Below the pieces are notes generated by a model that saw only the letters and a program-made list of their open reading frames with translations, made no database searches and was not told where the DNA came from. DNA of 64,000 nucleotides, from the NCBI GenBank assembly GCA_017993055.1, contig JAGONM010000012.1, positions 1-64,000 on the forward strand, given 5' to 3'. This document shows positions 1 through 64,000 of this stretch, in pieces; the first letter of the stretch is position 1; the number at the start of each line of letters is the position of its first letter. This DNA comes from Armatimonadota bacterium (lineage in GTDB: Bacteria > Armatimonadota > UBA5829 > DTJY01). The translations under genes were made by a program, and so were the position numbers.

Positions 1-503
1 CCCTCCGGGATCTGCAGGTCCCCGACGTGCACGGCGTCGCCGAGCTCGAGATGCGAGATGTCCACGTCAATGTGGCTCGGAATCTTGTCCGGCAGGGCCT
101 TGACCGTCACTTCGCTCACCGGCTGCTCCGTCACGCCGCCCGCGGCGATTCCCGGCGCTATGCCTATGATGCTGATCGGTATGCTCGCCTGGACCGGCTC
201 GTCCATCGAGATCCTGTGGAAGTCCACATGCCTGATCTTCTTGCCGACGGGCTCTCTCTGGATGTCCTGTATCATGGCCGGGTGGCCCTTCTCCAGCTTG
301 CCGTCAACCTTCAGGTCAATGAGGGCGAGGCGTCCTCCCGGCGTCTTGAGCAACTGGACCATATCCTCGAGGCTGAGCTCGATGGACTTCGACTGCACGC
401 CCTTGCCGTACAGGGTCGCCGGTATCTTGCCGTCGTTGCGGAGCTTCTTGGTGTAGCTCTTGCGGAAATCTTTCCTCGTCTCCGCCTGGAGTGAGAGTCT
501 CAT
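1..503 (-). CDS. rplY: 50S ribosomal protein L25 (Ctc form), 3' end outside the window
   Basis: Binds 5S rRNA in the large ribosomal subunit. The start is ATG at 501-503, preceded by a strong AGGAGG about nine bases upstream. The product begins MRLSLQAETRKDFRKSYTKK and continues with the L25 landmarks GKIPATLYGKG and VDFHRISMDEPV. It then enters the C-terminal beta domain of the longer Ctc/TL5 form (IPISIIGIAPGIAAGGV). About 167 residues are visible and the reading frame runs off the left edge, so the stop is not seen. Transcription probably starts about 144 bases upstream from a good promoter, leaving a structured leader. The identification is secure. Confidence 0.93.
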   Translation of the reverse strand, partial: MRLSLQAETRKDFRKSYTKKLRNDGKIPATLYGKGVQSKSIELSLEDMVQLLKTPGGRLALIDLKVDGKLEKGHPAMIQDIQREPVGKKIRHVDFHRISMDEPVQASIPISIIGIAPGIAAGGVTEQPVSEVTVKALPDKIPSHIDVDISHLELGDAVHVGDLQIPE

Positions 504-647
504 ATAGTACAACCTCCTGGTCGAGTGCGGGTCAAATCATCTTGTCGGCGCGCGCCCGGATCGCGTCCTCTGCACTCGGTCGTGGATAAGTACGCCCGCG
601 GAGCATACTTAGAGCGGCTCTCGTGCGGGCGAAAAGGCGTCACGCCA
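504..647 (-). promoter_or_regulatory. Structured 5' leader of rplY
   Basis: About 144 bases lie between the predicted transcription start and the L25 start codon. They contain a 10-bp stem with a 3-base loop (588-610, minus-strand arms AAGTATGCTC and GGGCGTACTT) and a short GGCGT/ACGCC hairpin near the 5' end. Leaders that give autogenous control are known for many ribosomal proteins, including L25 in enterobacteria. No match to a named family can be claimed by eye. Confidence 0.45.
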
Positions 648-653
648 ACGCGC

Positions 654-682
654 AGTATACCAGCGCCCCGCCCGAAAGTCAA
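654..682 (-). promoter_or_regulatory. Sigma70-like promoter for rplY
   Basis: On the minus strand TTGACT (677-682) is followed after exactly 17 bases by TATACT (654-659). The expected start is near position 647. Confidence 0.7.
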
Positions 683-724
683 ATTCGCGGAGATCGCGAA
701 GCAGTTCACCGTCGCGGCCGGCGC

Positions 725-755
725 TGTCATTCTGAGCAAAGCGACGAATCTCGCC
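725..755 (+). repeat. Dispersed repeat, TGTCATTCTGAGC type
   Basis: The stretch begins TGTCATTCTGAGCAAAGCGA and continues with CGAATCTCGCC. It lies just after the ADP-ribosylglycohydrolase stop codon. A diverged relative occurs between nuoB and nuoC (29895-29951). Very similar strings occur in many environmental bacterial genomes as short non-coding repeats. Confidence 0.55.
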
Positions 756-788
756 CGGGCTCTCCGCCCCACTCCGGCGCGAGGGAAG

Positions 789-1952
789 CTACCGCTCGAG
801 CCTCGGGGACTTCGGGCGCTGGACCGGGACCAGAAAGACCTCTTCGCCGGCGACAGTCTTGACCGACCCGCCCGCGCGCACGATCTGCTCCCGCGCGATC
901 CTCTCCGTCGCCGCAACCACCCCGTCGAACGTGTACGGTGTGTGGCTGAACAGCTTGTCCGCCATCAGCGGCAGCCCGGACTTGTACCTCTCCGGCAGCG
1001 CGTCGAAACCCTTGATCGTCGCCAGGATGCCGGCCGCGTTCGACGGATTGCAGTCGGAGTCCTGCCCGCACCGCGTCGAGATCTCCATCGTCTTCTCGAG
1101 GTCGCCCTCGCCGTAGAGAAGGCCCATGACGATGTATGCGCCGTTCACCCGGGCGTCTATGTTGAAGTTGCCCGTCGAGCAGCGGCCCGTGGGATGCGCC
1201 ACCCACTTGTCCTCGATCTGTTTCCACGTTGCGCGCCAGTCGGTCGGGTTCTTTCTGTGCCAGCGTATCACGTCGCGGATGGCGGCGGAGTAAGTGCTCG
1301 TCAGCGGTATGGACCTGAGAGCGAGATCAACGACCTTCGGCACGTCGCTCTCAAAGAACGCGTGAGAGTACATCGCTGCCACGAACATCCCGCCGTAGAG
1401 CCCGTCGCCGTAGTTCATGATCCGCCCGAAACGCTCCCCGAGGGTGTTTGCAGACTGCGGCATCCCGGGATTGAGCAGGCCGAAGAGGTCGGCCTCGATC
1501 TGGAAGTCTATGTCGTCGCAGTGCGGGTTGTTGTCCTTGTGCCCCGATGCAGGCGGCATGATGCCCGCGCGCACGTTCTCCCTGCCCTGCTTGTTCGCGT
1601 GCCAGAGCTTGAACCCGGTCCCGGCAAATGCCTTTCCGGCTTCCTCCCATGTGATGTCGAGGCCGTACTTCTCGATCGCTTCCAGGAAGCTCATCTCGAC
1701 GTAAATGTCGTCCTGCCCGAGCGATTCGACGATGCGTTCGGGCCTCCACGCGGGGATGTCATCCTCGTAGATGCGTCTCTGCGCCTTGAACTCGGTCGGC
1801 CCGCCGTAGACGACGCCGATCATCTGGCCGAGCCACCCGGCCTTCATCTTGTCCGTGTAGTCGCGGGCCGTCAACTCGCGATACTCGGCAGCCGATGCGA
1901 TCCCGCCGAGCAGGATGATCGCGGCAAGGGCTATGAAAAGGGCTCTCGTCAA
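789..1952 (-). CDS. Secreted ADP-ribosylglycohydrolase family protein
   Basis: A 387-residue member of the ADP-ribosylglycohydrolase (DraG/ARH) family, which hydrolyses ADP-ribose linkages or related N-glycosidic bonds using a two-metal site. The start is TTG at 1950-1952 with GGAGGA six bases upstream. It gives a clear signal peptide (TRALFIALAAIILLGGIASA), so the protein is exported. Metal-site motifs are visible: HCDDIDFQIEAD at about residues 144-155 and GQDSDCNPSNAAGIL at 296-310. Export is unusual for classical ARH enzymes and suggests an extracytoplasmic glycan or nucleoside substrate. Many exported relatives in environmental genomes have no known substrate. Family call firm, substrate unknown. 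Confidence 0.85.
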   Translation of the reverse strand: MTRALFIALAAIILLGGIASAAEYRELTARDYTDKMKAGWLGQMIGVVYGGPTEFKAQRRIYEDDIPAWRPERIVESLGQDDIYVEMSFLEAIEKYGLDITWEEAGKAFAGTGFKLWHANKQGRENVRAGIMPPASGHKDNNPHCDDIDFQIEADLFGLLNPGMPQSANTLGERFGRIMNYGDGLYGGMFVAAMYSHAFFESDVPKVVDLALRSIPLTSTYSAAIRDVIRWHRKNPTDWRATWKQIEDKWVAHPTGRCSTGNFNIDARVNGAYIVMGLLYGEGDLEKTMEISTRCGQDSDCNPSNAAGILATIKGFDALPERYKSGLPLMADKLFSHTPYTFDGVVAATERIAREQIVRAGGSVKTVAGEEVFLVPVQRPKSPRLER

Positions 1953-2042
1953 TGTCTTCCTCCGGGGCCGACGGGACCTGTTGAGTCTATACGACCCGTG
2001 CCGGCCATCACAGGTTTCCGCCAGTCCCGTCGAATCTCCTTC

Positions 2043-2071
2043 GTGACAACCGCGCTCAATCCGGGTACAAT
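2043..2071 (+). promoter_or_regulatory. Sigma70-like promoter for the SIS gene
   Basis: GTGACA (2043-2048), a 17-base spacer, then TACAAT (2066-2071). It sits 24 bases before the start codon. Confidence 0.6.
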
Positions 2072-2094
2072 ATGGCGGTGCGGGAGGAACGGCG

Positions 2095-3141
2095 ATGGCT
2101 TTCCTTGATGAAGTGGCTCAACACGGCAAGGTCCTGCGCGACCTCATCGAGTTCTACCGGGGCGGCAGTGGCGCCGACCTTCTGACGTCCGCCGCGCGCG
2201 CTATGTCCCGGCGGCCCAGGAGCCTCACCTTCACAGGCATGGGGACGTCGGAGTTCGCCCCGCTCATCATCCGCGACTATCTTGGCGACAAGTGCCCCGT
2301 GCCCGTGGTCATCTGGGAGGCGGGCGAACTGCTCCACTGCGGCATCGAGAGCATCCGCGACGACGATGTGCTGATCGCCGTCTCGCAGTCGGGCGAGAGC
2401 GTGGAGACTCGCAACGTCGTCCGCCGCCTGCGGGAGCTTCGCGCTCTCATCACCGTCACCAACGACGCCGATAGCACGATGGCGCGCATCTCCCGCCTCG
2501 ACCTGCCGATGCTCGCCGGCGAGGAGGCCTCGATATCGAACAAGACCTACGCGAACAGCATGGCCGTCCTGCTGATCCTGAGCCGCGCGCTCGCGTATCG
2601 GGAGGCCGATGCCGTCCTGGACTCGCTCGATACGATCGCGGACGGGATGGACACCTTCCTCGCGAACCGGCGATCGGAGATAGACGAGGCCGCATCCCTG
2701 CTCAAGGACGCGCGGACCGTCTACTTCGTCTCGCGCGGTCCGGCGATGGCGGCTGCAAGGCAGGCGGCGCTCACCTTTCAGGAAGGCGCGCACGTCTTCA
2801 CGACCGCGCTCCCCGGCGGGAGCATGAGGCATGGGCCATTCGAGATTGTCGGCCCGGGGCATCACGCGGTCGTGTTCGCCCCCGAGGGTCACGGCGGTGA
2901 CCTGGTTAGGAGCATGGCGCGCGAGATGGCGGAACTCGGCACCAAGGTCGTGCTGATGACCGCCGTCGAGGTCGAAGGGCAAGAGAATCTGGCGAGTATC
3001 GTGCTCTCACCCGGCGATCCGGAGTTGTTCTCTCTCGCCTGCGCCGTGCCGCAGGAGCTTCTGCTCGATCGGATGGCATCCGACCGAGGCTTGACCGCGG
3101 GCGTCTTCCGGCGCGGAGCAAAGATCACCGCCAGGGAATGA
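2095..3141 (+). CDS. SIS-domain sugar isomerase/deaminase (GlmS C-terminal-like)
   Basis: A 348-residue cytoplasmic protein with two SIS (sugar isomerase) domains and no glutaminase domain. It resembles AgaS or FrlB-type phosphosugar isomerases/deaminases and the isomerase half of GlmS. The first SIS domain has the phosphosugar loop SQSGES at residues 97-102. The second, from about residue 210, contains the GlmS-like string LPGGSMRHGPFEIV. The start ATG follows GGAGGAA by six bases. It stands alone between convergent neighbours. It probably deaminates or isomerises an amino sugar phosphate released from extracellular glycans, which is inferred from the glycan-rich context. Confidence 0.82.
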   Translation: MAFLDEVAQHGKVLRDLIEFYRGGSGADLLTSAARAMSRRPRSLTFTGMGTSEFAPLIIRDYLGDKCPVPVVIWEAGELLHCGIESIRDDDVLIAVSQSGESVETRNVVRRLRELRALITVTNDADSTMARISRLDLPMLAGEEASISNKTYANSMAVLLILSRALAYREADAVLDSLDTIADGMDTFLANRRSEIDEAASLLKDARTVYFVSRGPAMAAARQAALTFQEGAHVFTTALPGGSMRHGPFEIVGPGHHAVVFAPEGHGGDLVRSMAREMAELGTKVVLMTAVEVEGQENLASIVLSPGDPELFSLACAVPQELLLDRMASDRGLTAGVFRRGAKITARE

Positions 3142-3153
3142 CGGGGCTGCGAA

Positions 3154-3738
3154 CTAGCTCATCTTCTCCAGAAGTAGCCGAATGCTCTTGTCATTCTGCT
3201 CGACGCGTCGAACCAGTTCCTGTATGCTGTCATCCTTCGCGCTCGCCGCGGGCGCCTGCCCTTCGGCGTTCGTCTGCTTGAGGATCTCGATGATGAGTTG
3301 CTCCTGGTGAGCCAACTGTCTCAGGATGGTTTCGACTTCCTCTTCGGCCTTGACGTTGATCTCGAAATCGTGCTGGGCTGCCAGGCGGTCCTTCTCCGAT
3401 TGCCGGTTCTGGCTCATCATGACGATCGGCCCGGTGTACGCGGCCTGGAAGCTGAGCACGAGATTCAGCAGGATGAAGGGATAGGGGTCCCACGCGTGAA
3501 GGTAGCCCGGGTGCAGTTTGATCATCACGGCCAGGTAGACGTTGACCGCCATCCATAGGATCAGGAACAGGCTCTGCGTTATGATGAACGGCCAACTGCC
3601 GATCACGGCGGTCACCGTGTCGGCCACGCGCTGTCCGGGCGTGCGCTGTTGCTCGTACTCCACGTTCACGTTTCGGACCGGCGGATGATCGTGTCTGTAT
3701 GCCGCCGCCGGCCCCGTGGGCTCGGGATTCTCTGCCAC
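3154..3738 (-). CDS. DUF1003 family membrane protein
   Basis: 194 residues if the GTG at 3736-3738 is the start; it is preceded by an AGGAGG-like site, and no good ATG exists nearby. The DUF1003 core has two membrane segments (WPFIITQSLFLILWMAVNVY and a second near FILLNLVLSFQAAYTGPIVM). The typical MMSQNRQSEKDRLAAQHDFEIN loop follows. The C-terminal 70 residues are charged and probably coiled coil. DUF1003 proteins are inner-membrane proteins of unknown function, sometimes called cyclic-nucleotide-binding-like without proof. The frame stays open far upstream, but that extension overlaps the nitroreductase and is rejected. Confidence 0.8.
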   Translation of the reverse strand: MAENPEPTGPAAAYRHDHPPVRNVNVEYEQQRTPGQRVADTVTAVIGSWPFIITQSLFLILWMAVNVYLAVMIKLHPGYLHAWDPYPFILLNLVLSFQAAYTGPIVMMSQNRQSEKDRLAAQHDFEINVKAEEEVETILRQLAHQEQLIIEILKQTNAEGQAPAASAKDDSIQELVRRVEQNDKSIRLLLEKMS

Positions 3739-3806
3739 GGCAGGTCCTCCTCTCTTCGATCTCGGTCCTTCGAACACGGTAGTAGTCAGGCTCCGCGGGA
3801 GAGTCT

Positions 3807-4316
3807 CTATCCGCCGGAGCATCCGCCGAAGCGCTCCCAGTGGAGCACCTCTGCGAGCGCCCTTTTCGCCGGGCTGGGCGTCTGTTCCGGGTAGCCGACC
3901 GCGATCAGCGAGACGAGGTTGCGGTCCTCCGGCACGCCGAGCAACTGCCCGATCCGGGGCGCGTACTCCTTCTTGTCGCCCGCGACCCAGCAAGAGCCGA
4001 GCCCGTGGGCGCGCGCCGCGTTCAGGATGTTCTGGGTTGCCGCCGAGCCGTCCTCCAGGTAGTACTTCCCGTTCAGGCAGAAGACCGCGATGCACGCGCC
4101 TGCCTGCTCGATGAACTGGCCGTGATCGCTGATATCCGCGATCTGCTTCTTCACGCCGGAATCCGTCACGGCGACGAACGCCCACGGCTGGACGTTTATC
4201 GCCGACGCCGCGAGCCGTCCGCAGTCAACGATGTCCTCGATGATCTCCTTCGGCACGGGCCTGTTCTGATACGCCCGCACGCTCCTCCTGGTCTTCAGGC
4301 ACTCTATGGCATCCAT
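3807..4316 (-). CDS. Nitroreductase family protein (FMN-dependent)
   Basis: 169 residues, the usual length of small nitroreductases that reduce nitro compounds, quinones or flavin-linked substrates with NAD(P)H. The N-terminal FMN-binding signature TRRSVRAYQNRPV is clear, as are PWAFVAVTD and the C-terminal HGLGSCWVAGDK. The ATG is preceded by GGGAGG eight bases upstream. It lies directly before the DUF1003 gene on the same strand with a 68-bp gap, so co-transcription is possible. Physiological substrate unknown. Confidence 0.88.
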   Translation of the reverse strand: MDAIECLKTRRSVRAYQNRPVPKEIIEDIVDCGRLAASAINVQPWAFVAVTDSGVKKQIADISDHGQFIEQAGACIAVFCLNGKYYLEDGSAATQNILNAARAHGLGSCWVAGDKKEYAPRIGQLLGVPEDRNLVSLIAVGYPEQTPSPAKRALAEVLHWERFGGCSGG

Positions 4317-4387
4317 GTTCGTGTCCTCCCGTTGACAGATTCTAGGGCCGTCGGCCTACCTCCTGCACGCGCGAAGTTCCTCCAGTC

Positions 4388-4416
4388 TTGACGAAATCAT
4401 GCCAGAATGGTAATAT
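4388..4416 (+). promoter_or_regulatory. Sigma70-like promoter for the M6 protease gene
   Basis: TTGACG (4388-4393), a 17-base spacer, then TAATAT (4411-4416). The predicted untranslated leader is about 107 bases. I see no known riboswitch in it. Confidence 0.65.
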
Positions 4417-4529
4417 AACGTTGAAGCAATCGGCTGCGGTCCAGTCAATATGCACTGGCAACACGGGCCGATCCTCGCGAGCCGCTGGCCAGGCTTTCAA
4501 CGAGCGTGAGACCCTGGAGCAAACACAAT

Positions 4530-7500
4530 ATGATCAGCAACAGATCCTGCCGGCCAGCGTCGTGGCTCTCGATACTGCTTTCGGTCGCTTTCCTCTCTTC
4601 CGCCGCCCGAGCCGTCTACGTCCGGGAGATGCCCGTCAAGCTCATGCAGCCGGACGGGCAGGAGATACAAGCCTACGTCACCGGCGACGAGTTCTACCGC
4701 TCTGTACACGACAGAAATGGCTATGTGATCGTACCGGATGCCAAGGGTGAGTGCTACGTCTACGCAGTCAAGGTCGGCGATACCATCGGTCCGTCGGCGT
4801 ATGTGGTAGGCAAGAGCGATCCGGTTCAGCTCGAGCTCGTGCCGAACGTCCGCCCGTCGGAGAAGATTCTCGCGGAATATCGAGCAGAGCGCCTCTCAGT
4901 ATTCGCCGCGCCGAGCAGGAGCATCAACTCGGGCACGCCGACGACCACCGTGATCAACAACATAGTGATCTTCGTGCGGTTCAGCGGCGAGTCGGAGTTC
5001 GGCGATCCTATCACGACGTATCAGGGACTCTTCACCAACTTCGGGACCGGCGTCAACTCAATGCGCGCCTACTATCGCGAGGCGTCCTACAACCTGCTGG
5101 ACGTCAGCTCGACTTTCTACCCCGCCCCGTCCGGCGGCATGGTCGTCTCCACGGTGGACTCCCATCCCAGGGGATACTATCGGCCGTGGAGCGCGGCGAA
5201 TACCATCGGCTATACCAACAACACGGAGCGCAACACCCGGCACACCGCATTGCTGAAGAATGCGGCCGCGGCTATTGCCGGTCAGGTGCCCGCCGACCTC
5301 GACATCGACGAGGACGACGACGGCAACGTGGACGACGTCTGCTATATGTTCTCCGGCACATCGGATAACTGGGCCGATCTGCTCTGGCCGTGCTGCGGCG
5401 CGCTCAGCGGCGACACCGTCTACATCCGGGGAAAGCGCGTCTGGACGTTCAATCAGCAGTTCCGCGATTGGATGTTCGGCAGCAGAGCGGTTGGCGTGCT
5501 CGCGCACGAGATGTTCCATGCGCTCGGCGCTCCGGACCTCTACCACTACAGGGAGGACCAGCAGTTCCTTACCCCGGCCGGGCCTTGGGACCTGATGGAG
5601 AACGACCGGAACCCTCCTCAGCACATGACGGCGTACATGAAGTACAAGTACGGCGGCTGGATCGGCGCGATCCCGCAGATCACTACAGCCGGCACGTACA
5701 CGCTCCATCCGATCACGTCGTCCACGAACAATTGCTACAAGATCGCCTCGCCGAACTCTGCCACCGAGTACTTCGTGGTGGAGTATCGCAGGAAGACCGG
5801 TACCTTCGAAAGCTCGATCCCCGGTTCGGGACTCATCGTGTACCGGATCAACCCGGCGTACAACGGAAATGCCGACGGCCCGCCGGATGAGCTTTACATC
5901 TATCGCCCGGGCGGCACCACCGATAAGAACGGCACGGTGAACTCCGCGAACTACAGCGAAGTCGTGGGCCGGACGCAGATCAACGACTATACCAACCCGA
6001 AGAGCTTCCTCAGTTCCGGTGCGAACGGCGGCCTCGATATCTCCAATGTCGGCGCGCCGGGCGATACCATCACATTCCAGATCGGCATCAACCAGGCGCT
6101 GACACCGAGTCTCAGCCCCGACGGCGGAGTCTACGCGACCGGGCAGACCGTGACGGTCACCTGCGCGACGCCGGGAGCCACCATCCGCTACACGACGAAC
6201 GGATCCGAGCCGACGGTGCTTTCGCCGGTCATCGCGTCCGGGGGAACGATCAGCGTCGGTTCGACCCAGACGGTCAAGGCGAAGGCATGGGCCACCGGGC
6301 TGAACCCGAGTTTCACCAAGTCGGCGAAGTATGCCATCCAGAACCGCGTCTACGTAGACTTCGACTCGCCGGGTCCGACCCTGGACGGCACCTCCTGGGC
6401 CACCGCCTTCCACCTGGTTCAGGATGCGATTGACGTCGCCAATGCGGGTGTTGACGTGTGGGTTGCGTCGGGTACGTACGTCGAGAACATCACCATGAAG
6501 GACGACGTTTCGCTCTACGGTGGGTTCAGGGGCACGGAGACTGCTCTCAGCCAGCGAAACTGGGTCAAGTACGTTACGACACTGGATGGCGGCGGAGACG
6601 GAACGGTGGTGACAATCCCGAGCGATGCTTCCTCCTCAACCAGGCTGGAGGGCTTCACCATTCGGAACGGGATAGGTACTGTCGGATGGGACGGCAAGCG
6701 CACCGGCGGCGGCATACGCACCGGCTACGCGGTTGAGGCCAGGATCGCCTTCAACATCATCAAGTCGAATTCGGCCGATTCGGGCGGCGGAATCTTCTGC
6801 GACGACATGGCCAAAGCCCAGATCTACAACAACGTCATACACTCGAATACCGCGACGGACGGCGCAGGCATCCACTGTCACTTTGAGGCATACACGTCCA
6901 TCGTTGGCAATACTATCGCCTACAATACGGGGTCAGGCAACGGCGGAGCCATCTACCTCGATGACATATACAGCATATACCAGCCGACGATCAAGAACAA
7001 CATGATTGCCTGGAACAGCTCGGGAATATATGTGGATAATCCGATGTCGGCTCCAGTCGTTCAGACCAACTGCCTCTGGGGCAACACCGCCTATGCCTAT
7101 CAGGGCATACCCGACCAGACCGGCTCGAACGGCAACATCTCCGCCTATCCGATCTTCGCTGATTCCGCGGCGGGCGACTTCCACCTCCGCCCCGGCTCGG
7201 GTGGCATTGATGTGGGCTCGACAATGAACCTGCCTCTTTTCACCGACCGCGACGGCGGAGACCGGGCCTGGGACGGCAATCAGGACGGTACGGTTCTTGT
7301 TGACTGCGGGGCCTACGAGTTCAGGCGGTACTATGTGAAGTACGACTCGCCGGGTGTCCAGGACGCGAGTTCCTGGACGAAGGCTCTGCACACGATCCAG
7401 CCGGCGCTGGACGCGGCGGTCTGGCCGGACGAGGTCTGGGTCGCGCGTGGCACCTACAACCAGCACATCACTCTTAAGGACGGCGTGGCTCTCTATGGAG

Positions 7501-10460
7501 GGTTCGCCGGAACGGAGACCAGCCTGGGCTCGCGATTCTGGTGGCAGAACGAGACAGTCCTCGACGGCGCGGGCGCCCCGGGTTCCGTGGTGATCGTCCC
7601 AGTATACGCCGGCCCTGCGACACGACTCGACGGCTTCACGGTGATGAACGGGAGCGCGACCAACGGCGGTGGGCTCTGGTGCGGCAGCGGATCGTCCGCG
7701 GCCATCGCAAACAACAAGATAGGCCCGAACAATGCCGCATACGGGGCCGGAGTCTACTGCGATTACTCGGGCGTCCTGCTCGCGAATAACCTGTTCACGT
7801 CGAATACCGCATCCGTGGCTGGTGGGGCGATGTATCTCTCGTACTCTCCCGCGACCGTGAGCTACAACACGATCGTCGCCAACACAGCTCCGGGTGGGGG
7901 CGGCGGTATCGTCTGCTATCACTCCGACCCGGCGATCTCGAGCAACATCGTGGCGTTCAACAGCCAGGGCGTCTACGGCGTGACCGCGTCGCCGACATTC
8001 AGCAACAACGATGTCTACGGTAACGCCGGCGGAGACTACTCCGGGGTAGCAGATCCGACCGGCGCTGGCGGCAACCTGTCCGCCGATCCCAGGTTCCTCG
8101 GCAGATCCGACGGCGACTACCATCTCACCGACGGTTCGCCCTGCATAGACACCGCCAGGCACACCGATCGTCCGATCAGCGACCTAGACGGGCGCGGGCG
8201 CAGCATAGATGGCGATGGCAGCGGAACGGGCCTGGCGGATATCGGCGCATACGAGTTCCGGAGGGTCTACGTCAAGTGGGACTCCTCCGGGGGATTCTTC
8301 GACGGAAGCGCCTGGCCGACCGCTTACCACACCGTCACGGACGGCCTGAACGCGGCAAGGTCCGGCGACGAAATATGGGTCGCGGGCGGAACATACAACG
8401 AGCGCATTACTCTGAGAGACGGCGCCGCGCTCTACGGCGGTTTCTCGGGCTCTGAGACCTCGAGGATCCGACGGAACTGGCCGGTCAACGAAACGATCCT
8501 CGATGCCGGTGCGGGCGGCAGAGTCGTAATGGTGCCGGCGGGCTCGAAGCCGTCTACGCGCATAGACGGGTTCACGCTGCGCAACGGCCGGACAACGATG
8601 TACGGAGGAGGCATCTACATTGACCAGCAGTCCCGGGCTTGCGTCGAGAACAACCGTATAATCGGCAACTCCTCCAGCGGCGTGACTTCAGGCTGTGGCG
8701 GCGGGATCTACAGCTACATTGCGAGTCCTACGATTGTCAACAATGTGATCGCCGGCAACTCCGCGACCGGTTCTGCGATGGGTACCTATCGCGGCGGCGG
8801 CGTCTGTCTCAGCGGGGCCGCGCCTACCGTCATCAACAACACGATCATCGGCAACAGCGCGAACTATCTCAAGACCGGCGGGGACGGAGGCGGATTGTAC
8901 CTCGAGAGCACCTCGGCGGTTCTCCGCAACAACATCGTCGCCTTCAACAGCTCCGGAATCTGTAAGAACACCGCGGGCGCCCCGGCGCTCGATCACAACG
9001 ATGTCTACGGCAACACATCCTACAACTACTCGAACCTCGCGGCCGGATCGGGCGATATCTCGAGTGATCCACTCTTCGTCAGCAAGGTCGGTGGCGACTA
9101 CCATCTCCTTGCCGGTTCGCACTGCATTGACCGTGGGGCCGGCACGGACGCCCCCGGCGCCGACCTGGACGGCCTGATCCGGCCGCTCGACGGCGACGGC
9201 GACGGTACGCCGGTCGTAGACATCGGCGCGTATGAGAGCCCCGCTGATCTCGCCGGCGCGAAGAAGTCGCTGGCCGATGGACAGCCGGTCGCATTCGCGG
9301 GTGTCTCGGTCACGGGGTGCTTCCCCGGCGATCTCACCCAGGTCTACGTGGGAAAGCCCGACCGCAGTTCGGGGATCAGGGTGGATTACGTCGGACCGGC
9401 GCTCGCCGAGGGGCAGATAGTCAGCGTCCTCGGCGTCATGGCGACGGCCCCGTCAGGCGAGCGGTATGTGAACGCGGCCGACGGTTCGATCAAGCTCGCC
9501 GGCGGTTCGCTCGTTCTCAACCCGCTCGGACTGACGAACAGGGCGATGGGCGGAAGCGCGAGCGGTCTCCAGCGCGGAGTGGCCGGAAGCTCGGGTCCCA
9601 ACAACGTCGGCATGCTCGTCAAGACCTGGGGCCGCGTCACCGGCACGGAGTCCGGCCTCGCATGGCTAGACGACGGATCGGGGGTCAGCAGTCTCCTCTC
9701 GCCCATCGGCATACGGACCGATCTCTCGCCGTCGGGACTCCCGAAGCTGGCAGCCAACCAGATCGTCGAGATCACCGGGATCAGCTCGATCGCGCAGATA
9801 GGGCGGGGCGTCTACTGCAGTCTCCTGAGACCGAGACAGGCATCGGATATCGTAGTGCTGCAGACGCCGGTCGCGTATGTCTACAACTCCGACAGCGCCG
9901 GGGCGAGTGAGTTCAAAGCCCTGCTGGATAGCGAGGGCTTCCCGACCGACCTGATCGGCGTCTCGGGCGTCGCGACGGCCGATCTCTCGAGGTACGCCCT
10001 GATAATCCTCGGCTGGGACAGCGGCTCGTGGACGAACTCGGCGGCGGTGGCGAACGTCAACAGCTCGTTGAAGCCGGTCGTCGGCGTCGAGACCGGCGGC
10101 GCGAACTTCTTCGGCAAGCTGTCGCTGAACATCGCCGTGAACAGCTACTACACGGGCAATATCATGATGGCCATGCAGTCCTCGAGTCCGATGTACCATC
10201 AGCCCTTCGAGGTGGCAATCTCGCCCGTCGGGGCGGTCACCGTCTCGACCAACGCCTCCGGGTGGTACGGATACAAGGTAATGAGCCCGGTGCCGGCCGG
10301 GGTCGAAGCGTTCGGCAGCCGTGTTGGCGACCTGAACGGAATCATGCTGGCGAGAGAGAGCGGACGGTTCCTCTACTGGCCGTTCCGCGACAAGCCGAGC
10401 CTGCTGACCGACGACGGCAGGCATCTCTTCATCAACGCGTGCTGGTACGCGCTGAGATAG
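4530..10460 (+). CDS. Giant secreted M6-type metalloprotease with three beta-helix modules
   Basis: 1976 residues from ATG 4530; an in-frame GTG eight codons earlier is less likely because the signal peptide starts MISNRSCRPASWLSILL. The M6 (immune inhibitor A-like) zinc site HEMFHALGAPD is at residues 326-336. A chitobiase-C-like beta domain follows near 525 (TPSLSPDGGVYATG, with IRYTTNGSEPT). Then come three homologous right-handed beta-helix modules starting near residues 606, 933 and 1246. Each has the header YV.(F/Y/W)DS, a WVA.GTY.E.IT(M/L)(K/R)D line and a LYGGF.G(T/S)ET line. Residues 1573-1777 look like an OB-fold-type domain and about 1780-1976 is an unrecognised C-terminal domain (NSDSAGASEFKALLDSEGFP). 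The likely role is extracellular proteolysis combined with glycan binding. No sorting signal recognised. Confidence 0.88.
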   Translation: MISNRSCRPASWLSILLSVAFLSSAARAVYVREMPVKLMQPDGQEIQAYVTGDEFYRSVHDRNGYVIVPDAKGECYVYAVKVGDTIGPSAYVVGKSDPVQLELVPNVRPSEKILAEYRAERLSVFAAPSRSINSGTPTTTVINNIVIFVRFSGESEFGDPITTYQGLFTNFGTGVNSMRAYYREASYNLLDVSSTFYPAPSGGMVVSTVDSHPRGYYRPWSAANTIGYTNNTERNTRHTALLKNAAAAIAGQVPADLDIDEDDDGNVDDVCYMFSGTSDNWADLLWPCCGALSGDTVYIRGKRVWTFNQQFRDWMFGSRAVGVLAHEMFHALGAPDLYHYREDQQFLTPAGPWDLMENDRNPPQHMTAYMKYKYGGWIGAIPQITTAGTYTLHPITSSTNNCYKIASPNSATEYFVVEYRRKTGTFESSIPGSGLIVYRINPAYNGNADGPPDELYIYRPGGTTDKNGTVNSANYSEVVGRTQINDYTNPKSFLSSGANGGLDISNVGAPGDTITFQIGINQALTPSLSPDGGVYATGQTVTVTCATPGATIRYTTNGSEPTVLSPVIASGGTISVGSTQTVKAKAWATGLNPSFTKSAKYAIQNRVYVDFDSPGPTLDGTSWATAFHLVQDAIDVANAGVDVWVASGTYVENITMKDDVSLYGGFRGTETALSQRNWVKYVTTLDGGGDGTVVTIPSDASSSTRLEGFTIRNGIGTVGWDGKRTGGGIRTGYAVEARIAFNIIKSNSADSGGGIFCDDMAKAQIYNNVIHSNTATDGAGIHCHFEAYTSIVGNTIAYNTGSGNGGAIYLDDIYSIYQPTIKNNMIAWNSSGIYVDNPMSAPVVQTNCLWGNTAYAYQGIPDQTGSNGNISAYPIFADSAAGDFHLRPGSGGIDVGSTMNLPLFTDRDGGDRAWDGNQDGTVLVDCGAYEFRRYYVKYDSPGVQDASSWTKALHTIQPALDAAVWPDEVWVARGTYNQHITLKDGVALYGGFAGTETSLGSRFWWQNETVLDGAGAPGSVVIVPVYAGPATRLDGFTVMNGSATNGGGLWCGSGSSAAIANNKIGPNNAAYGAGVYCDYSGVLLANNLFTSNTASVAGGAMYLSYSPATVSYNTIVANTAPGGGGGIVCYHSDPAISSNIVAFNSQGVYGVTASPTFSNNDVYGNAGGDYSGVADPTGAGGNLSADPRFLGRSDGDYHLTDGSPCIDTARHTDRPISDLDGRGRSIDGDGSGTGLADIGAYEFRRVYVKWDSSGGFFDGSAWPTAYHTVTDGLNAARSGDEIWVAGGTYNERITLRDGAALYGGFSGSETSRIRRNWPVNETILDAGAGGRVVMVPAGSKPSTRIDGFTLRNGRTTMYGGGIYIDQQSRACVENNRIIGNSSSGVTSGCGGGIYSYIASPTIVNNVIAGNSATGSAMGTYRGGGVCLSGAAPTVINNTIIGNSANYLKTGGDGGGLYLESTSAVLRNNIVAFNSSGICKNTAGAPALDHNDVYGNTSYNYSNLAAGSGDISSDPLFVSKVGGDYHLLAGSHCIDRGAGTDAPGADLDGLIRPLDGDGDGTPVVDIGAYESPADLAGAKKSLADGQPVAFAGVSVTGCFPGDLTQVYVGKPDRSSGIRVDYVGPALAEGQIVSVLGVMATAPSGERYVNAADGSIKLAGGSLVLNPLGLTNRAMGGSASGLQRGVAGSSGPNNVGMLVKTWGRVTGTESGLAWLDDGSGVSSLLSPIGIRTDLSPSGLPKLAANQIVEITGISSIAQIGRGVYCSLLRPRQASDIVVLQTPVAYVYNSDSAGASEFKALLDSEGFPTDLIGVSGVATADLSRYALIILGWDSGSWTNSAAVANVNSSLKPVVGVETGGANFFGKLSLNIAVNSYYTGNIMMAMQSSSPMYHQPFEVAISPVGAVTVSTNASGWYGYKVMSPVPAGVEAFGSRVGDLNGIMLARESGRFLYWPFRDKPSLLTDDGRHLFINACWYALR

Positions 10461-10471
10461 GCCGCAGCCAT

Positions 10472-10493
10472 CCTCCCTCCCCTGAGAGGGAGG
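10472..10493 (+). repeat. CCTCCCTC...GAGGGAGG hairpin, dispersed-repeat type
   Basis: An 8-bp perfect stem with a 6-base loop, 12 bases after the M6 gene stop. There is no T-run, so termination by this element is only possible. The string CCTCCCTCCCCTGAGAGGGA is typical of dispersed palindromes in environmental genomes. Confidence 0.5.
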
Positions 10494-10536
10494 GGGTCAG
10501 AAGAGGGGCCTCGCGGACTCATGACGGTTTAGTACG

Positions 10537-11466
10537 TCACGGGCTGACCGAAGTCCAGAACCCTTTCTCCGACCTCTCGCGCAGGAACTCGAGCGCCTGG
10601 GGCAGGGTGGGGATACCCGTCCGTCCGCCGAGGGCGGTACACTTCATCGCCGCAACCGCGCTCGCGAACTCGACCGTCTCCGCGATCGTCCATTCCCTGG
10701 ACACGCCAAATGAGAGCGCCCCGTGGAAGACGTCGCCCGCGCCGGTGGTATCTACTACATCCACCTCGAACGCCGGCTGGTAGAACGTGCCCCCGGCCGT
10801 CACGAAGACGCATCCCTCGTCGCCCATGGTGACCGCCGAGAGCTTCCGGCGACCGCCGAAGAGCGCCCGCGCCCCCGCCTCAGGGTCGTCCTCACCCGTG
10901 AATGTCTTCGCGAACCGGCGTGAGACCGCGGCGTAGTCGGCGTGTTCGATCATCACCTCGGACCCGGACCGGGCAGTCCCTCCGTCGAACACCACCGGAA
11001 CGCCCGCTTCGTTCGCCCACTGAACCGCCTGTGCTGCCGCAAGAAAATCGTGGCCGTCGACGTGGAGCACCTTGGCGGAGAGGACGTGCTCCCGGTTGAT
11101 CTCCTCCGCCCTGAGCGACGGGATTTCCGAGCGTGTCCAGTAGATCGTCCGCTTGCCGGTATCGGCATCCACGACGATGAACGCGAACTGCGACTGCGCG
11201 CCCGGCTCGATGACCATCTGAGATATGTCAACCCCCTCAGCGGCAAGCTGGTCGAGTATGAATCTCCCGAAGTCGTCGTCACCGGTCTTGCCGACGTGCG
11301 ACGCGCGCCCGCCGAGGCGCGCCACGGTTACCATCGCGGTCGCGCACGGGCCGCCGCCCTGCCTGGTGAACTGTGTCAGCTCGACCTTCTCGTCGAGTTC
11401 CGGGTACCTCGGCACGATACCCAGGTAGTCCGTCGCGCTGTATCCGATACCTATCACATCGAACAT
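10537..11466 (-). CDS. PfkB family carbohydrate kinase
   Basis: 309 residues from ATG 11464-11466, which has AGGGAG seven bases upstream. It phosphorylates a sugar or nucleoside with ATP in the cytoplasm. The PfkB C-terminal signature DTTGAGDVFHGA is at residues 239-250 with catalytic Asp245. The N-terminal GGGPCATAMVTVARLG region is the substrate side. It overlaps the end of the heparinase-like gene by 13 bases and is the last gene of a four-gene operon with a ROK kinase and a Gfo/Idh oxidoreductase. Ketodeoxygluconate or ribokinase-type substrates are candidates; the exact sugar cannot be read from the sequence. Confidence 0.87.
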   Translation of the reverse strand: MFDVIGIGYSATDYLGIVPRYPELDEKVELTQFTRQGGGPCATAMVTVARLGGRASHVGKTGDDDFGRFILDQLAAEGVDISQMVIEPGAQSQFAFIVVDADTGKRTIYWTRSEIPSLRAEEINREHVLSAKVLHVDGHDFLAAAQAVQWANEAGVPVVFDGGTARSGSEVMIEHADYAAVSRRFAKTFTGEDDPEAGARALFGGRRKLSAVTMGDEGCVFVTAGGTFYQPAFEVDVVDTTGAGDVFHGALSFGVSREWTIAETVEFASAVAAMKCTALGGRTGIPTLPQALEFLRERSEKGFWTSVSP

Positions 11467-13523
11467 CTCTTGATCTCCCTGCCCATTTTGTCTGTGCGAA
11501 TCCACAGCGCCTCGCCGGTGAACTCATAGCCGAGAAACCGCTTTGCCCGGCCGATCGCCTCCGGGTCGTGGCAGACGACCAGGACGTCCTCGTACTCCGG
11601 CAACCGGATCGAGATCGCCGACACCTGCCCGGAACCGGGATGCTTGCCGGCGATCAGGCAGTGGATCGGCCGCGCCTCAGGCACGATCGCAGCGCCCTTC
11701 GACGGGTACAGCACCGTTTCGAAAGCGGCGGGCGTCGCGCAGGATCGGGTGAACACGGCGGTCGGCGACGGCTCGCGGATATTGTACAGCGGCGCGTAGT
11801 ATCCCAGGATCGGCCGGTCCTCGCCTTCGACGAGTCGCGCCTCCGCGCCGTCCGCGCGCACCACCGTCAGGTTCGCGTCGTCGTTGAGCGTCCGCGCGGT
11901 CCCCGGCTCGACCGCGACCTCGCCGGGCATGAAGTGCCACATCTGCTCGAACTCGTGCTCTCCCTCGCCCTTCAGGACGTCTATGACGATCCAGTACTCC
12001 GGCTTGATAAAGAATACCTTGCGGATATGAGTGACCGTCTTGTCGTTCTCAACGCCGAAGCCGTCTTCGTAGACGCCCTCCGCGTAGTCGAAGCCGTCAT
12101 TCGAGACCCACCGGCATCCGGGCGCGGGCTCGCTCACGATCCAGTTGCCGCGGTCCACGCCCCTTCGGTACTGGCCGTGACCGTCAACCAGGATCGTGTT
12201 GTGAGCGCCCGTTCCCTTGAACGGCGCGCCCTCGGCCGTGTAGGTGAAGCGCCCCGGATCGACGACGAACGGGCGTCCGTAGGCATAGACCTCCAGGTTG
12301 AGCTTGTCCTCGTGCTGGTGGCCCGCGCCGTAGGGTCCCGCATCCATCATCAGGTAGAGGTCCTGCGCCCTCATGCACGAGATGCCGGAGTACGGCAGGA
12401 AGACCGACTTCTTCTCGGGCTTGATGTCGAGCAGGCCCCTGATCTCGGGTATACTGTCGCCGCCGATCTTGCGGGCAGGTTCCTGCACCCTGCGGAGTAT
12501 GTCATGCTGGTCGGCGTCGTTCAGCATCGGCGCCTTGCCGTCCGGGCGGCTGACCCCGGCGCTCCACCGGAACATCAGCGCCAGCCGGTCGGTGTACTCC
12601 TTCGGCAACTCGAAGTTGCCGGCGGCATGCATCAGGATCACCGGGTGAAGCAGGTTCCACAGGCTGATGCTGTGGTAGGATGTCGTCAACTCGAACTGCG
12701 CTCCGTCCGGGTAGACCTGAGTCGCCATCTGCTTGACCAGCCGCTCGACGGCGGTGTCCCGCCACTTCTGAGCGTCCTTGAACTCGGGGAACATCGCGCC
12801 GACGTGGAGCAGGCCGTTCGTCTCCATGAGCAGCCAGTTCCCCCCGCCGGAGTGCTTCATCAGGAAGTCCGCGTGCTCCGCGAACGACCTCAACATGAGG
12901 ATTCGGGAGTCCGTGGTGAAGCTGGGCGAGTCCTTGAATGACTGCCAGCCCATCTGCCAGGAGTTGAACATCCTGATGCCCGCCTCGAGGGTGCGCCAGG
13001 AGTTTCTGCTCGTCCCGCCGTCGTCCGCCACCGGATTGCTGATGATCCAGTCGGTGACGATCTCGTCGAATGCCCGGGCGTACTTCTCGTCGCCCGTCCG
13101 AAGATAAGCCCGCCCGAGTTCGAGGAAGTACGTGTGCCGGTTGAGCAGCCAAGTGTACTCCCTGTCGCCGTAGGGCACGACGGCCCAGTCAATCCTGCGC
13201 TCATACTGAGCGGTCTTGCTGCTGATCGTGAACCTTCGCGCGAGGACGTCGTCGGCGGTTGTGGAGTCGAGAGATGGATAGAGACCGCCCTCCGGCGGCT
13301 CCTTGCAGTACCATCCGGGCTTCGCGCGCGTCCTGTAGTACTGAACGATCCGCTCCTTCGCCTGCCCGTAGTCGCCCGACTGAACTGAAGCCTTGACCGC
13401 CTCCAGGCCGGGGTAGTCGAGGTTCACCAGATCGAAAAAAGCCTTCGCCTGAGAGTCATCCATGGCGGCATGTCCTCCGACAGAGCACATGGTCAGCAGC
13501 AGAACAAGTGCACATACTCTCAT
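11454..13523 (-). CDS. Secreted heparinase II/III-like polysaccharide lyase
   Basis: 689 residues with a signal peptide (MRVCALVLLLTMCSVGGHA). An N-terminal alpha/alpha toroid (residues about 20-390; WLLNRHTYFLELGRAYLRTG, GGGNWLLMETNGL) is followed by a heparinase II/III-like beta domain. That domain carries the catalytic-region string GAGHQHEDKLNLEVYAYG and later GAHNTILVDG. This family cleaves uronic-acid polysaccharides (heparin, heparan, alginate) by beta-elimination. The upstream ROK gene stops six bases before this start and the PfkB gene overlaps its end, so the lyase is embedded in a sugar-kinase operon. Substrate unproven. Confidence 0.85.
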   Translation of the reverse strand: MRVCALVLLLTMCSVGGHAAMDDSQAKAFFDLVNLDYPGLEAVKASVQSGDYGQAKERIVQYYRTRAKPGWYCKEPPEGGLYPSLDSTTADDVLARRFTISSKTAQYERRIDWAVVPYGDREYTWLLNRHTYFLELGRAYLRTGDEKYARAFDEIVTDWIISNPVADDGGTSRNSWRTLEAGIRMFNSWQMGWQSFKDSPSFTTDSRILMLRSFAEHADFLMKHSGGGNWLLMETNGLLHVGAMFPEFKDAQKWRDTAVERLVKQMATQVYPDGAQFELTTSYHSISLWNLLHPVILMHAAGNFELPKEYTDRLALMFRWSAGVSRPDGKAPMLNDADQHDILRRVQEPARKIGGDSIPEIRGLLDIKPEKKSVFLPYSGISCMRAQDLYLMMDAGPYGAGHQHEDKLNLEVYAYGRPFVVDPGRFTYTAEGAPFKGTGAHNTILVDGHGQYRRGVDRGNWIVSEPAPGCRWVSNDGFDYAEGVYEDGFGVENDKTVTHIRKVFFIKPEYWIVIDVLKGEGEHEFEQMWHFMPGEVAVEPGTARTLNDDANLTVVRADGAEARLVEGEDRPILGYYAPLYNIREPSPTAVFTRSCATPAAFETVLYPSKGAAIVPEARPIHCLIAGKHPGSGQVSAISIRLPEYEDVLVVCHDPEAIGRAKRFLGYEFTGEALWIRTDKMGREIKRCSM

Positions 13524-13529
13524 CTTGTG

Positions 13530-14468
13530 CTACTCCCATACCAGGCTCGCGGCCCCGACGAGGCCCGCGTTGTTGCCCAACTCCGCGCGGACGATGCGCA
13601 CCGGGTCCCACTCGCCTCGGAGCGCGTACTTCCGGGCGACCTCGCGAGACGGATCGAGCAGCGCGTCGCCCAGCACCGCCACTCCGCCGCCGATCACGAT
13701 CATCGCGGGGTTGAGCAGGTTGAGCAGGGATACGAAACCCCAGCCAAGATACTCTCCCGCCTCGCGTATGACCTCGCCGCCGAGGTCGTCGCCGACCGCT
13801 TCGCACATCAGGCTCGAACTCCGCGGCTCGCCCTGCCTCAACCGCTCGATGAACGGGGAGTTGTAACTGCGAATCTCAGCCAGCTCGATCATCCGACCGA
13901 GGATCGCCGTCCCGGACACGTACGCCTCCAGGCATCCCCGGCTCCCGCAGTTGCACTGCCGCCCGTCGCAGTCAATCACCATGTGCCCGATCGAACCCGC
14001 AACGCCGAGCGCGCCGTTGATCAGCCGCCCGCCGGTCACGATGCCGCCACCGACTCCCGTCCCGAGGGTGAGGAGCACGAAATCCGAGACGCCTTTCGCT
14101 GCCCCGAAGCGACCCTCGCCGAGCGCGGCGGCGCTCCCGTCGTTCAGCACCCTGGTCTTCACGCCGAACCGTTCCTCGATGATCTCGGTGATGCGGGTGC
14201 CCTTCCAGCCGGGGAGCAGGTCGGTCGCGTGGATGACGACGCCCGTCCTGGGGTCTATCTGGCCGCCCGACGCTACTCCGATGCCCTCGATCTTTCCGCC
14301 GGCGGCACTCCTCAGTCTCGCAGCCGCGTTGACGGCGCGGGACATCACGGCCTCCGCTCCCTCCGATGCGCGCGTCGGGCACTGGATGCGCTCGGTGATC
14401 GCGCCGGATCGGTCTACCAGTCCGCCCGCGATCTTCGTCCCGCCTATGTCTATGCCGATGGTGAACAT
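13530..14468 (-). CDS. ROK family sugar kinase (glucokinase-like)
   Basis: 312 residues with the ROK layout. The ATP site IGIDIGGTKIAGG is at 4-16 and the catalytic Asp110 lies in the string LNDGSAAALGE. The zinc motif is complete with His162, Cys172, Cys174 and Cys179 (GHMVIDCDGRQCNCGSRGCL). No N-terminal helix-turn-helix is present, so it is an enzyme rather than a NagC-type repressor. Glucose, N-acetylglucosamine or N-acetylmannosamine are typical substrates. It is second in the operon after the Gfo/Idh gene. Confidence 0.9.
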   Translation of the reverse strand: MFTIGIDIGGTKIAGGLVDRSGAITERIQCPTRASEGAEAVMSRAVNAAARLRSAAGGKIEGIGVASGGQIDPRTGVVIHATDLLPGWKGTRITEIIEERFGVKTRVLNDGSAAALGEGRFGAAKGVSDFVLLTLGTGVGGGIVTGGRLINGALGVAGSIGHMVIDCDGRQCNCGSRGCLEAYVSGTAILGRMIELAEIRSYNSPFIERLRQGEPRSSSLMCEAVGDDLGGEVIREAGEYLGWGFVSLLNLLNPAMIVIGGGVAVLGDALLDPSREVARKYALRGEWDPVRIVRAELGNNAGLVGAASLVWE

Positions 14469-14480
14469 GGTGACTCCAAG

Positions 14481-14514
14481 TCCGATGTGTCTGACGCGTC
14501 TGACCCGTCAGACA
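14481..14514 (-). repeat. GTCTGAC-type repeat overlapping a stop codon
   Basis: Three imperfect GTCTGAC/GTCAGAC units spaced about nine bases lie between the ROK start and the Gfo/Idh stop. The Gfo/Idh TGA (14508-14510) is inside the element. Related copies sit at 30427-30462 and 53318-53351. Confidence 0.6.
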
Positions 14515-15530
14515 GTTGCCACCCGCCCGGTCTGAGCCGACTCCGTGGCGGCCAGGCACAGCCTCACCGCGAACGCCGCCTCATCAGGTGTGATGGTAGT
14601 CGGCTTAACGCCCTCACGGATGCACTCCAGGAAATAGACGATCTCGTTGAAGTAGCCGCCGAGCGATGAGACGTTTCCGCCCGCCTCAGCTGTCCCGGCT
14701 TCGACCGTCGGAATCTCCGGGTACTCCTCGGGAGCGCCCGACGGACGCACGATAACCGACGGACCGGCGGTCAGGTCGAACTGCACCGATCCCTTCTCGC
14801 AGACCACGAGAAGCTGGTTCGTGAACGGGAAACCGTCCGGCATCGCGAGAGAGCCCTCTGCCTGGCTCGTCATGCCGTCGGAGTGGCCGATCAGCGTCGT
14901 GAGCGCCGTATCGAGTGCGCCCGTCGCCGTCCGGACGCCGGTTGACATCACATGCGTCGGGCGGCCGAGTATCCAGGTCAGGAAATCGAGGTCGTGGATA
15001 TGCAGGTCGAGGATCGCCCCTCCGCTCCGAGCCGGATCCTGTAGCCATCCCTGCCAGGCCCACGTCGCCGGGGAACTGAGCCGACGGGCGGACGCCCAGA
15101 CCGGTTTCCCGAGCCGTCCCAAGTCGAGCACGGACTTCACGACCTGCAGGTCCGGCCAGAACCGGACGACATGCCCGACCTGGAGCTTGATACCTGCATC
15201 CTTCGCCGCCAAAACGATCCGCTCGCAGGACTCGTTAGTGAGCGCGAGCGGCTTCTCGCAGAAGACGTCCTTCCCGGCGCTGATCGCGGCCAGGACGTGC
15301 TCCTCGTGCAGGTAGGTTGGCGTGCAGATGTCCACCGCGTCAACGTCCGCGCCGTCGAGCAGCGCCCCGATGCTTGCGAACGTCCGACAGCCCCACTTCG
15401 CGGAGGCGTCGTCGCGGCGGTCAGCCTCGACATCCGCAAGTGCGACGACCTGCCCCTTGCCGGACGCCGCGTAGCACTCGGCGTGCATCCTGCCCATGAA
15501 TCCGTAGCCGATAAGTCCGATCTTGATCAT
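14508..15530 (-). CDS. Gfo/Idh/MocA family oxidoreductase
   Basis: 340 residues. An N-terminal Rossmann fold binds NAD(P) (IGLIGYGFMGRMHAE at residues 4-18), and the family's EKPLALT motif follows near residue 94. The C-terminal alpha/beta domain carries the string HIHDLDFLTWILG, whose histidine/aspartate are typical of the active site. These enzymes oxidise or reduce sugars, inositols and amino sugars. It heads a four-gene operon (oxidoreductase, ROK kinase, lyase, PfkB kinase), suggesting that it converts a sugar released by the lyase. Substrate not determinable. Confidence 0.88.
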   Translation of the reverse strand: MIKIGLIGYGFMGRMHAECYAASGKGQVVALADVEADRRDDASAKWGCRTFASIGALLDGADVDAVDICTPTYLHEEHVLAAISAGKDVFCEKPLALTNESCERIVLAAKDAGIKLQVGHVVRFWPDLQVVKSVLDLGRLGKPVWASARRLSSPATWAWQGWLQDPARSGGAILDLHIHDLDFLTWILGRPTHVMSTGVRTATGALDTALTTLIGHSDGMTSQAEGSLAMPDGFPFTNQLLVVCEKGSVQFDLTAGPSVIVRPSGAPEEYPEIPTVEAGTAEAGGNVSSLGGYFNEIVYFLECIREGVKPTTITPDEAAFAVRLCLAATESAQTGRVATV

Positions 15531-15599
15531 CTCTGGCCTCCCGAAAGGAGTTTCCTTGTGGGCGCGGAGGTATCCTTCGGCCTCCGAGTATTCCGCAAT

Positions 15600-15648
15600 C
15601 AGTGACCAGTTGTCCGAAGCCTGCTCTCATCGCTGGTTACTGGTCACC
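15600..15648 (-). repeat. GTGACCAGT palindromic repeat overlapping the tlyA-like stop
   Basis: Inverted arms AGTGACCAGT (15601-15610) and ACTGGTCAC (15639-15647) flank about 28 bases. The TGA of the methyltransferase gene (15644-15646) lies in the right arm. Such CAGTGACCAGTAACCAG strings are known as dispersed text-like repeats in environmental genomes. Confidence 0.55.
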
Positions 15649-16213
15649 GTTTCCTCAGCCACAGCCAATACTCGATGTTCCCGCCGCCGCCGATGTATGG
15701 TGAACGCTCTTCCCCGAGGACTTCGAACTCCTCCGGGACCTTCGACCGCACCGCCTCCAGCACATCGGGGATGCGTTCCTCCGGCAGAACCCCCCGATTA
15801 CCTTCCGCCTCATACTGCGGCTTCACTAGCGAGAGCGCCTGCCCGCCCGGCTTAAGGATGCGCGCCATCAGTGGGAGCGCCAACTCCTGCTTCGTCCAGC
15901 CGAGGTCGCCGACCGCCAGATCGAAGAGTTCGGGCGGCGTCCAGTGGAGCGCGTTCGTCCGCTCGACGACCACCACGCGCTCGTCGGTCCGCAGCTTCCA
16001 CGCCAGCAGACCATAGGAGGTATCCACGGCATACACCCTCGCCGCGCCGCCTTGGATGAGCGCGTCCGTGAACCCGCCGACGTTGCATCCCAGGTCGGCG
16101 GCCACGAGGCCGTGCACGTCTATGCCGAAATGCTCCAGAGCGAACTGGAGTTTCAGCCCGCCCTTACCGACAAATGGGCAGTCCTTCGGCCGGTTCTGTT
16201 TCGATCGTTTCAT
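15644..16213 (-). CDS. TlyA/FtsJ-like rRNA methyltransferase lacking the S4 domain
   Basis: 189 residues. The body matches TlyA-type 2'-O-methyltransferases: VGKGGLKLQFALEHFGIDVHG, then the SAM-binding loop DLGCNVGGFTDALIQGG at about residues 41-57, then VYAVDTSYGLLAWKLR, VVERTNALHW and a catalytic-region string SLVKPQYE. The usual 60-residue N-terminal S4 RNA-binding domain is absent and no open frame upstream supplies it. It is therefore a short or domain-lost TlyA homologue. Likely target is 16S or 23S rRNA. It is divergently oriented to the lipoprotein gene. Confidence 0.82.
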   Translation of the reverse strand: MKRSKQNRPKDCPFVGKGGLKLQFALEHFGIDVHGLVAADLGCNVGGFTDALIQGGAARVYAVDTSYGLLAWKLRTDERVVVVERTNALHWTPPELFDLAVGDLGWTKQELALPLMARILKPGGQALSLVKPQYEAEGNRGVLPEERIPDVLEAVRSKVPEEFEVLGEERSPYIGGGGNIEYWLWLRKR

Positions 16214-16278
16214 CAGCGCGCCTCATGGGTAATCTTTGATGATAAGCAGGCCATTGTCCTGCATCAGAAGGCGCGACG

Positions 16279-18237
16279 ATGGACACTGCGACACCTATCT
16301 CCAACTCTCGAGGATTCAGATTCTGTGCTCTTCTCGCCTTGATGCTCATCGGATGCGCGACATCCCTAAGGTGCGATATGCCATCTCCCTGGAAAGCCTG
16401 GCAACCGATCGTGGTCCGGGGACGAGAGGCCCGCGTGTGGGGGCGCGACTACCGGCTCGATGAGATCGGCCTTCCTGCGCAGATCACGTCGGCGGGCGAA
16501 CCGTTGCTCGCCCGGCCCGTGAGCCTCGATATCGCCGCCGACGGTCAGGCAGTCCGGTGGACCAGGACCTCCGGCCACTGGACTCGCGCCGGTTCGACCA
16601 GCGCCCGGTACGCCTTCAGCGCCGATTCGCCCCACCTGACGCTCAAGATCGCCGGCCTGATCGAGCCGGACGGGATGTGGCGCTTCGACGTGGACCTCAT
16701 CCCGAAGCATCCCCTCAGCCTCGACCGCCTGCGCCTCGTGATCCCGCTCGACCCGGCGCACGCGGGCCTCATGCACTGGTATCCCCTGCCGAGGAACTGG
16801 CCGAATGTCACGTTCTTCGACCGCGCTTACCAGAACTCCGGCGCTCGGCCCAGGGAATGGGAGTCGCCGTTCACGCCTCTGGTCTGGATCGGCGATGAGG
16901 AGCGCGGCCTCGAGTGGTTCTGCGAGTCCGATGAGACGTGGAGGCCCGAGGGATCGGCGCTCACCGCTGAGGAGTCCGGCGGCGCGGTCGTCTTCACGGC
17001 CCACGTGATCGAGCGCCCGACTGAGCTTTCGGAGCCGTATCGCCTGACGTTCGGGCTGCAGGCCGGCCCGGTGAAGCCGAAGTCGCCGCTGGTCGTTCAG
17101 GGCGATGTCGGCTATGGGCATTGGGCGACGTACGAGAACACGGACGCCGCTCGGCTCGAGGTGTCGAAGGGCCAGGGCATGAAGTTCGTCGGCATGCACG
17201 AGGATTGGACCGACCTCCAGGGGATGCCGAGGGTCACTCAGCCGGAGAAGCTGCGCCGTCTGGCGGATGACGTCCATGGCGCGGGCATGGGCCTCGTGCT
17301 CTACCATTCGCTCGCGCTGCCGGACACAGCGCCGGAGTTCGGCACGCTAGCTGACGACTGCCTCTGCGAGCCGAGGACCGCGAACTACGTTCACTCGCGG
17401 CAGCCCGATCAGCGGGATTACCCCGTCTGCCATCGGAGCGCGTATCCCGCGATCTGGGCGGAGGGGATCGAGGGCCTCTTCCGGGAGTACGGCATCGACG
17501 GCCTGTACCTCGACGGAGCGGCATGTCCGATCCCGTGCGCGAACCAGCGGCATGGATGCGGCTATACCGACGCCGAGGGGAAACTGCATCCCACGTATCC
17601 GATATTCGCGGCGCGCGAGACGATGAAGCGCCTGCGGACGATCTGCGAGTCGCAGTCGAGGCCGACGCTGATCGTAGCGCACATGTCCGCCATGATCACT
17701 CTGCCTTCGCTCTCCTTCGCCGATGTGCTCCTCACGGGCGAGCAGTACTGGAAGTCGCCGGAGGACTACCGCCCGCCGATCGAGTTCTTCCGCGCGGAGT
17801 GCATGGGGCACAATCACGGGATACCGACTCACTTCATCGGTTATCCGCCGCTGAATGGGGACTACGCCCGCACGATGATCGGCCTGCACAACGCGCCGAG
17901 CCCGTGGTGTCCCGGCGGCGTGGATATGTGGCGCATCTACAAGGATTTCGACGCCGACGGCGCGAGGTTCACGCCCTACTGGGCCTTCAGGCCACTCGCC
18001 TCCGCCGATGTCCCGGACGCGCTGGTGTCCGGCCTGGTGCATCCGGATGGAAGGGCGCTGCTGGCGGTCGGGAATCTGCGGCAGTCCCGGCAGGCGGTGA
18101 CGATCACCCTCGGGGCGGAGGTCGGCAGGTTCAAGTCCGCGAAGGATCCGCTGACCGACGCGAAGCTCGACATCGTCTCAGGCACGATCCGGCTCGACCT
18201 CGGTCCGGAAGCGCTTCAGTGGATTCTGCTCGATTAG
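16279..18237 (+). CDS. Putative glycosidase-like lipoprotein (DUF6067-like)
   Basis: 652 residues. The N-terminus ends in a lipobox (LMLIGC, Cys26), so the protein is probably membrane anchored outside the cytoplasm. An N-terminal beta-sandwich-like region (30-270) carries WIGDEERGLEWFCESDETW, characteristic of DUF6067-type glycoside hydrolase-like proteins. A probable TIM barrel follows (GYGHWATYENTD, GMKFVGMHEDW, then EYGIDGLYLDGA near 410), with a C-terminal beta domain. No assigned CAZy family can be given from sequence alone. Acidic residues in the GLYLDG strand are candidate catalytic groups by analogy with other barrel enzymes. Confidence 0.65.
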   Translation: MDTATPISNSRGFRFCALLALMLIGCATSLRCDMPSPWKAWQPIVVRGREARVWGRDYRLDEIGLPAQITSAGEPLLARPVSLDIAADGQAVRWTRTSGHWTRAGSTSARYAFSADSPHLTLKIAGLIEPDGMWRFDVDLIPKHPLSLDRLRLVIPLDPAHAGLMHWYPLPRNWPNVTFFDRAYQNSGARPREWESPFTPLVWIGDEERGLEWFCESDETWRPEGSALTAEESGGAVVFTAHVIERPTELSEPYRLTFGLQAGPVKPKSPLVVQGDVGYGHWATYENTDAARLEVSKGQGMKFVGMHEDWTDLQGMPRVTQPEKLRRLADDVHGAGMGLVLYHSLALPDTAPEFGTLADDCLCEPRTANYVHSRQPDQRDYPVCHRSAYPAIWAEGIEGLFREYGIDGLYLDGAACPIPCANQRHGCGYTDAEGKLHPTYPIFAARETMKRLRTICESQSRPTLIVAHMSAMITLPSLSFADVLLTGEQYWKSPEDYRPPIEFFRAECMGHNHGIPTHFIGYPPLNGDYARTMIGLHNAPSPWCPGGVDMWRIYKDFDADGARFTPYWAFRPLASADVPDALVSGLVHPDGRALLAVGNLRQSRQAVTITLGAEVGRFKSAKDPLTDAKLDIVSGTIRLDLGPEALQWILLD

Positions 18238-18278
18238 GCTGGTAGAGAGAAGGGGACAGACGATGCTGAAGGAGAATG

Positions 18279-18307
18279 TTGACAATTCTGATAGGGCTGC
18301 CTAGAAT
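18279..18307 (+). promoter_or_regulatory. Sigma70-like promoter for the PHP gene
   Basis: Perfect TTGACA (18279-18284), a 17-base spacer and TAGAAT (18302-18307). The predicted leader is about 63 bases. Confidence 0.72.
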
Positions 18308-18376
18308 GGACGCGAGTCAACGGCAGCCTTGCACTGTCGCCGGGACGATCTCTGGGCAACACCGACGGAGGAATCA

Positions 18377-20470
18377 ATGATGCTGACACGTTGCTTGTCG
18401 CTCTGCTGCGTACTGCTCTTCTGGAATGTGCCTTCTTCTACGGCCAGCCAATGGTACTCCGGAATCGTCCACGTGCACACTACGTTTTCCGACGGGTCGG
18501 ACAACATACCCCAGCGCGTGGAAACGGCGAGGAAACTTGGCTACAAGTTCCTGATAGTCACCGACCACTACGAGCAGATCAACTCCCTGGAAAAGCCGAC
18601 CGCCAAGTACGGCGGCAATCTCGCGAACCCGGCGGCAGTTGACATTACGTTCAAGGACTATCGCCGCAACTGCGACGAGCAGACCACTGACGGCGAGTTC
18701 GTCACGATCCCCGGCGCGGAGATCCAGGCGATCTGGAAAGCCGAGTCCGACACTCAGGACATGTCTCACACTCTAGCCCTGGGGCCGCTGGGGGAGTCGG
18801 GCTCGAAAGACCTTGATAAACTGCTGTCGAAACAGGGCAGCCAGCGAGAGATCATCTCCTGCGTGAACGGCAAGATGAGGATGCTTCCCGTGGCGGCCCA
18901 CCCGACGCTCATCTCGGAGAAGTCGTTCCCCAAAGTCTGGGAGTGGCAGCGCTGCCGGTACGACCTGCGCAGTCCCGAAGCCTATGAAGGCATCCGAGGG
19001 GTGGAGTTCTTCAACTCCGAAACGCCCGAACAGGACCGCGGGGTGCTCGACTGGTATATGTCCCTCATCCGCGATGAGATGAAGAAGCCACAGAACAAGC
19101 GCAAGACCATCCTCGTGACGGCCGGGTGCGACAGTCACGGTTGGAAAGACCTCAAGGACCTGGAGCGCTGGCTGCGCGTCACCCGCGTGTGGGCCGATGA
19201 GCTTACATCCGAAGGACTGCTGAAGGCGCTCGGAGAGGGGCGCTGCTACGCGTCCGCAATGGGCGCTTACCTGAAGGAAAGCAGTCACCTGCCCGGCGGG
19301 ACCGCACAGAATGTCGGCATCCCGACGTTTCGCTTCACGGTTGCGCTGCCTGCGCGCTCGGATTCCTTCCTGAACTCGATTGTCCGGAATTATGGGGTTA
19401 CTCTGAAGGTTGCCACCGAACTGCTCTCAGAGAAGATCGGTACCACCGATATCGTTATGTATCGAGACGGCGTGGAGGTGCCTGAGTCGCGTAAGAGCTT
19501 CAAGGGTACGCCCACGAGTGTATCCTACGAATGGACGGACAAGAGTGCGTCTCTGGGTGAGCACTGGTATGTTCTTTGCGTCGACGGATTGCTGGTGACT
19601 TCGCCGATAGCGTTGAGGGTGACCGGAAGGGTGACTGACGATATCGCGCAGATCATAGCCTTTCTGCGCAAGCACAACAAACCGGCGCTAGTCGGCTCGG
19701 TCGTCAAGACCATGGAGCAAGAGGGCTATCACGTCGAACACGTTCTGTACGGCGATCACGAAACGGGTGCTACTAAGATCATGATGAAGGGATTCTACGA
19801 TTTCCTTATCATGGCAGATATCATCCGCAATGAAGCCGTGGAGGCGCGACTTGGTATGATAGATTACCGTGATGGGTTTTGGTGGAGCAAGGATAACGGT
19901 TTCTCGAGCACCTGTGACCACGAAATGGGTAGCGCCTACTACCAACGGCTCTTGGATAAGATACTGGCTAACTTCACGGTGACTGAGATAGGTGTTGAAC
20001 TTCAGACCCTTGACGACGAACTCATGAGGCGGATGGAAGCTGAGCTTGGACCTGCGGACGAGAAGAGCCGCATCTGGGGTGATGGTGCCGGGCACGAGAG
20101 CGGACCCTGGGAAGCAGAGTGGGGAAAGCCGACCAGGTTCCAGCTAAACCCCTGGACAGACAACTACAGGATATACGCCGCTTGTGGCGACCCTCCTCCG
20201 CTGCGATTGGCGGATCTGTTACCATACGAGACGGACGGATTCCCGTATTCGCCTGGCTTCAGGATCAACCCCCCTGATGCCAAAGGTGTATACGTTATTA
20301 GTATGGTTGCCATATTCAACGCGGGAGTCAATGGACCGCCGATATCGGAACAGCTTCGGGGATACTACAAAGATATTGGCCACTTCAAAGAACTAGCCAA
20401 CGCATGGATAAGGTCCAAAGGATATGACCCGAGCAAAATGAAAATCCGCTGGGACTACACCAAGTATTGA
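18377..20470 (+). CDS. Secreted PHP-domain protein with an unrecognised C-terminal half
   Basis: 697 residues from ATG 18377 with GGAGG five bases upstream. A signal peptide (MMLTRCLSLCCVLLFWN...STAS) is followed at once by a PHP metallohydrolase domain: HVHTTFSDGS (His32 and His34), TDHYEQ and, near residue 255, AGCDSHGWKD. This CehA/McbA-like arrangement hydrolyses phosphate or carbamate esters. Residues from about 420 to the end (KTMEQEGYHVEHVLYGDHE, WWSKDNGFSSTCDHEMG, AWIRSKGYDPSKMKIRWDY) match nothing I recognise. This half is visibly richer in A and T than its neighbours, which could mean a later fusion or transfer. Confidence 0.75.
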   Translation: MMLTRCLSLCCVLLFWNVPSSTASQWYSGIVHVHTTFSDGSDNIPQRVETARKLGYKFLIVTDHYEQINSLEKPTAKYGGNLANPAAVDITFKDYRRNCDEQTTDGEFVTIPGAEIQAIWKAESDTQDMSHTLALGPLGESGSKDLDKLLSKQGSQREIISCVNGKMRMLPVAAHPTLISEKSFPKVWEWQRCRYDLRSPEAYEGIRGVEFFNSETPEQDRGVLDWYMSLIRDEMKKPQNKRKTILVTAGCDSHGWKDLKDLERWLRVTRVWADELTSEGLLKALGEGRCYASAMGAYLKESSHLPGGTAQNVGIPTFRFTVALPARSDSFLNSIVRNYGVTLKVATELLSEKIGTTDIVMYRDGVEVPESRKSFKGTPTSVSYEWTDKSASLGEHWYVLCVDGLLVTSPIALRVTGRVTDDIAQIIAFLRKHNKPALVGSVVKTMEQEGYHVEHVLYGDHETGATKIMMKGFYDFLIMADIIRNEAVEARLGMIDYRDGFWWSKDNGFSSTCDHEMGSAYYQRLLDKILANFTVTEIGVELQTLDDELMRRMEAELGPADEKSRIWGDGAGHESGPWEAEWGKPTRFQLNPWTDNYRIYAACGDPPPLRLADLLPYETDGFPYSPGFRINPPDAKGVYVISMVAIFNAGVNGPPISEQLRGYYKDIGHFKELANAWIRSKGYDPSKMKIRWDYTKY

Positions 20471-20510
20471 CACGCATTCAAGAGCGGGAAGGCATCATCT
20501 GTGGCGCGGG

Positions 20511-21191
20511 TCAGATACGCCGGAGTGCCGCTTCAAACCGCTCGGAGTAGATGCCATCCGCGTGGCGGTTCATACCCAGGATCCTCTCAACGAAGGTGAT
20601 CCCCCGGGTCGCCTGGTTTCGCGCGCTCTGCGACCGATGGCATTCCAAGAGCGACGCCTTCCACAAGGCTTCGTCCTCGCCGAAAGTCACCTCCACGTTC
20701 GGATGGAAGTCCTCGGACTTCGGATCCTCGTTGCCGAGCGCCAGGAGCGGCCGGGTCACCGAGTCGGCCCACTGATCGAACCACTCGTACACCAGCCGAT
20801 GGGTCGGATTGGAATCCTTCCCATGGGGCAGGAGTACCACATCAGGTTGCAGGCGGTCGAGCAGGGAGGTCACCGCGCGGCGATTGGCATCAGTCAGGGC
20901 AAGCTCGCCCTCGTCGGTTTCCTCTGCCTCCAGGAAGTAGAGCCGGTCCGACGGCAGACCGAAGAGACGCGCCGACTCGCGCTGTTCGGCCAGGCGCACC
21001 TCGGCCTTCATCCGCCGATCAGGGCCGCAGAAGTCGTCGGTAACGCCGGACCAGCCCGAGGTGACGACCGCCCAGTGCATCTCCCAGCCGCTATCGGCCA
21101 AAAGACGAAGGGTCACCGCGATCGCATCCGGATCGTCCGGATGAGGGGCCAGTGCCAACGCGATTCCTCGATCCCAGGCACCCGGCGCCAT
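20511..21191 (-). CDS. LmbE/PIG-L family N-acetyl-sugar deacetylase
   Basis: 226 residues from ATG 21189-21191. The zinc motif APHPDDPDAIAVTL is at residues 13-26. The second His of the family is expected in the string PHGKDSNPTHRLVYEW near residue 120. PIG-L enzymes deacetylate N-acetylglucosaminyl compounds. The frame stays open 65 codons further upstream through a low-complexity GGAGTG tract; those residues (EEWECGSMGVWECGSPEF) look like translated repeat, so the shorter start is preferred. No convincing ribosome site precedes it, so the start is uncertain. Confidence 0.78.
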   Translation of the reverse strand: MAPGAWDRGIALALAPHPDDPDAIAVTLRLLADSGWEMHWAVVTSGWSGVTDDFCGPDRRMKAEVRLAEQRESARLFGLPSDRLYFLEAEETDEGELALTDANRRAVTSLLDRLQPDVVLLPHGKDSNPTHRLVYEWFDQWADSVTRPLLALGNEDPKSEDFHPNVEVTFGEDEALWKASLLECHRSQSARNQATRGITFVERILGMNRHADGIYSERFEAALRRI

Positions 21192-21210
21192 CAGGCGGAT
21201 GAACTCAGGG

Positions 21211-21288
21211 CTCCCACACTCCCATACACCCATACTCCCGCACTCCCACTCCTCCATTCTCCCCTTCTCCCACTCCCCCCTTCCCATC
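21211..21288. repeat. CTCCCAC/CTCCCATAC low-complexity tract
   Basis: About 78 bases of degenerate heptamer- to octamer-spaced CTCCCAC, CTCCCATA and CTCCCCTT units. Nearly every G/C is on one strand (homopyrimidine-rich on plus). It lies between the LmbE start and the mntA promoter. Confidence 0.7.
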
Positions 21289-21290
21289 CA

Positions 21291-21319
21291 TTGACTGGCG
21301 CGGGGACTTCGGGTATAGT
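21291..21319 (+). promoter_or_regulatory. Promoter for mntA-hepT, predicted leaderless
   Basis: TTGACT (21291-21296), a 17-base spacer and TATAGT (21314-21319). The start codon is only seven bases after the -10 box, so the transcript should begin at or one base before the ATG. Confidence 0.7.
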
Positions 21320-21326
21320 ATGGCCG

Positions 21327-21626
21327 ATGAGAAACCATCCAAACCTTGACCGCGAACGGATCGCTGAGTTCTGCAGGCGAAACCACATACGGAAGCTGTC
21401 CTTGTTCGGCTCGATCCTGCGACAGGATTTCCGGATCGACAGCGATGTGGACGTTCTCGTAGAGTTCGAGCCGGGCTACCGGGTCGGACTGATCCGGATG
21501 GCCGCGATGGAGAACGACCTCTCCGCGATGATCGGCCGCAAGGTGGACATGCGTACCCCTCAGGATCTCAGCCGCTATTTTCGTGACAAGGTCGTGTCTT
21601 CAGCCGAGGTCCAGTATGTTGCCTGA
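21327..21626 (+). CDS. mntA: MntA-type nucleotidyltransferase antitoxin
   Basis: 99 residues. The minimal nucleotidyltransferase motif GS-x10-DxD is intact: Gly28-Ser29 and Asp40/Asp42 (LFGSILRQDFRIDSDVDVLV). In characterised MntA-HepT pairs this enzyme adds AMP residues to a tyrosine of the HEPN toxin and so neutralises it. It overlaps the hepT start by 11 bases, the usual arrangement. No ribosome site precedes the ATG, consistent with leaderless translation. The pair could be a stress or anti-phage module. Confidence 0.87.
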   Translation: MRNHPNLDRERIAEFCRRNHIRKLSLFGSILRQDFRIDSDVDVLVEFEPGYRVGLIRMAAMENDLSAMIGRKVDMRTPQDLSRYFRDKVVSSAEVQYVA

Positions 21627-21960
21627 AGAAGACATCGTGAGACTCCGCCACATGCTGGATGCTGCTGAAGAAGCGCTCGACTTTGCACGTGGCAGATCAA
21701 GGGCGGACCTCGATACCGACCGCATGTTTGCTCGCGCGGTTGTCCAGGATATCGAGATCGTCGGCGAGGCTGCCGGCGCTGTCAGTCGGGAGACGCAGGG
21801 TCTATACCTGGACATACCGTGGGCCGCGATTACCGCCATGCGCAACCGGCTCATTCACGCGTATTTCGACATAGACCTGGATCGCGTGTGGGATACCCTG
21901 GTGGACGACCTCCCGAGCCTTGTCCCGGAACTGCGCCGTATCGTTCGAGGGCAAGACTGA
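21616..21960 (+). CDS. hepT: HepT-type HEPN ribonuclease toxin (DUF86)
   Basis: 114 residues. The HEPN catalytic motif R-x4-H-x-Y is complete: Arg76, His81 and Tyr83 in the string MRNRLIHAYF. In the known family Arg and His cut RNA and the Tyr is the AMPylation target of MntA. The start ATG 21616 lies inside mntA in another frame, which favours translational coupling. Both partners keep their key residues, so the module looks functional. Confidence 0.87.
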   Translation: MLPEEDIVRLRHMLDAAEEALDFARGRSRADLDTDRMFARAVVQDIEIVGEAAGAVSRETQGLYLDIPWAAITAMRNRLIHAYFDIDLDRVWDTLVDDLPSLVPELRRIVRGQD

Positions 21961-22000
21961 GCGAAGCCCCAAAACTCCCTTCGCCTCTCCGTCCCTCGTG

Positions 22001-22009
22001 TGCTACAAT
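22001..22009 (+). promoter_or_regulatory. Extended -10 promoter for the zinc dehydrogenase
   Basis: TG-n-TACAAT (22001-22009) with a weak TTCGCC (21980-21985) 18 bases upstream. It is 28 bases before the start codon. Confidence 0.5.
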
Positions 22010-22037
22010 CAGCCATCGCCGTCCGAGGAGGGATTCC

Positions 22038-23105
22038 ATGCTGCCCAAGACCATGAGAGCCGTCGTCACATACGGTCCGGAGGACTACCGGCTCGAGGAA
22101 GTGCCGACCCCGCAGGCCGGACCCGGAGAGGTCGTCGTCAAGGTTGACCACGCGGGAGTCTGCGCGAGTGACGTGAAGTGCTTCACCGGCGCTCACCACT
22201 TCTGGGGACCCGGTGGGGCGTGCGAGCCGCCGATCATCGCGGGCCATGAGTTCGCGGGTGAGGTCGTCCAACTCGGCGAAGGCGCTGGGGAGAAGCACGG
22301 CCTGGCGATCGGCGATCTCGCCGTCTCGGAGCAGATCGTCCCCTGCGGCGAGTGCCGATACTGCGCGACCGGCAGGTACTGGCTCTGCAGGGAGGCGAAC
22401 GTCTACGGCTTCAAGCAGAAAGTCCCGGGTGCGTGGGCCGAGTACATGAAGTTCCCCGCCAAGTCGCGCAACTACAAGCTGCCCGTGGGAATCTCCCGGA
22501 CCGCCGCCGCCGCGATCGAGCCGCTCGCATGCTCGATCCATGCCGTCCAGAGGGCGCAAATCCAACTCGGCGATGTCGTCGTGATCGCGGGCGCGGGGAC
22601 TCTCGGCCTCGGGATGGTCGGCGTCGCGAAGCTCCTGACCCCATCGCTCCTGATCTCGATTGATCCGAAGGACTACCGCCTGGAGGTGGCAAAGCATCTC
22701 GGCGCGGACATGACGATGAACCCCGACCGGGAGGATGTCGTCGCGCGGGTGCTCGATCTGACCGACGGCTACGGGTGCGATGTCTACATCAATGCGACCG
22801 GCTACCCGGAGTCGGTGCTCCCCGGCCTGATGATGCTCCGGAAGCTCGGCACGTTCGTGGAGTACGGCGTCTTCCGCGAGCCGGCGACCGTGGACTGGAC
22901 GATCATCGGCGACAAGAAGGAGCTGAACGTCCTCGGGGCGCACCTCGCGCCGTACACGTTCCCGCTGGCGATTGACTACATCATGCGCGGCCTGGTGGAT
23001 GTCTCCCCGATCGTGACCCACGAACTGCCGCTGGAGAACTACGAAACCGCCCTCCACATGGTCCACGAAGCGACGGAATCTATCAAGGTGCTGCTGAAAC
23101 CTTGA
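22038..23105 (+). CDS. Zinc-dependent polyol/alcohol dehydrogenase
   Basis: 355 residues of the medium-chain dehydrogenase/reductase superfamily, close in layout to sorbitol and threonine dehydrogenases. Catalytic zinc ligands are seen in the strings HAGVCASDVKCF and GHEFAGEVVQLG. The structural zinc loop is PCGECRYCATGRYWLC. The NAD site is GAGTLGLGMVGVAK near residue 185. The start ATG follows GAGGAGGG. Oxidation of a sugar alcohol or an activated hydroxyl is likely; the substrate is not recognisable. Confidence 0.87.
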   Translation: MLPKTMRAVVTYGPEDYRLEEVPTPQAGPGEVVVKVDHAGVCASDVKCFTGAHHFWGPGGACEPPIIAGHEFAGEVVQLGEGAGEKHGLAIGDLAVSEQIVPCGECRYCATGRYWLCREANVYGFKQKVPGAWAEYMKFPAKSRNYKLPVGISRTAAAAIEPLACSIHAVQRAQIQLGDVVVIAGAGTLGLGMVGVAKLLTPSLLISIDPKDYRLEVAKHLGADMTMNPDREDVVARVLDLTDGYGCDVYINATGYPESVLPGLMMLRKLGTFVEYGVFREPATVDWTIIGDKKELNVLGAHLAPYTFPLAIDYIMRGLVDVSPIVTHELPLENYETALHMVHEATESIKVLLKP

Positions 23106-23311
23106 GAATCTTCCGGAATTCTCACCAAACGATATGACAACCTGTCCGGCGGGTGATACCATGGATTCAGCTTTGGGGCCGATGGGCGGTCGCCGGACTG
23201 CGATTCCGCTGTCCTTACTCACCTCCCTTCCTGAATCCATTCCGAGGGCTTCTACGCCCATTCGGCCCCGTATTTCTACCGGCCCCCGGCGGCTGGAAAG
23301 GAGACGGGAGT

Positions 23312-24301
23312 ATGAAAGAGAATATCGTACAAGACGCTCTGCTGAAGGCGGAGATCAGGGAAGCGCAGCAGTTCGAGAACATGACGGTCCTGCCGCTGTT
23401 CTCGGATATCGAACAGGGACCGGCGTACCTGACGCTCGGCGAAGCGATGGAGAAGCAGTTCCTGACGGTGAAGGAGATTGACGAAGGGGGATCCGTCCCG
23501 AGGCTGTGCGCGGTCAACAGCGGTGACGTCCCTGTGCTGCTCCTCGACGGAGAGGAGATGATCGGGGCGAAGCAGAACCGTGTCGTCAACACCACGATCC
23601 TGCTGGACGCGAAATCGGAAACCGTGATACCGGTGAGCTGTACCGAACAGGGCAGGTGGCACTACACGTCCGAGAGGTTCGATGAATCGGCGCATCTCCT
23701 GTCCCGGCGCACGAGGGAATCCAAGCTTTCTTCCGTGAGCCGGTCCCTGCACGCAGGCGCGTCCTTCGCCTCGAACCAGTCCGAGATATGGTCGGAGATC
23801 GCGGACATGCATACGGCTGCCGGTGTGGACTCGCCTACCGGGGCCATGAGGGATGTCTACGAGCGCCGCTCCGCGGACATCTCGCAGTACCTGGACGCCT
23901 TCCCGTGCGCGCCCGGGCAGAGGGGAGTCCTCGTATTCGTCAACGGCCGGGTCAGTGGCCTCGACTTCCTGTCGTCCGAGGCGGCGTACCCGAAGCTGCA
24001 CTCGAAGCTCGTGAAAAGCTACGCGATGGACGCCCTCCTGAGGAACAGAGGCCCGTCCATGCCGGACCTCGGCGCGGCCAAGACCTTCCTGGAGGCGGCC
24101 GCCGCATCGAGTGGGTCCGTCTTCGACTCGGTAGGCATGGGCAAGGACCACAGGTACGAGGGCCCTTCGGTCGTCGGCTCGGCGCTGGTCTGCGAGGAGT
24201 CGGTCGTCCACATGGCCTTCTTCAAGGTCGAGACGCGCGGAAACGGTCCCGACATCGCCAGTTCGAGAGCCCGCATGCGCTTCCGCAGAGAGCATATCTG
24301 A
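23312..24301 (+). CDS. ARPP-1 domain protein (DUF6569-like)
   Basis: 329 residues, start ATG preceded by GGAGACGGGAG. The ARPP-1 (ARG and rhodanese-phosphatase superfamily associated) signature is clear: a long N-terminal beta region with VPVLLLDGEEMIGAKQNRVV near residues 70-90, then TTILL and IPVSCTEQGRWHY. There is no signal peptide, so it is probably cytoplasmic. In other genomes the domain occurs near phosphatases and rhodaneses; function unknown. It is a single-gene unit ending in a GC-rich hairpin. Confidence 0.75.
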   Translation: MKENIVQDALLKAEIREAQQFENMTVLPLFSDIEQGPAYLTLGEAMEKQFLTVKEIDEGGSVPRLCAVNSGDVPVLLLDGEEMIGAKQNRVVNTTILLDAKSETVIPVSCTEQGRWHYTSERFDESAHLLSRRTRESKLSSVSRSLHAGASFASNQSEIWSEIADMHTAAGVDSPTGAMRDVYERRSADISQYLDAFPCAPGQRGVLVFVNGRVSGLDFLSSEAAYPKLHSKLVKSYAMDALLRNRGPSMPDLGAAKTFLEAAAASSGSVFDSVGMGKDHRYEGPSVVGSALVCEESVVHMAFFKVETRGNGPDIASSRARMRFRREHI

Positions 24302-24312
24302 TCCCCTGCCCG

Positions 24313-24356
24313 AACCGGGCCGTCCGCGACACCTGCCCCTTGCGGGCGGCCCGGTT
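24313..24356 (+). terminator. GC-rich hairpin after the ARPP-1 gene
   Basis: Arms AACCGGGCCGTCCG (24313-24326) and CGGGCGGCCCGGTT (24343-24356) pair along 14 positions with one mismatch. The following sequence is T-poor, so intrinsic termination is likely but not classical. Confidence 0.55.
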
Positions 24357-24440
24357 GCCCTCTTCCCATCCCCGGAAGGAATCCCTCCGCCACTCCCCGA
24401 ACCTACCGGAAGACCATAACCCTTTCCCGGAGGAACCATA

Positions 24441-25538
24441 GTGCTGGATATCACACCGCGTGTGCTCATGGGCCCCGGCCCGAGCAATGTAGACCCTCAG
24501 GTCCTTCAGGCGATGGCGCTTCCCACCATCGGCCACCTCGACCCTGACTTCATCGAGATCATGGAGAGCACGAAGGACATGCTCAAGCGGGTCATGATGA
24601 CCGAGAACGAGCTGACGATCCCCGTCTCCGGCACCGGAAGCGCCGGGATGGAGGCCGCGATCTGCAACCTCGTCGAGCCGGGCGACCGCGTCGTCGTCTG
24701 CGTGAACGGCGTCTTCGGCACCCGCATGGTGGATGTCGCGGGCCGCTACGGAGCCGAGGTCATCCGCGTCGACGCTCCCTGGGGCAAGCCGATCGATCCG
24801 GCGGACGTCCGCAAAGCGGTCGCGGGCGGAGGGATCAAGTTCGTCGGCATCGTACATGCGGAGACCTCGACGGGCGTCCTTCAGCCGCTCGAGGAGATTT
24901 CGAAGATCGTCCACGACGCCGGCGCCCTCTTCCTGGTAGATACCGTCACGTCGCTCGGCGGCCATCCGGTCCGGGTGGATGAGTGGAAGATAGACGCGTG
25001 CTATTCCGGCACCCAGAAGTGCCTCAGCATCCCGCCGGGCCTCGCGCCGATCTCGTTCTCGCCGCCAGCGGTCGAGGTCATCGCAAACCGTAAGACCAAG
25101 GTGGCGAGCTGGTACCTCGACATGAACTTCATCCGCAACTACTGGGGCAGTGAGCGAGTCTACCATCACACCGCCCCGATCAACGCGATCTATGGCTTCC
25201 ACGAGGGCCTGCGCCTGATCCTCGACGAGGGCCTCGAGAACCGCTGGGCGAGGCACAAGGCGAACCACGAGCTGCTCGTCGCCGGCCTCGCGGAGATGGG
25301 CCTCGGCATCCTTCCCGATCCCGGCTTCCGGCTCTGGAGCCTGAACGCCGTCACGATCCCCGACGGAGCGGACGACATGGCGGTCCGGAAGCAGTTGCTC
25401 GCCGACTACAACATCGAGGTCGGCGGCGGACTCGGCGATCTGAAGGGCAAGGTCTGGCGCGTCGGCCTGATGGGAGCCAGCTCCACGCCGAACAACGTCA
25501 TCCTGCTCCTCGGCGCGCTCAAGAAGATACTCGGGTAG
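24441..25538 (+). CDS. Class V aminotransferase (serine/alanine-glyoxylate type)
   Basis: 365 residues, GTG start with GGAGG eight bases upstream. A PLP enzyme that moves an amino group from serine or alanine to glyoxylate. The N-terminus [19 protein letters not shown] and the PLP lysine string [13 protein letters not shown] (Lys193) are family hallmarks; [13 protein letters not shown] binds the cofactor phosphate. It is followed 12 bases later by a GlcD-GlcE fusion and GlcF, so the block links glycolate oxidation to glyoxylate transamination (photorespiration-like salvage). The first enzyme's exact amino donor is not known. Confidence 0.9.
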
Positions 25539-25567
25539 GTTCAAGGTTCAATGCTTAAGGTTCAAGG
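25539..25567 (+). repeat. GGTTCAA repeat covering the GlcDE start codon
   Basis: Three GGTTCAA-like units (GTTCAAGGTTCAATGC then TTAAGGTTCAAGG) begin immediately after the aminotransferase stop and include the ATG 25551. A related copy (GTTCAAGGATCAAGGTTCAA) is at 61643-61662. Confidence 0.6.
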
Positions 25568-27629
25568 CGGCCTTGTTGACCGCCTGCGTGCGGTGATGCC
25601 CCCTGACGCCGTTGTGGACGATCCGCTGCGGCTGTCGTTCTACGGCTACGACGGCACGTTCTACGAGGGAATGCCGGATGTCGCCCTCCTGCCGGAGACC
25701 ACCGAGCAGGTTTCCGCGGCCGTCAGGCTGTGCGCGGAATCAGGGGTTCCGCTCGTAGCGCGCGGAGCGGCGACCAGTCTCAGCGGCGGGCCGGTTCCCG
25801 TGCGAGGCGGCGCGGTATTCTCGTTCACGAGGATGGACCGCATCTTGGATCTCGACTATGCCAATCAGCGCGCGGTCGTGCAACCCGGCGTCGTCAACCT
25901 CCAGTTCCAGAACGTCCTCGCGAAGAACCGATTCTTCTACGCGCCCGATCCCGCCAGCCAGTGCGTCTGCACCCTTGGCGGGAACGTCGGCGAGAACTCC
26001 GGCGGCCCTCATTGCCTCAAGTACGGTGTCACCGCCAACCACATCCTCGGCCTGACGATGGTCCTGCCCGACGGATCGGTCCTCGAGACGAGCCTCGATC
26101 AATCGGGTTATGACCTCACCGGCGTGATCGTCGGCAGCGAGGGGACATTCGGCCTCGTGACCGAGATCGTCTGCCGGATCATGCCGCTCCCCGAGTCGGT
26201 GGTCACGATGCTGGCTGTCTTCGATACCCTCGACGGCGCGAGCCGCTCGGTCTCGGGCATCATCGCCGAGGGAATCATCACCGCGACACTCGAGATGATG
26301 GACAATCAGACGATCCGCGCGGTCGAGAGGCATCTCAGCGCAGGGTATCCGCTCGATGCGGAAGCGGTTCTGCTGATCGAACTCGACGGGCCAAAGGGAA
26401 CGCTGGCCGATCAGGTCGCGCGCGTCGAAGAGGTCTGCCGCCGGAATGGAGTTCGCAGCCTGGATAAGGCCGAGGACGAGGCTCAGCGCGCGCTCCTCTG
26501 GAAGGGGCGAAAGGGCGCATTCGGGGCGGTCGTCAACATCGCGCCGAGTAAGATCTGTACCGACATCTCGGTTCCAAGGACCGAACTCCCGGCGACGCTA
26601 GCGGCCGTCATGGAGATCGGGCGCAGGCACGACATCGCGATCGCGAACGTCTTCCACGCGGGAGACGGCAACCTCCACCCGCTGATACTCTTCGATCCGC
26701 GCGATGACGGCCAGCTTCGGCGGGCACGGCAAGCCGACCAGGAGATCACGCAGCTTGCCCTCGAGTACGGTGGAGTTCTCACCGGCGAGCACGGTATCGG
26801 CTGTGTCAAGCGGCAGTACATGACGCAGATGTTCGGCCCGTCCGAGTTGCGGCTCATGCACCGGATAAAGGATGCATTCGACCCCGAGCACCGATGCAAT
26901 CCGGGCAAGGTTCTCCCCGACTTGAGCGAGCTCGCAGATCCGGACCTGCCTAACCTTGCCGGACGCGCGCTCGACCTCCAGCCGCTGGACCAGGAGGCTG
27001 TGAGAGCCACGCTCGCCATTGCGAATCGTGACGGCGCGAAGTTGCTGGTCCGAGGCGGCGGGACCAAGTCGCCGCGGTCCACCGGTGGAAGGTCCGTTCT
27101 GAAGCTCGGATGGCTGAACCGGATCATCTCGCACGACTACGAGAACCTCACCGTCACCGCCGAGTGTGGAGTCACGCTGGGTGCGCTCGAGCAGGCCCTC
27201 GCCGAGCATGGGCAGATGCTCCCGTTCCGCAGGCGGTTCGATGACAGCGAGACTCTCGGAGGTATCATCGCCGCCGACCAGTCGGGACCGGGGCGGCTCG
27301 TCTACGGAACGCCGAGGGATTTCGTCACCGGCATCAAGGCGGCGCTCCCGAACGGCGAGGTCGTGTCGTTCGGCGGCTCCTGCGTGAAGAACGTCGCGGG
27401 CTATGCTGTCGAGAAGCTGCTCATCGGCTCGCGGGGCACGCTGGCCGCGATCCTTGAGGTCACCCTGCGCACTGTGCCTCGGACTGTGGACTGCGGAACC
27501 GAAGTCCGCGGAGCTTCCGCTTCCTCTGGGGCGCAAGGCAGAGCGGAAGCTGCGTCCGGAGACTCCGCCTCCGCACTCCAAGAATGGATCAAGCGCGCAT
27601 TCGACCCGAACGGGGTTCTACCCGAATGA
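25551..27629 (+). CDS. Glycolate oxidase GlcD-GlcE fusion (FAD-binding)
   Basis: 692 residues. The first 460 are a full GlcD: FAD-binding strings ARGAATSLSGGPVPV, GGNVGENSGGPHCLKYG and GSEGTFGLVTEI, then the FAD-linked oxidase C-terminal domain (HAGDGNLHPLILFD, TGEHGIGCVKRQYM). The rest is a shortened GlcE with a second FAD-type domain (LLVRGGGTKS, TLGGIIAADQSGPGR). It ends in LQEWIKRAFDPNGVLPE, like GlcE. Fusion of D and E is uncommon. The first seven residues are encoded by a GGTTCAA repeat and residues about 648-674 by another repeat, so both ends have been remodelled. It overlaps glcF by four bases (ATGA). Confidence 0.88.
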   Translation: MLKVQGGLVDRLRAVMPPDAVVDDPLRLSFYGYDGTFYEGMPDVALLPETTEQVSAAVRLCAESGVPLVARGAATSLSGGPVPVRGGAVFSFTRMDRILDLDYANQRAVVQPGVVNLQFQNVLAKNRFFYAPDPASQCVCTLGGNVGENSGGPHCLKYGVTANHILGLTMVLPDGSVLETSLDQSGYDLTGVIVGSEGTFGLVTEIVCRIMPLPESVVTMLAVFDTLDGASRSVSGIIAEGIITATLEMMDNQTIRAVERHLSAGYPLDAEAVLLIELDGPKGTLADQVARVEEVCRRNGVRSLDKAEDEAQRALLWKGRKGAFGAVVNIAPSKICTDISVPRTELPATLAAVMEIGRRHDIAIANVFHAGDGNLHPLILFDPRDDGQLRRARQADQEITQLALEYGGVLTGEHGIGCVKRQYMTQMFGPSELRLMHRIKDAFDPEHRCNPGKVLPDLSELADPDLPNLAGRALDLQPLDQEAVRATLAIANRDGAKLLVRGGGTKSPRSTGGRSVLKLGWLNRIISHDYENLTVTAECGVTLGALEQALAEHGQMLPFRRRFDDSETLGGIIAADQSGPGRLVYGTPRDFVTGIKAALPNGEVVSFGGSCVKNVAGYAVEKLLIGSRGTLAAILEVTLRTVPRTVDCGTEVRGASASSGAQGRAEAASGDSASALQEWIKRAFDPNGVLPE
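27501..27571 (+). repeat. Inverted repeat inside the GlcE-like domain
   Basis: Arms GAGCTTCCGCT (27511-27521) and AGCGGAAGCTGC (27542-27553) surround a GC-rich loop, bounded by GAAGTCCGCG and GTCCGGAGAC. It encodes an Ala/Ser/Gly-rich linker (RGASASSGAQGRAEAASGDS) unlike the rest of the protein. Confidence 0.6.
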
Positions 27630-28924
27630 GAGACCCTGACTACATCGAATCCGAGCTGAGCAGGTGCAACAAGTGCGGCTACTGCATGCAGAGCTGCCCG
27701 ATCTACCGCACGACTCGCCGCGAGTCGCAGGTCGCCCGCGCCCGGAACCAGACCGTGCGAGCGATCACTGAGGGCGGCGAAGAAGTCACCCGCGAGATGC
27801 TCGAGCCGTTCTTCGACTGCTTGCTCTGCGGGGCGTGTACGACTGACTGCTTCGGTCGCGTCGAGACGAAGGAACTGATGGTCCGCGCCCGCGAGGCGTT
27901 CAACTCCCGGTTCGGCGATTCTGCGGTCCGGCGGTACATCTTCCGCACGCTTCTCGCCGATCCGAAGCTGCTCAACACCGTCGTCCGGCTGGCTCGACTC
28001 GGCAAGCGGACCGGCATCTCGACCACTGCTCGAAACCTGGGGCTGCTCCGCTGGCTGAGTTCCTCGCTCGACGCCGCGGAGGACCTGGTGCCGTCGATGC
28101 CCGGTCGGTTCCTGCGGGCAAAGCTGGTCAGTCTCGGATTCAGGGAGATCGAGCAGGGTGGGGTGAAGGTGATGCGGCTCGATCCGGAGCAGGCGTCAGG
28201 CCCGCATGTTGCCTACTTCATTGGTTGTGCCACGAACTTCCAACTCCCGGGCATGGGCGAGGCGGCGATCAAGCTGCTTGCAGCCGCCGGATGCCGGATC
28301 ACGATCGCTCCGAACGTCTGCTGCGGGCTTCCTCCGTATTCCTACGGCGACATCGAGGGCGCGCACGATCTCGCCCGCATGAACGTCGAGCTGTTCGCCG
28401 ACCTCGACTTCGATCTCCTGGTGACCGAGTGCGGCAGTTGCAGTTCATTCGTGAAGGAGTGGGCCAAACTGCTACCCGATTCCCCCGAGGCTGCCGATCT
28501 GTCGAAGCGCACCCGGGACATCACCGAACTCCTCGCCGGGCTGAAGCTCCCGAAGTCTCAGGCCACCGGCGTGACGGTCACCTACCACGATCCGTGCCAC
28601 CTCGGGCGCGGGCAGGGGATCACCGACGCGCCGAGAAGGCTGCTTGCTGATGTCGGCGGGTTCGAGCTGGCGGAGATGGCCGAGTCGAACTGGTGCTGCG
28701 GAGGGGCCGGCTCATACAACCTCAGCCACCCCGAGATGTCGAAGGAAGTCCTCTCCCGCAAGATGAGCCGCATCTCCGACACCCGCGCCGAGATCATCTC
28801 GACCGCCTGCCCCGCGTGCATCATCCAGATCGACTTCGGCGCCCGCACTCAGGACACCCGGCGTCCCGTCCGCCACGTCATCGAACTCCTCGCCGAGCGC
28901 CTCGGGCTCATGAGGGGCGGCTGA
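27626..28924 (+). CDS. Glycolate oxidase iron-sulfur subunit (GlcF-like)
   Basis: 432 residues; the ATG overlaps the TGA of the fusion gene (ATGA), so translation is coupled. Two 4Fe-4S motifs are present: CNKCGYCMQSCP (Cys14, 17, 20, 24) and CLLCGACTTDC near residue 67. The C-terminal half holds two CCG-type heterodisulfide-like domains (VCCGLPPYSYGD and WCCGGAGSYNL). It passes electrons from the flavin subunit to a membrane quinone or cytoplasmic acceptor. Lactate- or glycolate-type 2-hydroxy acids are the expected substrates; with the aminotransferase next door, glycolate is most likely. Confidence 0.9.
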   Translation: MRDPDYIESELSRCNKCGYCMQSCPIYRTTRRESQVARARNQTVRAITEGGEEVTREMLEPFFDCLLCGACTTDCFGRVETKELMVRAREAFNSRFGDSAVRRYIFRTLLADPKLLNTVVRLARLGKRTGISTTARNLGLLRWLSSSLDAAEDLVPSMPGRFLRAKLVSLGFREIEQGGVKVMRLDPEQASGPHVAYFIGCATNFQLPGMGEAAIKLLAAAGCRITIAPNVCCGLPPYSYGDIEGAHDLARMNVELFADLDFDLLVTECGSCSSFVKEWAKLLPDSPEAADLSKRTRDITELLAGLKLPKSQATGVTVTYHDPCHLGRGQGITDAPRRLLADVGGFELAEMAESNWCCGGAGSYNLSHPEMSKEVLSRKMSRISDTRAEIISTACPACIIQIDFGARTQDTRRPVRHVIELLAERLGLMRGG

Positions 28925-28974
28925 TTCCTGTCCCAATGACATCCAGTCAAGCCTGTTCAGACCCGCGCGACGTG

Positions 28975-28983
28975 TGATATAAT
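28975..28983 (+). promoter_or_regulatory. Extended -10 promoter for the nuo operon
   Basis: TG-n-TATAAT (28975-28983), a perfect extended -10. The -35 region (TGTTCA, 28954-28959) is weak. It is 49 bases before the nuoA start. Confidence 0.6.
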
Positions 28984-29031
28984 GCAGTGCTTTCGGGCAT
29001 AGCGCATCTGTCGCGATTCGAGAGGTTCGAG

Positions 29032-29406
29032 ATGCAGAACAACTACGCGTATATCGCCCTTTTCGCGATAGTGGGGATCGCCTTCACGGTGGTCACCATG
29101 TGGTTCTCATGGCTCCTGCGCCCCAGTTACAGGGCTGAGGGCGTCCAGGCCGAGCCCTACGAGTGCGGTGAGGTCCCCGTCGGCCCCGCGTGGAAGCAGT
29201 TCCGAATCGGTTACTACATATTCGCGCTCGTGTTCGTCATATTCGATGTGGAAGCGATCTTCATCTTCCCGTGGGCGGTGGTGCTCAGGGATATGAAGGC
29301 GGCCGGCCTCGGCCTCTTCGCCTTCGTGGAGATGATGGTTTTCATCGCCGTCCTGCTCGTCGGACTGCTCTACGCGTGGCGCAAGGGGGTGCTCAAGTGG
29401 GAGTAG
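29032..29406 (+). CDS. nuoA: NADH-quinone oxidoreductase subunit A
   Basis: 124 residues with three membrane helices. The conserved cytoplasmic loop [14 protein letters not shown] and the following [27 protein letters not shown] strings are diagnostic. ATG 29032 is preceded by GAGAGG. It is the first gene of an operon nuoA-B-C-D followed by yacL and ispDF. Its end overlaps nuoB by ten bases. Confidence 0.93.
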
Positions 29407-29885
29407 TGGTCGAGAGGCTGCCCGGCGTCGTGACCACCAAGCTCGACACCGTGCTCAACTGGGCCCGCACCTCGTCGCTCTGGTATATGCTGTTCGGCCT
29501 GGCGTGCTGCGCGATCGAGTTGATGGCGACCGGCGCCGCCCGGTATGACTTCGACCGCTTCGGCATGATGTTCCGCGCCTCGCCGAGGCAGAGCGACCTG
29601 ATGATCGTCGCCGGCACCGTCACCAAGAAGATGGCGCCCAGGATCAAGCGCATCTACGAGCAGATGGCCGAGCCGAGATACGTGATCGCTATGGGGTCTT
29701 GCGCGATCTCGGGCGGCCCGTTCATCGGCTCCTACAGCGTCGTGATGGGAGTGGACGAGATCATCCCGGTTGACGTGTACATCCCCGGGTGCCCGCCCAG
29801 GCCCGAGGCGCTTATCCAGGGCTGCCTCAAGCTCCGCGAGAAGATCAACAAGGAGAGCATCAAGCCCAAGAAGGGCGAGGCATAG
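29397..29885 (+). CDS. nuoB: NADH-quinone oxidoreductase subunit B
   Basis: 162 residues with a GTG start (29397) overlapping nuoA; a second GTG at 29406 is also possible. The N2 4Fe-4S ligands are all present: the adjacent Cys37-Cys38 ([13 protein letters not shown]), Cys102 ([11 protein letters not shown]) and Cys132 (IPGCPPRPE). It forms the electron exit of the peripheral arm near quinone. A 93-bp gap containing a dispersed repeat separates it from nuoC. Confidence 0.95.
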
Positions 29886-29894
29886 TAGCGAACC

Positions 29895-29951
29895 TGTCGT
29901 TCCTGGCGCAGCGAGGAATCTCATGCCTGATACTTCGCTTCGCTCAGACAG
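29895..29951. repeat. TGTC(A/G)TTC-type repeat inside the nuo operon
   Basis: TGTCGTTCCTGGCGCAGCGA, GGAATCTC and TTCGCTTCGCTCAGACAG together resemble two inverted halves of the same family as 725-755. It fills most of the nuoB-nuoC gap. Confidence 0.55.
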
Positions 29952-29978
29952 ACACCGTTGATTACAGGTCATCACACC

Positions 29979-30467
29979 ATGAGCAACTCGGAACAACTCG
30001 AACAGGTCGTCCGAAACGCTTTTCCCGATGCCGTGGACGAGGCCTCGGAGGTCGGCGGGGTCGCGACGCTCACCGTCTCGGCCGATGCGATCGCAGGAAT
30101 CTGCGCCTTCCTGCGGGACGACCCGGCGGCGAGGTTCGACTACCTGATGTCGCTCACCGCCGTGGACTGGACCGACCGGTTCGAGGTGGTCTACCACCTG
30201 TATTCGATCCCGATGAAGCACTACCTGACGCTGAAGGTCAAGACCGATCGGGACAACCCGGTCGTACCCTCCGTCTGCACCGTGTGGAAGGCGGCCGACT
30301 GGCAGGAGCGCGAGGTCTACGATATGTTCGGCATCCGCTTCGAGGGCCATCGCCACCTCGCTCGCATCCTGCTTGAGGACGACTGGGAGGGCTTCCCGCT
30401 GAGGAAGGATTATGCCGCCGATTCGGCAGTCTCCGGCCCCTCCGACACGTCCGATGCGACAGGCTGA
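29979..30467 (+). CDS. nuoC: NADH-quinone oxidoreductase subunit C
   Basis: 162 residues. The 30-kDa subunit signature is visible: FDYLMSLTAVDWTDRFEVVYHL, the string WKAADWQEREVYDMFGIRFEGH and the end motif EDDWEGFPLRKDY. The usual protein stops close to there. Here 17 extra residues (AADSAVSGPSDTSDATG) follow and are encoded by a GTC(C/T)GAC-type repeat. The 8-bp gap to nuoD supports one transcript. Confidence 0.92.
   Translation: MSNSEQLEQVVRNAFPDAVDEASEVGGVATLTVSADAIAGICAFLRDDPAARFDYLMSLTAVDWTDRFEVVYHLYSIPMKHYLTLKVKTDRDNPVVPSVCTVWKAADWQEREVYDMFGIRFEGHRHLARILLEDDWEGFPLRKDYAADSAVSGPSDTSDATG
30427..30462 (+). repeat. GTCTGAC-type repeat forming the nuoC C-terminus
   Basis: CAGTCTCCGGCCCCTCCGAC followed by ACGTCCGATGCGACAG is a diverged member of the repeat at 14481-14514 and 53318-53351. 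It lies at the 3' end of nuoC and extends the protein. Confidence 0.45.
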
Positions 30468-30475
30468 GCACTGAT

Positions 30476-31573
30476 ATGATCCGAACCGAGACAATCCAGA
30501 TCAACATGGGCCCGCAGCATCCGAGCACTCACGGCGTGCTGCGGATGATCCTCACCCTCGACGGTGAGACGGTCGTCGAGGGCAGGCCGGACATCGGCTA
30601 CCTTCACCGGGGCATCGAGAAACTCGCGGAAGCACGCACCTATCCGCAGTTCGTGGGCCTCACGGACCGGACCGACTACCTCTCCGCGATGATCAACAAC
30701 GCGGTCTACGCGATGGCTGTCGAGAAGCTTGCGGGCATCGAGGTTCCTGCCCGCGCCGAGTTCATCCGCGTCATCATGATGGAGCTTCAGCGGATCGCGA
30801 GCCACCTCGTCTTCGTGGGCGCGTTCTCTCTCGACCTCGGAGCAACGACGCCGTTCCTCTATGCCTTCCGCGAGCGCGAGGACGTCATGGACCTCTTCGA
30901 GATGGCTTGCGGCGCGCGCCTGACCTACAGCTACATCAGGCCGGGCGGCGTGATGCGCGACCTGCCGGAGGGATTCGATGCGAAGGCCCGGGCGTTCCTC
31001 AAGAAACTCCCCGGGCGCCTCGAGGAGATTGACAAACTCTTTGGCAGGAACGAGATCGTCTACGTCCGCACGCGCGGAGTCGGCATCCTCCCGCCCGAGG
31101 ACGCCGTGAGCTACGGCGTGAGCGGTCCCTCCCTGCGGGCGTCCGGCGTGCCGATGGATGTGCGGAAGGACGATCCTTATTCGGTATATGACAGGCTCGA
31201 CTTCGACGTAGTCACCGGCGACACCTGCGACTGCCTTGCTAGGTATCAGGTTCGCTGCGGAGAGATTCGTGAGAGCGCCAGGATCGTGGAGCAGGCGCTG
31301 GACATGCTTCCTGAAGGCGAACACACCGCCAAGGTGCCCAGAGTTCTGAAGCCGCCCGTCGGGGAAGCCTATGCCCGCGTGGAATCGTCGAGAGGCGACC
31401 TGGGGTGCTATGTGATCAGCGATGGGTCGGTCAATCCCTACCGACTGCACTGGCGCCCGCCGTCGTTCATCAATCTGGCGGCGGTCGGCGACATGGTTAG
31501 AGGCTGGAAGGTCGCGGATACCGTGGCGATCATCGGCAGTCTGGATATCGTCCTGGGCGAGGTTGACCGGTAA
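30476..31573 (+). CDS. nuoD: NADH-quinone oxidoreductase subunit D
   Basis: 365 residues; 49-kDa quinone-site subunit. Hallmarks are INMGPQHPSTHGVLRM near the N-terminus, DIGYLHRGIEKLAE, the quinone-side region LTDRTDYLSAM and the C-terminal RPPSFINLAAVGDMVRGWKVAD and IIGSLDIVLGEVDR. Length is typical of NuoD without the NuoC fusion. The remaining complex I genes (E-N) are not in this window. Confidence 0.95.
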   Translation: MIRTETIQINMGPQHPSTHGVLRMILTLDGETVVEGRPDIGYLHRGIEKLAEARTYPQFVGLTDRTDYLSAMINNAVYAMAVEKLAGIEVPARAEFIRVIMMELQRIASHLVFVGAFSLDLGATTPFLYAFREREDVMDLFEMACGARLTYSYIRPGGVMRDLPEGFDAKARAFLKKLPGRLEEIDKLFGRNEIVYVRTRGVGILPPEDAVSYGVSGPSLRASGVPMDVRKDDPYSVYDRLDFDVVTGDTCDCLARYQVRCGEIRESARIVEQALDMLPEGEHTAKVPRVLKPPVGEAYARVESSRGDLGCYVISDGSVNPYRLHWRPPSFINLAAVGDMVRGWKVADTVAIIGSLDIVLGEVDR

Positions 31574-31584
31574 CGAGGTGACCA

Positions 31585-32853
31585 ATGATCTCTTCTAGAC
31601 CATTCTGGATTCTGTATACGGTAACCGTCATGCTGATGGTGTTCTGGGTGGCCGTAATGCCGCTGACCGAGTGGCGCATCGGCGATGAACTCATCGCCAA
31701 GCGGGTCGTCATCATCACCTCCGACGATCTTGCCAAGTTCAGCGGCGATCTCCAGAAGGCTGCGGAAGTGCAGTTGAAAGATCTCCCCCTGATCACCAAG
31801 TGGATGATGCTCTACGAGCGCTACAATCTGAGCGCTCTCGGTATCACCCTTGGGATGATCTGCATAGGCCTGCTCGGCGGATTCCTTCTCGCGTCGCTTA
31901 CATTCAAGCAGATCGCCGGCATGGGTGACCGGCTTCATAACATGACCGCCGCCGACAAGATCGCGGCCCTCATCGGGGTGATCATGGGATTGCTGCTGAG
32001 CGTGCTGCTCCTGCAGTATATCCGAGACTGGGCCGGCGAATCCGGGCCGCTCCTCGGCGTGCTCACGGTGCTGTTCCTCGTCTTCTTCTGCGTCTGGGCG
32101 ATGATGAGCATGAAGGACGAACTTCGGTTCTACTTCCCGGGGCTGTCCCAGATCAAGGAAGCCGAGGAGAAGGAACTGCAGCGGCCTAAGCTGCTCGACA
32201 CCAACGTCATCATTGACGGCCGCATCGCCGATGTGTGCCGGGCCGGGTTCGTCGAGGGCAAGATCTACATACCCAGCTTCGTCCTGGAGGAATTGCAGCA
32301 TATCGCGGACTCGCCTGACAACCTCAGGCGCGCGCGGGGACGCCGGGGCCTCGATATCCTGAATGCCATGCGCAAGGAACTCGAACTCCAGGTCAAGCAG
32401 GACGACCCCGCCGACCCGGAGAACCCCGACGAGGTTGACTCCCGGCTCGTGAGAATGGCCAAGGACCTGGAGGGGTCCATCGTCACGAACGACTTCAACC
32501 TGAACAAGGTGGCGGAGCTGCAGGGCGTGCCTGTCCTCAATATCAACGAACTGGCAAACGCGCTCAAGCCCGTCGTGCTGCCCGGAGAGGAAATGTCCGT
32601 CCCCGTCATCAAGGAAGGCAAGGAGCCGAGCCAGGGCGTCGCCTATCTCGACGACGGTACGATGGTGGTCATCGAGGGCGGTCGGCGCTTCATCGGCGAA
32701 ACCGTGGACGTCATCGTAACGAGCGTGCTCCAGACCGTCGCGGGCAAGATGATCTTCGCCAATATCAAGGCCGATCAGGAACAAGAGGACCAGATCATTG
32801 ACCGCAACGTCCGCGATTATTCCGGCTTCCGGCCGAGGAAGAAGACTCGGTAA
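31585..32853 (+). CDS. yacL: PIN-TRAM domain membrane protein (YacL-like)
   Basis: 422 residues. An N-terminal membrane part with about four helices ([70 protein letters not shown]) is followed by a PIN nuclease-like domain ([46 protein letters not shown]) and a C-terminal TRAM RNA-binding domain. Same layout as Bacillus YacL, which likewise sits just before ispD and ispF. The role is probably RNA-related, but no activity is established. Start ATG preceded by GAGGTG. Confidence 0.88.
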
Positions 32854-33976
32854 GCCGTACAACAAGGTGTTTCTCCCGCTCGCCGGCATGCCGATGCTCG
32901 CCCGCACGCTGGCCGTCTTTCAGGCCTGCGAAGAAATCGAGGAGATCGTTCTCGTCGTGAATGAGGACGAGACCTGCAGAGCCTCGGACTTGGTGAGCGA
33001 CTACTGTTTCTCGAAAGTCGCCGCCATCGCACCCGGCGGCGAGTCCCGTCAGGACTCGGTCAGGAACGGCCTGAGCCGCATCTCTCCCACCTCGGAAATC
33101 GTCGCGATTCACGATGCCGCGCGCCCGCTCGTCACCCCGGACATCATCGTGTCTTCCATCCAGGCCGCGCGCGAGTTCGGGGCCGCCGTCGCGGCGGTGC
33201 CGGCAGTGAACACCATCAAGTCCTCCGGCGACGGCCGATTCGTGGACGAGACGCTGGATCGCGGCCGCCTCTACGCCGTGCAGACCCCTCAGGCCTTCGA
33301 CCGCTCGCTCATCGAATCGGCCTACGAGCGCGCATCTGCAGACGATTACGTCGGCACGGACGACGCCTCGCTGGTCGAACGGATCGGCCGTACCGTAGCA
33401 ATCGTGCAGGGCTCCTGCGAGAATATCAAGGTGACTTCGCCTCCGGATGTCGCGACGGCCGAAGCCGTGCTGGAGGCTCGAGGCGAGATCGTCCGCGCGG
33501 AGATCAGGGTCGGTCACGGTTGCGACGTGCATCGGTTCTCGCCCGGCAGGAAACTCTTCCTCGGAGGGGTGGCGTTTCCCGGCGAGGACGGGCTTCTCGG
33601 ACACTCAGACGCCGATGTGCTGGTACACGCCGTCATGGACGCCCTCCTCGGAGCCGCCGGCATGCCGGATATCGGCCGCCTGTTTCCGGATACGGACGCC
33701 TCGTACAAGGGTATCCGCAGCACGCAGCTGCTTCGGCGCGTCGCGGAGCGGATCGCCGATGCCGGTTGGCTGGTGGGCAACGTTGACGCCACGCTGATAG
33801 CCGAACGCCCCCGGATCGCGGCGAGAGTGGAGGATATGCGCCGCGCGGTGGCCGAGGCGCTCGGTATCACCCCGTCGCAAGTCGGCATCAAGGCGACCAC
33901 CGCCGAGGGTCTCGGACGCATAGGCGAGGGGCTCGGCATCGAGTGCCACGCGATCGCCCTCCTGCGGCGCCCCTAG
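32798..33976 (+). CDS. ispDF: Bifunctional IspD-IspF (MEP isoprenoid pathway)
   Basis: 392 residues. The IspD half (1-225) makes CDP-methylerythritol: [30 protein letters not shown] and the VQTPQAFDR string. The IspF half (from about 232) forms the cyclodiphosphate: [46 protein letters not shown] and [15 protein letters not shown]. IspE acts between these two steps and is not fused. The best start is TTG 32798, with AGAGGA nine bases upstream, inside the yacL 3' end (56-bp overlap). This is unusual but places the IspD N-terminus correctly. Confidence 0.92.
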
Positions 33977-34111
33977 ATCATCCGGCGCTCTCCGTCTCCG
34001 TTACTCCGCGCCCTTGTCCGATTTCAGCCTCTCAACCCCTAATGACAACGTTTGCACAACCGATAATGTCAGAAAGGCGAGTCTCTTCCCCCCAGGTCCG
34101 GAGAGCCTCGT

Positions 34112-36025
34112 ATGTGTAAGTACTCCTATTATCGCGGGAGGAATCTTTGCAGTATGAGATCTCGAAGTAGTCTCGAATCGCGAATCTGTGTTCTTACAAC
34201 CGGCCTGCTCTTCGCATTGCTGCTGGCCGTCGGGCACGTTGAGATGTCCGGTCAGAAGGCGGCTCTTACTGAGGAGAAGATTGAGAAGTACGAGACCCTG
34301 TCGAAGGTTCTCGCCCTGTCCTACACGCCGCTCGGGCAAGGCAGCAATGATGCCCTCTATCGGGAGTTCACCGAACGGATCATGCACACTGATCGCGACA
34401 TCACCTACGTCGTGATCAGGGACTCAGATGGACAGGCGATCTTTGTTCATGACAGGGCGACCACGAACGAGGCGAAGAGCGCCTCTCGCATGCCCAGCGC
34501 CAGGCAGATGCTCGGTTCGATTCGGCGGATAGCCCGTCCCGGTGGGGAAGACTTCAACGCCATTCGCGTGCCTGCCATGGTGCGGCCGGACGAGAAGGGC
34601 AGCATATCGGTCGGGTTCTCCTCCGCCTCCATTGACGCGGCGATCGAGCAGTCCCAGAACCGCCTGCTGGCGACATTCGCGGCCGCTCTTCTCGTCGGCC
34701 TGCTGGGCGCGATTTCGCTCGCCAGAGCCATCACTCGGCCTCTCCGCGATCTGATCGGCGCGGCGGGCAAGGTCGAACAGGGCAATCTCGACGTGGTCAT
34801 CCCCGTCAGTTCGAAGGACGAACTCGGCCTTCTGGCAGGCGGGTTCAACCGGATGGTGATCGCTCTGCGAGAGAGCCACGACAAACTGGTCGAGAGGGCC
34901 AACACGGACAGCCTGACGAATCTGTACAACCACCGCCACTTCCAGGAGAGACTCTCCGTCGAGCTGAGCCGCGCCGAGAGGTTCGGCAGGCCGGTCTCGG
35001 TGATCATGCTCGACATTGACAACTTCAAGACGCTGAACGACACCCACGGGCATCCGGTGGGCGATATCGTCCTCAAGGATGTTGCCCGCATCCTCAGCGC
35101 AGAGGTACGGGACATTGACGTCGTGGCGCGCTACGGCGGAGAGGAATTCGCCCTGGTCCTGCCTGAGACTGCGCTCGAGGAGGCGCAGATTGCCGCCGAG
35201 CGAGTGCGTCTGGCGGTGCAGAGGCACTGCTTCACCGGCGGAGATGGAGAGACCATTTCCGTCACGATCAGCCTGGGTGTTGCCCAATACCCGATACACA
35301 GCGTGGAGCGCGAGGGCCTCATCATGGCGGCCGACCTTGCCATGTATCAGGCCAAGTCAATGGGGCGGAACCGCAGTGTGACGTTCAGCAACGATATCCG
35401 CGACGACAAGACGAGCGATCCGTACAAGCTCTACCTGCTACTTCACGCCACCGACGTCAGCACGATCGAGGCGATAGCGGCGGCCGTTGATGCCAAGGGT
35501 CAGCGCTACCCCGGTTTCTCCCGTGACGTGATGAAGAGCGCGGTGGCACTGGCTCAGGCACTGGGCATGTCGGAAGAGGAGCAGAACGACGTGCGAATCG
35601 CCAGCCTGCTGCACGACGTCGGCAAGCTCGGCGTGCCCGACGACGTGCTGAACAAGGACGGAGTGTACACGGACGAGGATCAGCGCATGATACGCGGCCA
35701 CGCTGCGATGGGTTACGCCATCGTGCAGAAGTCGCCGCACCTGCGCTCGATGCTTCCGGGCATCTTGTACCATCATGAGCGCTGGGACGGCCACGGGTAT
35801 CCGAACTGCCTCAAGGGCGAGGAGATCCCGCTGATAGCGCGGATCATCGGCATCGCCGATGCGTATCACGCGATGATGGTTACCCGGCCTCACGCCAGGG
35901 CGATGTCGCCGGCCGAGGCTCGAGAGGAACTGAGGCAGTGCGCCGGCACCCAGTTCGACCCCGCAATGGTCGAGGCATTCATCAAGATGCTGGAGATCTG
36001 TGAGGAGCGCGCTGAGGCGGCCTAG
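34112..36025 (+). CDS. Membrane GGDEF plus HD-GYP cyclic-di-GMP enzyme
   Basis: 637 residues. An N-terminal membrane helix (CVLTTGLLFALLLAVG), a periplasmic sensor-like loop (about 45-185), a second helix (LLATFAAALLVGLLGAIS), a HAMP-like linker, then GGDEF and HD-GYP domains. GGEEF is at 342-346 and the inhibitory I-site RDID at 333-336, so the cyclase looks active. HD501-502 (LLHDVGKLGVPDD) and HHERWDGHGYP (554-564) mark an intact HD-GYP phosphodiesterase. Both opposing activities on one membrane sensor imply a signal-set c-di-GMP switch. ATG 34154 is an alternative start; ATG 34112 has a closer GGAGAG. Confidence 0.88.
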   Translation: MCKYSYYRGRNLCSMRSRSSLESRICVLTTGLLFALLLAVGHVEMSGQKAALTEEKIEKYETLSKVLALSYTPLGQGSNDALYREFTERIMHTDRDITYVVIRDSDGQAIFVHDRATTNEAKSASRMPSARQMLGSIRRIARPGGEDFNAIRVPAMVRPDEKGSISVGFSSASIDAAIEQSQNRLLATFAAALLVGLLGAISLARAITRPLRDLIGAAGKVEQGNLDVVIPVSSKDELGLLAGGFNRMVIALRESHDKLVERANTDSLTNLYNHRHFQERLSVELSRAERFGRPVSVIMLDIDNFKTLNDTHGHPVGDIVLKDVARILSAEVRDIDVVARYGGEEFALVLPETALEEAQIAAERVRLAVQRHCFTGGDGETISVTISLGVAQYPIHSVEREGLIMAADLAMYQAKSMGRNRSVTFSNDIRDDKTSDPYKLYLLLHATDVSTIEAIAAAVDAKGQRYPGFSRDVMKSAVALAQALGMSEEEQNDVRIASLLHDVGKLGVPDDVLNKDGVYTDEDQRMIRGHAAMGYAIVQKSPHLRSMLPGILYHHERWDGHGYPNCLKGEEIPLIARIIGIADAYHAMMVTRPHARAMSPAEAREELRQCAGTQFDPAMVEAFIKMLEICEERAEAA

Positions 36026-36082
36026 GCTCTGGACTCCGGACCGGGGGATATGCGAGGACATCCATACAGAAGCGATGACGAT

Positions 36083-36105
36083 CGGGGAGGGAGCGCTGCT
36101 TCCTC
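36083..36105. terminator. Hairpin between convergent genes
   Basis: GGGAGG (36083-36088) and CCTCCC (36100-36105) flank an inner AGC/GCT pairing. It lies between the GGDEF gene and fhs, which converge. There is no T-run, so a bidirectional terminator role is only possible. Confidence 0.35.
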
Positions 36106-36125
36106 CCAGACTCCATGTTCGGCAC

Positions 36126-37793
36126 TCAGAACAGGCCCGTGATCTTCCCGTCCCCGTCCAGGTCAATCCGTTCCGCCGCCGGCCTTTTCGGCAGGCCGGG
36201 CATGGTCATGATGCTGCCCGTGTAGGCGACTACGAACCCCGCGCCCGCTGACACTTTCAGATCCTTCACGGTAATATGAAACCCGACCGGCCGCCCGAGG
36301 ACGTTGGGATTGTCGGAGAGCGATGCCTGCGTCTTCGCCATGCAGATCGGGAGTTCCCCGAATCCCAGCGACTCCAGCTGTTTGATCTTCCTCTCGGCTT
36401 CCTCGGTGTACACGACTCCCTCAGCTCCGTAGACCTCCGCCGATATCAGCCCGATCTTGGATTTCAACCGCATCCGCGCATCGTAGAGCATTCGGAACTG
36501 GCTCGGTCTCTCGAGTGCCTGAAGAACCATACCGGCCAACTCCGATGCGCCCTCTCCGCCGTCTGCCCAGTGCGTCGCGACCGCCGCCGGAAGCCCGTGA
36601 ACGTCGCACCTCAGCAATAGATAGTTGATCTCCTCGTCGGTGTCCGAGGCAAACCGGTTGATGCACACCACCGGCGGCAGGCCGAATGTCCGCATGTTCT
36701 CGCAGTGCTTGATCAGGTTCGGTATGCCCCGCTCGACGGCCAGCATGTCCGGCTTGTCCAGATCGGATTTCGGCACGCCCCCGTGCATCTTCAGCGCGCG
36801 AACCGTGGCCACGACCACCGCCGCGTCCGGAACGAATCCAGCTGCCCGGCACTTGATGTCAAAGAACTTCTCCGCGCCGAGGTCCGAGCCGAACCCGGCC
36901 TCGGTGACGAGGTAGTCCGCGAGGTGCAGGCCCATCCTGGTCGCGATGACCGAGTTGCAGCCGTGGGCGATGTTGCCGAAAGGCCCTCCGTGGACGAATG
37001 CCGGAGTGTGTTCGAGCGTCTGAACGAGGTTCGGCACGATCGCGTCCTTCAGGACGGCGGCCATAGCGCCGTTGGCCTGGAGGTCTCGCGCCGTAACCGG
37101 CTCTCCCTCGAGGTTGAAGCCTACCACGATGCGTCCGAGCCGCTCCCGGAGATCCGTCAGGTCGCTTGCGAGGCACAGGGTGGCCATGACCTCTGAGGCG
37201 GTCGTTATGCCGAAACCTGACTCCCTCGGCACGCCGTTCGGCTTGCCGCCGAGCCCGACCACGATGTTGCGTAGGGCGCGGTCGTTCATGTCGAGCACGC
37301 GCTTCCACGTGACGCTGCGCGGGTCGATTCGCAGGTCATTGCCCTGGTGCAGGTGATTGTCCAGCATCGCAGCCAGCAGGTTGTGGGCGGTGGTGATCGC
37401 GTGGAAATCCCCCGTGAAGTGGAGGTTGATGTCCTCCATCGGGATGACCTGGGCATACCCGCCGCCCGCCGCGCCGCCTTTGATGCCGAAACACGGTCCG
37501 AGCGACGGCTCGCGTATGGCGATGCAGGCTTTCTTGCCCATGCGGTGCAACGCGTCGCCCAGGCCGACGGTGGTGGTCGTCTTGCCTTCGCCCGCCGGCG
37601 TCGGCGTGATAGCCGTCACGAGTATGAGTTTCGCTTTCGGCTTGTCCTTGAGGCGGTCCATGACCGAGAGCGAGATCTTGGCCTTGTACTTGCCGAAAAG
37701 TTCGAGTTCGTCCTCCGCAAGGCCGAGCGACGCCGCGATCTCCGTGACCGGGCTCGGCTCTGCGTGCTGCGCGATCTCCACATCCGAAAGCAT
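36126..37793 (-). CDS. fhs: Formate-tetrahydrofolate ligase
   Basis: 555 residues, the standard length. It makes 10-formyl-tetrahydrofolate from formate, THF and ATP in the cytoplasm. The P-loop [18 protein letters not shown] spans residues 63-80; further hallmarks are [41 protein letters not shown] and [17 protein letters not shown] 37791-37793 has GGAGGG upstream. The frame continues upstream to 37967 but the extension runs through a terminator hairpin and is rejected. It supplies one-carbon units for purines, methionine and fMet. Confidence 0.96.
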
Positions 37794-38126
37794 GAGCGGC
37801 TTGTCCCTCCGAGGTAGATGGGCGAATACTACCATATCAGCCGTCAGGGTGTCCAGACTCGAGGGTTGGCGCAAAAAAACAGCCCGTCCGCATTTGGGAC
37901 GGGCTGTAGAGGAAGAAGACCTTAGCGCAAATGTGACAAAGTGTGCTTGTTCCTTCAAATCACCCACATATATTATCGGACGACTCCGGGGATTCCTTCA
38001 GGGTGATGTTATGTTTTTCCGAGAAGCAAACCGCCGAGAAGCCTATCCGGCTGTATCAGAGGGAGGGCCTCCGGACCCTCCCTGTTCCCTTGTACGCCTT
38101 CCCCGCGGACTCGGCGAAAAAAGTGC
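37794..38126. other. Intergenic region between fhs and the SPFH gene
   Basis: About 330 bases without a convincing gene. It contains a minus-strand terminator (37873-37907), an inverted repeat ATCACCC/GGGTGAT (about 37959-38006) enclosing roughly 38 bases, and a 7-bp GGGAGGG/CCCTCCC hairpin (about 38061-38082). The minus-strand part reads as an fhs leader, but I could not match it to a THF or ZTP riboswitch. Confidence 0.5.
37873..37907 (-). terminator. Intrinsic terminator upstream of fhs (possible attenuator)
   Basis: An 11-bp perfect stem ACAGCCCGTCC/GGACGGGCTGT with a short loop; on the minus strand it is followed by seven U residues. It lies about 80 bases before the fhs start on the same strand. 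Read-through would be needed if the fhs promoter is upstream. Confidence 0.75.
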
Positions 38127-38154
38127 TTGACAAACGGCGCCGATATGATATCAT
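38127..38154 (+). promoter_or_regulatory. Promoter of the SPFH/RHH operon
   Basis: Perfect TTGACA (38127-38132), a 16-base spacer and TATCAT (38149-38154). The -10 box overlaps the first TGATATCA site. Confidence 0.68.
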
Positions 38155-38175
38155 GTTGATATCATCTTCATATCA
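38146..38175 (+). promoter_or_regulatory. Three phased TGATATCA operator sites
   Basis: Two perfect 8-bp palindromes TGATATCA at 38146-38153 and 38157-38164, and a one-mismatch copy TCATATCA at 38168-38175. They start exactly 11 bases apart, so all face the same side of the helix. They cover the -10 and the transcription start. The small RHH protein of the same operon is the obvious ligand. Confidence 0.7.
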
Positions 38176-38190
38176 AGGAGGTCGTGTGCC

Positions 38191-39063
38191 ATGACGCACG
38201 AATACGAAGTCAAGCCCATCTCAGGATGGCTCGTCCTGGCGGTGTTCATAGCGCTGCTGGCGATCGAGATCTTCATCTTCATCACCGCCGTTCAGGGACA
38301 GCCTGATGCCTGGCGGCTCGGGGCGGCGATCGCACTCTTCACTCTTACGATGGTTTTCATCCCGGGCGGGTGGGTAGTCGTCGAGCCGAATGGAAGCGCG
38401 GTGCTTCTCCTGGCCGGAAGGTACAAAGGCACGATCAAGGACAGCGGGTTCAAGTGGGTGTGCCCGTTCTACTCCAAGCGCAAAGTCTCTCTGCGTATCA
38501 GAACATTGAACGGTGACAAACTCAAGGTCAACGACCTGGCGGGGAACCCCGTCGAGATCGCGGCGATTGTCGTCTGGAAGGTCAGGGACACCTACGAGGC
38601 TTCATTCGAGGTTGACAACTACGTACAGTACGTGCAACTTCAGAGCGAGACCGCGGTAAGGCATCTCGCGTCATCGTACCCCTACGACGCCGAGGACGAG
38701 CACGAGTCCCTCCGAAGGAACGCCGACGAAGTGAGCAAGGCGCTTCAGTCGGAACTGCAGGAGCGCTTGGCGGCGGCGGGTGTCGAAGTCATCGAGGCGC
38801 GGCTCTCCCACCTGGCATACGCCCCCGAGATCGCCGGGGCGATGCTTCGCAGGCAGCAGGCATCCGCGATCATCGCCGCCCGGCAGAAGATCGTCGAGGG
38901 CGCGGTCGGTATGGTCGAAATGGCACTCGACCGCTTGGAAGAGTACAAGAAGCTGCCGTTGGACGATGAGCGCAAGGCCGCGATGGTTTCGAACCTTCTG
39001 GTGGTACTGTGCAGCGAGCACGCGGCCCAGCCGGTGGTAAACGCGGGAACGCTCTATCAGTAG
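38191..39063 (+). CDS. SPFH (band 7) domain membrane protein
   Basis: 290 residues, ATG with AAGGAGGT upstream. Two N-terminal membrane helices ([20 protein letters not shown] and [19 protein letters not shown]) precede an SPFH domain ([88 protein letters not shown]). SPFH proteins build membrane microdomain scaffolds. It ends 30 bases before a 58-residue RHH protein, an arrangement I recall from other bacteria with this SPFH subtype. Phased palindromes cover its promoter. Confidence 0.88.
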
Positions 39064-39093
39064 TAACGAGTCCTCTGATCTCGAGGCAGCACA

Positions 39094-39270
39094 GTGAAAA
39101 AAGCCTTTCCGCTGCGGATAAGTATGAATCTCTGGGATGACGTCCAGCGCTTGGCTGCGGCGGACCTCCGGAGCGCGAACGCGGAGATCGAGTTCCTGTT
39201 GAGAGACGCCGTGTCGAGGCGGTTGAAGCGCGCTGGTACGAGCAATGACGATACCGACGAATCTGAGTGA
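39094..39270 (+). CDS. Arc-like ribbon-helix-helix DNA-binding protein
   Basis: 58 residues, GTG start (39094) with GAGG eight bases upstream. The sequence KKAFPLRISMNLWDDVQRLA begins with the beta strand and helix A of an RHH fold. Helix B follows (LRSANAEIEFLLRDAVSRRL, with the typical AEIEFLLRDA string) and then an acidic tail. RHH dimers bind short palindromes through the strand, fitting the TGATATCA array upstream of the SPFH gene. It is probably an autorepressor. No toxin partner is seen, so the SPFH protein may be the regulated output rather than part of a toxin-antitoxin pair. Confidence 0.8.
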   Translation: MKKAFPLRISMNLWDDVQRLAAADLRSANAEIEFLLRDAVSRRLKRAGTSNDDTDESE

Positions 39271-39276
39271 CTCAGC

Positions 39277-39305
39277 TTGACGGTCAACCTGATCTGGGTT
39301 ATACT
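39277..39305 (+). promoter_or_regulatory. Promoter for the CDF exporter transcript
   Basis: TTGACG (39277-39282), a 17-base spacer and TATACT (39300-39305). The expected start, near 39312, coincides with the beginning of the riboswitch core. Confidence 0.7.
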
Positions 39306-39311
39306 ACGCCC

Positions 39312-39397
39312 GGAACAGGCGGCTCCGGGAATGTCGGGGCGCGGCTGGGCCCGAGTCTTAGCCTCGGGCAGCAGGAGAATACAAGCCCTGCGGGACT
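39312..39397 (+). ncRNA. NiCo (cobalt/nickel) riboswitch aptamer
   Basis: The conserved single-strand blocks of the czcD/NiCo family appear in order. ACAGGC (39315-39320) is followed by a stem GCTCCG/CGGGGC (39322-39327 with 39335-39340), then GCGGCTGGGC (39341-39350). Next comes a stem CCGAG/CTCGG (39351-39355 with 39363-39367), GGCAGCAG (39367-39374), a stem CAGG/CCTG (39372-39375 with 39387-39390) and CGGGACT (39391-39397). I recall the same order in the crystallised Erysipelotrichaceae RNA. The outer P1 stem seems short or missing. The last helix and GGGAC block overlap the terminator stem, so metal binding should turn the gene on. Confidence 0.85.
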
Positions 39398-39421
39398 GCT
39401 AGAGTCCCGCAGGGCTTCTTT
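39383..39421 (+). terminator. Riboswitch-controlled intrinsic terminator
   Basis: A perfect 15-bp stem AAGCCCTGCGGGACT (39383-39397) with AGTCCCGCAGGGCTT (39403-39417), 5-base loop, followed by CTTT. It shares its 5' arm with the aptamer and ends 17 bases before the exporter start codon. Confidence 0.85.
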
Positions 39422-39437
39422 GATTGTGTGGGTGAGC

Positions 39438-40388
39438 ATGGACCAGCAACGACGCAAAACCGGCGTGGCGCTGCTCTCGGTGGCCTCCAATACCACTCTG
39501 GTGCTGCTGAAAGTAGCGGTAGGGCTATTCACCGGGTCGGTTTCGATCATCTCGGAGGGCATACACTCGGGGGTCGATCTGCTCGCGGCGCTGATCGCAT
39601 GGTTCGCGGTAAAGACATCGGGCCAGCCCGCTGATGAGGACCATCCTTTCGGGCACGGCAAGTATGAGAACATCTCCGGCACCGTCGAGGCGCTTCTGAT
39701 CTTTGTCGCCGCCGGGTGGATCGTCTACGAGGCGGTCAAGAAGCTTCTGCATCCCGAGCCTCTGCAGCATGTGGCACTCGGCACCGCGGTGATGCTCGTC
39801 TCGGCGGTGGTCAACATCATCGTCTCTCAGAGGCTCTTCAAGATCGGCAGGGAGACCGACTCCGTCGCACTGCAGGCGGATGCATGGCACCTGCGCACGG
39901 ATGTCTACACATCGGCCGGCGTAATGGTCGGATTGACCTTGCTCTGGCTGAACGACATCATCGCGCCTCAGGTGAACCTCCATTGGATCGACCCGGTTGC
40001 CGCGATTGCGGTGGCGGTCCTGATCGTGAGGGCCGCCTATCACCTGACCGTTCAATCCGCGCGCGATCTCCTCGATGTCAGCCTGCCCGCAGACGAGGAA
40101 CGACAGATTCGCGAGCACGTGATGGTCTGGACGCCTGTCGTCAGAGGTTTTCACCGCCTCCGAACCAGGAAATCCGGGGCGCACCGGTTCATCCAGTTCC
40201 ACCTGCTGGTGGACGGAAGCATGTCGGTAGATGAGTCTCATCGAGTGCACGACGAGATCGTGGCCTCGATCAAGGAGCACTACCCGGACAGCACCGCGAT
40301 CATCCACATGGAGCCCTGCACCAGGCCGTGCCCTGACAAATGCCTGCCCGACTGCCTCCTTAGTGAGGATGAGCGCATCCGCCTCTAG
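39438..40388 (+). CDS. CDF (CzcD-like) Co/Ni efflux transporter
   Basis: 316 residues, ATG 39438 after GGGTGAGC. Typical CDF layout: helices starting VALLSVASNTTLVLLKVAVG, then the metal-site strings SEGIHSGVDLLAALIAW (His/Asp of TM2) and LQADAWHLRTDVYTSAGV (Asp/His of TM5). The PFGHGKYENISG loop and a cytoplasmic C-terminal domain (HRFIQFHLLVDGSMSVDESH) follow. The tail CTRPCPDKCLPDC has four cysteines spaced C-x3-C-x3-C-x3-C, a likely extra metal site. Control by a NiCo riboswitch indicates Co2+ and Ni2+ as main exported ions. Confidence 0.92.
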   Translation: MDQQRRKTGVALLSVASNTTLVLLKVAVGLFTGSVSIISEGIHSGVDLLAALIAWFAVKTSGQPADEDHPFGHGKYENISGTVEALLIFVAAGWIVYEAVKKLLHPEPLQHVALGTAVMLVSAVVNIIVSQRLFKIGRETDSVALQADAWHLRTDVYTSAGVMVGLTLLWLNDIIAPQVNLHWIDPVAAIAVAVLIVRAAYHLTVQSARDLLDVSLPADEERQIREHVMVWTPVVRGFHRLRTRKSGAHRFIQFHLLVDGSMSVDESHRVHDEIVASIKEHYPDSTAIIHMEPCTRPCPDKCLPDCLLSEDERIRL

Positions 40389-41929
40389 CGAACGTATATC
40401 ACCCGGCGGCCGATGTCGGTCTGGCCGAAGACGTCCTTCGAGCGCACATGGATCAGGTACGTGCCTGGTGGAACGCCGGCCGGAAGCTTTGCCTTCCAGA
40501 TATGGGCGCTGTTTCCCGGAGCCTGGACCGCCCGCCACAGCAGGGGCTTCGTCAGCTTGTCCTCGAGCTCCTTGATCCGCAGGTAGTATGGATCGGGCTC
40601 CGCGACTCTCGACATCTCGACCCACGGGCCGTCGCCCAGCTTCATCTCGATCTTCGACATCGGCGAGCCGGCGAAGACGTTGGCGACGACGTCGGTCGCT
40701 CCCGTGTCGGCCGACGGGACTTCCTCAGGTGCGAAGATGTTCATCTGATAGTCGGCGGGGCGCCTTGCGGCCTTGTAGCGGAAGGAGTACGCCGCCGCGT
40801 CGAACGATGCAATGGTGTACCCGTTCGGCGTGCCGTCGGCCCCGGTGGAATGAGGCTGACCGACTTCGTCCGGAGCTCCCCGCCACCATGCTCCGCACGC
40901 GGCCCCGTTTATGAGGTGATGGTGAGGTTGAGGCCCCTTCCATCCGTGAGCCTCTCCGCAGAAGACCTGATACAGGGTGTGAGTGTGTCCTGATATCGAG
41001 AAGGTGTTCGGGCGGTCCTGGAATAACTGGAATACCTCCGCCCTGTCCAACATCCAGTGAATCGGTATGTGCATCATGAAGACGATGAGTTGATCCTTCG
41101 GTACGAACTCCAGATCGCGCCTGAGCCACAGCTTCTGCCGAAAATCCAGTTCGGCGGTGTACCTGCCGTCGTGCTCGTAGTACGGATTGTTCAGCACCAC
41201 GAAATGCACCGGACCGTAGTCGAAAGAGAAATACGGCGGACCGAAGACGCGCGCCCAGGTTTCGGCCGTCAGGTGGTGATACGGCCGACCGTCGTAGTTC
41301 GTGTCGTGGTTGCCCTTGACGTAATACCAGGGGATGCCGATCAGCCCGTGCGCTGCGGCGACGTCCTCGTACAGGGCCAGGCTGTCGCCGACTACATCTC
41401 CGAGTGTAACGCCGAAGGCCGCGTCTGCGCCGACGAGTTCCTCGACGATGTCGTGGCCCAGGGTGAAAACCGACGCCTTGCTCGAAGGCTGGGTGTCGCC
41501 GAAGAAGATCGCCTTGAAGCGGTCGGGCTCCTCGCGCTTGAACAGCGGGAAATCCACCGATTCGGGAAGCGGTCCGGTCGGGTCAACGCCTTTGTACTTC
41601 TGTGGCGGCGAGCCCTTCGGCTTGTGGACGTAGTAGAACTGCGGATGGTTGTTCGCGTCAACCGGGTTCATCCAGCCCCGCGGCTTTGTGACGAAAATGA
41701 TGGTATCGTCGTCCACGGGAAGCCGGTAGGCGCCCGACGAATCGGTCTGCACTATCACGCGCCCGTTCGAGACTCGGACGCCCGCGATCCCTTTCTCACC
41801 GGGGTCGCGCGCTCTGTTGAGATTGGCGTCGTTGTATACGATGCCTTGGGCGAAGTCCTGACAAGCTGCCGGCGCTATCAATGCGAACAGGAGAACTGCG
41901 AGAAGGATAGGGCCTGGTGATTTCTTCAT
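40385..41929 (-). CDS. Exported calcineurin-like metallophosphoesterase
   Basis: 514 residues from ATG 41927-41929 (MKKSPGPILLAVLLFALIAPAACQ; the Cys may be a non-canonical lipid site). An N-terminal MetallophosN-type beta domain (GIVYNDANLNRARDPGEKGI) is followed by the calcineurin-like core: GDTQ, LGDVVGD, KGNHD, MMHIPIH and SGHTHT, the complete metal ligand set. A C-terminal MetallophosC-like domain ends the protein. It cleaves phosphomono- or diesters outside the cytoplasm. It is last in a five-gene cluster but also has its own promoter. Confidence 0.87.
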   Translation of the reverse strand: MKKSPGPILLAVLLFALIAPAACQDFAQGIVYNDANLNRARDPGEKGIAGVRVSNGRVIVQTDSSGAYRLPVDDDTIIFVTKPRGWMNPVDANNHPQFYYVHKPKGSPPQKYKGVDPTGPLPESVDFPLFKREEPDRFKAIFFGDTQPSSKASVFTLGHDIVEELVGADAAFGVTLGDVVGDSLALYEDVAAAHGLIGIPWYYVKGNHDTNYDGRPYHHLTAETWARVFGPPYFSFDYGPVHFVVLNNPYYEHDGRYTAELDFRQKLWLRRDLEFVPKDQLIVFMMHIPIHWMLDRAEVFQLFQDRPNTFSISGHTHTLYQVFCGEAHGWKGPQPHHHLINGAACGAWWRGAPDEVGQPHSTGADGTPNGYTIASFDAAAYSFRYKAARRPADYQMNIFAPEEVPSADTGATDVVANVFAGSPMSKIEMKLGDGPWVEMSRVAEPDPYYLRIKELEDKLTKPLLWRAVQAPGNSAHIWKAKLPAGVPPGTYLIHVRSKDVFGQTDIGRRVIYVR

Positions 41930-41986
41930 GTGGGTGGTTCGACTCCGTTGTCCGAAGGCACCGGGGGTTATGCCTGAGTTTGCTGC

Positions 41987-42016
41987 ATTATAGCGGTACA
42001 GAGGCCACGCGGTCAA
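41987..42016 (-). promoter_or_regulatory. Internal promoter before the metallophosphoesterase
   Basis: Minus strand TTGACC (42011-42016), an 18-base spacer and a perfect TATAAT (41987-41992). It starts immediately after the stop codon of the upstream gene. Confidence 0.68.
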
Positions 42017-43933
42017 TCAGAGCCTGATCTCGACGAGTTCACCGGGCTCCACGCGGGCATTGTGGGTGTTACTCTGCCATGTGCGCTCGACGTCGGCAGG
42101 CTTGTCGCCGTTGTTGTAGAGCAGCATCATGTCCGGGAAGACGGCGGTCCAGACGTTGTCCGCCCGGCTGTCCACCTCGGGAGCGCTCTTGAGCCTGCTG
42201 TCTAACCTGTCCGCGCGGTAGACGGCCCAGCGCACCAGTTCGCTCAGCATGTCCTTCTCGTCCGGCATGCGGAACTTGCCCAGCACAATCCCTCGTCCCA
42301 CTCTGCCTTGTGACGGAACACCTGCTTCATAGGTAATCATAATAGGGAACAGCTTGTCGCTGATGTCAGTCCGACCTTCTACATCGGCAGGCTTCTCGCC
42401 GGATCCCCAGACGAGGATTCCACCGTTCTCGACCCACTCGAGGATCTTCTCGAGCACCACACGCTCAGTTACCGGGCCGCCGAGCCAGATCAGCACGCGG
42501 GTCTTGCTCTTCGCGAGGTAGTCGTCCTCGATCAGAAGCTCGTCCGCCACCTCGAAGTCGGTGATGTCGCGGAGGGCGTCCGCCGCGCGGATTACGGGCC
42601 AGATGTCGCCGTTCATGCGATACCAGGTGGTCGGGCAGTAGACCGCCACATCGGTGATCGACGGCACGCCCCGGTAGAGATGAATCCACTTCAGGCCGTC
42701 TTCCTTGTGCTTGTCCCACTCATAGCTGAACATTTCGGACGTGCCGTTGGAGGCATCCATGAAGACGCGGCGCAGGAAGGTCCGCTGGTCGAGGCCGCCC
42801 GCGGGCTCGGTCGTGAACGGGATGCCGTAGAACCGGTACGCGGTGCCGTACCATCGGTCGCCGAACGGTCGTCCGTGGCAGTCGGCGGGCTGGAGGCGCA
42901 TCTTCCACCGCCCCTTGATCCCCACCTTCGCAAGGGGGGGTGAGACGGCCTTCGCGTACCCTGGGCAGTAGGTCCCCCAGGCGATCGGGTTCACGCCGCC
43001 GGCCGATCCGCCGGGCTTCATCTTCAACCTCTCGATCGGGATGTACTTCTTCGCCTCGTTGGTCACCTCTACGGAGAAGTCTATGAGCGACTGGTGATAC
43101 CACCTGATGAAGTCGATCCATCGGCGTCGGGCCTTCGCGTCGCTCCGCTCCTCGGCCTTGAGCAGCTTGCCGGCCTTGATCTCGGGCGGGAATTCGACCT
43201 CGCTCCACCTGAGGAATCTCGTCCCCCAGGCCTTGTTGAGCGCCGGGAGCGACTTGTACTGCTTGCGAAACGAGGCGCTGAATGCCTTGCGGGCATACGG
43301 ATCGCCGCACCAGTAGCCCTCGTGGGAGTGGCCGATCTTGACCCAGTCGGGGATCGGGAGCGGGTAGTTGCCCTCGCCGTATGGACCGACTAACCCGATG
43401 TACGTGCGCCCGAGCCTATCGCCGAGCGCCTGAGCCATGTGCTTGTACCAGCGGCCGAACCATTTCGCGGTGGCCGGGTCCCAGATGGAGAAGGTGTACG
43501 TCTCCTCGCCGTGCTCGAGGCAGCGCATCATGGTGAAATGGTCCGGCGCATCGGGATCGTTCGCCGGGAGCTTGCCCTCACGCATCCACAGGGGGGGATT
43601 CATCAGCCAGAGGTAGGCGTCGTACTCCAGGCCGCCCGCGCGCTGATTGGTCGCAACCTCGAGCTGCCGACTCCAGTCCCACTTGCCGGGCGCAGTCTCG
43701 ACCGCGCCCCATGCGACGTAATCCTCGTAGGCCATCAGACCGGACGCGTGGTGACCCGCCCAGTTCTCCGGCGGCGGGACCGGCTCTCCGTTGAAGTTGG
43801 GGTCCGGCCACGCGCCGATCGGCGAATGCTGGATATGGTTGACGCTGAAGTTGCCGCTGATGATCGGCAGGCTGTCGGCGGCCGCCGCGATGATCGGCAG
43901 CACGGCGAGCACAAGTGCGATCGTGACAGTCAT
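42017..43933 (-). CDS. Secreted GH42/GH14-like glycoside hydrolase (putative)
   Basis: 638 residues with a signal peptide (MTVTIALVLAVLPIIAAAA). A long TIM barrel is suggested by DYVAWGAVETAPGKWDW, YIGLVGPYGEGNYPLPIPDW (Glu in GPYGEGN resembles the GH42 acid/base) and WGTYCPGYAKAV. A glutamine-amidotransferase-like beta-galactosidase trimerisation fold seems to follow (VLIWLGGPVTERVVLEKILEWVENGGILVWG). Residues about 332-345 (SPPLAKVGIKGR) come from a dispersed palindrome and look inserted. Specificity unknown; beta-galactosidase-like action is the nearest guess. Confidence 0.68.
   Translation of the reverse strand: MTVTIALVLAVLPIIAAAADSLPIISGNFSVNHIQHSPIGAWPDPNFNGEPVPPPENWAGHHASGLMAYEDYVAWGAVETAPGKWDWSRQLEVATNQRAGGLEYDAYLWLMNPPLWMREGKLPANDPDAPDHFTMMRCLEHGEETYTFSIWDPATAKWFGRWYKHMAQALGDRLGRTYIGLVGPYGEGNYPLPIPDWVKIGHSHEGYWCGDPYARKAFSASFRKQYKSLPALNKAWGTRFLRWSEVEFPPEIKAGKLLKAEERSDAKARRRWIDFIRWYHQSLIDFSVEVTNEAKKYIPIERLKMKPGGSAGGVNPIAWGTYCPGYAKAVSPPLAKVGIKGRWKMRLQPADCHGRPFGDRWYGTAYRFYGIPFTTEPAGGLDQRTFLRRVFMDASNGTSEMFSYEWDKHKEDGLKWIHLYRGVPSITDVAVYCPTTWYRMNGDIWPVIRAADALRDITDFEVADELLIEDDYLAKSKTRVLIWLGGPVTERVVLEKILEWVENGGILVWGSGEKPADVEGRTDISDKLFPIMITYEAGVPSQGRVGRGIVLGKFRMPDEKDMLSELVRWAVYRADRLDSRLKSAPEVDSRADNVWTAVFPDMMLLYNNGDKPADVERTWQSNTHNARVEPGELVEIRL
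42911..42943 (-). repeat. CCCCTTG...CAAGGGG palindrome inside coding sequence
   Basis: CCCCTTGATCCCCACCTTCG followed by CAAGGGGGGGTGA encodes SPPLAKVGIKG in the glycosidase. It belongs to the same dispersed family as 59382-59431, whose translation is TPPNPPLANGGIGGV. Confidence 0.65.
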
Positions 43934-43945
43934 GGGTTCTCCATA

Positions 43946-45280
43946 TCACTCGTCAGTGTCTGCGACGTTGTCCTTGATGACGACCTGACCCTCGGAGTTG
44001 TTGACGATCGTGCCGGGGCCGTAGAACTCGTTGCCGGTGATGACCGCCGCTCGGACCGGCGGGTCTAGGACGATCGGACGATTGTTGAACGGCGCATCGT
44101 ACATGTTGAGGAACACGCAGTTGGTGATGCTGATGCGGCCCTCGCGGACGCGAATGATGTCGTCGGCCTTGATGCCGCGGTCTATGCAGTAGAAGTGGCA
44201 GTTGTCGAACGAGACTCGGCCCCTGCCGGAGATGTCGGCCGCCCCAACGTTGTTCTTCGAGTGCTCGCTGCCGAAGATCCCGCAGCCGGTGAAGCGGATC
44301 ATGCCGATGTTCGTGTCCCTGACGATGATGTCGCCGAAGATCTGCGAGTTCGAGAAGCTGACGCCGCTGTGGCCCTGGGTCTCCTCGACTAGCACCGCTA
44401 TGTCGCAGGCATCTGCGCCGCTCTGGGTGAGCAGGTAGTTGCCCGCGCCTTCATATGGACCGGTCCCCTGGCCGCGCACGAACTTCATGCCGACCTTGTA
44501 GCTTATGGCAAAGCAGTTGGTGACGTACTGCCAGTCGCTCCGACCGAAGATGAAGGCCTCGCCATGCTCGAGCATGAACCTGCCGACCGGGCTGTCGGGG
44601 TCGCCGGCCGTCCAGAACGGCCAGAGGTGGACGTTCTCGATCCGGCCGATGTCTATGCAGTAGTCAATCCACACACCGCGCCGCAGCGGTTGAGCGTAGA
44701 GGTTGCGGATGTAGTGCCGACCGGAGACGCGGCTGCCGAAGTCCACGGCCTGGTAGGGATTGACGAGCAGGCAGTCTACGATCGAGCAGTTGTCCGCGCC
44801 GACGGTCGCCACGCACCAGGGATACATTTTGGGCGGATTGGTCTTCGTCTGCTCGGGATAGAAGACAGTCACCCCCTTCAGCGTCGAGCAGCGGTCGAGC
44901 GTGATGAACGGAGTGCCGGTTTCGCTGCCTGCCCCCTCAACTGCCAGCAGAACACTGCCCTTCAGATCGGGGCCGGATTCGGGCTTGCCGGGAACCTTGT
45001 GGTACTCGTTGACGCTCGCGGGTGCGCGCCAGGTGCCCTCGAGCGTGACCGCTCGCGGGATGGCGAGGTGCGTCTTGATCATATACTGGCCGGCCGGGAC
45101 CTCGACGATCCCGCCGTCCTGCCTGGCGCACGCGTCGAGCGCCTTCTGGAAAGCTGATGTGTCGTCGGTGGCTCCGTCGCCCTTGGCGCCGAAGTCGCGA
45201 ACGTTCAGGGCGCCCGGCGTCCGCGCGAGGCAGGGCCCCGACAGGATGAGGATCAGGATGAAGATGGAACAGAGTTTCAT
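43946..45280 (-). CDS. Secreted right-handed beta-helix (pectate lyase superfamily) protein
   Basis: 444 residues, signal peptide MKLCSIFILILILSGPCLA. The N-terminal block LNVRDFGAKGDGATDDTSAFQKAL is the hallmark of the pectate-lyase-3/GH28-like beta-helix family. Repeated coils rich in N, G and aromatic residues follow (SNSQIFGDIIVRDTNIGMIRF, FDNCHFYCIDRG, ITNCVFLNMYDAPF, ITGNEFYGPG). Such proteins bind or cleave polygalacturonate or related glycans; the catalytic set is not certain. Its ribosome site GGAAGG lies in the last codons of the upstream gene, so the two are coupled. Confidence 0.82.
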   Translation of the reverse strand: MKLCSIFILILILSGPCLARTPGALNVRDFGAKGDGATDDTSAFQKALDACARQDGGIVEVPAGQYMIKTHLAIPRAVTLEGTWRAPASVNEYHKVPGKPESGPDLKGSVLLAVEGAGSETGTPFITLDRCSTLKGVTVFYPEQTKTNPPKMYPWCVATVGADNCSIVDCLLVNPYQAVDFGSRVSGRHYIRNLYAQPLRRGVWIDYCIDIGRIENVHLWPFWTAGDPDSPVGRFMLEHGEAFIFGRSDWQYVTNCFAISYKVGMKFVRGQGTGPYEGAGNYLLTQSGADACDIAVLVEETQGHSGVSFSNSQIFGDIIVRDTNIGMIRFTGCGIFGSEHSKNNVGAADISGRGRVSFDNCHFYCIDRGIKADDIIRVREGRISITNCVFLNMYDAPFNNRPIVLDPPVRAAVITGNEFYGPGTIVNNSEGQVVIKDNVADTDE

Positions 45281-45282
45281 GC

Positions 45283-48180
45283 TTACCTTCCCGTGCCTCC
45301 GGTGAACGCTACGGCCGGCTCGAGCGGCTTACCCTCGCTGATGACCGTGACTCTGGCACGGGGGTTGATTCCCGGCAGGCTGCCGCAGTCAAAGCTGACG
45401 GCGTAATCCCCGCGTTCCAGGATCGGCGCCTCCCCCTCCGGCTTCACCTCGCGAATCAGCGCTCCCTGCGGGCCGTAGAGCTTGCAGTCGGCCATGGAGT
45501 TGAACTCCAGGTAGCAGCCGCTCTCGATCTCGACCGGGAAGGTCACTTTCTTCCCGCCGACGGTGATGGCGGGGTTCACCAGCTTACCGTTGACGAGCGG
45601 AAGCGCCTTGATCGGGCTGAGGTAAGTCGTGACGGGCTTGCCCGATGGGAGGTTGTTGTACCACAGGCTTAACTGCTCGACCTTGCCGAAGTTCACGTTC
45701 TCGCGGTAGATGAAGTATGCGCCCCATATCCAGTGAGGCTTCTGGCCTTCCTCTTCGTTCCAGGTGTTGTTCCAGTCGGCCTCAGGGCGGTTGTACGGCC
45801 ATGAGTAGTCGGCAAAGCGCTCGCCCTCAGGCTCGATCAACTCGAAGTACCGCCAGCCAGTGAAGTCCAGCTTCACGTAGTGCTCGCCGTGGGCTTCCGA
45901 CACATGCGCCGGGCTGCGCAGTTGGACGTTCAGGATCGCCCCGCTTCCGTCGCCGTGAATCCAGACGCCGAGCGCCTGTGCAGCCGAAATGTCAATGGGA
46001 GCTTCCCACTTCTTGCCGACCATGGCCCATGCGCCCTGTCTGCCGGGCAGCTTGCTCTCTGCGGTGAGTTTCCCGCTGACGTCACCCGCCTTGACGATAT
46101 CCGATGCCGAGGTGAGGCTCGCAGATATCTCCGGAGGGCTGAATCGCCGCGGCATCTCTGACGGGTCGGTGAATCCGGCCACCGTGACGCCATCCGGCGA
46201 ATCGTAGGGCGCGGCCGACATCAGCGCCTCGATGCGTATTCGCGCGGGCTGGCGGTCGAAGGCGTTGGCAACCGTCCACGAGTTGCTCCATCCGCCGATA
46301 CCTTCCACTCGATGTTTGTCGTACTTCGTCGGGATGAACACATAGTTGCCGGAGGTGTCCTGCTCTAACGTGAAGTCCCTGCCCGGCTCTCGAAGACGAG
46401 CCTTGATAGACTCCGGCACGACGTTAGCGGCTCGCAGGGTTTCCCAGCGCCTCATGATGTCCGCGAGGCGAATCATGTAGGTGTTGCCGAGATCAGCGGG
46501 CGAGATGCCCATCAGCGCGAGACCCGTATCGTTCCCCAGGCACTTGGCGCAGAGGTACTCGATGTCGTCGGGCATGGTCGGCTCGACCAGCGCCCCGCCC
46601 CATGTCTTCACCGCCCACCAGCCGAGCTGGCTGGGCATGAATATGCGCTTGTTGTTCTCGTTCGCGGCGCAGTGATTGTCAATGAACTTCTTGTAGCTGC
46701 GGCTGGGATGATCCCACGCGCCCATCCGCGAGCGGACGTACCACAGATGGTGATGGAAGGTGCTCATCTCCATCAGCGCAGGCTTCTCCAGTCTCTTGTA
46801 CAGCTCGAAGGCGAACTTCGATCCCCAGTGCCAGCCGTACTCGGAGCCGTCGAAGATGTCCTCGGCATCGAGCGCGTCGAGGTAGATCGTGTCGAATCCG
46901 CAGCGATTGAAGGCCTCGGCAGACTTCGCAGCGACCTCGGTGAAGAGCGTCGTCTTGTGGTCGGGCTGGAAGTACCCGAAGACCTCCTTCAGGTGGCCGA
47001 CCTTCGCTCCCTTCTTGTGCTCCGAGACGCGCGTCCCGAGCACCCCGCGAGTGCAGCCGGTGAACGCGTAAGGCGGCTCCTTCGAGACGCCCGTGTACGT
47101 GATCAACTCGTCGTCTATCTGCAGGGTCACGCTGTTCCGCACGAAGAAGCCCGTGATGGCGGACATCTTCTCTGTGGATTCGCGCACGCTAACCACCGCG
47201 TCACTTGCGGTCATGTCCTGAGCCAGCGTGAAGGTTGCATCCTTGCCGAGCCTCGGGTCGGGCACCGGCGTCACCCAGGGGGTGCGCTTGTCTATGCAGG
47301 CGGCGTAGGTGTGCAGGCCGGCCTGGATCCCGGCGGCATGGAGCTTGTCTATGGCGGCCTTCAGATCGTCGAATCCTCTTGGATACCGCGCGGGATTCGG
47401 CTGGCAGTCGCCGAACCGGAAAGAGCTTCCGCCGTGGAAGTCTATCTGTGTGATTCCCAGGGACTTGGCGAGCTTGATCCACTCGTCGGCTGTGTCTACG
47501 GTGATGCCGTCGAAGTTGAAGAGGTACGATCGGTAGTTGTCCGGGCCGTCGAGCGCCCAGGGGCCTCCGACGGGCGAGTGCGGAAGGTCCTCGGCCGCAC
47601 TGACTACTTCCTTTATCACGTCGCGAAGCTCGGCCTGAGGGCATCCGATCAGAGCCGCCTTGGCTCCAGCGAACCCGACCCGGCGCATGCAGCTCGCACT
47701 CAGAGCGCCGGCTGGACCTGGAAGCGGTGAGACGTAGGTCCTCAGGTTCAGGGCGAGCGCGCACGCCGCGAAAGGTTCATCGGGCTGACCCTTCAGTCTC
47801 AGCGGCACATCCACGAAAGTGAGTTGCTCGACGCCGTCGCCGCTGAGCGAGACGACTTCGAGGACGATGTAGCGCTTCACCGCCGTCGCTCTCAGGACGG
47901 CTTCGACCTTCGCATCCCCGAACCGCACTCGGATGCCGCCGGAACTGCTGCGCACTTCCGAGGCGGCGAAACTCCTGCCGTCCTTGCTTATCCTGGCGAA
48001 GGGCGACTGCTCAGCGCGGCAGTAGTCCGTGCCGGTTGCCTTGTCAACGAATCGAAGCCCCAGACCGTCGGGTGAGACCTCCAGCCGGATGAGGTCGTTC
48101 TCTATCACCGCGCCCATGTTACCTCCTGATGCTGCGCAGGCGATCAGCATCGCCGCCGCACAAAGCACGATTCTAATCAT
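45283..48180 (-). CDS. Large lipoprotein with a glycosidase-like TIM barrel (family unassigned)
   Basis: 965 residues with a lipobox (MLIAC, Cys15), so probably lipid anchored. Residues 20-200 form an alpha-galactosidase-like beta-supersandwich (MGAVIENDLIRLEVSPDGLGLRF). A barrel follows: SLGITQIDFHGGSSFRFGD, AAGIQAGLHTYAACID, RCGFDTIYLDALDAEDIFDG (acidic cluster), MEMSTFHHHLWYVRSRMG. An Ig-like or beta-rich C-terminal part carries a carbohydrate-binding-like module near 700-830. The overall plan resembles GH27/36/31-clan enzymes but I cannot assign a family. Confidence 0.6.
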   Translation of the reverse strand: MIRIVLCAAAMLIACAASGGNMGAVIENDLIRLEVSPDGLGLRFVDKATGTDYCRAEQSPFARISKDGRSFAASEVRSSSGGIRVRFGDAKVEAVLRATAVKRYIVLEVVSLSGDGVEQLTFVDVPLRLKGQPDEPFAACALALNLRTYVSPLPGPAGALSASCMRRVGFAGAKAALIGCPQAELRDVIKEVVSAAEDLPHSPVGGPWALDGPDNYRSYLFNFDGITVDTADEWIKLAKSLGITQIDFHGGSSFRFGDCQPNPARYPRGFDDLKAAIDKLHAAGIQAGLHTYAACIDKRTPWVTPVPDPRLGKDATFTLAQDMTASDAVVSVRESTEKMSAITGFFVRNSVTLQIDDELITYTGVSKEPPYAFTGCTRGVLGTRVSEHKKGAKVGHLKEVFGYFQPDHKTTLFTEVAAKSAEAFNRCGFDTIYLDALDAEDIFDGSEYGWHWGSKFAFELYKRLEKPALMEMSTFHHHLWYVRSRMGAWDHPSRSYKKFIDNHCAANENNKRIFMPSQLGWWAVKTWGGALVEPTMPDDIEYLCAKCLGNDTGLALMGISPADLGNTYMIRLADIMRRWETLRAANVVPESIKARLREPGRDFTLEQDTSGNYVFIPTKYDKHRVEGIGGWSNSWTVANAFDRQPARIRIEALMSAAPYDSPDGVTVAGFTDPSEMPRRFSPPEISASLTSASDIVKAGDVSGKLTAESKLPGRQGAWAMVGKKWEAPIDISAAQALGVWIHGDGSGAILNVQLRSPAHVSEAHGEHYVKLDFTGWRYFELIEPEGERFADYSWPYNRPEADWNNTWNEEEGQKPHWIWGAYFIYRENVNFGKVEQLSLWYNNLPSGKPVTTYLSPIKALPLVNGKLVNPAITVGGKKVTFPVEIESGCYLEFNSMADCKLYGPQGALIREVKPEGEAPILERGDYAVSFDCGSLPGINPRARVTVISEGKPLEPAVAFTGGTGR

Positions 48181-48198
48181 ATCGGTTCATGCTCCACG

Positions 48199-51434
<3,236 letters not shown>

Positions 51435-51436
51435 AT

Positions 51437-53323
51437 ATGCAAGTCAACTGCATCGGGGATCATCAGACGGTAAGGTATGCGGCTGGGGAACTGGCGAAGT
51501 ACCTGCGTCGTATGACCGGGGCTGACGCCTCGATCAAGATCGGGAGGTCGCCGGATGGGATCAACGTCGGGTTGGCGTCCGACCTGAGGATCGAGATGCC
51601 GTCGGTAGCCGATCCGGTCGTAGACGATGCCGTCAGCATCAGAGTGTGGGACGGCAGGGGATATGTCGTCGGGAACAATCCCCGGAGCGTGCTGCTGGCC
51701 GTCTACCGTTACCTCACCGAACTCGGCTGCCGGTGGGTCCGTCCGGGCGTTGACGGCGAGTATGTCCCTGCCCTTGACGGTCTTCCGCCGGTGGAACTCT
51801 CCGAGACGCCGTCATACCGCCACAGGGGTATCTGCATCGAGGGCGCAGTGAGCATCGAGCACGTGCGCGACAACATCGAATGGCTGCCCAGGGTCGGGAT
51901 GAACGGCTACTTCATCCAGTTCCGGGAGGGACACACCTTCTTCGACCGCTGGTACTCGCACGAGAACAATCCCGCGATGCCCGGTGATCACATCTCTATC
52001 GAGCAGGCGCGGGAGTATACTACCCAGGCGGTAGATGAGATCAAGCGTCGCGACCTGCTGTATCACGCGGTCGGCCACGGGTGGACCTGCGAGCCGTTCG
52101 GGATCAGCGGCACGGGATGGGTGAAGTACGAGGGAGAGGTGCCTGAGGCGTCGGTCAAGTACCTGGCGGAGGTAGACGGCAGACGGGAACTCTGGGGCGG
52201 AATCGCCCTCAACACGAACCTATGCTACGGCAACCCGGATGCCCGCCGGATCGTCATCACCGAGATCGCCGACTATGCGCGGGAGCATCCACAGATTGAC
52301 ATCATGCACTTCTGGCTCGCGGACGGCGTGAACAATCACTGCGAGTGTGAGATGTGCCGGGACACGCGTCCGTCGGACCTTTACGTCAGGATGCTGAACG
52401 AACTCGACGAACTGCTCGCATCAAGAGGGCTGAGCACGCGGATAGTGTTCCTGATATACGTTGACCTGCTCTGGCCGCCGCTGGAGGAGAAGCTCGCGAA
52501 CCCGGAGCGGTTCATCCTGATGTTCGCGCCGATCACCCGGACCTACAGCACGTCCTTCTCGGCATCGGAATCGCTCCCTGAACTGCCGGAGTTCAGGCGC
52601 AACAAGCTCGAGTTCCCTAAGAGCGTGGATGCGAACGTCGCGTTCCTGCGGGAGTGGCAGAGCCTATTCTCGGGCGACAGCTTCGACTTCGACTACCACT
52701 TCATGTGGGACCACGTGCACGATCCCGGGTACACTCAGACGGCGCAGATCGTCGGGCAGGACATGCTGGGATTGAGGGACCTCGGGCTCAACGGCCTGAG
52801 CAGTTGCCAGGTCCAGCGCGCATACTTCCCGACGGGGCTCCCGATGACCGTGATGGCCAGGACTCTCTGGAATCGGGACCTGAGTTTCGACGAGATCGCC
52901 CGCGACTACTTCGAGAGCGCGTTCGGTCCTGACGGAGCCGCCTGCCGGGAGTACATGGCGAAGATCACGGACTTGTTCGATCCCGTCTACATGCGCGGCG
53001 AGAAGACGGTCGTTGACCCGGAGGTCGCCGAGAGACTGGGCAGGATCCCCGGAGTCGCGAAGGAGTTCCTGCCGGTGATCGAGCGCAATGCTGCGAACAG
53101 CAATCCGTGCTGGGCGAAGTCGTGGGAGTACTTGCGGCACCACGCCGAGATATGCGCGATGCTCTCGAACGCGCTCGAGGCAAGGGCGCGCGGCAACATG
53201 GAGTCCGCCGCTCAGGAGTGGGAGCGCGCGAAGCGGTACGTTCAGGAGAGCGAGCCGGTCCTGCACCCGGTGCTCGACGTGTGGAACTTCGTGAACGTGC
53301 ACGGGCGGAAGTTCGCCGTCTGA
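51437..53323 (+). CDS. DUF4838 protein without signal peptide
   Basis: 628 residues beginning MQVNCIGDHQTVRYAAGELA, with no export signal. An alpha-glucuronidase-like N-terminal domain leads into DUF4838 (SVLLAVYRYLTELGCRWVRPGVDGE, HFWLADGVNNHCECEMCRDT, DYHFMWDHVHDPGYTQTAQI). It is homologous to the secreted protein at 48199-50019 but probably cytoplasmic. It starts two bases after the metY stop, so the two are co-transcribed, a strange place for a glycan-active protein. Its stop codon is inside a GTCTGAC repeat. Function unknown. Confidence 0.82.
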   Translation: MQVNCIGDHQTVRYAAGELAKYLRRMTGADASIKIGRSPDGINVGLASDLRIEMPSVADPVVDDAVSIRVWDGRGYVVGNNPRSVLLAVYRYLTELGCRWVRPGVDGEYVPALDGLPPVELSETPSYRHRGICIEGAVSIEHVRDNIEWLPRVGMNGYFIQFREGHTFFDRWYSHENNPAMPGDHISIEQAREYTTQAVDEIKRRDLLYHAVGHGWTCEPFGISGTGWVKYEGEVPEASVKYLAEVDGRRELWGGIALNTNLCYGNPDARRIVITEIADYAREHPQIDIMHFWLADGVNNHCECEMCRDTRPSDLYVRMLNELDELLASRGLSTRIVFLIYVDLLWPPLEEKLANPERFILMFAPITRTYSTSFSASESLPELPEFRRNKLEFPKSVDANVAFLREWQSLFSGDSFDFDYHFMWDHVHDPGYTQTAQIVGQDMLGLRDLGLNGLSSCQVQRAYFPTGLPMTVMARTLWNRDLSFDEIARDYFESAFGPDGAACREYMAKITDLFDPVYMRGEKTVVDPEVAERLGRIPGVAKEFLPVIERNAANSNPCWAKSWEYLRHHAEICAMLSNALEARARGNMESAAQEWERAKRYVQESEPVLHPVLDVWNFVNVHGRKFAV

Positions 53324-53351
53324 CCGGTCGGATACTTCAGACGGGTCAGAT
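53318..53351 (+). repeat. GTCTGAC-type repeat overlapping the DUF4838 stop
   Basis: GTCTGACCGGTCGGATACTT followed by CAGACGGGTCAGAT. The DUF4838 TGA (53321-53323) lies inside it. Same family as 14481-14514. Confidence 0.6.
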
Positions 53352-53353
53352 GG

Positions 53354-53383
53354 TTGACTACTGCGAGCCCGAGAGCGGATAAT
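53354..53383 (+). promoter_or_regulatory. Promoter for metX, predicted leaderless
   Basis: TTGACT (53354-53359), an 18-base spacer and GATAAT (53378-53383). The GTG start codon begins seven bases after the -10, so transcription should begin at the start codon. Confidence 0.62.
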
Positions 53384-53389
53384 AGAGGC

Positions 53390-54535
53390 GTGATCGAAGA
53401 AGGATCGGTCGGAATCGTAGAGACGCAGTACTTCACGTTTGCCGAGCCGCCGAACGAGATGGAACTCGAATGCGGGCGGAAGCTCGGTCCGATTACGCTC
53501 GCCTACGAGACCTACGGCGAGTTGAACGAGGCGAAGGACAACACTATCCTCGTGCTCCATGCCCTATCCGGCGACGCGCACGTTGCAGGGCGCCACAAGC
53601 CTGACGACAGGAAGCCGGGCTGGTGGGACGACATGGTCGGCCCCGGCAGGGCCATGGACACGAACAAGTACTTCGTCGTCTGCTCGAACGTGATCGGCGG
53701 ATGCAAAGGATCCACCGGGCCGAACTCGATAGACCCGACTACGAGCAGAGAGTACGGCAGGTCCTTCCCTGTCGTCACTATCAGGGATATGGTGAACGCC
53801 CAGAAGGCTCTGATAGACCATCTGGGCATTGAGAGGCTGCTGTGCGTGATCGGCGGCTCGATGGGTGGGATGCAGGTGCTGGAGTGGGCGTGCAGCTACC
53901 CGGATATGGTCCGATTGGCGATACCGCTGGCAACCACGGCACAACTTTCCCCCCAGGGAATTGCCTTCGACTGGGTCGGCAGAGACGCCATCATGTCCAA
54001 CCCGGAGTACATGGACGGCGACTACTACAGGAAGTCAAGCTCGGGCAGGGGCCTCTCGCTGGCGCGGATGATCGGTCATATCACGTACCTCTCTGAAGAA
54101 TCGATGATGAGGAAGTTCGGCCGTCGCCTCCAGAACAAGGAGAAGGACGAGTACGCGTATGACTTCAGGACGGAGTTCGAGGTGGAGAGCTACCTGGATT
54201 ACCAGGGGGAGAGCTTCGTGGAGCGTTTCGACGCAAACTCCTATCTGTACATTACCAAGGCGATGGACTATTTCGACATGGAGCGGCAGTACGGGTCGCT
54301 CGAGAAGGCGTTCGCTCGAGCCAGGGCTAAGTTTTTGGTCATCTCCTTCTCGTCGGACTGGCTCTTCCCGTCCAGCGAGTCCAAGAAGATAGTAAAGGCG
54401 CTTCGGGGCAACAATCTCGATGCGATCTACATGGAAATCGAGACCGCGTACGGGCACGACGCGTTTCTGGTCGAGTGGGAGAGACTAACCGCGTCGGTGT
54501 CCAACTTCCTGAGGCACGGATACGCGAATACCTAG
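53390..54535 (+). CDS. metX: Homoserine O-acetyltransferase
   Basis: 381 residues from GTG 53390; an upstream in-frame TTG (53354) coincides with the -35 box and is rejected. An alpha/beta-hydrolase making O-acetylhomoserine from homoserine and acetyl-CoA. The catalytic triad is visible: Ser157 (IGGSMGGMQVLEW), Asp323 (FSSDWLFP) and His356 (AYGHDAFL). Strings NVIGGCKGSTGP and SGDAHVAGRH are typical of MetX. It feeds MetY, encoded 2 kb upstream, and is followed by metW after 47 bases. It appears to be transcribed from its own leaderless promoter. Confidence 0.94.
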   Translation: MIEEGSVGIVETQYFTFAEPPNEMELECGRKLGPITLAYETYGELNEAKDNTILVLHALSGDAHVAGRHKPDDRKPGWWDDMVGPGRAMDTNKYFVVCSNVIGGCKGSTGPNSIDPTTSREYGRSFPVVTIRDMVNAQKALIDHLGIERLLCVIGGSMGGMQVLEWACSYPDMVRLAIPLATTAQLSPQGIAFDWVGRDAIMSNPEYMDGDYYRKSSSGRGLSLARMIGHITYLSEESMMRKFGRRLQNKEKDEYAYDFRTEFEVESYLDYQGESFVERFDANSYLYITKAMDYFDMERQYGSLEKAFARARAKFLVISFSSDWLFPSSESKKIVKALRGNNLDAIYMEIETAYGHDAFLVEWERLTASVSNFLRHGYANT

Positions 54536-54582
54536 CCGGACGCTCCGGAGGGCAGAATCCCTGCAATCTGCTCCGAACCAAC

Positions 54583-55230
54583 ATGACACAAGAGATCAAA
54601 CTCGAAGAGAACGGGACCGTCCTGAAACTCGCGCCGGAGCACAGGATCATCATTGATCTGATCGAAGAGGGCAGCCGGGTGATGGACCTTGGATGCGGCG
54701 AGGGCGACCTGCTGAAGGCTCTCAAGGTGATGAAGCACGTCCGCGCCGAGGGCATCGAACTCAGGGAGGAATGCATCCAGGCCTGCGTGGCGAAGGGGCT
54801 GTTCAACATCCACCACGGCGACCTAGACAAGGGCCTCGCCGACTATACGGACAAGTCGGTGGACTACGTGATCATGACGAACACCATCCAGGTCCTGCAC
54901 CGGCCCCTGACCCTGATCAAGGAGATGGCTCGTGTCGGCAGGAAGTGCATCATCAGCTTGCCGAACTTCGGCTTCCTTCGTATCAGATGGCAGCTCTTCG
55001 TCAACGGCCGGATGCCGAAGAGCCCCAGGCTTCCTTACGAATGGTATGACACCCCCAACATCCACTTGGCCACGCTTGCGGACTTCCGCGACTTCTGCCG
55101 CGTGGCCGACCTGCGGGTGCTGAAAGAGATCGCGCTGCGGACCACGGACGACGGCAACTGCCGCATAGTCCGATACCTACCGAATCTCATGGCCGACGCC
55201 GGCATCTTCCTCGTGGAACCGTGCAACTGA
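54583..55230 (+). CDS. metW: MetW-like methyltransferase
   Basis: 215 residues, a class I SAM methyltransferase fold with the loop VMDLGCGEGDLLKAL near residue 33. The MetW hallmarks are GIELREECIQACVAKGLFNIHHGDLDKGLADYTD-type and the string TIQVLHRPLTLIKEMARVGRKCIISLPNFG. MetW is regularly found next to metX and is needed with it for full acetyltransferase function in several bacteria. ATG 54583 has no good ribosome site; a later start is possible. Last gene of the methionine cluster. Confidence 0.9.
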   Translation: MTQEIKLEENGTVLKLAPEHRIIIDLIEEGSRVMDLGCGEGDLLKALKVMKHVRAEGIELREECIQACVAKGLFNIHHGDLDKGLADYTDKSVDYVIMTNTIQVLHRPLTLIKEMARVGRKCIISLPNFGFLRIRWQLFVNGRMPKSPRLPYEWYDTPNIHLATLADFRDFCRVADLRVLKEIALRTTDDGNCRIVRYLPNLMADAGIFLVEPCN

Positions 55231-55269
55231 CCGCATACGTTCCGTACACCCTCTCGCTCCGTGCTGAGG

Positions 55270-56346
55270 CTAGCCGTTCGCCGATTTGAACTCCTTCATG
55301 AACGCCACGAGCGCGTCCACAGCCGCCTCGGGGACGGCGTTGTAGATGCTCGCCCGCAGACCGCCGACGGACCGGTGCCCCTTGAGGCCGACCAACCCCG
55401 CCTTCTTCGACTCGGATACGAACTTCTCTTCCAGTTCCTCGCTCGGAAGCCGCCACACGACGTTCATGATCGAACGGCTCTCTGTGTCAATCGGGCACTT
55501 CCAGAAACCGCTCGAGTCAATCTCTGCGTATAGCTTGCCGGCCTTCCGCTCGTTGATCTTCTGGATGCCTGCGATGCCTCCGAGTCCCTGCAGCCACTCG
55601 GTGACGAGCTTCAAGATGTAGATGCCCCAGGTGTTCGGCGTGTTGTAGAGGCTGGTGTTCTCGACGTGCGTGCCGTACTTGAAGAAGATCGGCTGGCTTT
55701 CGGCCTCGCGCTCCAGCAGGTCCTTCCGCAGGATCACGAGCGCCAGCCCTGAAGGACCGAGGTTCTTCTGAGCGCCGGCGTAGATCATCGCAAACCGGTT
55801 GACGTCAATCACGCGTGACATGATCTCGCTCGACATGTCGGCGATCAGGGCGTCGGTCTTCGGGAACTCCGTGAACCGAATGCCGCCGATCGTCTCGTTC
55901 GAGCAGATGTGAAGGTACTCGGTGCCGGCGCTGACGTCGAGATCGCCAGGCTTCGGACATCGAGGATAGCCCGCTTCTTTGCCGGACCATGCGATGTGCG
56001 TCGAGCCGGTGATCTTAGCTTCCTTTGTCGCCTTCGACGCCCAGCTTCCAGTGTCTACGTAGTCCGCGGTCTTGCCGGCGCGCCGGAAGCTCATCGGGAT
56101 CGTGGCGAACTGGAGGCTGGCGCCGCCCTGAAGGAACAGCACCGCGTAGTCGTCCGAGACGCCCATCAGGCTTCGGACGTTCGCCTCGGCGGCGTCAATG
56201 ATCGCCTGGAACTCCTTGGAGCGGTGTGACAGCTCCATTACCGACATGCCGCTCCCGGCATAATCGGTCATCTCCGCCTGCGCCTTCTCCAGAACCGGGA
56301 GCGGCAAGGCCGCGGGTCCTGCGTTGAAATTGTAAGCTCTTGCCAT
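55270..56346 (-). CDS. serC: Phosphoserine aminotransferase
   Basis: 358 residues from ATG 56344-56346 with AGAGG eight bases upstream. PLP enzyme converting 3-phosphohydroxypyruvate to phosphoserine, also used in pyridoxine synthesis. Family strings: RAYNFNAGPAALPLPVLEKAQ, LFLQGGASLQFATIPMSF, YAGAQKNLGPSGLALVI (PLP lysine in AQKN) and the C-terminal GLVGLKGHRSVGGLRASIYNA. Length typical. It converges with metW. Confidence 0.95.
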   Translation of the reverse strand: MARAYNFNAGPAALPLPVLEKAQAEMTDYAGSGMSVMELSHRSKEFQAIIDAAEANVRSLMGVSDDYAVLFLQGGASLQFATIPMSFRRAGKTADYVDTGSWASKATKEAKITGSTHIAWSGKEAGYPRCPKPGDLDVSAGTEYLHICSNETIGGIRFTEFPKTDALIADMSSEIMSRVIDVNRFAMIYAGAQKNLGPSGLALVILRKDLLEREAESQPIFFKYGTHVENTSLYNTPNTWGIYILKLVTEWLQGLGGIAGIQKINERKAGKLYAEIDSSGFWKCPIDTESRSIMNVVWRLPSEELEEKFVSESKKAGLVGLKGHRSVGGLRASIYNAVPEAAVDALVAFMKEFKSANG

Positions 56347-56467
56347 GATGTGCACCTCTTTGTGTTATTCTCTGAGCGCCTGCAGCGGACAGCGTCCGCA
56401 CCGCTCACACGCCTGTGCCGTGTAATCTGAGTATTCGACTGCGGGGCGCGAATTCCTTTCTGCGCTC

Positions 56468-59400
56468 TCAGTTCTCGACGCGAATCTCCGCACTTCCGCC
56501 GAAGCCGGAGAGCGGGATCGCGGCGTACACCACGCCATCGCTCGATCGCCCGACCTCGGCCCACTCCGTGCCCGAAGCCTTTCGAATAGACAACCGAGAC
56601 CCGGTGGGGCAGGGCAGTGAGATGGTGACGTCGTCGGTCGCCTCGAGGGAGTATGTGCCGTCGCCGGTGGCGTAGAGCGTGGCCAGTCCCGGCACGACTG
56701 CCCAGTCGCCGATTCCGTACTCGTAGAGGTGGAAGGTCGCGCGTCCGTCGCCGTCAGCGTCGGCGAACACCGACTTCAGGTCATCGGCAGACCGTTTGTT
56801 CGTCTTGTCAAGAATAACATCGTACCGAACATCCTCGGGCGCTCGGCTGCCGAATGCCCCGCGGACGCGGAGGTATGCGTCGCCGCTCTCGTTCTCGATC
56901 ACCGCGCCCCGGTAGAGTGAGTAGCTCGAATGCCATACGCCATCGCCCTGGCTCAGTGCGGCGAAGTCGAGCATAGTCTTGTTCCTAATGACGCCGTCTG
57001 CGAAGCCGACCGCCACACCCTCGGCGAGCAGGCTCGTCGTTCCGAGAGTCAATCGAACAGCGCCATCTGCGGCCACCTTCGCCCCCACGACCTCATATGC
57101 GTCACATCGTTGCATGCCCTCGATCCGGATCCGCCGGCCGATCAGTGCCTTCGGGTCGCCGATAGTCATGTCTACGGTGATCTCATTCGCGACTCGGTCC
57201 AGGGCGATGATTTGGCTCGCGTTCTCCGCGCGCGCCAGGCTGATCGAGGTGTCGCCGGCGATCAGAAGCGTCCCACTCGACAGGAAGAGCCGCTCGATCC
57301 GCTCTCCCTCTTGCCGCACAAGGCCGACATCGCCCATCAGGGCCATGTTACCCAGCTTGGCCGACCCGTCTGGTATCCCGGTCGAGAGAATCGTGTCCTG
57401 CGTCTCTCTCGTCGCCACGCGGATGCCCGCCGGACGATAGCCCTCGACTGCCTTGCCCTGCGGTTCCAGGCGCTCGATGCGGTCTACCACGCGCGTGCCC
57501 GAGTACGGCTCGATCACCGTCAGGTACTCGCTGGTCAAAGGCGCATCGTCTTTCCGGCAGGCTAGGGAGTAGGTGACCGTGTAATCATCCGGCTGCGAAG
57601 GAGCGCGTCCATCCGCGAGGACGAGTTCCGTCCCCGGCTCGGGCAGCCCGGTCACGCGGATGTGAACCTTCCGCTCTCCGGCACAGTCATAATCGAGCGA
57701 CCAAAGCGCTGTCACCGGCCCTCTGCGGACGTTGGTGAAAATCGCCTGGTAGTCCAGGAGCGGCTTGCCGTCCGGGCCGGGACGCTTTGTGTTGTACTCG
57801 ACATCCTCACCGGCCAGAGTGCCCTTCGACTGCTGGACTAGCGCCGGACCCTCATATACGGGCGGAACGGCCGGGCCGTGCCAACTCTGCCAGTGCTCAG
57901 TTCCACCTCGAACGCGAAAGATGTCGGCCATGTAGCAGTCCTGGGGCGACAGGTCGATCATCAGGCTCGTGCGCCGGTAGAGACGGTCGCCACCTTCACC
58001 GAAAGCAAGCTCATCGGTGCGGTAGGGGTCTTCCTGCGAGTCGATCATCTCGATCCCGTCCGCCGACTGGAGCGATATCAGGCGCCCGAAGTCATGGATC
58101 GTCGGGTTCTTCCGATCGATCATCACCGTGTTGTGCGTGGCGATGTGCGTCTCCCAGGTGGCCGCAAAATCCCACGACTTCGGGTAGCCGAGGTCGGGGA
58201 GCAGCGCCTTGCCGAGCGCCTGGAAGCCGAGGTTCATCGGATCGCGATGGTTATGCGCGGGATGCGCGCCGTAGAACACCCACAGCGCCCGCTGGTCCTC
58301 GTTACTGCCGGAGCGCGCAATCGCCAGCCGGTAGCCGTCGAATGCCTGAGTCCGGCGCGGAAGGAACGTGCCGAGCTTCTTCACGGCTCGGCGGATCTCA
58401 TCGTCTATCGGCTTCCTTAAGACTGACGCGTGGCTGATCTTGCCGTTCGAGTCCATCAGAGTCGTGGCCGCGCGCTCGTCGCCGTACTGCCGGTAGACGG
58501 TCTCGCCATAGCCGCTCAGAAGTGACCTGAGTCCCCTGTCGCGGTCGGTCGGGTGCATCGGCTCGGGCGTGCAGTCGCCGACGCCGGGGTAGTAGCGATC
58601 GAGCGTGATCAGGTCCATGAAGTAGCTGCCGACCATGGCCTTCAGTTTCGGCTCATCCCACATCACCGGGTAGCGGGCCGCTTCTATCTCCTGCGGATGG
58701 AGCTTCCGAAGCTGCTCGACCTTCTCCATCGTCGGGAGCATGGCGAGCTTGCTCGTGTTGTAGCCGATGCTCTCCGCGCCTCCACCGTCCTTGAATAGCG
58801 AGTTGCGCGCGAACGTGCGCAGAGGGCCGGTGCACTTGTAGTAGAGCCAGTCGATCATCTCGAGCGAGTCAGGCTTGTTTGTGCCCTTCACGTCGTCCAT
58901 CACCAGGGCGAGGGTGGCCGCGGAGTTCTGATGCATCCCGAAGTTCCCAACGATGACGGTGTCCCGGAGTGCCTTGGCCCCGACTCGGACGATGTTCTCC
59001 TCGACGTAGCATCGAATGTCCGCGCCGGTCTTGATGCCCGGGATCTTGCTCGATACGAACGCGACCGTGTCGGGATCGTCCAGCGCATCGTAGATCCGAT
59101 CGTATGCCGCCGCGATGCCCGCCACGTCGCTGCACGACCAGATGTAGTCGGTGATCAGCCCGGACCGAACGGCATACGGATACTTGTAGCAGCGGTCCTT
59201 CTTGTCGGTCGAGTTCGGGAACTGCTCGGCGAGGCGCATCAGGATTACCGCCGCCTTGTGCGCATATCGCTTGTCGCCGGTGAACAGGTAGAGCTGCGAG
59301 AGCCGATCGAGCGCAGGCCGAACGCCGTTGAGGTAGACGGCATGGATGTACTCGCCGATGAAGTAGTAGGTGTCGCCGTCCTTCACCCCACCAATCCCCC

Positions 59401-59917
59401 CATTGGCAAGGGGGGGATTAGGGGGGGTGAATCCCGTGCCGTCGTCCGGGAAGTCGCCGGATGTCAGATCACCGGCCGCGAAGTCGTTTGAGGGATACCA
59501 CTCGCCGCCGACCGGGCACTGGATCTTGAACGGTTTGTTGAACGGGTCGATCTTCCAGGGGTGGAAGACGCTGAACTTCTTGATCTCGAGGCCGTGGACC
59601 GGGCAGCCCTTGTGCTGGTTCACGTAGTACTCGCGGTGGATACGGGTGTCCGGCATCAGGTCCCAGAGCTGCTCATCGGGCACATCGAGGAGCTGATCGG
59701 CCGTCTTCCCGACCTCGCACCACGAAGACCGGATGACGTCGTCCTTCAGGCCCTTGACCGTGTCTTTCGCCCACTGGTACCTCTCGATGTTCTCGCGTGC
59801 GGTGGCGATCTCGTCATCCGTGATTGCCGTCCGCCGGGTCTTCGCCGACCCGGCCCCGAATGAGCTTGTGAGAAGCGCCGCCGAACACAACAGCGCTATG
59901 ATGAACAGCTTCGGCAT
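56468..59917 (-). CDS. Giant secreted heparinase II/III-like protein
   Basis: 1149 residues from ATG 59915-59917, with AAGGAG six bases upstream and a signal peptide (MPKLFIIALLCSAALLTSSFG). The alpha/alpha toroid (about 30-520) contains WCEVGKTADQLLDVPDEQLW, GVRPALDRLSQLYLFTGDKRY and VVIGNFGMHQNSAATL-type strings. The heparinase II/III beta domain carries AHPAHNHRDPMNLGFQALGK, with the catalytic-region histidines, and LLPDLGYP. Long C-terminal beta-rich domains follow (700-1149). Residues about 164-179 (TPPNPPLANGGIGGV) come from a dispersed palindrome. Twice the length of standard family members; substrate unknown. Confidence 0.78.
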   Translation of the reverse strand: MPKLFIIALLCSAALLTSSFGAGSAKTRRTAITDDEIATARENIERYQWAKDTVKGLKDDVIRSSWCEVGKTADQLLDVPDEQLWDLMPDTRIHREYYVNQHKGCPVHGLEIKKFSVFHPWKIDPFNKPFKIQCPVGGEWYPSNDFAAGDLTSGDFPDDGTGFTPPNPPLANGGIGGVKDGDTYYFIGEYIHAVYLNGVRPALDRLSQLYLFTGDKRYAHKAAVILMRLAEQFPNSTDKKDRCYKYPYAVRSGLITDYIWSCSDVAGIAAAYDRIYDALDDPDTVAFVSSKIPGIKTGADIRCYVEENIVRVGAKALRDTVIVGNFGMHQNSAATLALVMDDVKGTNKPDSLEMIDWLYYKCTGPLRTFARNSLFKDGGGAESIGYNTSKLAMLPTMEKVEQLRKLHPQEIEAARYPVMWDEPKLKAMVGSYFMDLITLDRYYPGVGDCTPEPMHPTDRDRGLRSLLSGYGETVYRQYGDERAATTLMDSNGKISHASVLRKPIDDEIRRAVKKLGTFLPRRTQAFDGYRLAIARSGSNEDQRALWVFYGAHPAHNHRDPMNLGFQALGKALLPDLGYPKSWDFAATWETHIATHNTVMIDRKNPTIHDFGRLISLQSADGIEMIDSQEDPYRTDELAFGEGGDRLYRRTSLMIDLSPQDCYMADIFRVRGGTEHWQSWHGPAVPPVYEGPALVQQSKGTLAGEDVEYNTKRPGPDGKPLLDYQAIFTNVRRGPVTALWSLDYDCAGERKVHIRVTGLPEPGTELVLADGRAPSQPDDYTVTYSLACRKDDAPLTSEYLTVIEPYSGTRVVDRIERLEPQGKAVEGYRPAGIRVATRETQDTILSTGIPDGSAKLGNMALMGDVGLVRQEGERIERLFLSSGTLLIAGDTSISLARAENASQIIALDRVANEITVDMTIGDPKALIGRRIRIEGMQRCDAYEVVGAKVAADGAVRLTLGTTSLLAEGVAVGFADGVIRNKTMLDFAALSQGDGVWHSSYSLYRGAVIENESGDAYLRVRGAFGSRAPEDVRYDVILDKTNKRSADDLKSVFADADGDGRATFHLYEYGIGDWAVVPGLATLYATGDGTYSLEATDDVTISLPCPTGSRLSIRKASGTEWAEVGRSSDGVVYAAIPLSGFGGSAEIRVEN
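59382..59431 (-). repeat. 50-bp TTCACCCC...GGGGTGAA palindrome inside coding sequence
   Basis: Starts TTCACCCCACCAATCCCCCC and ends GGGGGATTAGGGGGGGTGAA, pairing along most of its length around ATTGGCAA. It is translated as FTPPNPPLANGGIGGVK within the heparinase-like toroid. Same family as 42911-42943. Confidence 0.72.
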
Positions 59918-59933
59918 CGTTTGCTCCTTATAC

Positions 59934-59964
59934 AAAAACCCCGACTCTCATGGGAGAATCGGGG
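59934..59964 (-). terminator. Intrinsic terminator of the small HicB-like operon
   Basis: Minus-strand stem CCCCGATTCTCC/GAGAGTCGGGG with loop CAT-type, followed by UUUUUG. It closes the two-gene operon just before the heparinase-like gene. Confidence 0.8.
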
Positions 59965-59987
59965 CTGGTTACCGTTTCCGACCTTGT

Positions 59988-60203
59988 CTATGCGGCTACA
60001 CGAATCTTCCCGACATCTGTTACCGGCTCAGGTACAGGTTTTCCTTCGTCCTTCAACGTTTCCAGATAAAGCTCTATGGCTTCCTTGATGAGCTTCTGAA
60101 CTTCCTCCAAGGTGCCGCCGACCGCAACACAGATGGGGAGGTCTGGGACGTGTGCCCCCCAACTCGTGGGGCCTTTTTCGTAGATGACTGCGTATTCCTT
60201 CAT
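59988..60203 (-). CDS. HicB-family protein (antitoxin-like fold)
   Basis: 71 residues: MKEYAVIYEKGPTSWGAHVP then DLPICVAVGGTLEEVQKLIKEAIELYLETLKDEGKPVPEP. This is the single-domain HicB/UPF0150 partial RNase-H-like fold, with no DNA-binding tail. Such proteins usually neutralise HicA toxins, but no HicA is beside it. Its ATG overlaps the preceding gene by four bases (ATGA), so both are translated together. A strong terminator follows. It may be an orphan or serve another partner. Confidence 0.8.
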   Translation of the reverse strand: MKEYAVIYEKGPTSWGAHVPDLPICVAVGGTLEEVQKLIKEAIELYLETLKDEGKPVPEPVTDVGKIRVAA

Positions 60204-60406
60204 GGCTTTCCTGCACGGCGCTTGAGTTCTCTCATCCTTCGGATCGCCGGCCAGCAGTTCCTGCAGGTTACCTCATCAGGATTATCCGACGCGATGCCCT
60301 CAACCTGCGCACGATGAGCAGCCTCACGATCCCGAGGGTTGCATGCAACCATGCCGTTCTCATCTAGGAGATGAATGTTTCGGAGAACACGGCGACGTCT
60401 TCTCAA
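60200..60406 (-). CDS. Small CxxC protein upstream of the HicB-like gene
   Basis: 68 residues from a TTG start at 60404-60406, with GGAG six bases upstream. The chain is basic (MRRRRRVLRNIHLL) and contains VACNPRDREAAHRA and EVTCRNCWPAIRRMREL. One cysteine plus a C-x2-C pair and a His suggest a zinc-binding fold like small zinc-ribbon proteins seen in phages and plasmids. It does not have the HicA double-stranded RNA-binding features. Function unknown. Coupling to the HicB-like gene by ATGA overlap makes it a candidate partner. Confidence 0.6.
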   Translation of the reverse strand: MRRRRRVLRNIHLLDENGMVACNPRDREAAHRAQVEGIASDNPDEVTCRNCWPAIRRMRELKRRAGKP

Positions 60407-60450
60407 TCCATCTCCTTTGGGTACAGAATACCGATCTCTACACGCATCTC

Positions 60451-61614
60451 CTACTCCCCGGCGGCCGCGGCCGCGATCAGGCCCTTGGAGATCTCCTCGC
60501 GCTGAATCTGGTTAGTGCCCTCGTAAATCTGGGTGATCTTCGCGTCGCGCATGTACTTCTCGATCGGGTACTCCTTCATGTAGCCGTACCCGCCGAAGAC
60601 CTGGAGCGCGTTCGTCGTGACCTCCATCGCCACGTCGGAGGCGAAGCACTTCGCCATCGCGGAGTAAGTCGTCGCCTTCTTCGGCTTGGCCTGGTCGATC
60701 CATCGGGCGGTTGCATAGATGAGCGCGCGGGCGGCCTCGACCTTCATCCCCATGTCGGCGAGCATCCAGCGCAGTCCCTGGAACGCGGAGATTGGCTGGC
60801 CGAACTGCCTGCGCTCGCGGGAGTACTTCACCGCCAGATCGAGCGCGCCCTGAGCGATTCCGAGCGCCTGGGACGCGACACCGGGCCGGGACATGTCGAA
60901 CGTCTTCATCGCGTTGAAGAAGCCCGATCCCGGCTTGCCGAGCACGTTCTCCTTGGGCACGCGGCAGTCCTGGAAGATCAGCTCGCGGGTCGCCGACGCG
61001 CGGATGCCCATCTTGTCTTCCTTCTTGCCGAACGTGAAGCCGGGCGTGTCCTTCTCGACGACGATGGTCGAAACGCCGCGGGGGCCTCTGGTCGGGTCGG
61101 TCACACAGAAGATCGTGTAGATCTCCGCCTCGCCGCCGTTGGTGATCCACTGCTTGGTGCCGTTCACGACGTACTCGTCGCCGTCGAGGATAGCGGTCGT
61201 GGCGACGGCGCCTGCGTCCGATCCGGCGTTGGCCTCGGTCAGGCCGAATGCCGCCAGCGTCCCGCCGGCGATCCGGGGGAGCCACTTGGCCTTCTGCTCG
61301 TCGCTGCCTGCGATGAGGATCGGCATCGTGCCGAGTCCGGTCGCGGCGAATCCGAGGGAGATGCCGCCGCACGCCTTCGACAGCTCCTCGGTGACGATGC
61401 ACATGTTCATGATCGGCGAGCCGAGGTCCATGCCCTCGTACTCCTCAGGTATGAAAACGCGGAAGAGATCGGCCTCAGCGATCGCCTTCGTGATCTCCCA
61501 GGGGAACTCGCCCGATTCGTCGAACTCGGCGGCGACCGGCCGAATTCTTTTCTCGGCGATCTCGCGGGCGACTTCCCGAATCATCTGCTGTTCTTCAGTG
61601 AAGAAGTAATCCAT
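60451..61614 (-). CDS. Acyl-CoA dehydrogenase (short-chain type)
   Basis: 387 residues, the usual length. FAD enzyme catalysing alpha,beta-dehydrogenation of an acyl-CoA. N-terminal DYFFTEEQQMIREVAREIAE; FAD-binding strings FGLTEANAGSDAGAVATTA and YVVNGTKQWITNGG; C-terminal RRQFGQPISAFQGLRWMLADM. The catalytic glutamate is in IYEGTNQIQREEI. Closest in style to butyryl-CoA dehydrogenases. No electron-transfer flavoprotein or thiolase genes are nearby, so it acts with distant partners. Confidence 0.94.
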   Translation of the reverse strand: MDYFFTEEQQMIREVAREIAEKRIRPVAAEFDESGEFPWEITKAIAEADLFRVFIPEEYEGMDLGSPIMNMCIVTEELSKACGGISLGFAATGLGTMPILIAGSDEQKAKWLPRIAGGTLAAFGLTEANAGSDAGAVATTAILDGDEYVVNGTKQWITNGGEAEIYTIFCVTDPTRGPRGVSTIVVEKDTPGFTFGKKEDKMGIRASATRELIFQDCRVPKENVLGKPGSGFFNAMKTFDMSRPGVASQALGIAQGALDLAVKYSRERRQFGQPISAFQGLRWMLADMGMKVEAARALIYATARWIDQAKPKKATTYSAMAKCFASDVAMEVTTNALQVFGGYGYMKEYPIEKYMRDAKITQIYEGTNQIQREEISKGLIAAAAAGE

Positions 61615-61637
61615 CTTGTTTCTGCACCCCTCTCAGG

Positions 61638-61664
61638 CTCAAAGTTCAAGGATCAAGGTTCAAC
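61638..61664. repeat. GGTTCAA-type repeat
   Basis: CTCAAAGTTCAAGGATCAAG then GTTCAACG; same family as 25539-25567. It lies between the acyl-CoA dehydrogenase and GH84 genes. Confidence 0.5.
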
Positions 61665-61721
61665 GCGGGCGAGGTTACTTCCTCTGTGGGCCGCAGTCCG
61701 AACTTGGCCCAAACCCACGTT

Positions 61722-61813
61722 GGGCCTGGAGTTGGACTCCAGGCCCGCCCACTGGGTTTGTCGGAATTCAACTCCGCCGGTGAGTGATGCGGACCGGAGT
61801 CCAACTCCGGCCC
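61722..61813. repeat. Two hairpins of an intergenic palindrome cluster
   Basis: Hairpin 1 (61722-61746) has an 11-bp perfect stem GGGCCTGGAGT/ACTCCAGGCCC. Hairpin 2 (61794-61810) is CCGGAGT/ACTCCGG. Both carry the word GGAGT(T)GGACTCC-like core and look like copies of one REP-type unit. They separate the GH84 gene from acyl-CoA dehydrogenase. Confidence 0.6.
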
Positions 61814-61855
61814 GAACGGTTTTCCGAATACGACCAGGAATAGCAGTACGAGAGA

Positions 61856-63622
61856 CTACTGCCCGTATCGGGATTCCAGCAGTTTCCTGAGGAACGCGAT
61901 GTCGTTGTGGATCGTCTGGCGCTCTGCCTTGCAGCGATCTGGGAAGACCCGGTCTGCTTTGTTCGCGAACGCCTCGATGGTGCGAATGTATCCCTCCGCG
62001 ACGTATCGGGAGTGCGGCGTGGCGATGATCTTGTTGAACTGATCGCGCACCGGGTTCAGGCCGGTCTGCGGCTTGCCGAGGATCACGAAGCCTGGGTAGA
62101 TCTCGACCGCCTCCTTGAGCACCTGGCGCTCCTCGGAGGTCCTGCCGAGATGCAGGATCGCCTGGCCGATCGAACGCATTGGGTCGTAGGCATAGGGGTT
62201 GTACGCGTAGTCGGCGCAGGTCAGCATCGGGAGGCGGTTCCACTCGTTCTGCTGGCACAGCGGATTGCTCATGTAACCGTCGACCGCCTCGCAGAGGTCC
62301 GCATCGCGATTGATCACCGGACCGAGGTGCATGGTGGGGTGCGCGTCGTTCACGGGGTAGTTGTCCCACAGGAAGAGGCGGTGCCCGGCGATGCCCTTGT
62401 ATGTCTCGGCGGCTCTGCGGGTGATGTTGCCGACCACGCTGTCGCCGGTCCAGAAGAGGTAGACGTCCTTGTCGAGCTCCTTCGCGAGGATCTCGAGGTA
62501 AGCCTTCGCCGCCGGGTCCGTCCCGTCGCCCCAGTAGAACGTCGGGCAGAAGATCATCTGCGCCTTCGGGTCCTTAGCCTTCAACCGCTCGAAGATGATG
62601 TTGACCACCCTGGCCTGTCCGGACGCATCGATCCCGTGGCTGATGTCGTCGAGCGAGATGTTGAACCACTTCACGCCGAGCCCCTGCATCCACGAGTAGT
62701 GCTTCCAGAGATCGGCGATGTCCTTGTCCGACTTGTAGTCCAGTGGGCGCTTGCTGCAGAGGTTCGGGTTCATGCTGAAACAGAACTCGATCCCATTCTT
62801 CTGACACTGGCTTACGATGTTCTCGTAAGCGGCCTTCTTCTCAGCCGGGAGGTCCTCCCACCAACGGTTGACCTCCGGGTTGCCCCACGCATAATGTTCT
62901 ACATCGCACATGCTCGTGTAGCAGTTCTGGAGGAAGTTCATCTTGTACCGGGCCAGCACCGGAATCTCTGCGAGATACTGCTCGGGCGTCCACATCCACC
63001 CCTTGGTGCCGCGCATCGCGAACCCGGGCTTCTGTCCGGCGGCGAGCGGCTCCGGGAACGGACGACGCTTCTCCGGCATCTCGATCCAGAAGTCCTTGCT
63101 GAGGTCGCGGACGATCACAAAGTCCTCCGGCCCGACGATGCATCTTGCCGCCTGGAACCACGGCGGCCAGCCGAGCCCTCCCTCCTTCTCAGTGCATCGG
63201 ACGACGAGCGTGTTCTGCCCTGCCTTCAGCACGCCGGGGGGGATGGCGAACCTGTGGGTCTGCCACTCCTTGCTGGTGAAGTCGTTCGGGCCGCTGAAGA
63301 TCGTCTTGCCGTTCAGTTCGAGGGCGATTGCGCACTGCTTCGGGCCGTCGTCGTCCCGACCCCTGAGGTGTAGGAACATCGGCTGCTCTGGGACCGACTT
63401 GACCTCGAATGTCGCCTGCATAGTCGAGTGCCCCCCGGTCGGTTCGGCGTAAACGTAGTTCACCTGTATCTCGCCGGCCATCGTCGAGCCGTACAGATTC
63501 GCCGCGCCGCCCTCAAAGTCGGTCCCGGCCAGGTCCGCCAGCGCCGGCTCAGGCTTAGCGTGTGACGTGCCTCCCGCGAGGCATACGATGATAGCTATAA
63601 GCGCAAGATTCCGTGTCTTCAC
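61856..63622 (-). CDS. Secreted GH84 beta-N-acetylglucosaminidase (O-GlcNAcase-like)
   Basis: 588 residues with a signal peptide (MKTRNLALIAIIVCLAGGTSHA). An N-terminal beta-sandwich (30-190) is followed by a GH84 barrel. The catalytic Asp pair is Asp325-Asp326 in NISLDDISHG. The family string VYLFWTGDSVVGNITRRAAE and LFLWDNYPVND are conserved. GH84 enzymes remove N-acetylglucosamine using substrate assistance by the N-acetyl group. Targets may be hyaluronan-like or GlcNAc-decorated glycans outside the cell. Together with the LmbE deacetylase and SIS and ROK proteins it points to amino-sugar use. Confidence 0.86.
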   Translation of the reverse strand: MKTRNLALIAIIVCLAGGTSHAKPEPALADLAGTDFEGGAANLYGSTMAGEIQVNYVYAEPTGGHSTMQATFEVKSVPEQPMFLHLRGRDDDGPKQCAIALELNGKTIFSGPNDFTSKEWQTHRFAIPPGVLKAGQNTLVVRCTEKEGGLGWPPWFQAARCIVGPEDFVIVRDLSKDFWIEMPEKRRPFPEPLAAGQKPGFAMRGTKGWMWTPEQYLAEIPVLARYKMNFLQNCYTSMCDVEHYAWGNPEVNRWWEDLPAEKKAAYENIVSQCQKNGIEFCFSMNPNLCSKRPLDYKSDKDIADLWKHYSWMQGLGVKWFNISLDDISHGIDASGQARVVNIIFERLKAKDPKAQMIFCPTFYWGDGTDPAAKAYLEILAKELDKDVYLFWTGDSVVGNITRRAAETYKGIAGHRLFLWDNYPVNDAHPTMHLGPVINRDADLCEAVDGYMSNPLCQQNEWNRLPMLTCADYAYNPYAYDPMRSIGQAILHLGRTSEERQVLKEAVEIYPGFVILGKPQTGLNPVRDQFNKIIATPHSRYVAEGYIRTIEAFANKADRVFPDRCKAERQTIHNDIAFLRKLLESRYGQ

Positions 63623-63645
63623 GTGCTGATTCCCCCAACTCTGTC

Positions 63646-63829
63646 GTAGGAGGCGACTCCAGTCGGCGATGGCTGGGTTGGCCTCTCGTTATGCCACCAG
63701 AGTGGCTATTCGAGGAGATCGGTACTTCTGTTCGGCAGCTAGAACCGTCCAGTCTCGAGTGCGCTCGGGCGCGTGTATCGAGAGACGGCCTTGGAGCACA
63801 AACGATCGCGGATCGGAATCCGCTCCTAC
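63646..63829. repeat. REPIN-like pair of inverted REP units
   Basis: GTAGGAGGCGACTCCAGTCG (63646 on) on plus and GTAGGAGCGGATTCCGATCC read on minus (63829 down) face each other across about 135 bases. Both start with GTAGGAG and carry an internal palindrome (CGACTCCAGTCG; GCGGATCGGAATCCGC). No gene is seen in this gap. Confidence 0.62.
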
Positions 63830-63840
63830 AACGATGTTTA

Positions 63841-64000
63841 CTATTTGCCAGCCCTCCCCGCCCACTTCTTCCACATCGCCCGGTCTGAGAGCATCTTAAT
63901 GAATATCCCGCCGATCACCGGCCGTGAGTGAAGCCAGGCCTTCTCCAGGTTGTCCGTGTAGTACAGATCGGTCATCGGGACCCGCGCCGTGGTTCGATTG
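63841..64000 (-). CDS. C-terminus of a glutaminase-like (DUF4965/DUF1793) protein, partial
   Basis: 53 codons are visible before the TAG at 63841-63843; the 5' end is outside the window. The visible end NRTTARVPMTDLYYTDNLEK then AWLHSRPVIGGIFIKMLSDR matches the closing RVP-TD-Y...RPVVGG-F-K-L block of the DUF1793 domain in fungal and bacterial glutaminase A-like proteins. These are often secreted. The short sequence makes this a moderate call. Confidence 0.6.
   Translation of the reverse strand, partial: NRTTARVPMTDLYYTDNLEKAWLHSRPVIGGIFIKMLSDRAMWKKWAGRAGK

Follow-up and report, generated by a model that had tools for sequence, protein, structure and literature searches.

The window, i.e., the whole 64-kb stretch of Armatimonadota DNA that was analysed, contains a gene for a CDF cation exporter (P0001), which is preceded on the same strand by a sigma-70-type promoter, a NiCo (czcD) riboswitch aptamer and an intrinsic terminator (Table 1). 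A preliminary description made from the sequence had read this leader as a NiCo riboswitch controlling a CDF exporter, and this reading is supported by the covariance-model match as well as by the fitting anatomy and gene partner. The locus is ordinary: it adds one more member to an established riboswitch class, and its partner gene is likewise of a familiar type.

Table 1. Features of the NiCo-CDF locus (positions in the window).
Feature	Position	Strand	Basis
Sigma-70-type promoter, TTGACG-N17-TATACT	39277-39305	+	10/12 match
Promoter boxes: TTGACG, 17-nt spacer, TATACT	39277-39282; 39300-39305	+	
NiCo (czcD) riboswitch aptamer, RF02683	39301-39400	+	49.6 bits, E 2.8e-8, model 1-96 of 96
P1, 5' side, short; pairs with 39396-39398	39311-39313	+	model alignment
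ACAGGC block	39315-39320	+	read directly
P2 hairpin, small internal bulges	39316-39347	+	model and MFE
GCGGCTGGGC block	39341-39350	+	read directly
P3 hairpin, 7 bp	39349-39369	+	model and MFE
GGCAGCAG block	39367-39374	+	read directly
P4 hairpin; 3' strand (39386-39391) inside terminator 5' arm	39371-39391	+	model and MFE
Intrinsic terminator, perfect 15-bp stem, loop of 5, then CTTTGATT	39383-39417	+	-31.6 kcal/mol
CGGGACT block	39391-39397	+	read directly
CDF cation exporter gene, Cation_efflux and ZT_dimer, stop included	39438-40388	+	domain matches
C-x3-C-x3-C-x3-C codons (P0001 residues 298-310)	40317-40355	+	

The covariance-model search, which the preliminary description had proposed as a check, gave a significant NiCo match that exceeds the gathering score of 37, and the four ordered conserved blocks and three helices described there were all found in place. 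NiCo is the sole Rfam family above its cut-off in the whole 64-kb window, and no second NiCo match was found in the 3.7-Mb source genome. Both G-rich junction strands can be read from the sequence (GGGC at 39347-39350 and GGGAC at 39392-39396); the conserved G's of the class serve as metal-ion ligands (PMC7689651). P1 consists of the pairs 39311-39398 (C-G), 39312-39397 (G-U) and 39313-39396 (G-C), plus a closing pair 39316-39394. The unconstrained MFE structure of the isolated aptamer contains P2, P3 and P4, and the fold of 39310-39425 has a z-score of -4.7, with none of 200 shuffled sequences folding equally well. The leader is thereby confirmed as a NiCo riboswitch and is a well-formed example of its class: it shares with RF02683 the full-length match, the metal-site G's, the four-way junction, the overlapping terminator and a heavy-metal exporter downstream, and differs in nothing essential; many relatives likewise have a short P1 with a predicted transcript start at its base. 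No report of NiCo riboswitches in Armatimonadota was found among the papers searched.

Three elements of the aptamer lie within the 5' arm of the terminator (39383-39397), namely the 3' strand of P4, the GGGAC strand of the metal site and some of the 3' side of P1. Aptamer and terminator are hence mutually exclusive; the perfect terminator stem sharing the 3' part of the aptamer had been recognized correctly in the preliminary description. When the folding of the growing transcript was predicted by an equilibrium, not a kinetic, calculation, the aptamer hairpins persisted until about 39411 and the terminator had formed by 39414. The arrangement corresponds to the published ON-switch design of NiCo riboswitches, in which a terminator forms without metal and Co(II) or Ni(II) leads to read-through (PMC7689651). 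By analogy with this design, we infer that in a leader reaching about 39414 the terminator would out-compete P4 and P1 in the absence of metal, thereby stopping transcription. A rise in cytosolic Co2+ or Ni2+, perhaps also Fe2+, would let the ions form bridges between the conserved G's at the four-way junction; the metal-bound junction would hold P4 and the GGGAC strand, thereby blocking the 5' arm of the terminator and permitting production of the pump. It is very unlikely that this switch has been lost, leaving either a relic leader that folds without responding or a terminator that always or never works due to a weak T-run. The T-run (CTTTGATT) is indeed imperfect, and the computed energy of the terminator state is far below that of the aptamer state (-65.4 versus -40.5 kcal/mol); however, any ON riboswitch built in this way favours the terminator at equilibrium, the metal-site blocks, the helices and the full model are all intact, and complementary terminator arms next to the aptamer recur in the leaders of relatives, as judged by eye. 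With a probability of roughly 90%, the promoter, the NiCo switch with its overlapping terminator and the CDF pump form a self-contained metal-resistance cassette, in which metal would relieve termination.

Promoter sites of the quality found here occur on average 0.1 times in shuffled sequence. Seven nucleotides beyond the -10 box lies position 39312, the base of P1, and transcription is predicted to start at about 39311-39313. The preliminary description had placed the transcript start at the first aptamer base, with P1 short or absent, which agrees with this prediction, and had implied that this is special to the locus, which was not borne out. Indeed, a promoter with at least 9 of 12 matches is located within approximately 90 nt upstream in 26 of 34 NiCo loci, and in 17 of these 26 a distance of 9-14 nt separates the end of the -10 box from CAGGC. 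A start at P1 therefore appears to be common among NiCo loci, and a placement unique to this locus is ruled out.

The exporter matches PF01545 and PF16916 with 180 and 80 bits, respectively, and TIGR01297 with 243 bits (cut-off 82). The ATG at 39438, which has no clear-cut ribosome-binding site, is the probable start codon; it was chosen by comparison with relatives, whose alignments begin at residues 2-11 of the frame when this is read from 39426. The putative transport site HxxxD/HxxxD (H47, D51, H155 and D159) is invariant in 96 of 96 aligned sequences, and E44, H47, D51, H155, D159, H243 and H294 are kept in all or nearly all relatives. An AlphaFold model (mean pLDDT 82.7) comprises six long helices and a ferredoxin-like C-terminal domain. 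The best PDB matches are FieF/YiiP, with which the exporter shares the Cation_efflux and ZT_dimer domains and cytosolic His and acidic residues (H243, H294 and E296). It differs from FieF/YiiP in its transport site, which reads HxxxD in TM2 (HxxxD/HxxxD versus DxxxD/HxxxD in FieF), and in an extra tail with three further cysteines past the shared EPC/DPC. The protein scores below every NCBIfam equivalog cut-off, including those for FieF (196 versus 420-447), MntE (193 versus 500) and DmeF (63 versus 250). No second CDF was found in the source genome. The pump would export a divalent cation via its HxxxD/HxxxD site.

The cognate metal of the NiCo class is disputed; Fe(II) and Zn(II) also bind in vitro (PMC7689651). 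It is somewhat unlikely, but possible, that the same RNA and switch respond to Fe(II) or to a mixture of divalent metals instead of Ni/Co, and that this is also the cargo of the pump. The review of Xu and Cotruvo (2020) describes binding of Ni, Zn, Co and Fe by the Eba czcD riboswitch at 61-400 nM as well as its response to several metals in E. coli, and a Listeria NiCo switch located upstream of a PfeT-like ATPase (PMC7689651). Pointing in the same direction, NiCo riboswitches of Armatimonadota also precede P-type ATPases and, at two loci, a Rieske-type iron-sulfur protein, and the nearest solved relatives of the pump, FieF/YiiP, have names that refer to ferrous iron, zinc and cadmium. However, the transport site of the exporter is HxxxD/HxxxD and not the DxxxD/HxxxD of FieF, and the original in vivo data from Clostridium favoured Co and Ni (PMC7689651).

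The C-x3-C-x3-C-x3-C end of the exporter, to which the preliminary description had drawn attention, was found and is modelled with moderate confidence (AlphaFold pLDDT 67-69). When 84,980 species genomes were scanned with six search peptides, 80 close relatives were recovered; as the peptide AIIHMEPC includes the first tail cysteine, this residue is biased in the scan, while the other three are unbiased. The exporter belongs to a clade of bacterial and archaeal proteins sharing a four-cysteine tail, and the switch is absent from the majority of them. Of the clade members, 65 of the 70 lacking NiCo and 12 of the 16 carrying it have four or more tail cysteines, compared with none of nine NiCo-linked CDFs outside the clade. 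The tail thus marks a CDF clade and not the riboswitch, which rules out that it is specific to NiCo-controlled pumps, and it is worth noting as a property of this pump clade. According to the preliminary description, standard CzcD proteins lack such a tail; in agreement with this, solved FieF/YiiP-type and CzrB matches stop at or before the first tail cysteine, and the CDF matches among solved bacterial structures end at or just after Cys298. The suggestion that the tail is an oddity of this locus did not hold, since it occurs clade-wide and independently of the riboswitch. A Listeria plasmid CDF (H4) was rejected as a tailed relative because its annotated CDS ends at locus position 1267, whereas the alignment runs to 1312, so that the apparent tail match falls beyond the stop. 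The tail also matched quinolinate synthase (E 0.003) and ribosomal L35 weakly, and both matches were attributed to chance.

By analogy with human vesicular ZnT8, whose C-terminal cysteines bind Zn and Ni (PMC8000985), the four cysteines are likely to form a metal-thiolate site, which would probably be cytosolic and act in metal sensing or capture. In both proteins, the cysteines follow the same C-terminal domain (PMC8000985); however, their spacing differs, and the tails are compared by analogy, not as homologues. A redox-sensitive or purely structural role of the tail is rather doubtful. It would suit the differing spacing among members (the exact x3-x3-x3 pattern is present in 49 of 86, and Methanothrix proteins mostly carry a C-x-C ... 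C-x-C tail instead) and the few clade members without a tail (L027, L029 and L105). Against it, the number of four cysteines is kept despite varying spacing and residues, as expected of metal ligands, most non-cysteine tail residues being more variable than the cysteines, and the ZnT8 cysteines beyond the same domain bind Zn and Ni. Prokaryotic plasma-membrane CDFs were said to be devoid of such C-terminal cysteines (PMC8000985). The chances are about even that the tail marks an undescribed CDF clade of bacteria and Methanothrix archaea with a conserved, ZnT-like cytosolic metal-thiolate site; if true, this would contradict the published absence.

NiCo riboswitches are present in 33 of 291 Armatimonadota genomes, where they are mostly located upstream of CDFs. 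In the tailed clade, NiCo-linked members are found in Armatimonadota, Methylomirabilota, Lentisphaerota, Actinomycetota and Planctomycetota. The NiCo label requires 13 changes on a quick tree, compared with 22.4 for shuffled labels, indicating that its distribution is patchy but clustered. Each of the five genomes of the source family has one match to the exporter. The CDFs of the four family relatives are tailless and 45-51% identical to P0001, which itself belongs to the tailed clade, and no conserved neighbourhood is shared with them except for the CDF. Since these CDFs are tailless and lie in other gene settings, promoter, switch and CDF look like a cassette. Aptamer and pump distances correlate across 25 loci (Mantel r 0.56, p 0.0002), and the aptamer described here is most similar to that of the tailed-clade locus L028 (0.77, compared with 0.56-0.64 for the family relatives). 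Both observations suit a history in which promoter, switch and pump were passed on together, by transfer or inheritance; vertical descent combined with differential loss is a possible alternative. The value of the locus is comparative: one bacterial family has tailed and tailless CDFs, both NiCo-controlled, which provides a clean natural contrast for testing the role of the cysteine tail and the metal handled. Pump relatives with up to 66% identity and a C-x-C ... C-x-C tail are encoded at Methanothrix/Methanosaeta loci (L031, L034-L036, L040 and others), and these relatives of a bacterial pump suggest gene exchange between the domains.

Other gene partners of NiCo riboswitches were also observed in the survey. 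At the Armatimonadota loci L009, L012, L025 and L030, the aptamer is followed by P-type ATPase genes and not by a CDF, with a small membrane protein encoded in between at L009. L013 and L015 carry NiCo upstream of a long CDF of more than 410 amino acids (cut by the locus end) with seemingly repeated extra C-terminal domains. In two genomes of the Armatimonadota family f10, the aptamers of L020 (1501-1597) and L022 (1501-1608) precede a gene for a Rieske-type protein with an acidic, His-rich C-terminus; at L022, the Rieske assignment was confirmed by Pfam and a P-type ATPase gene comes next. These iron-sulfur partners bear on the disputed metal identity of the NiCo class.
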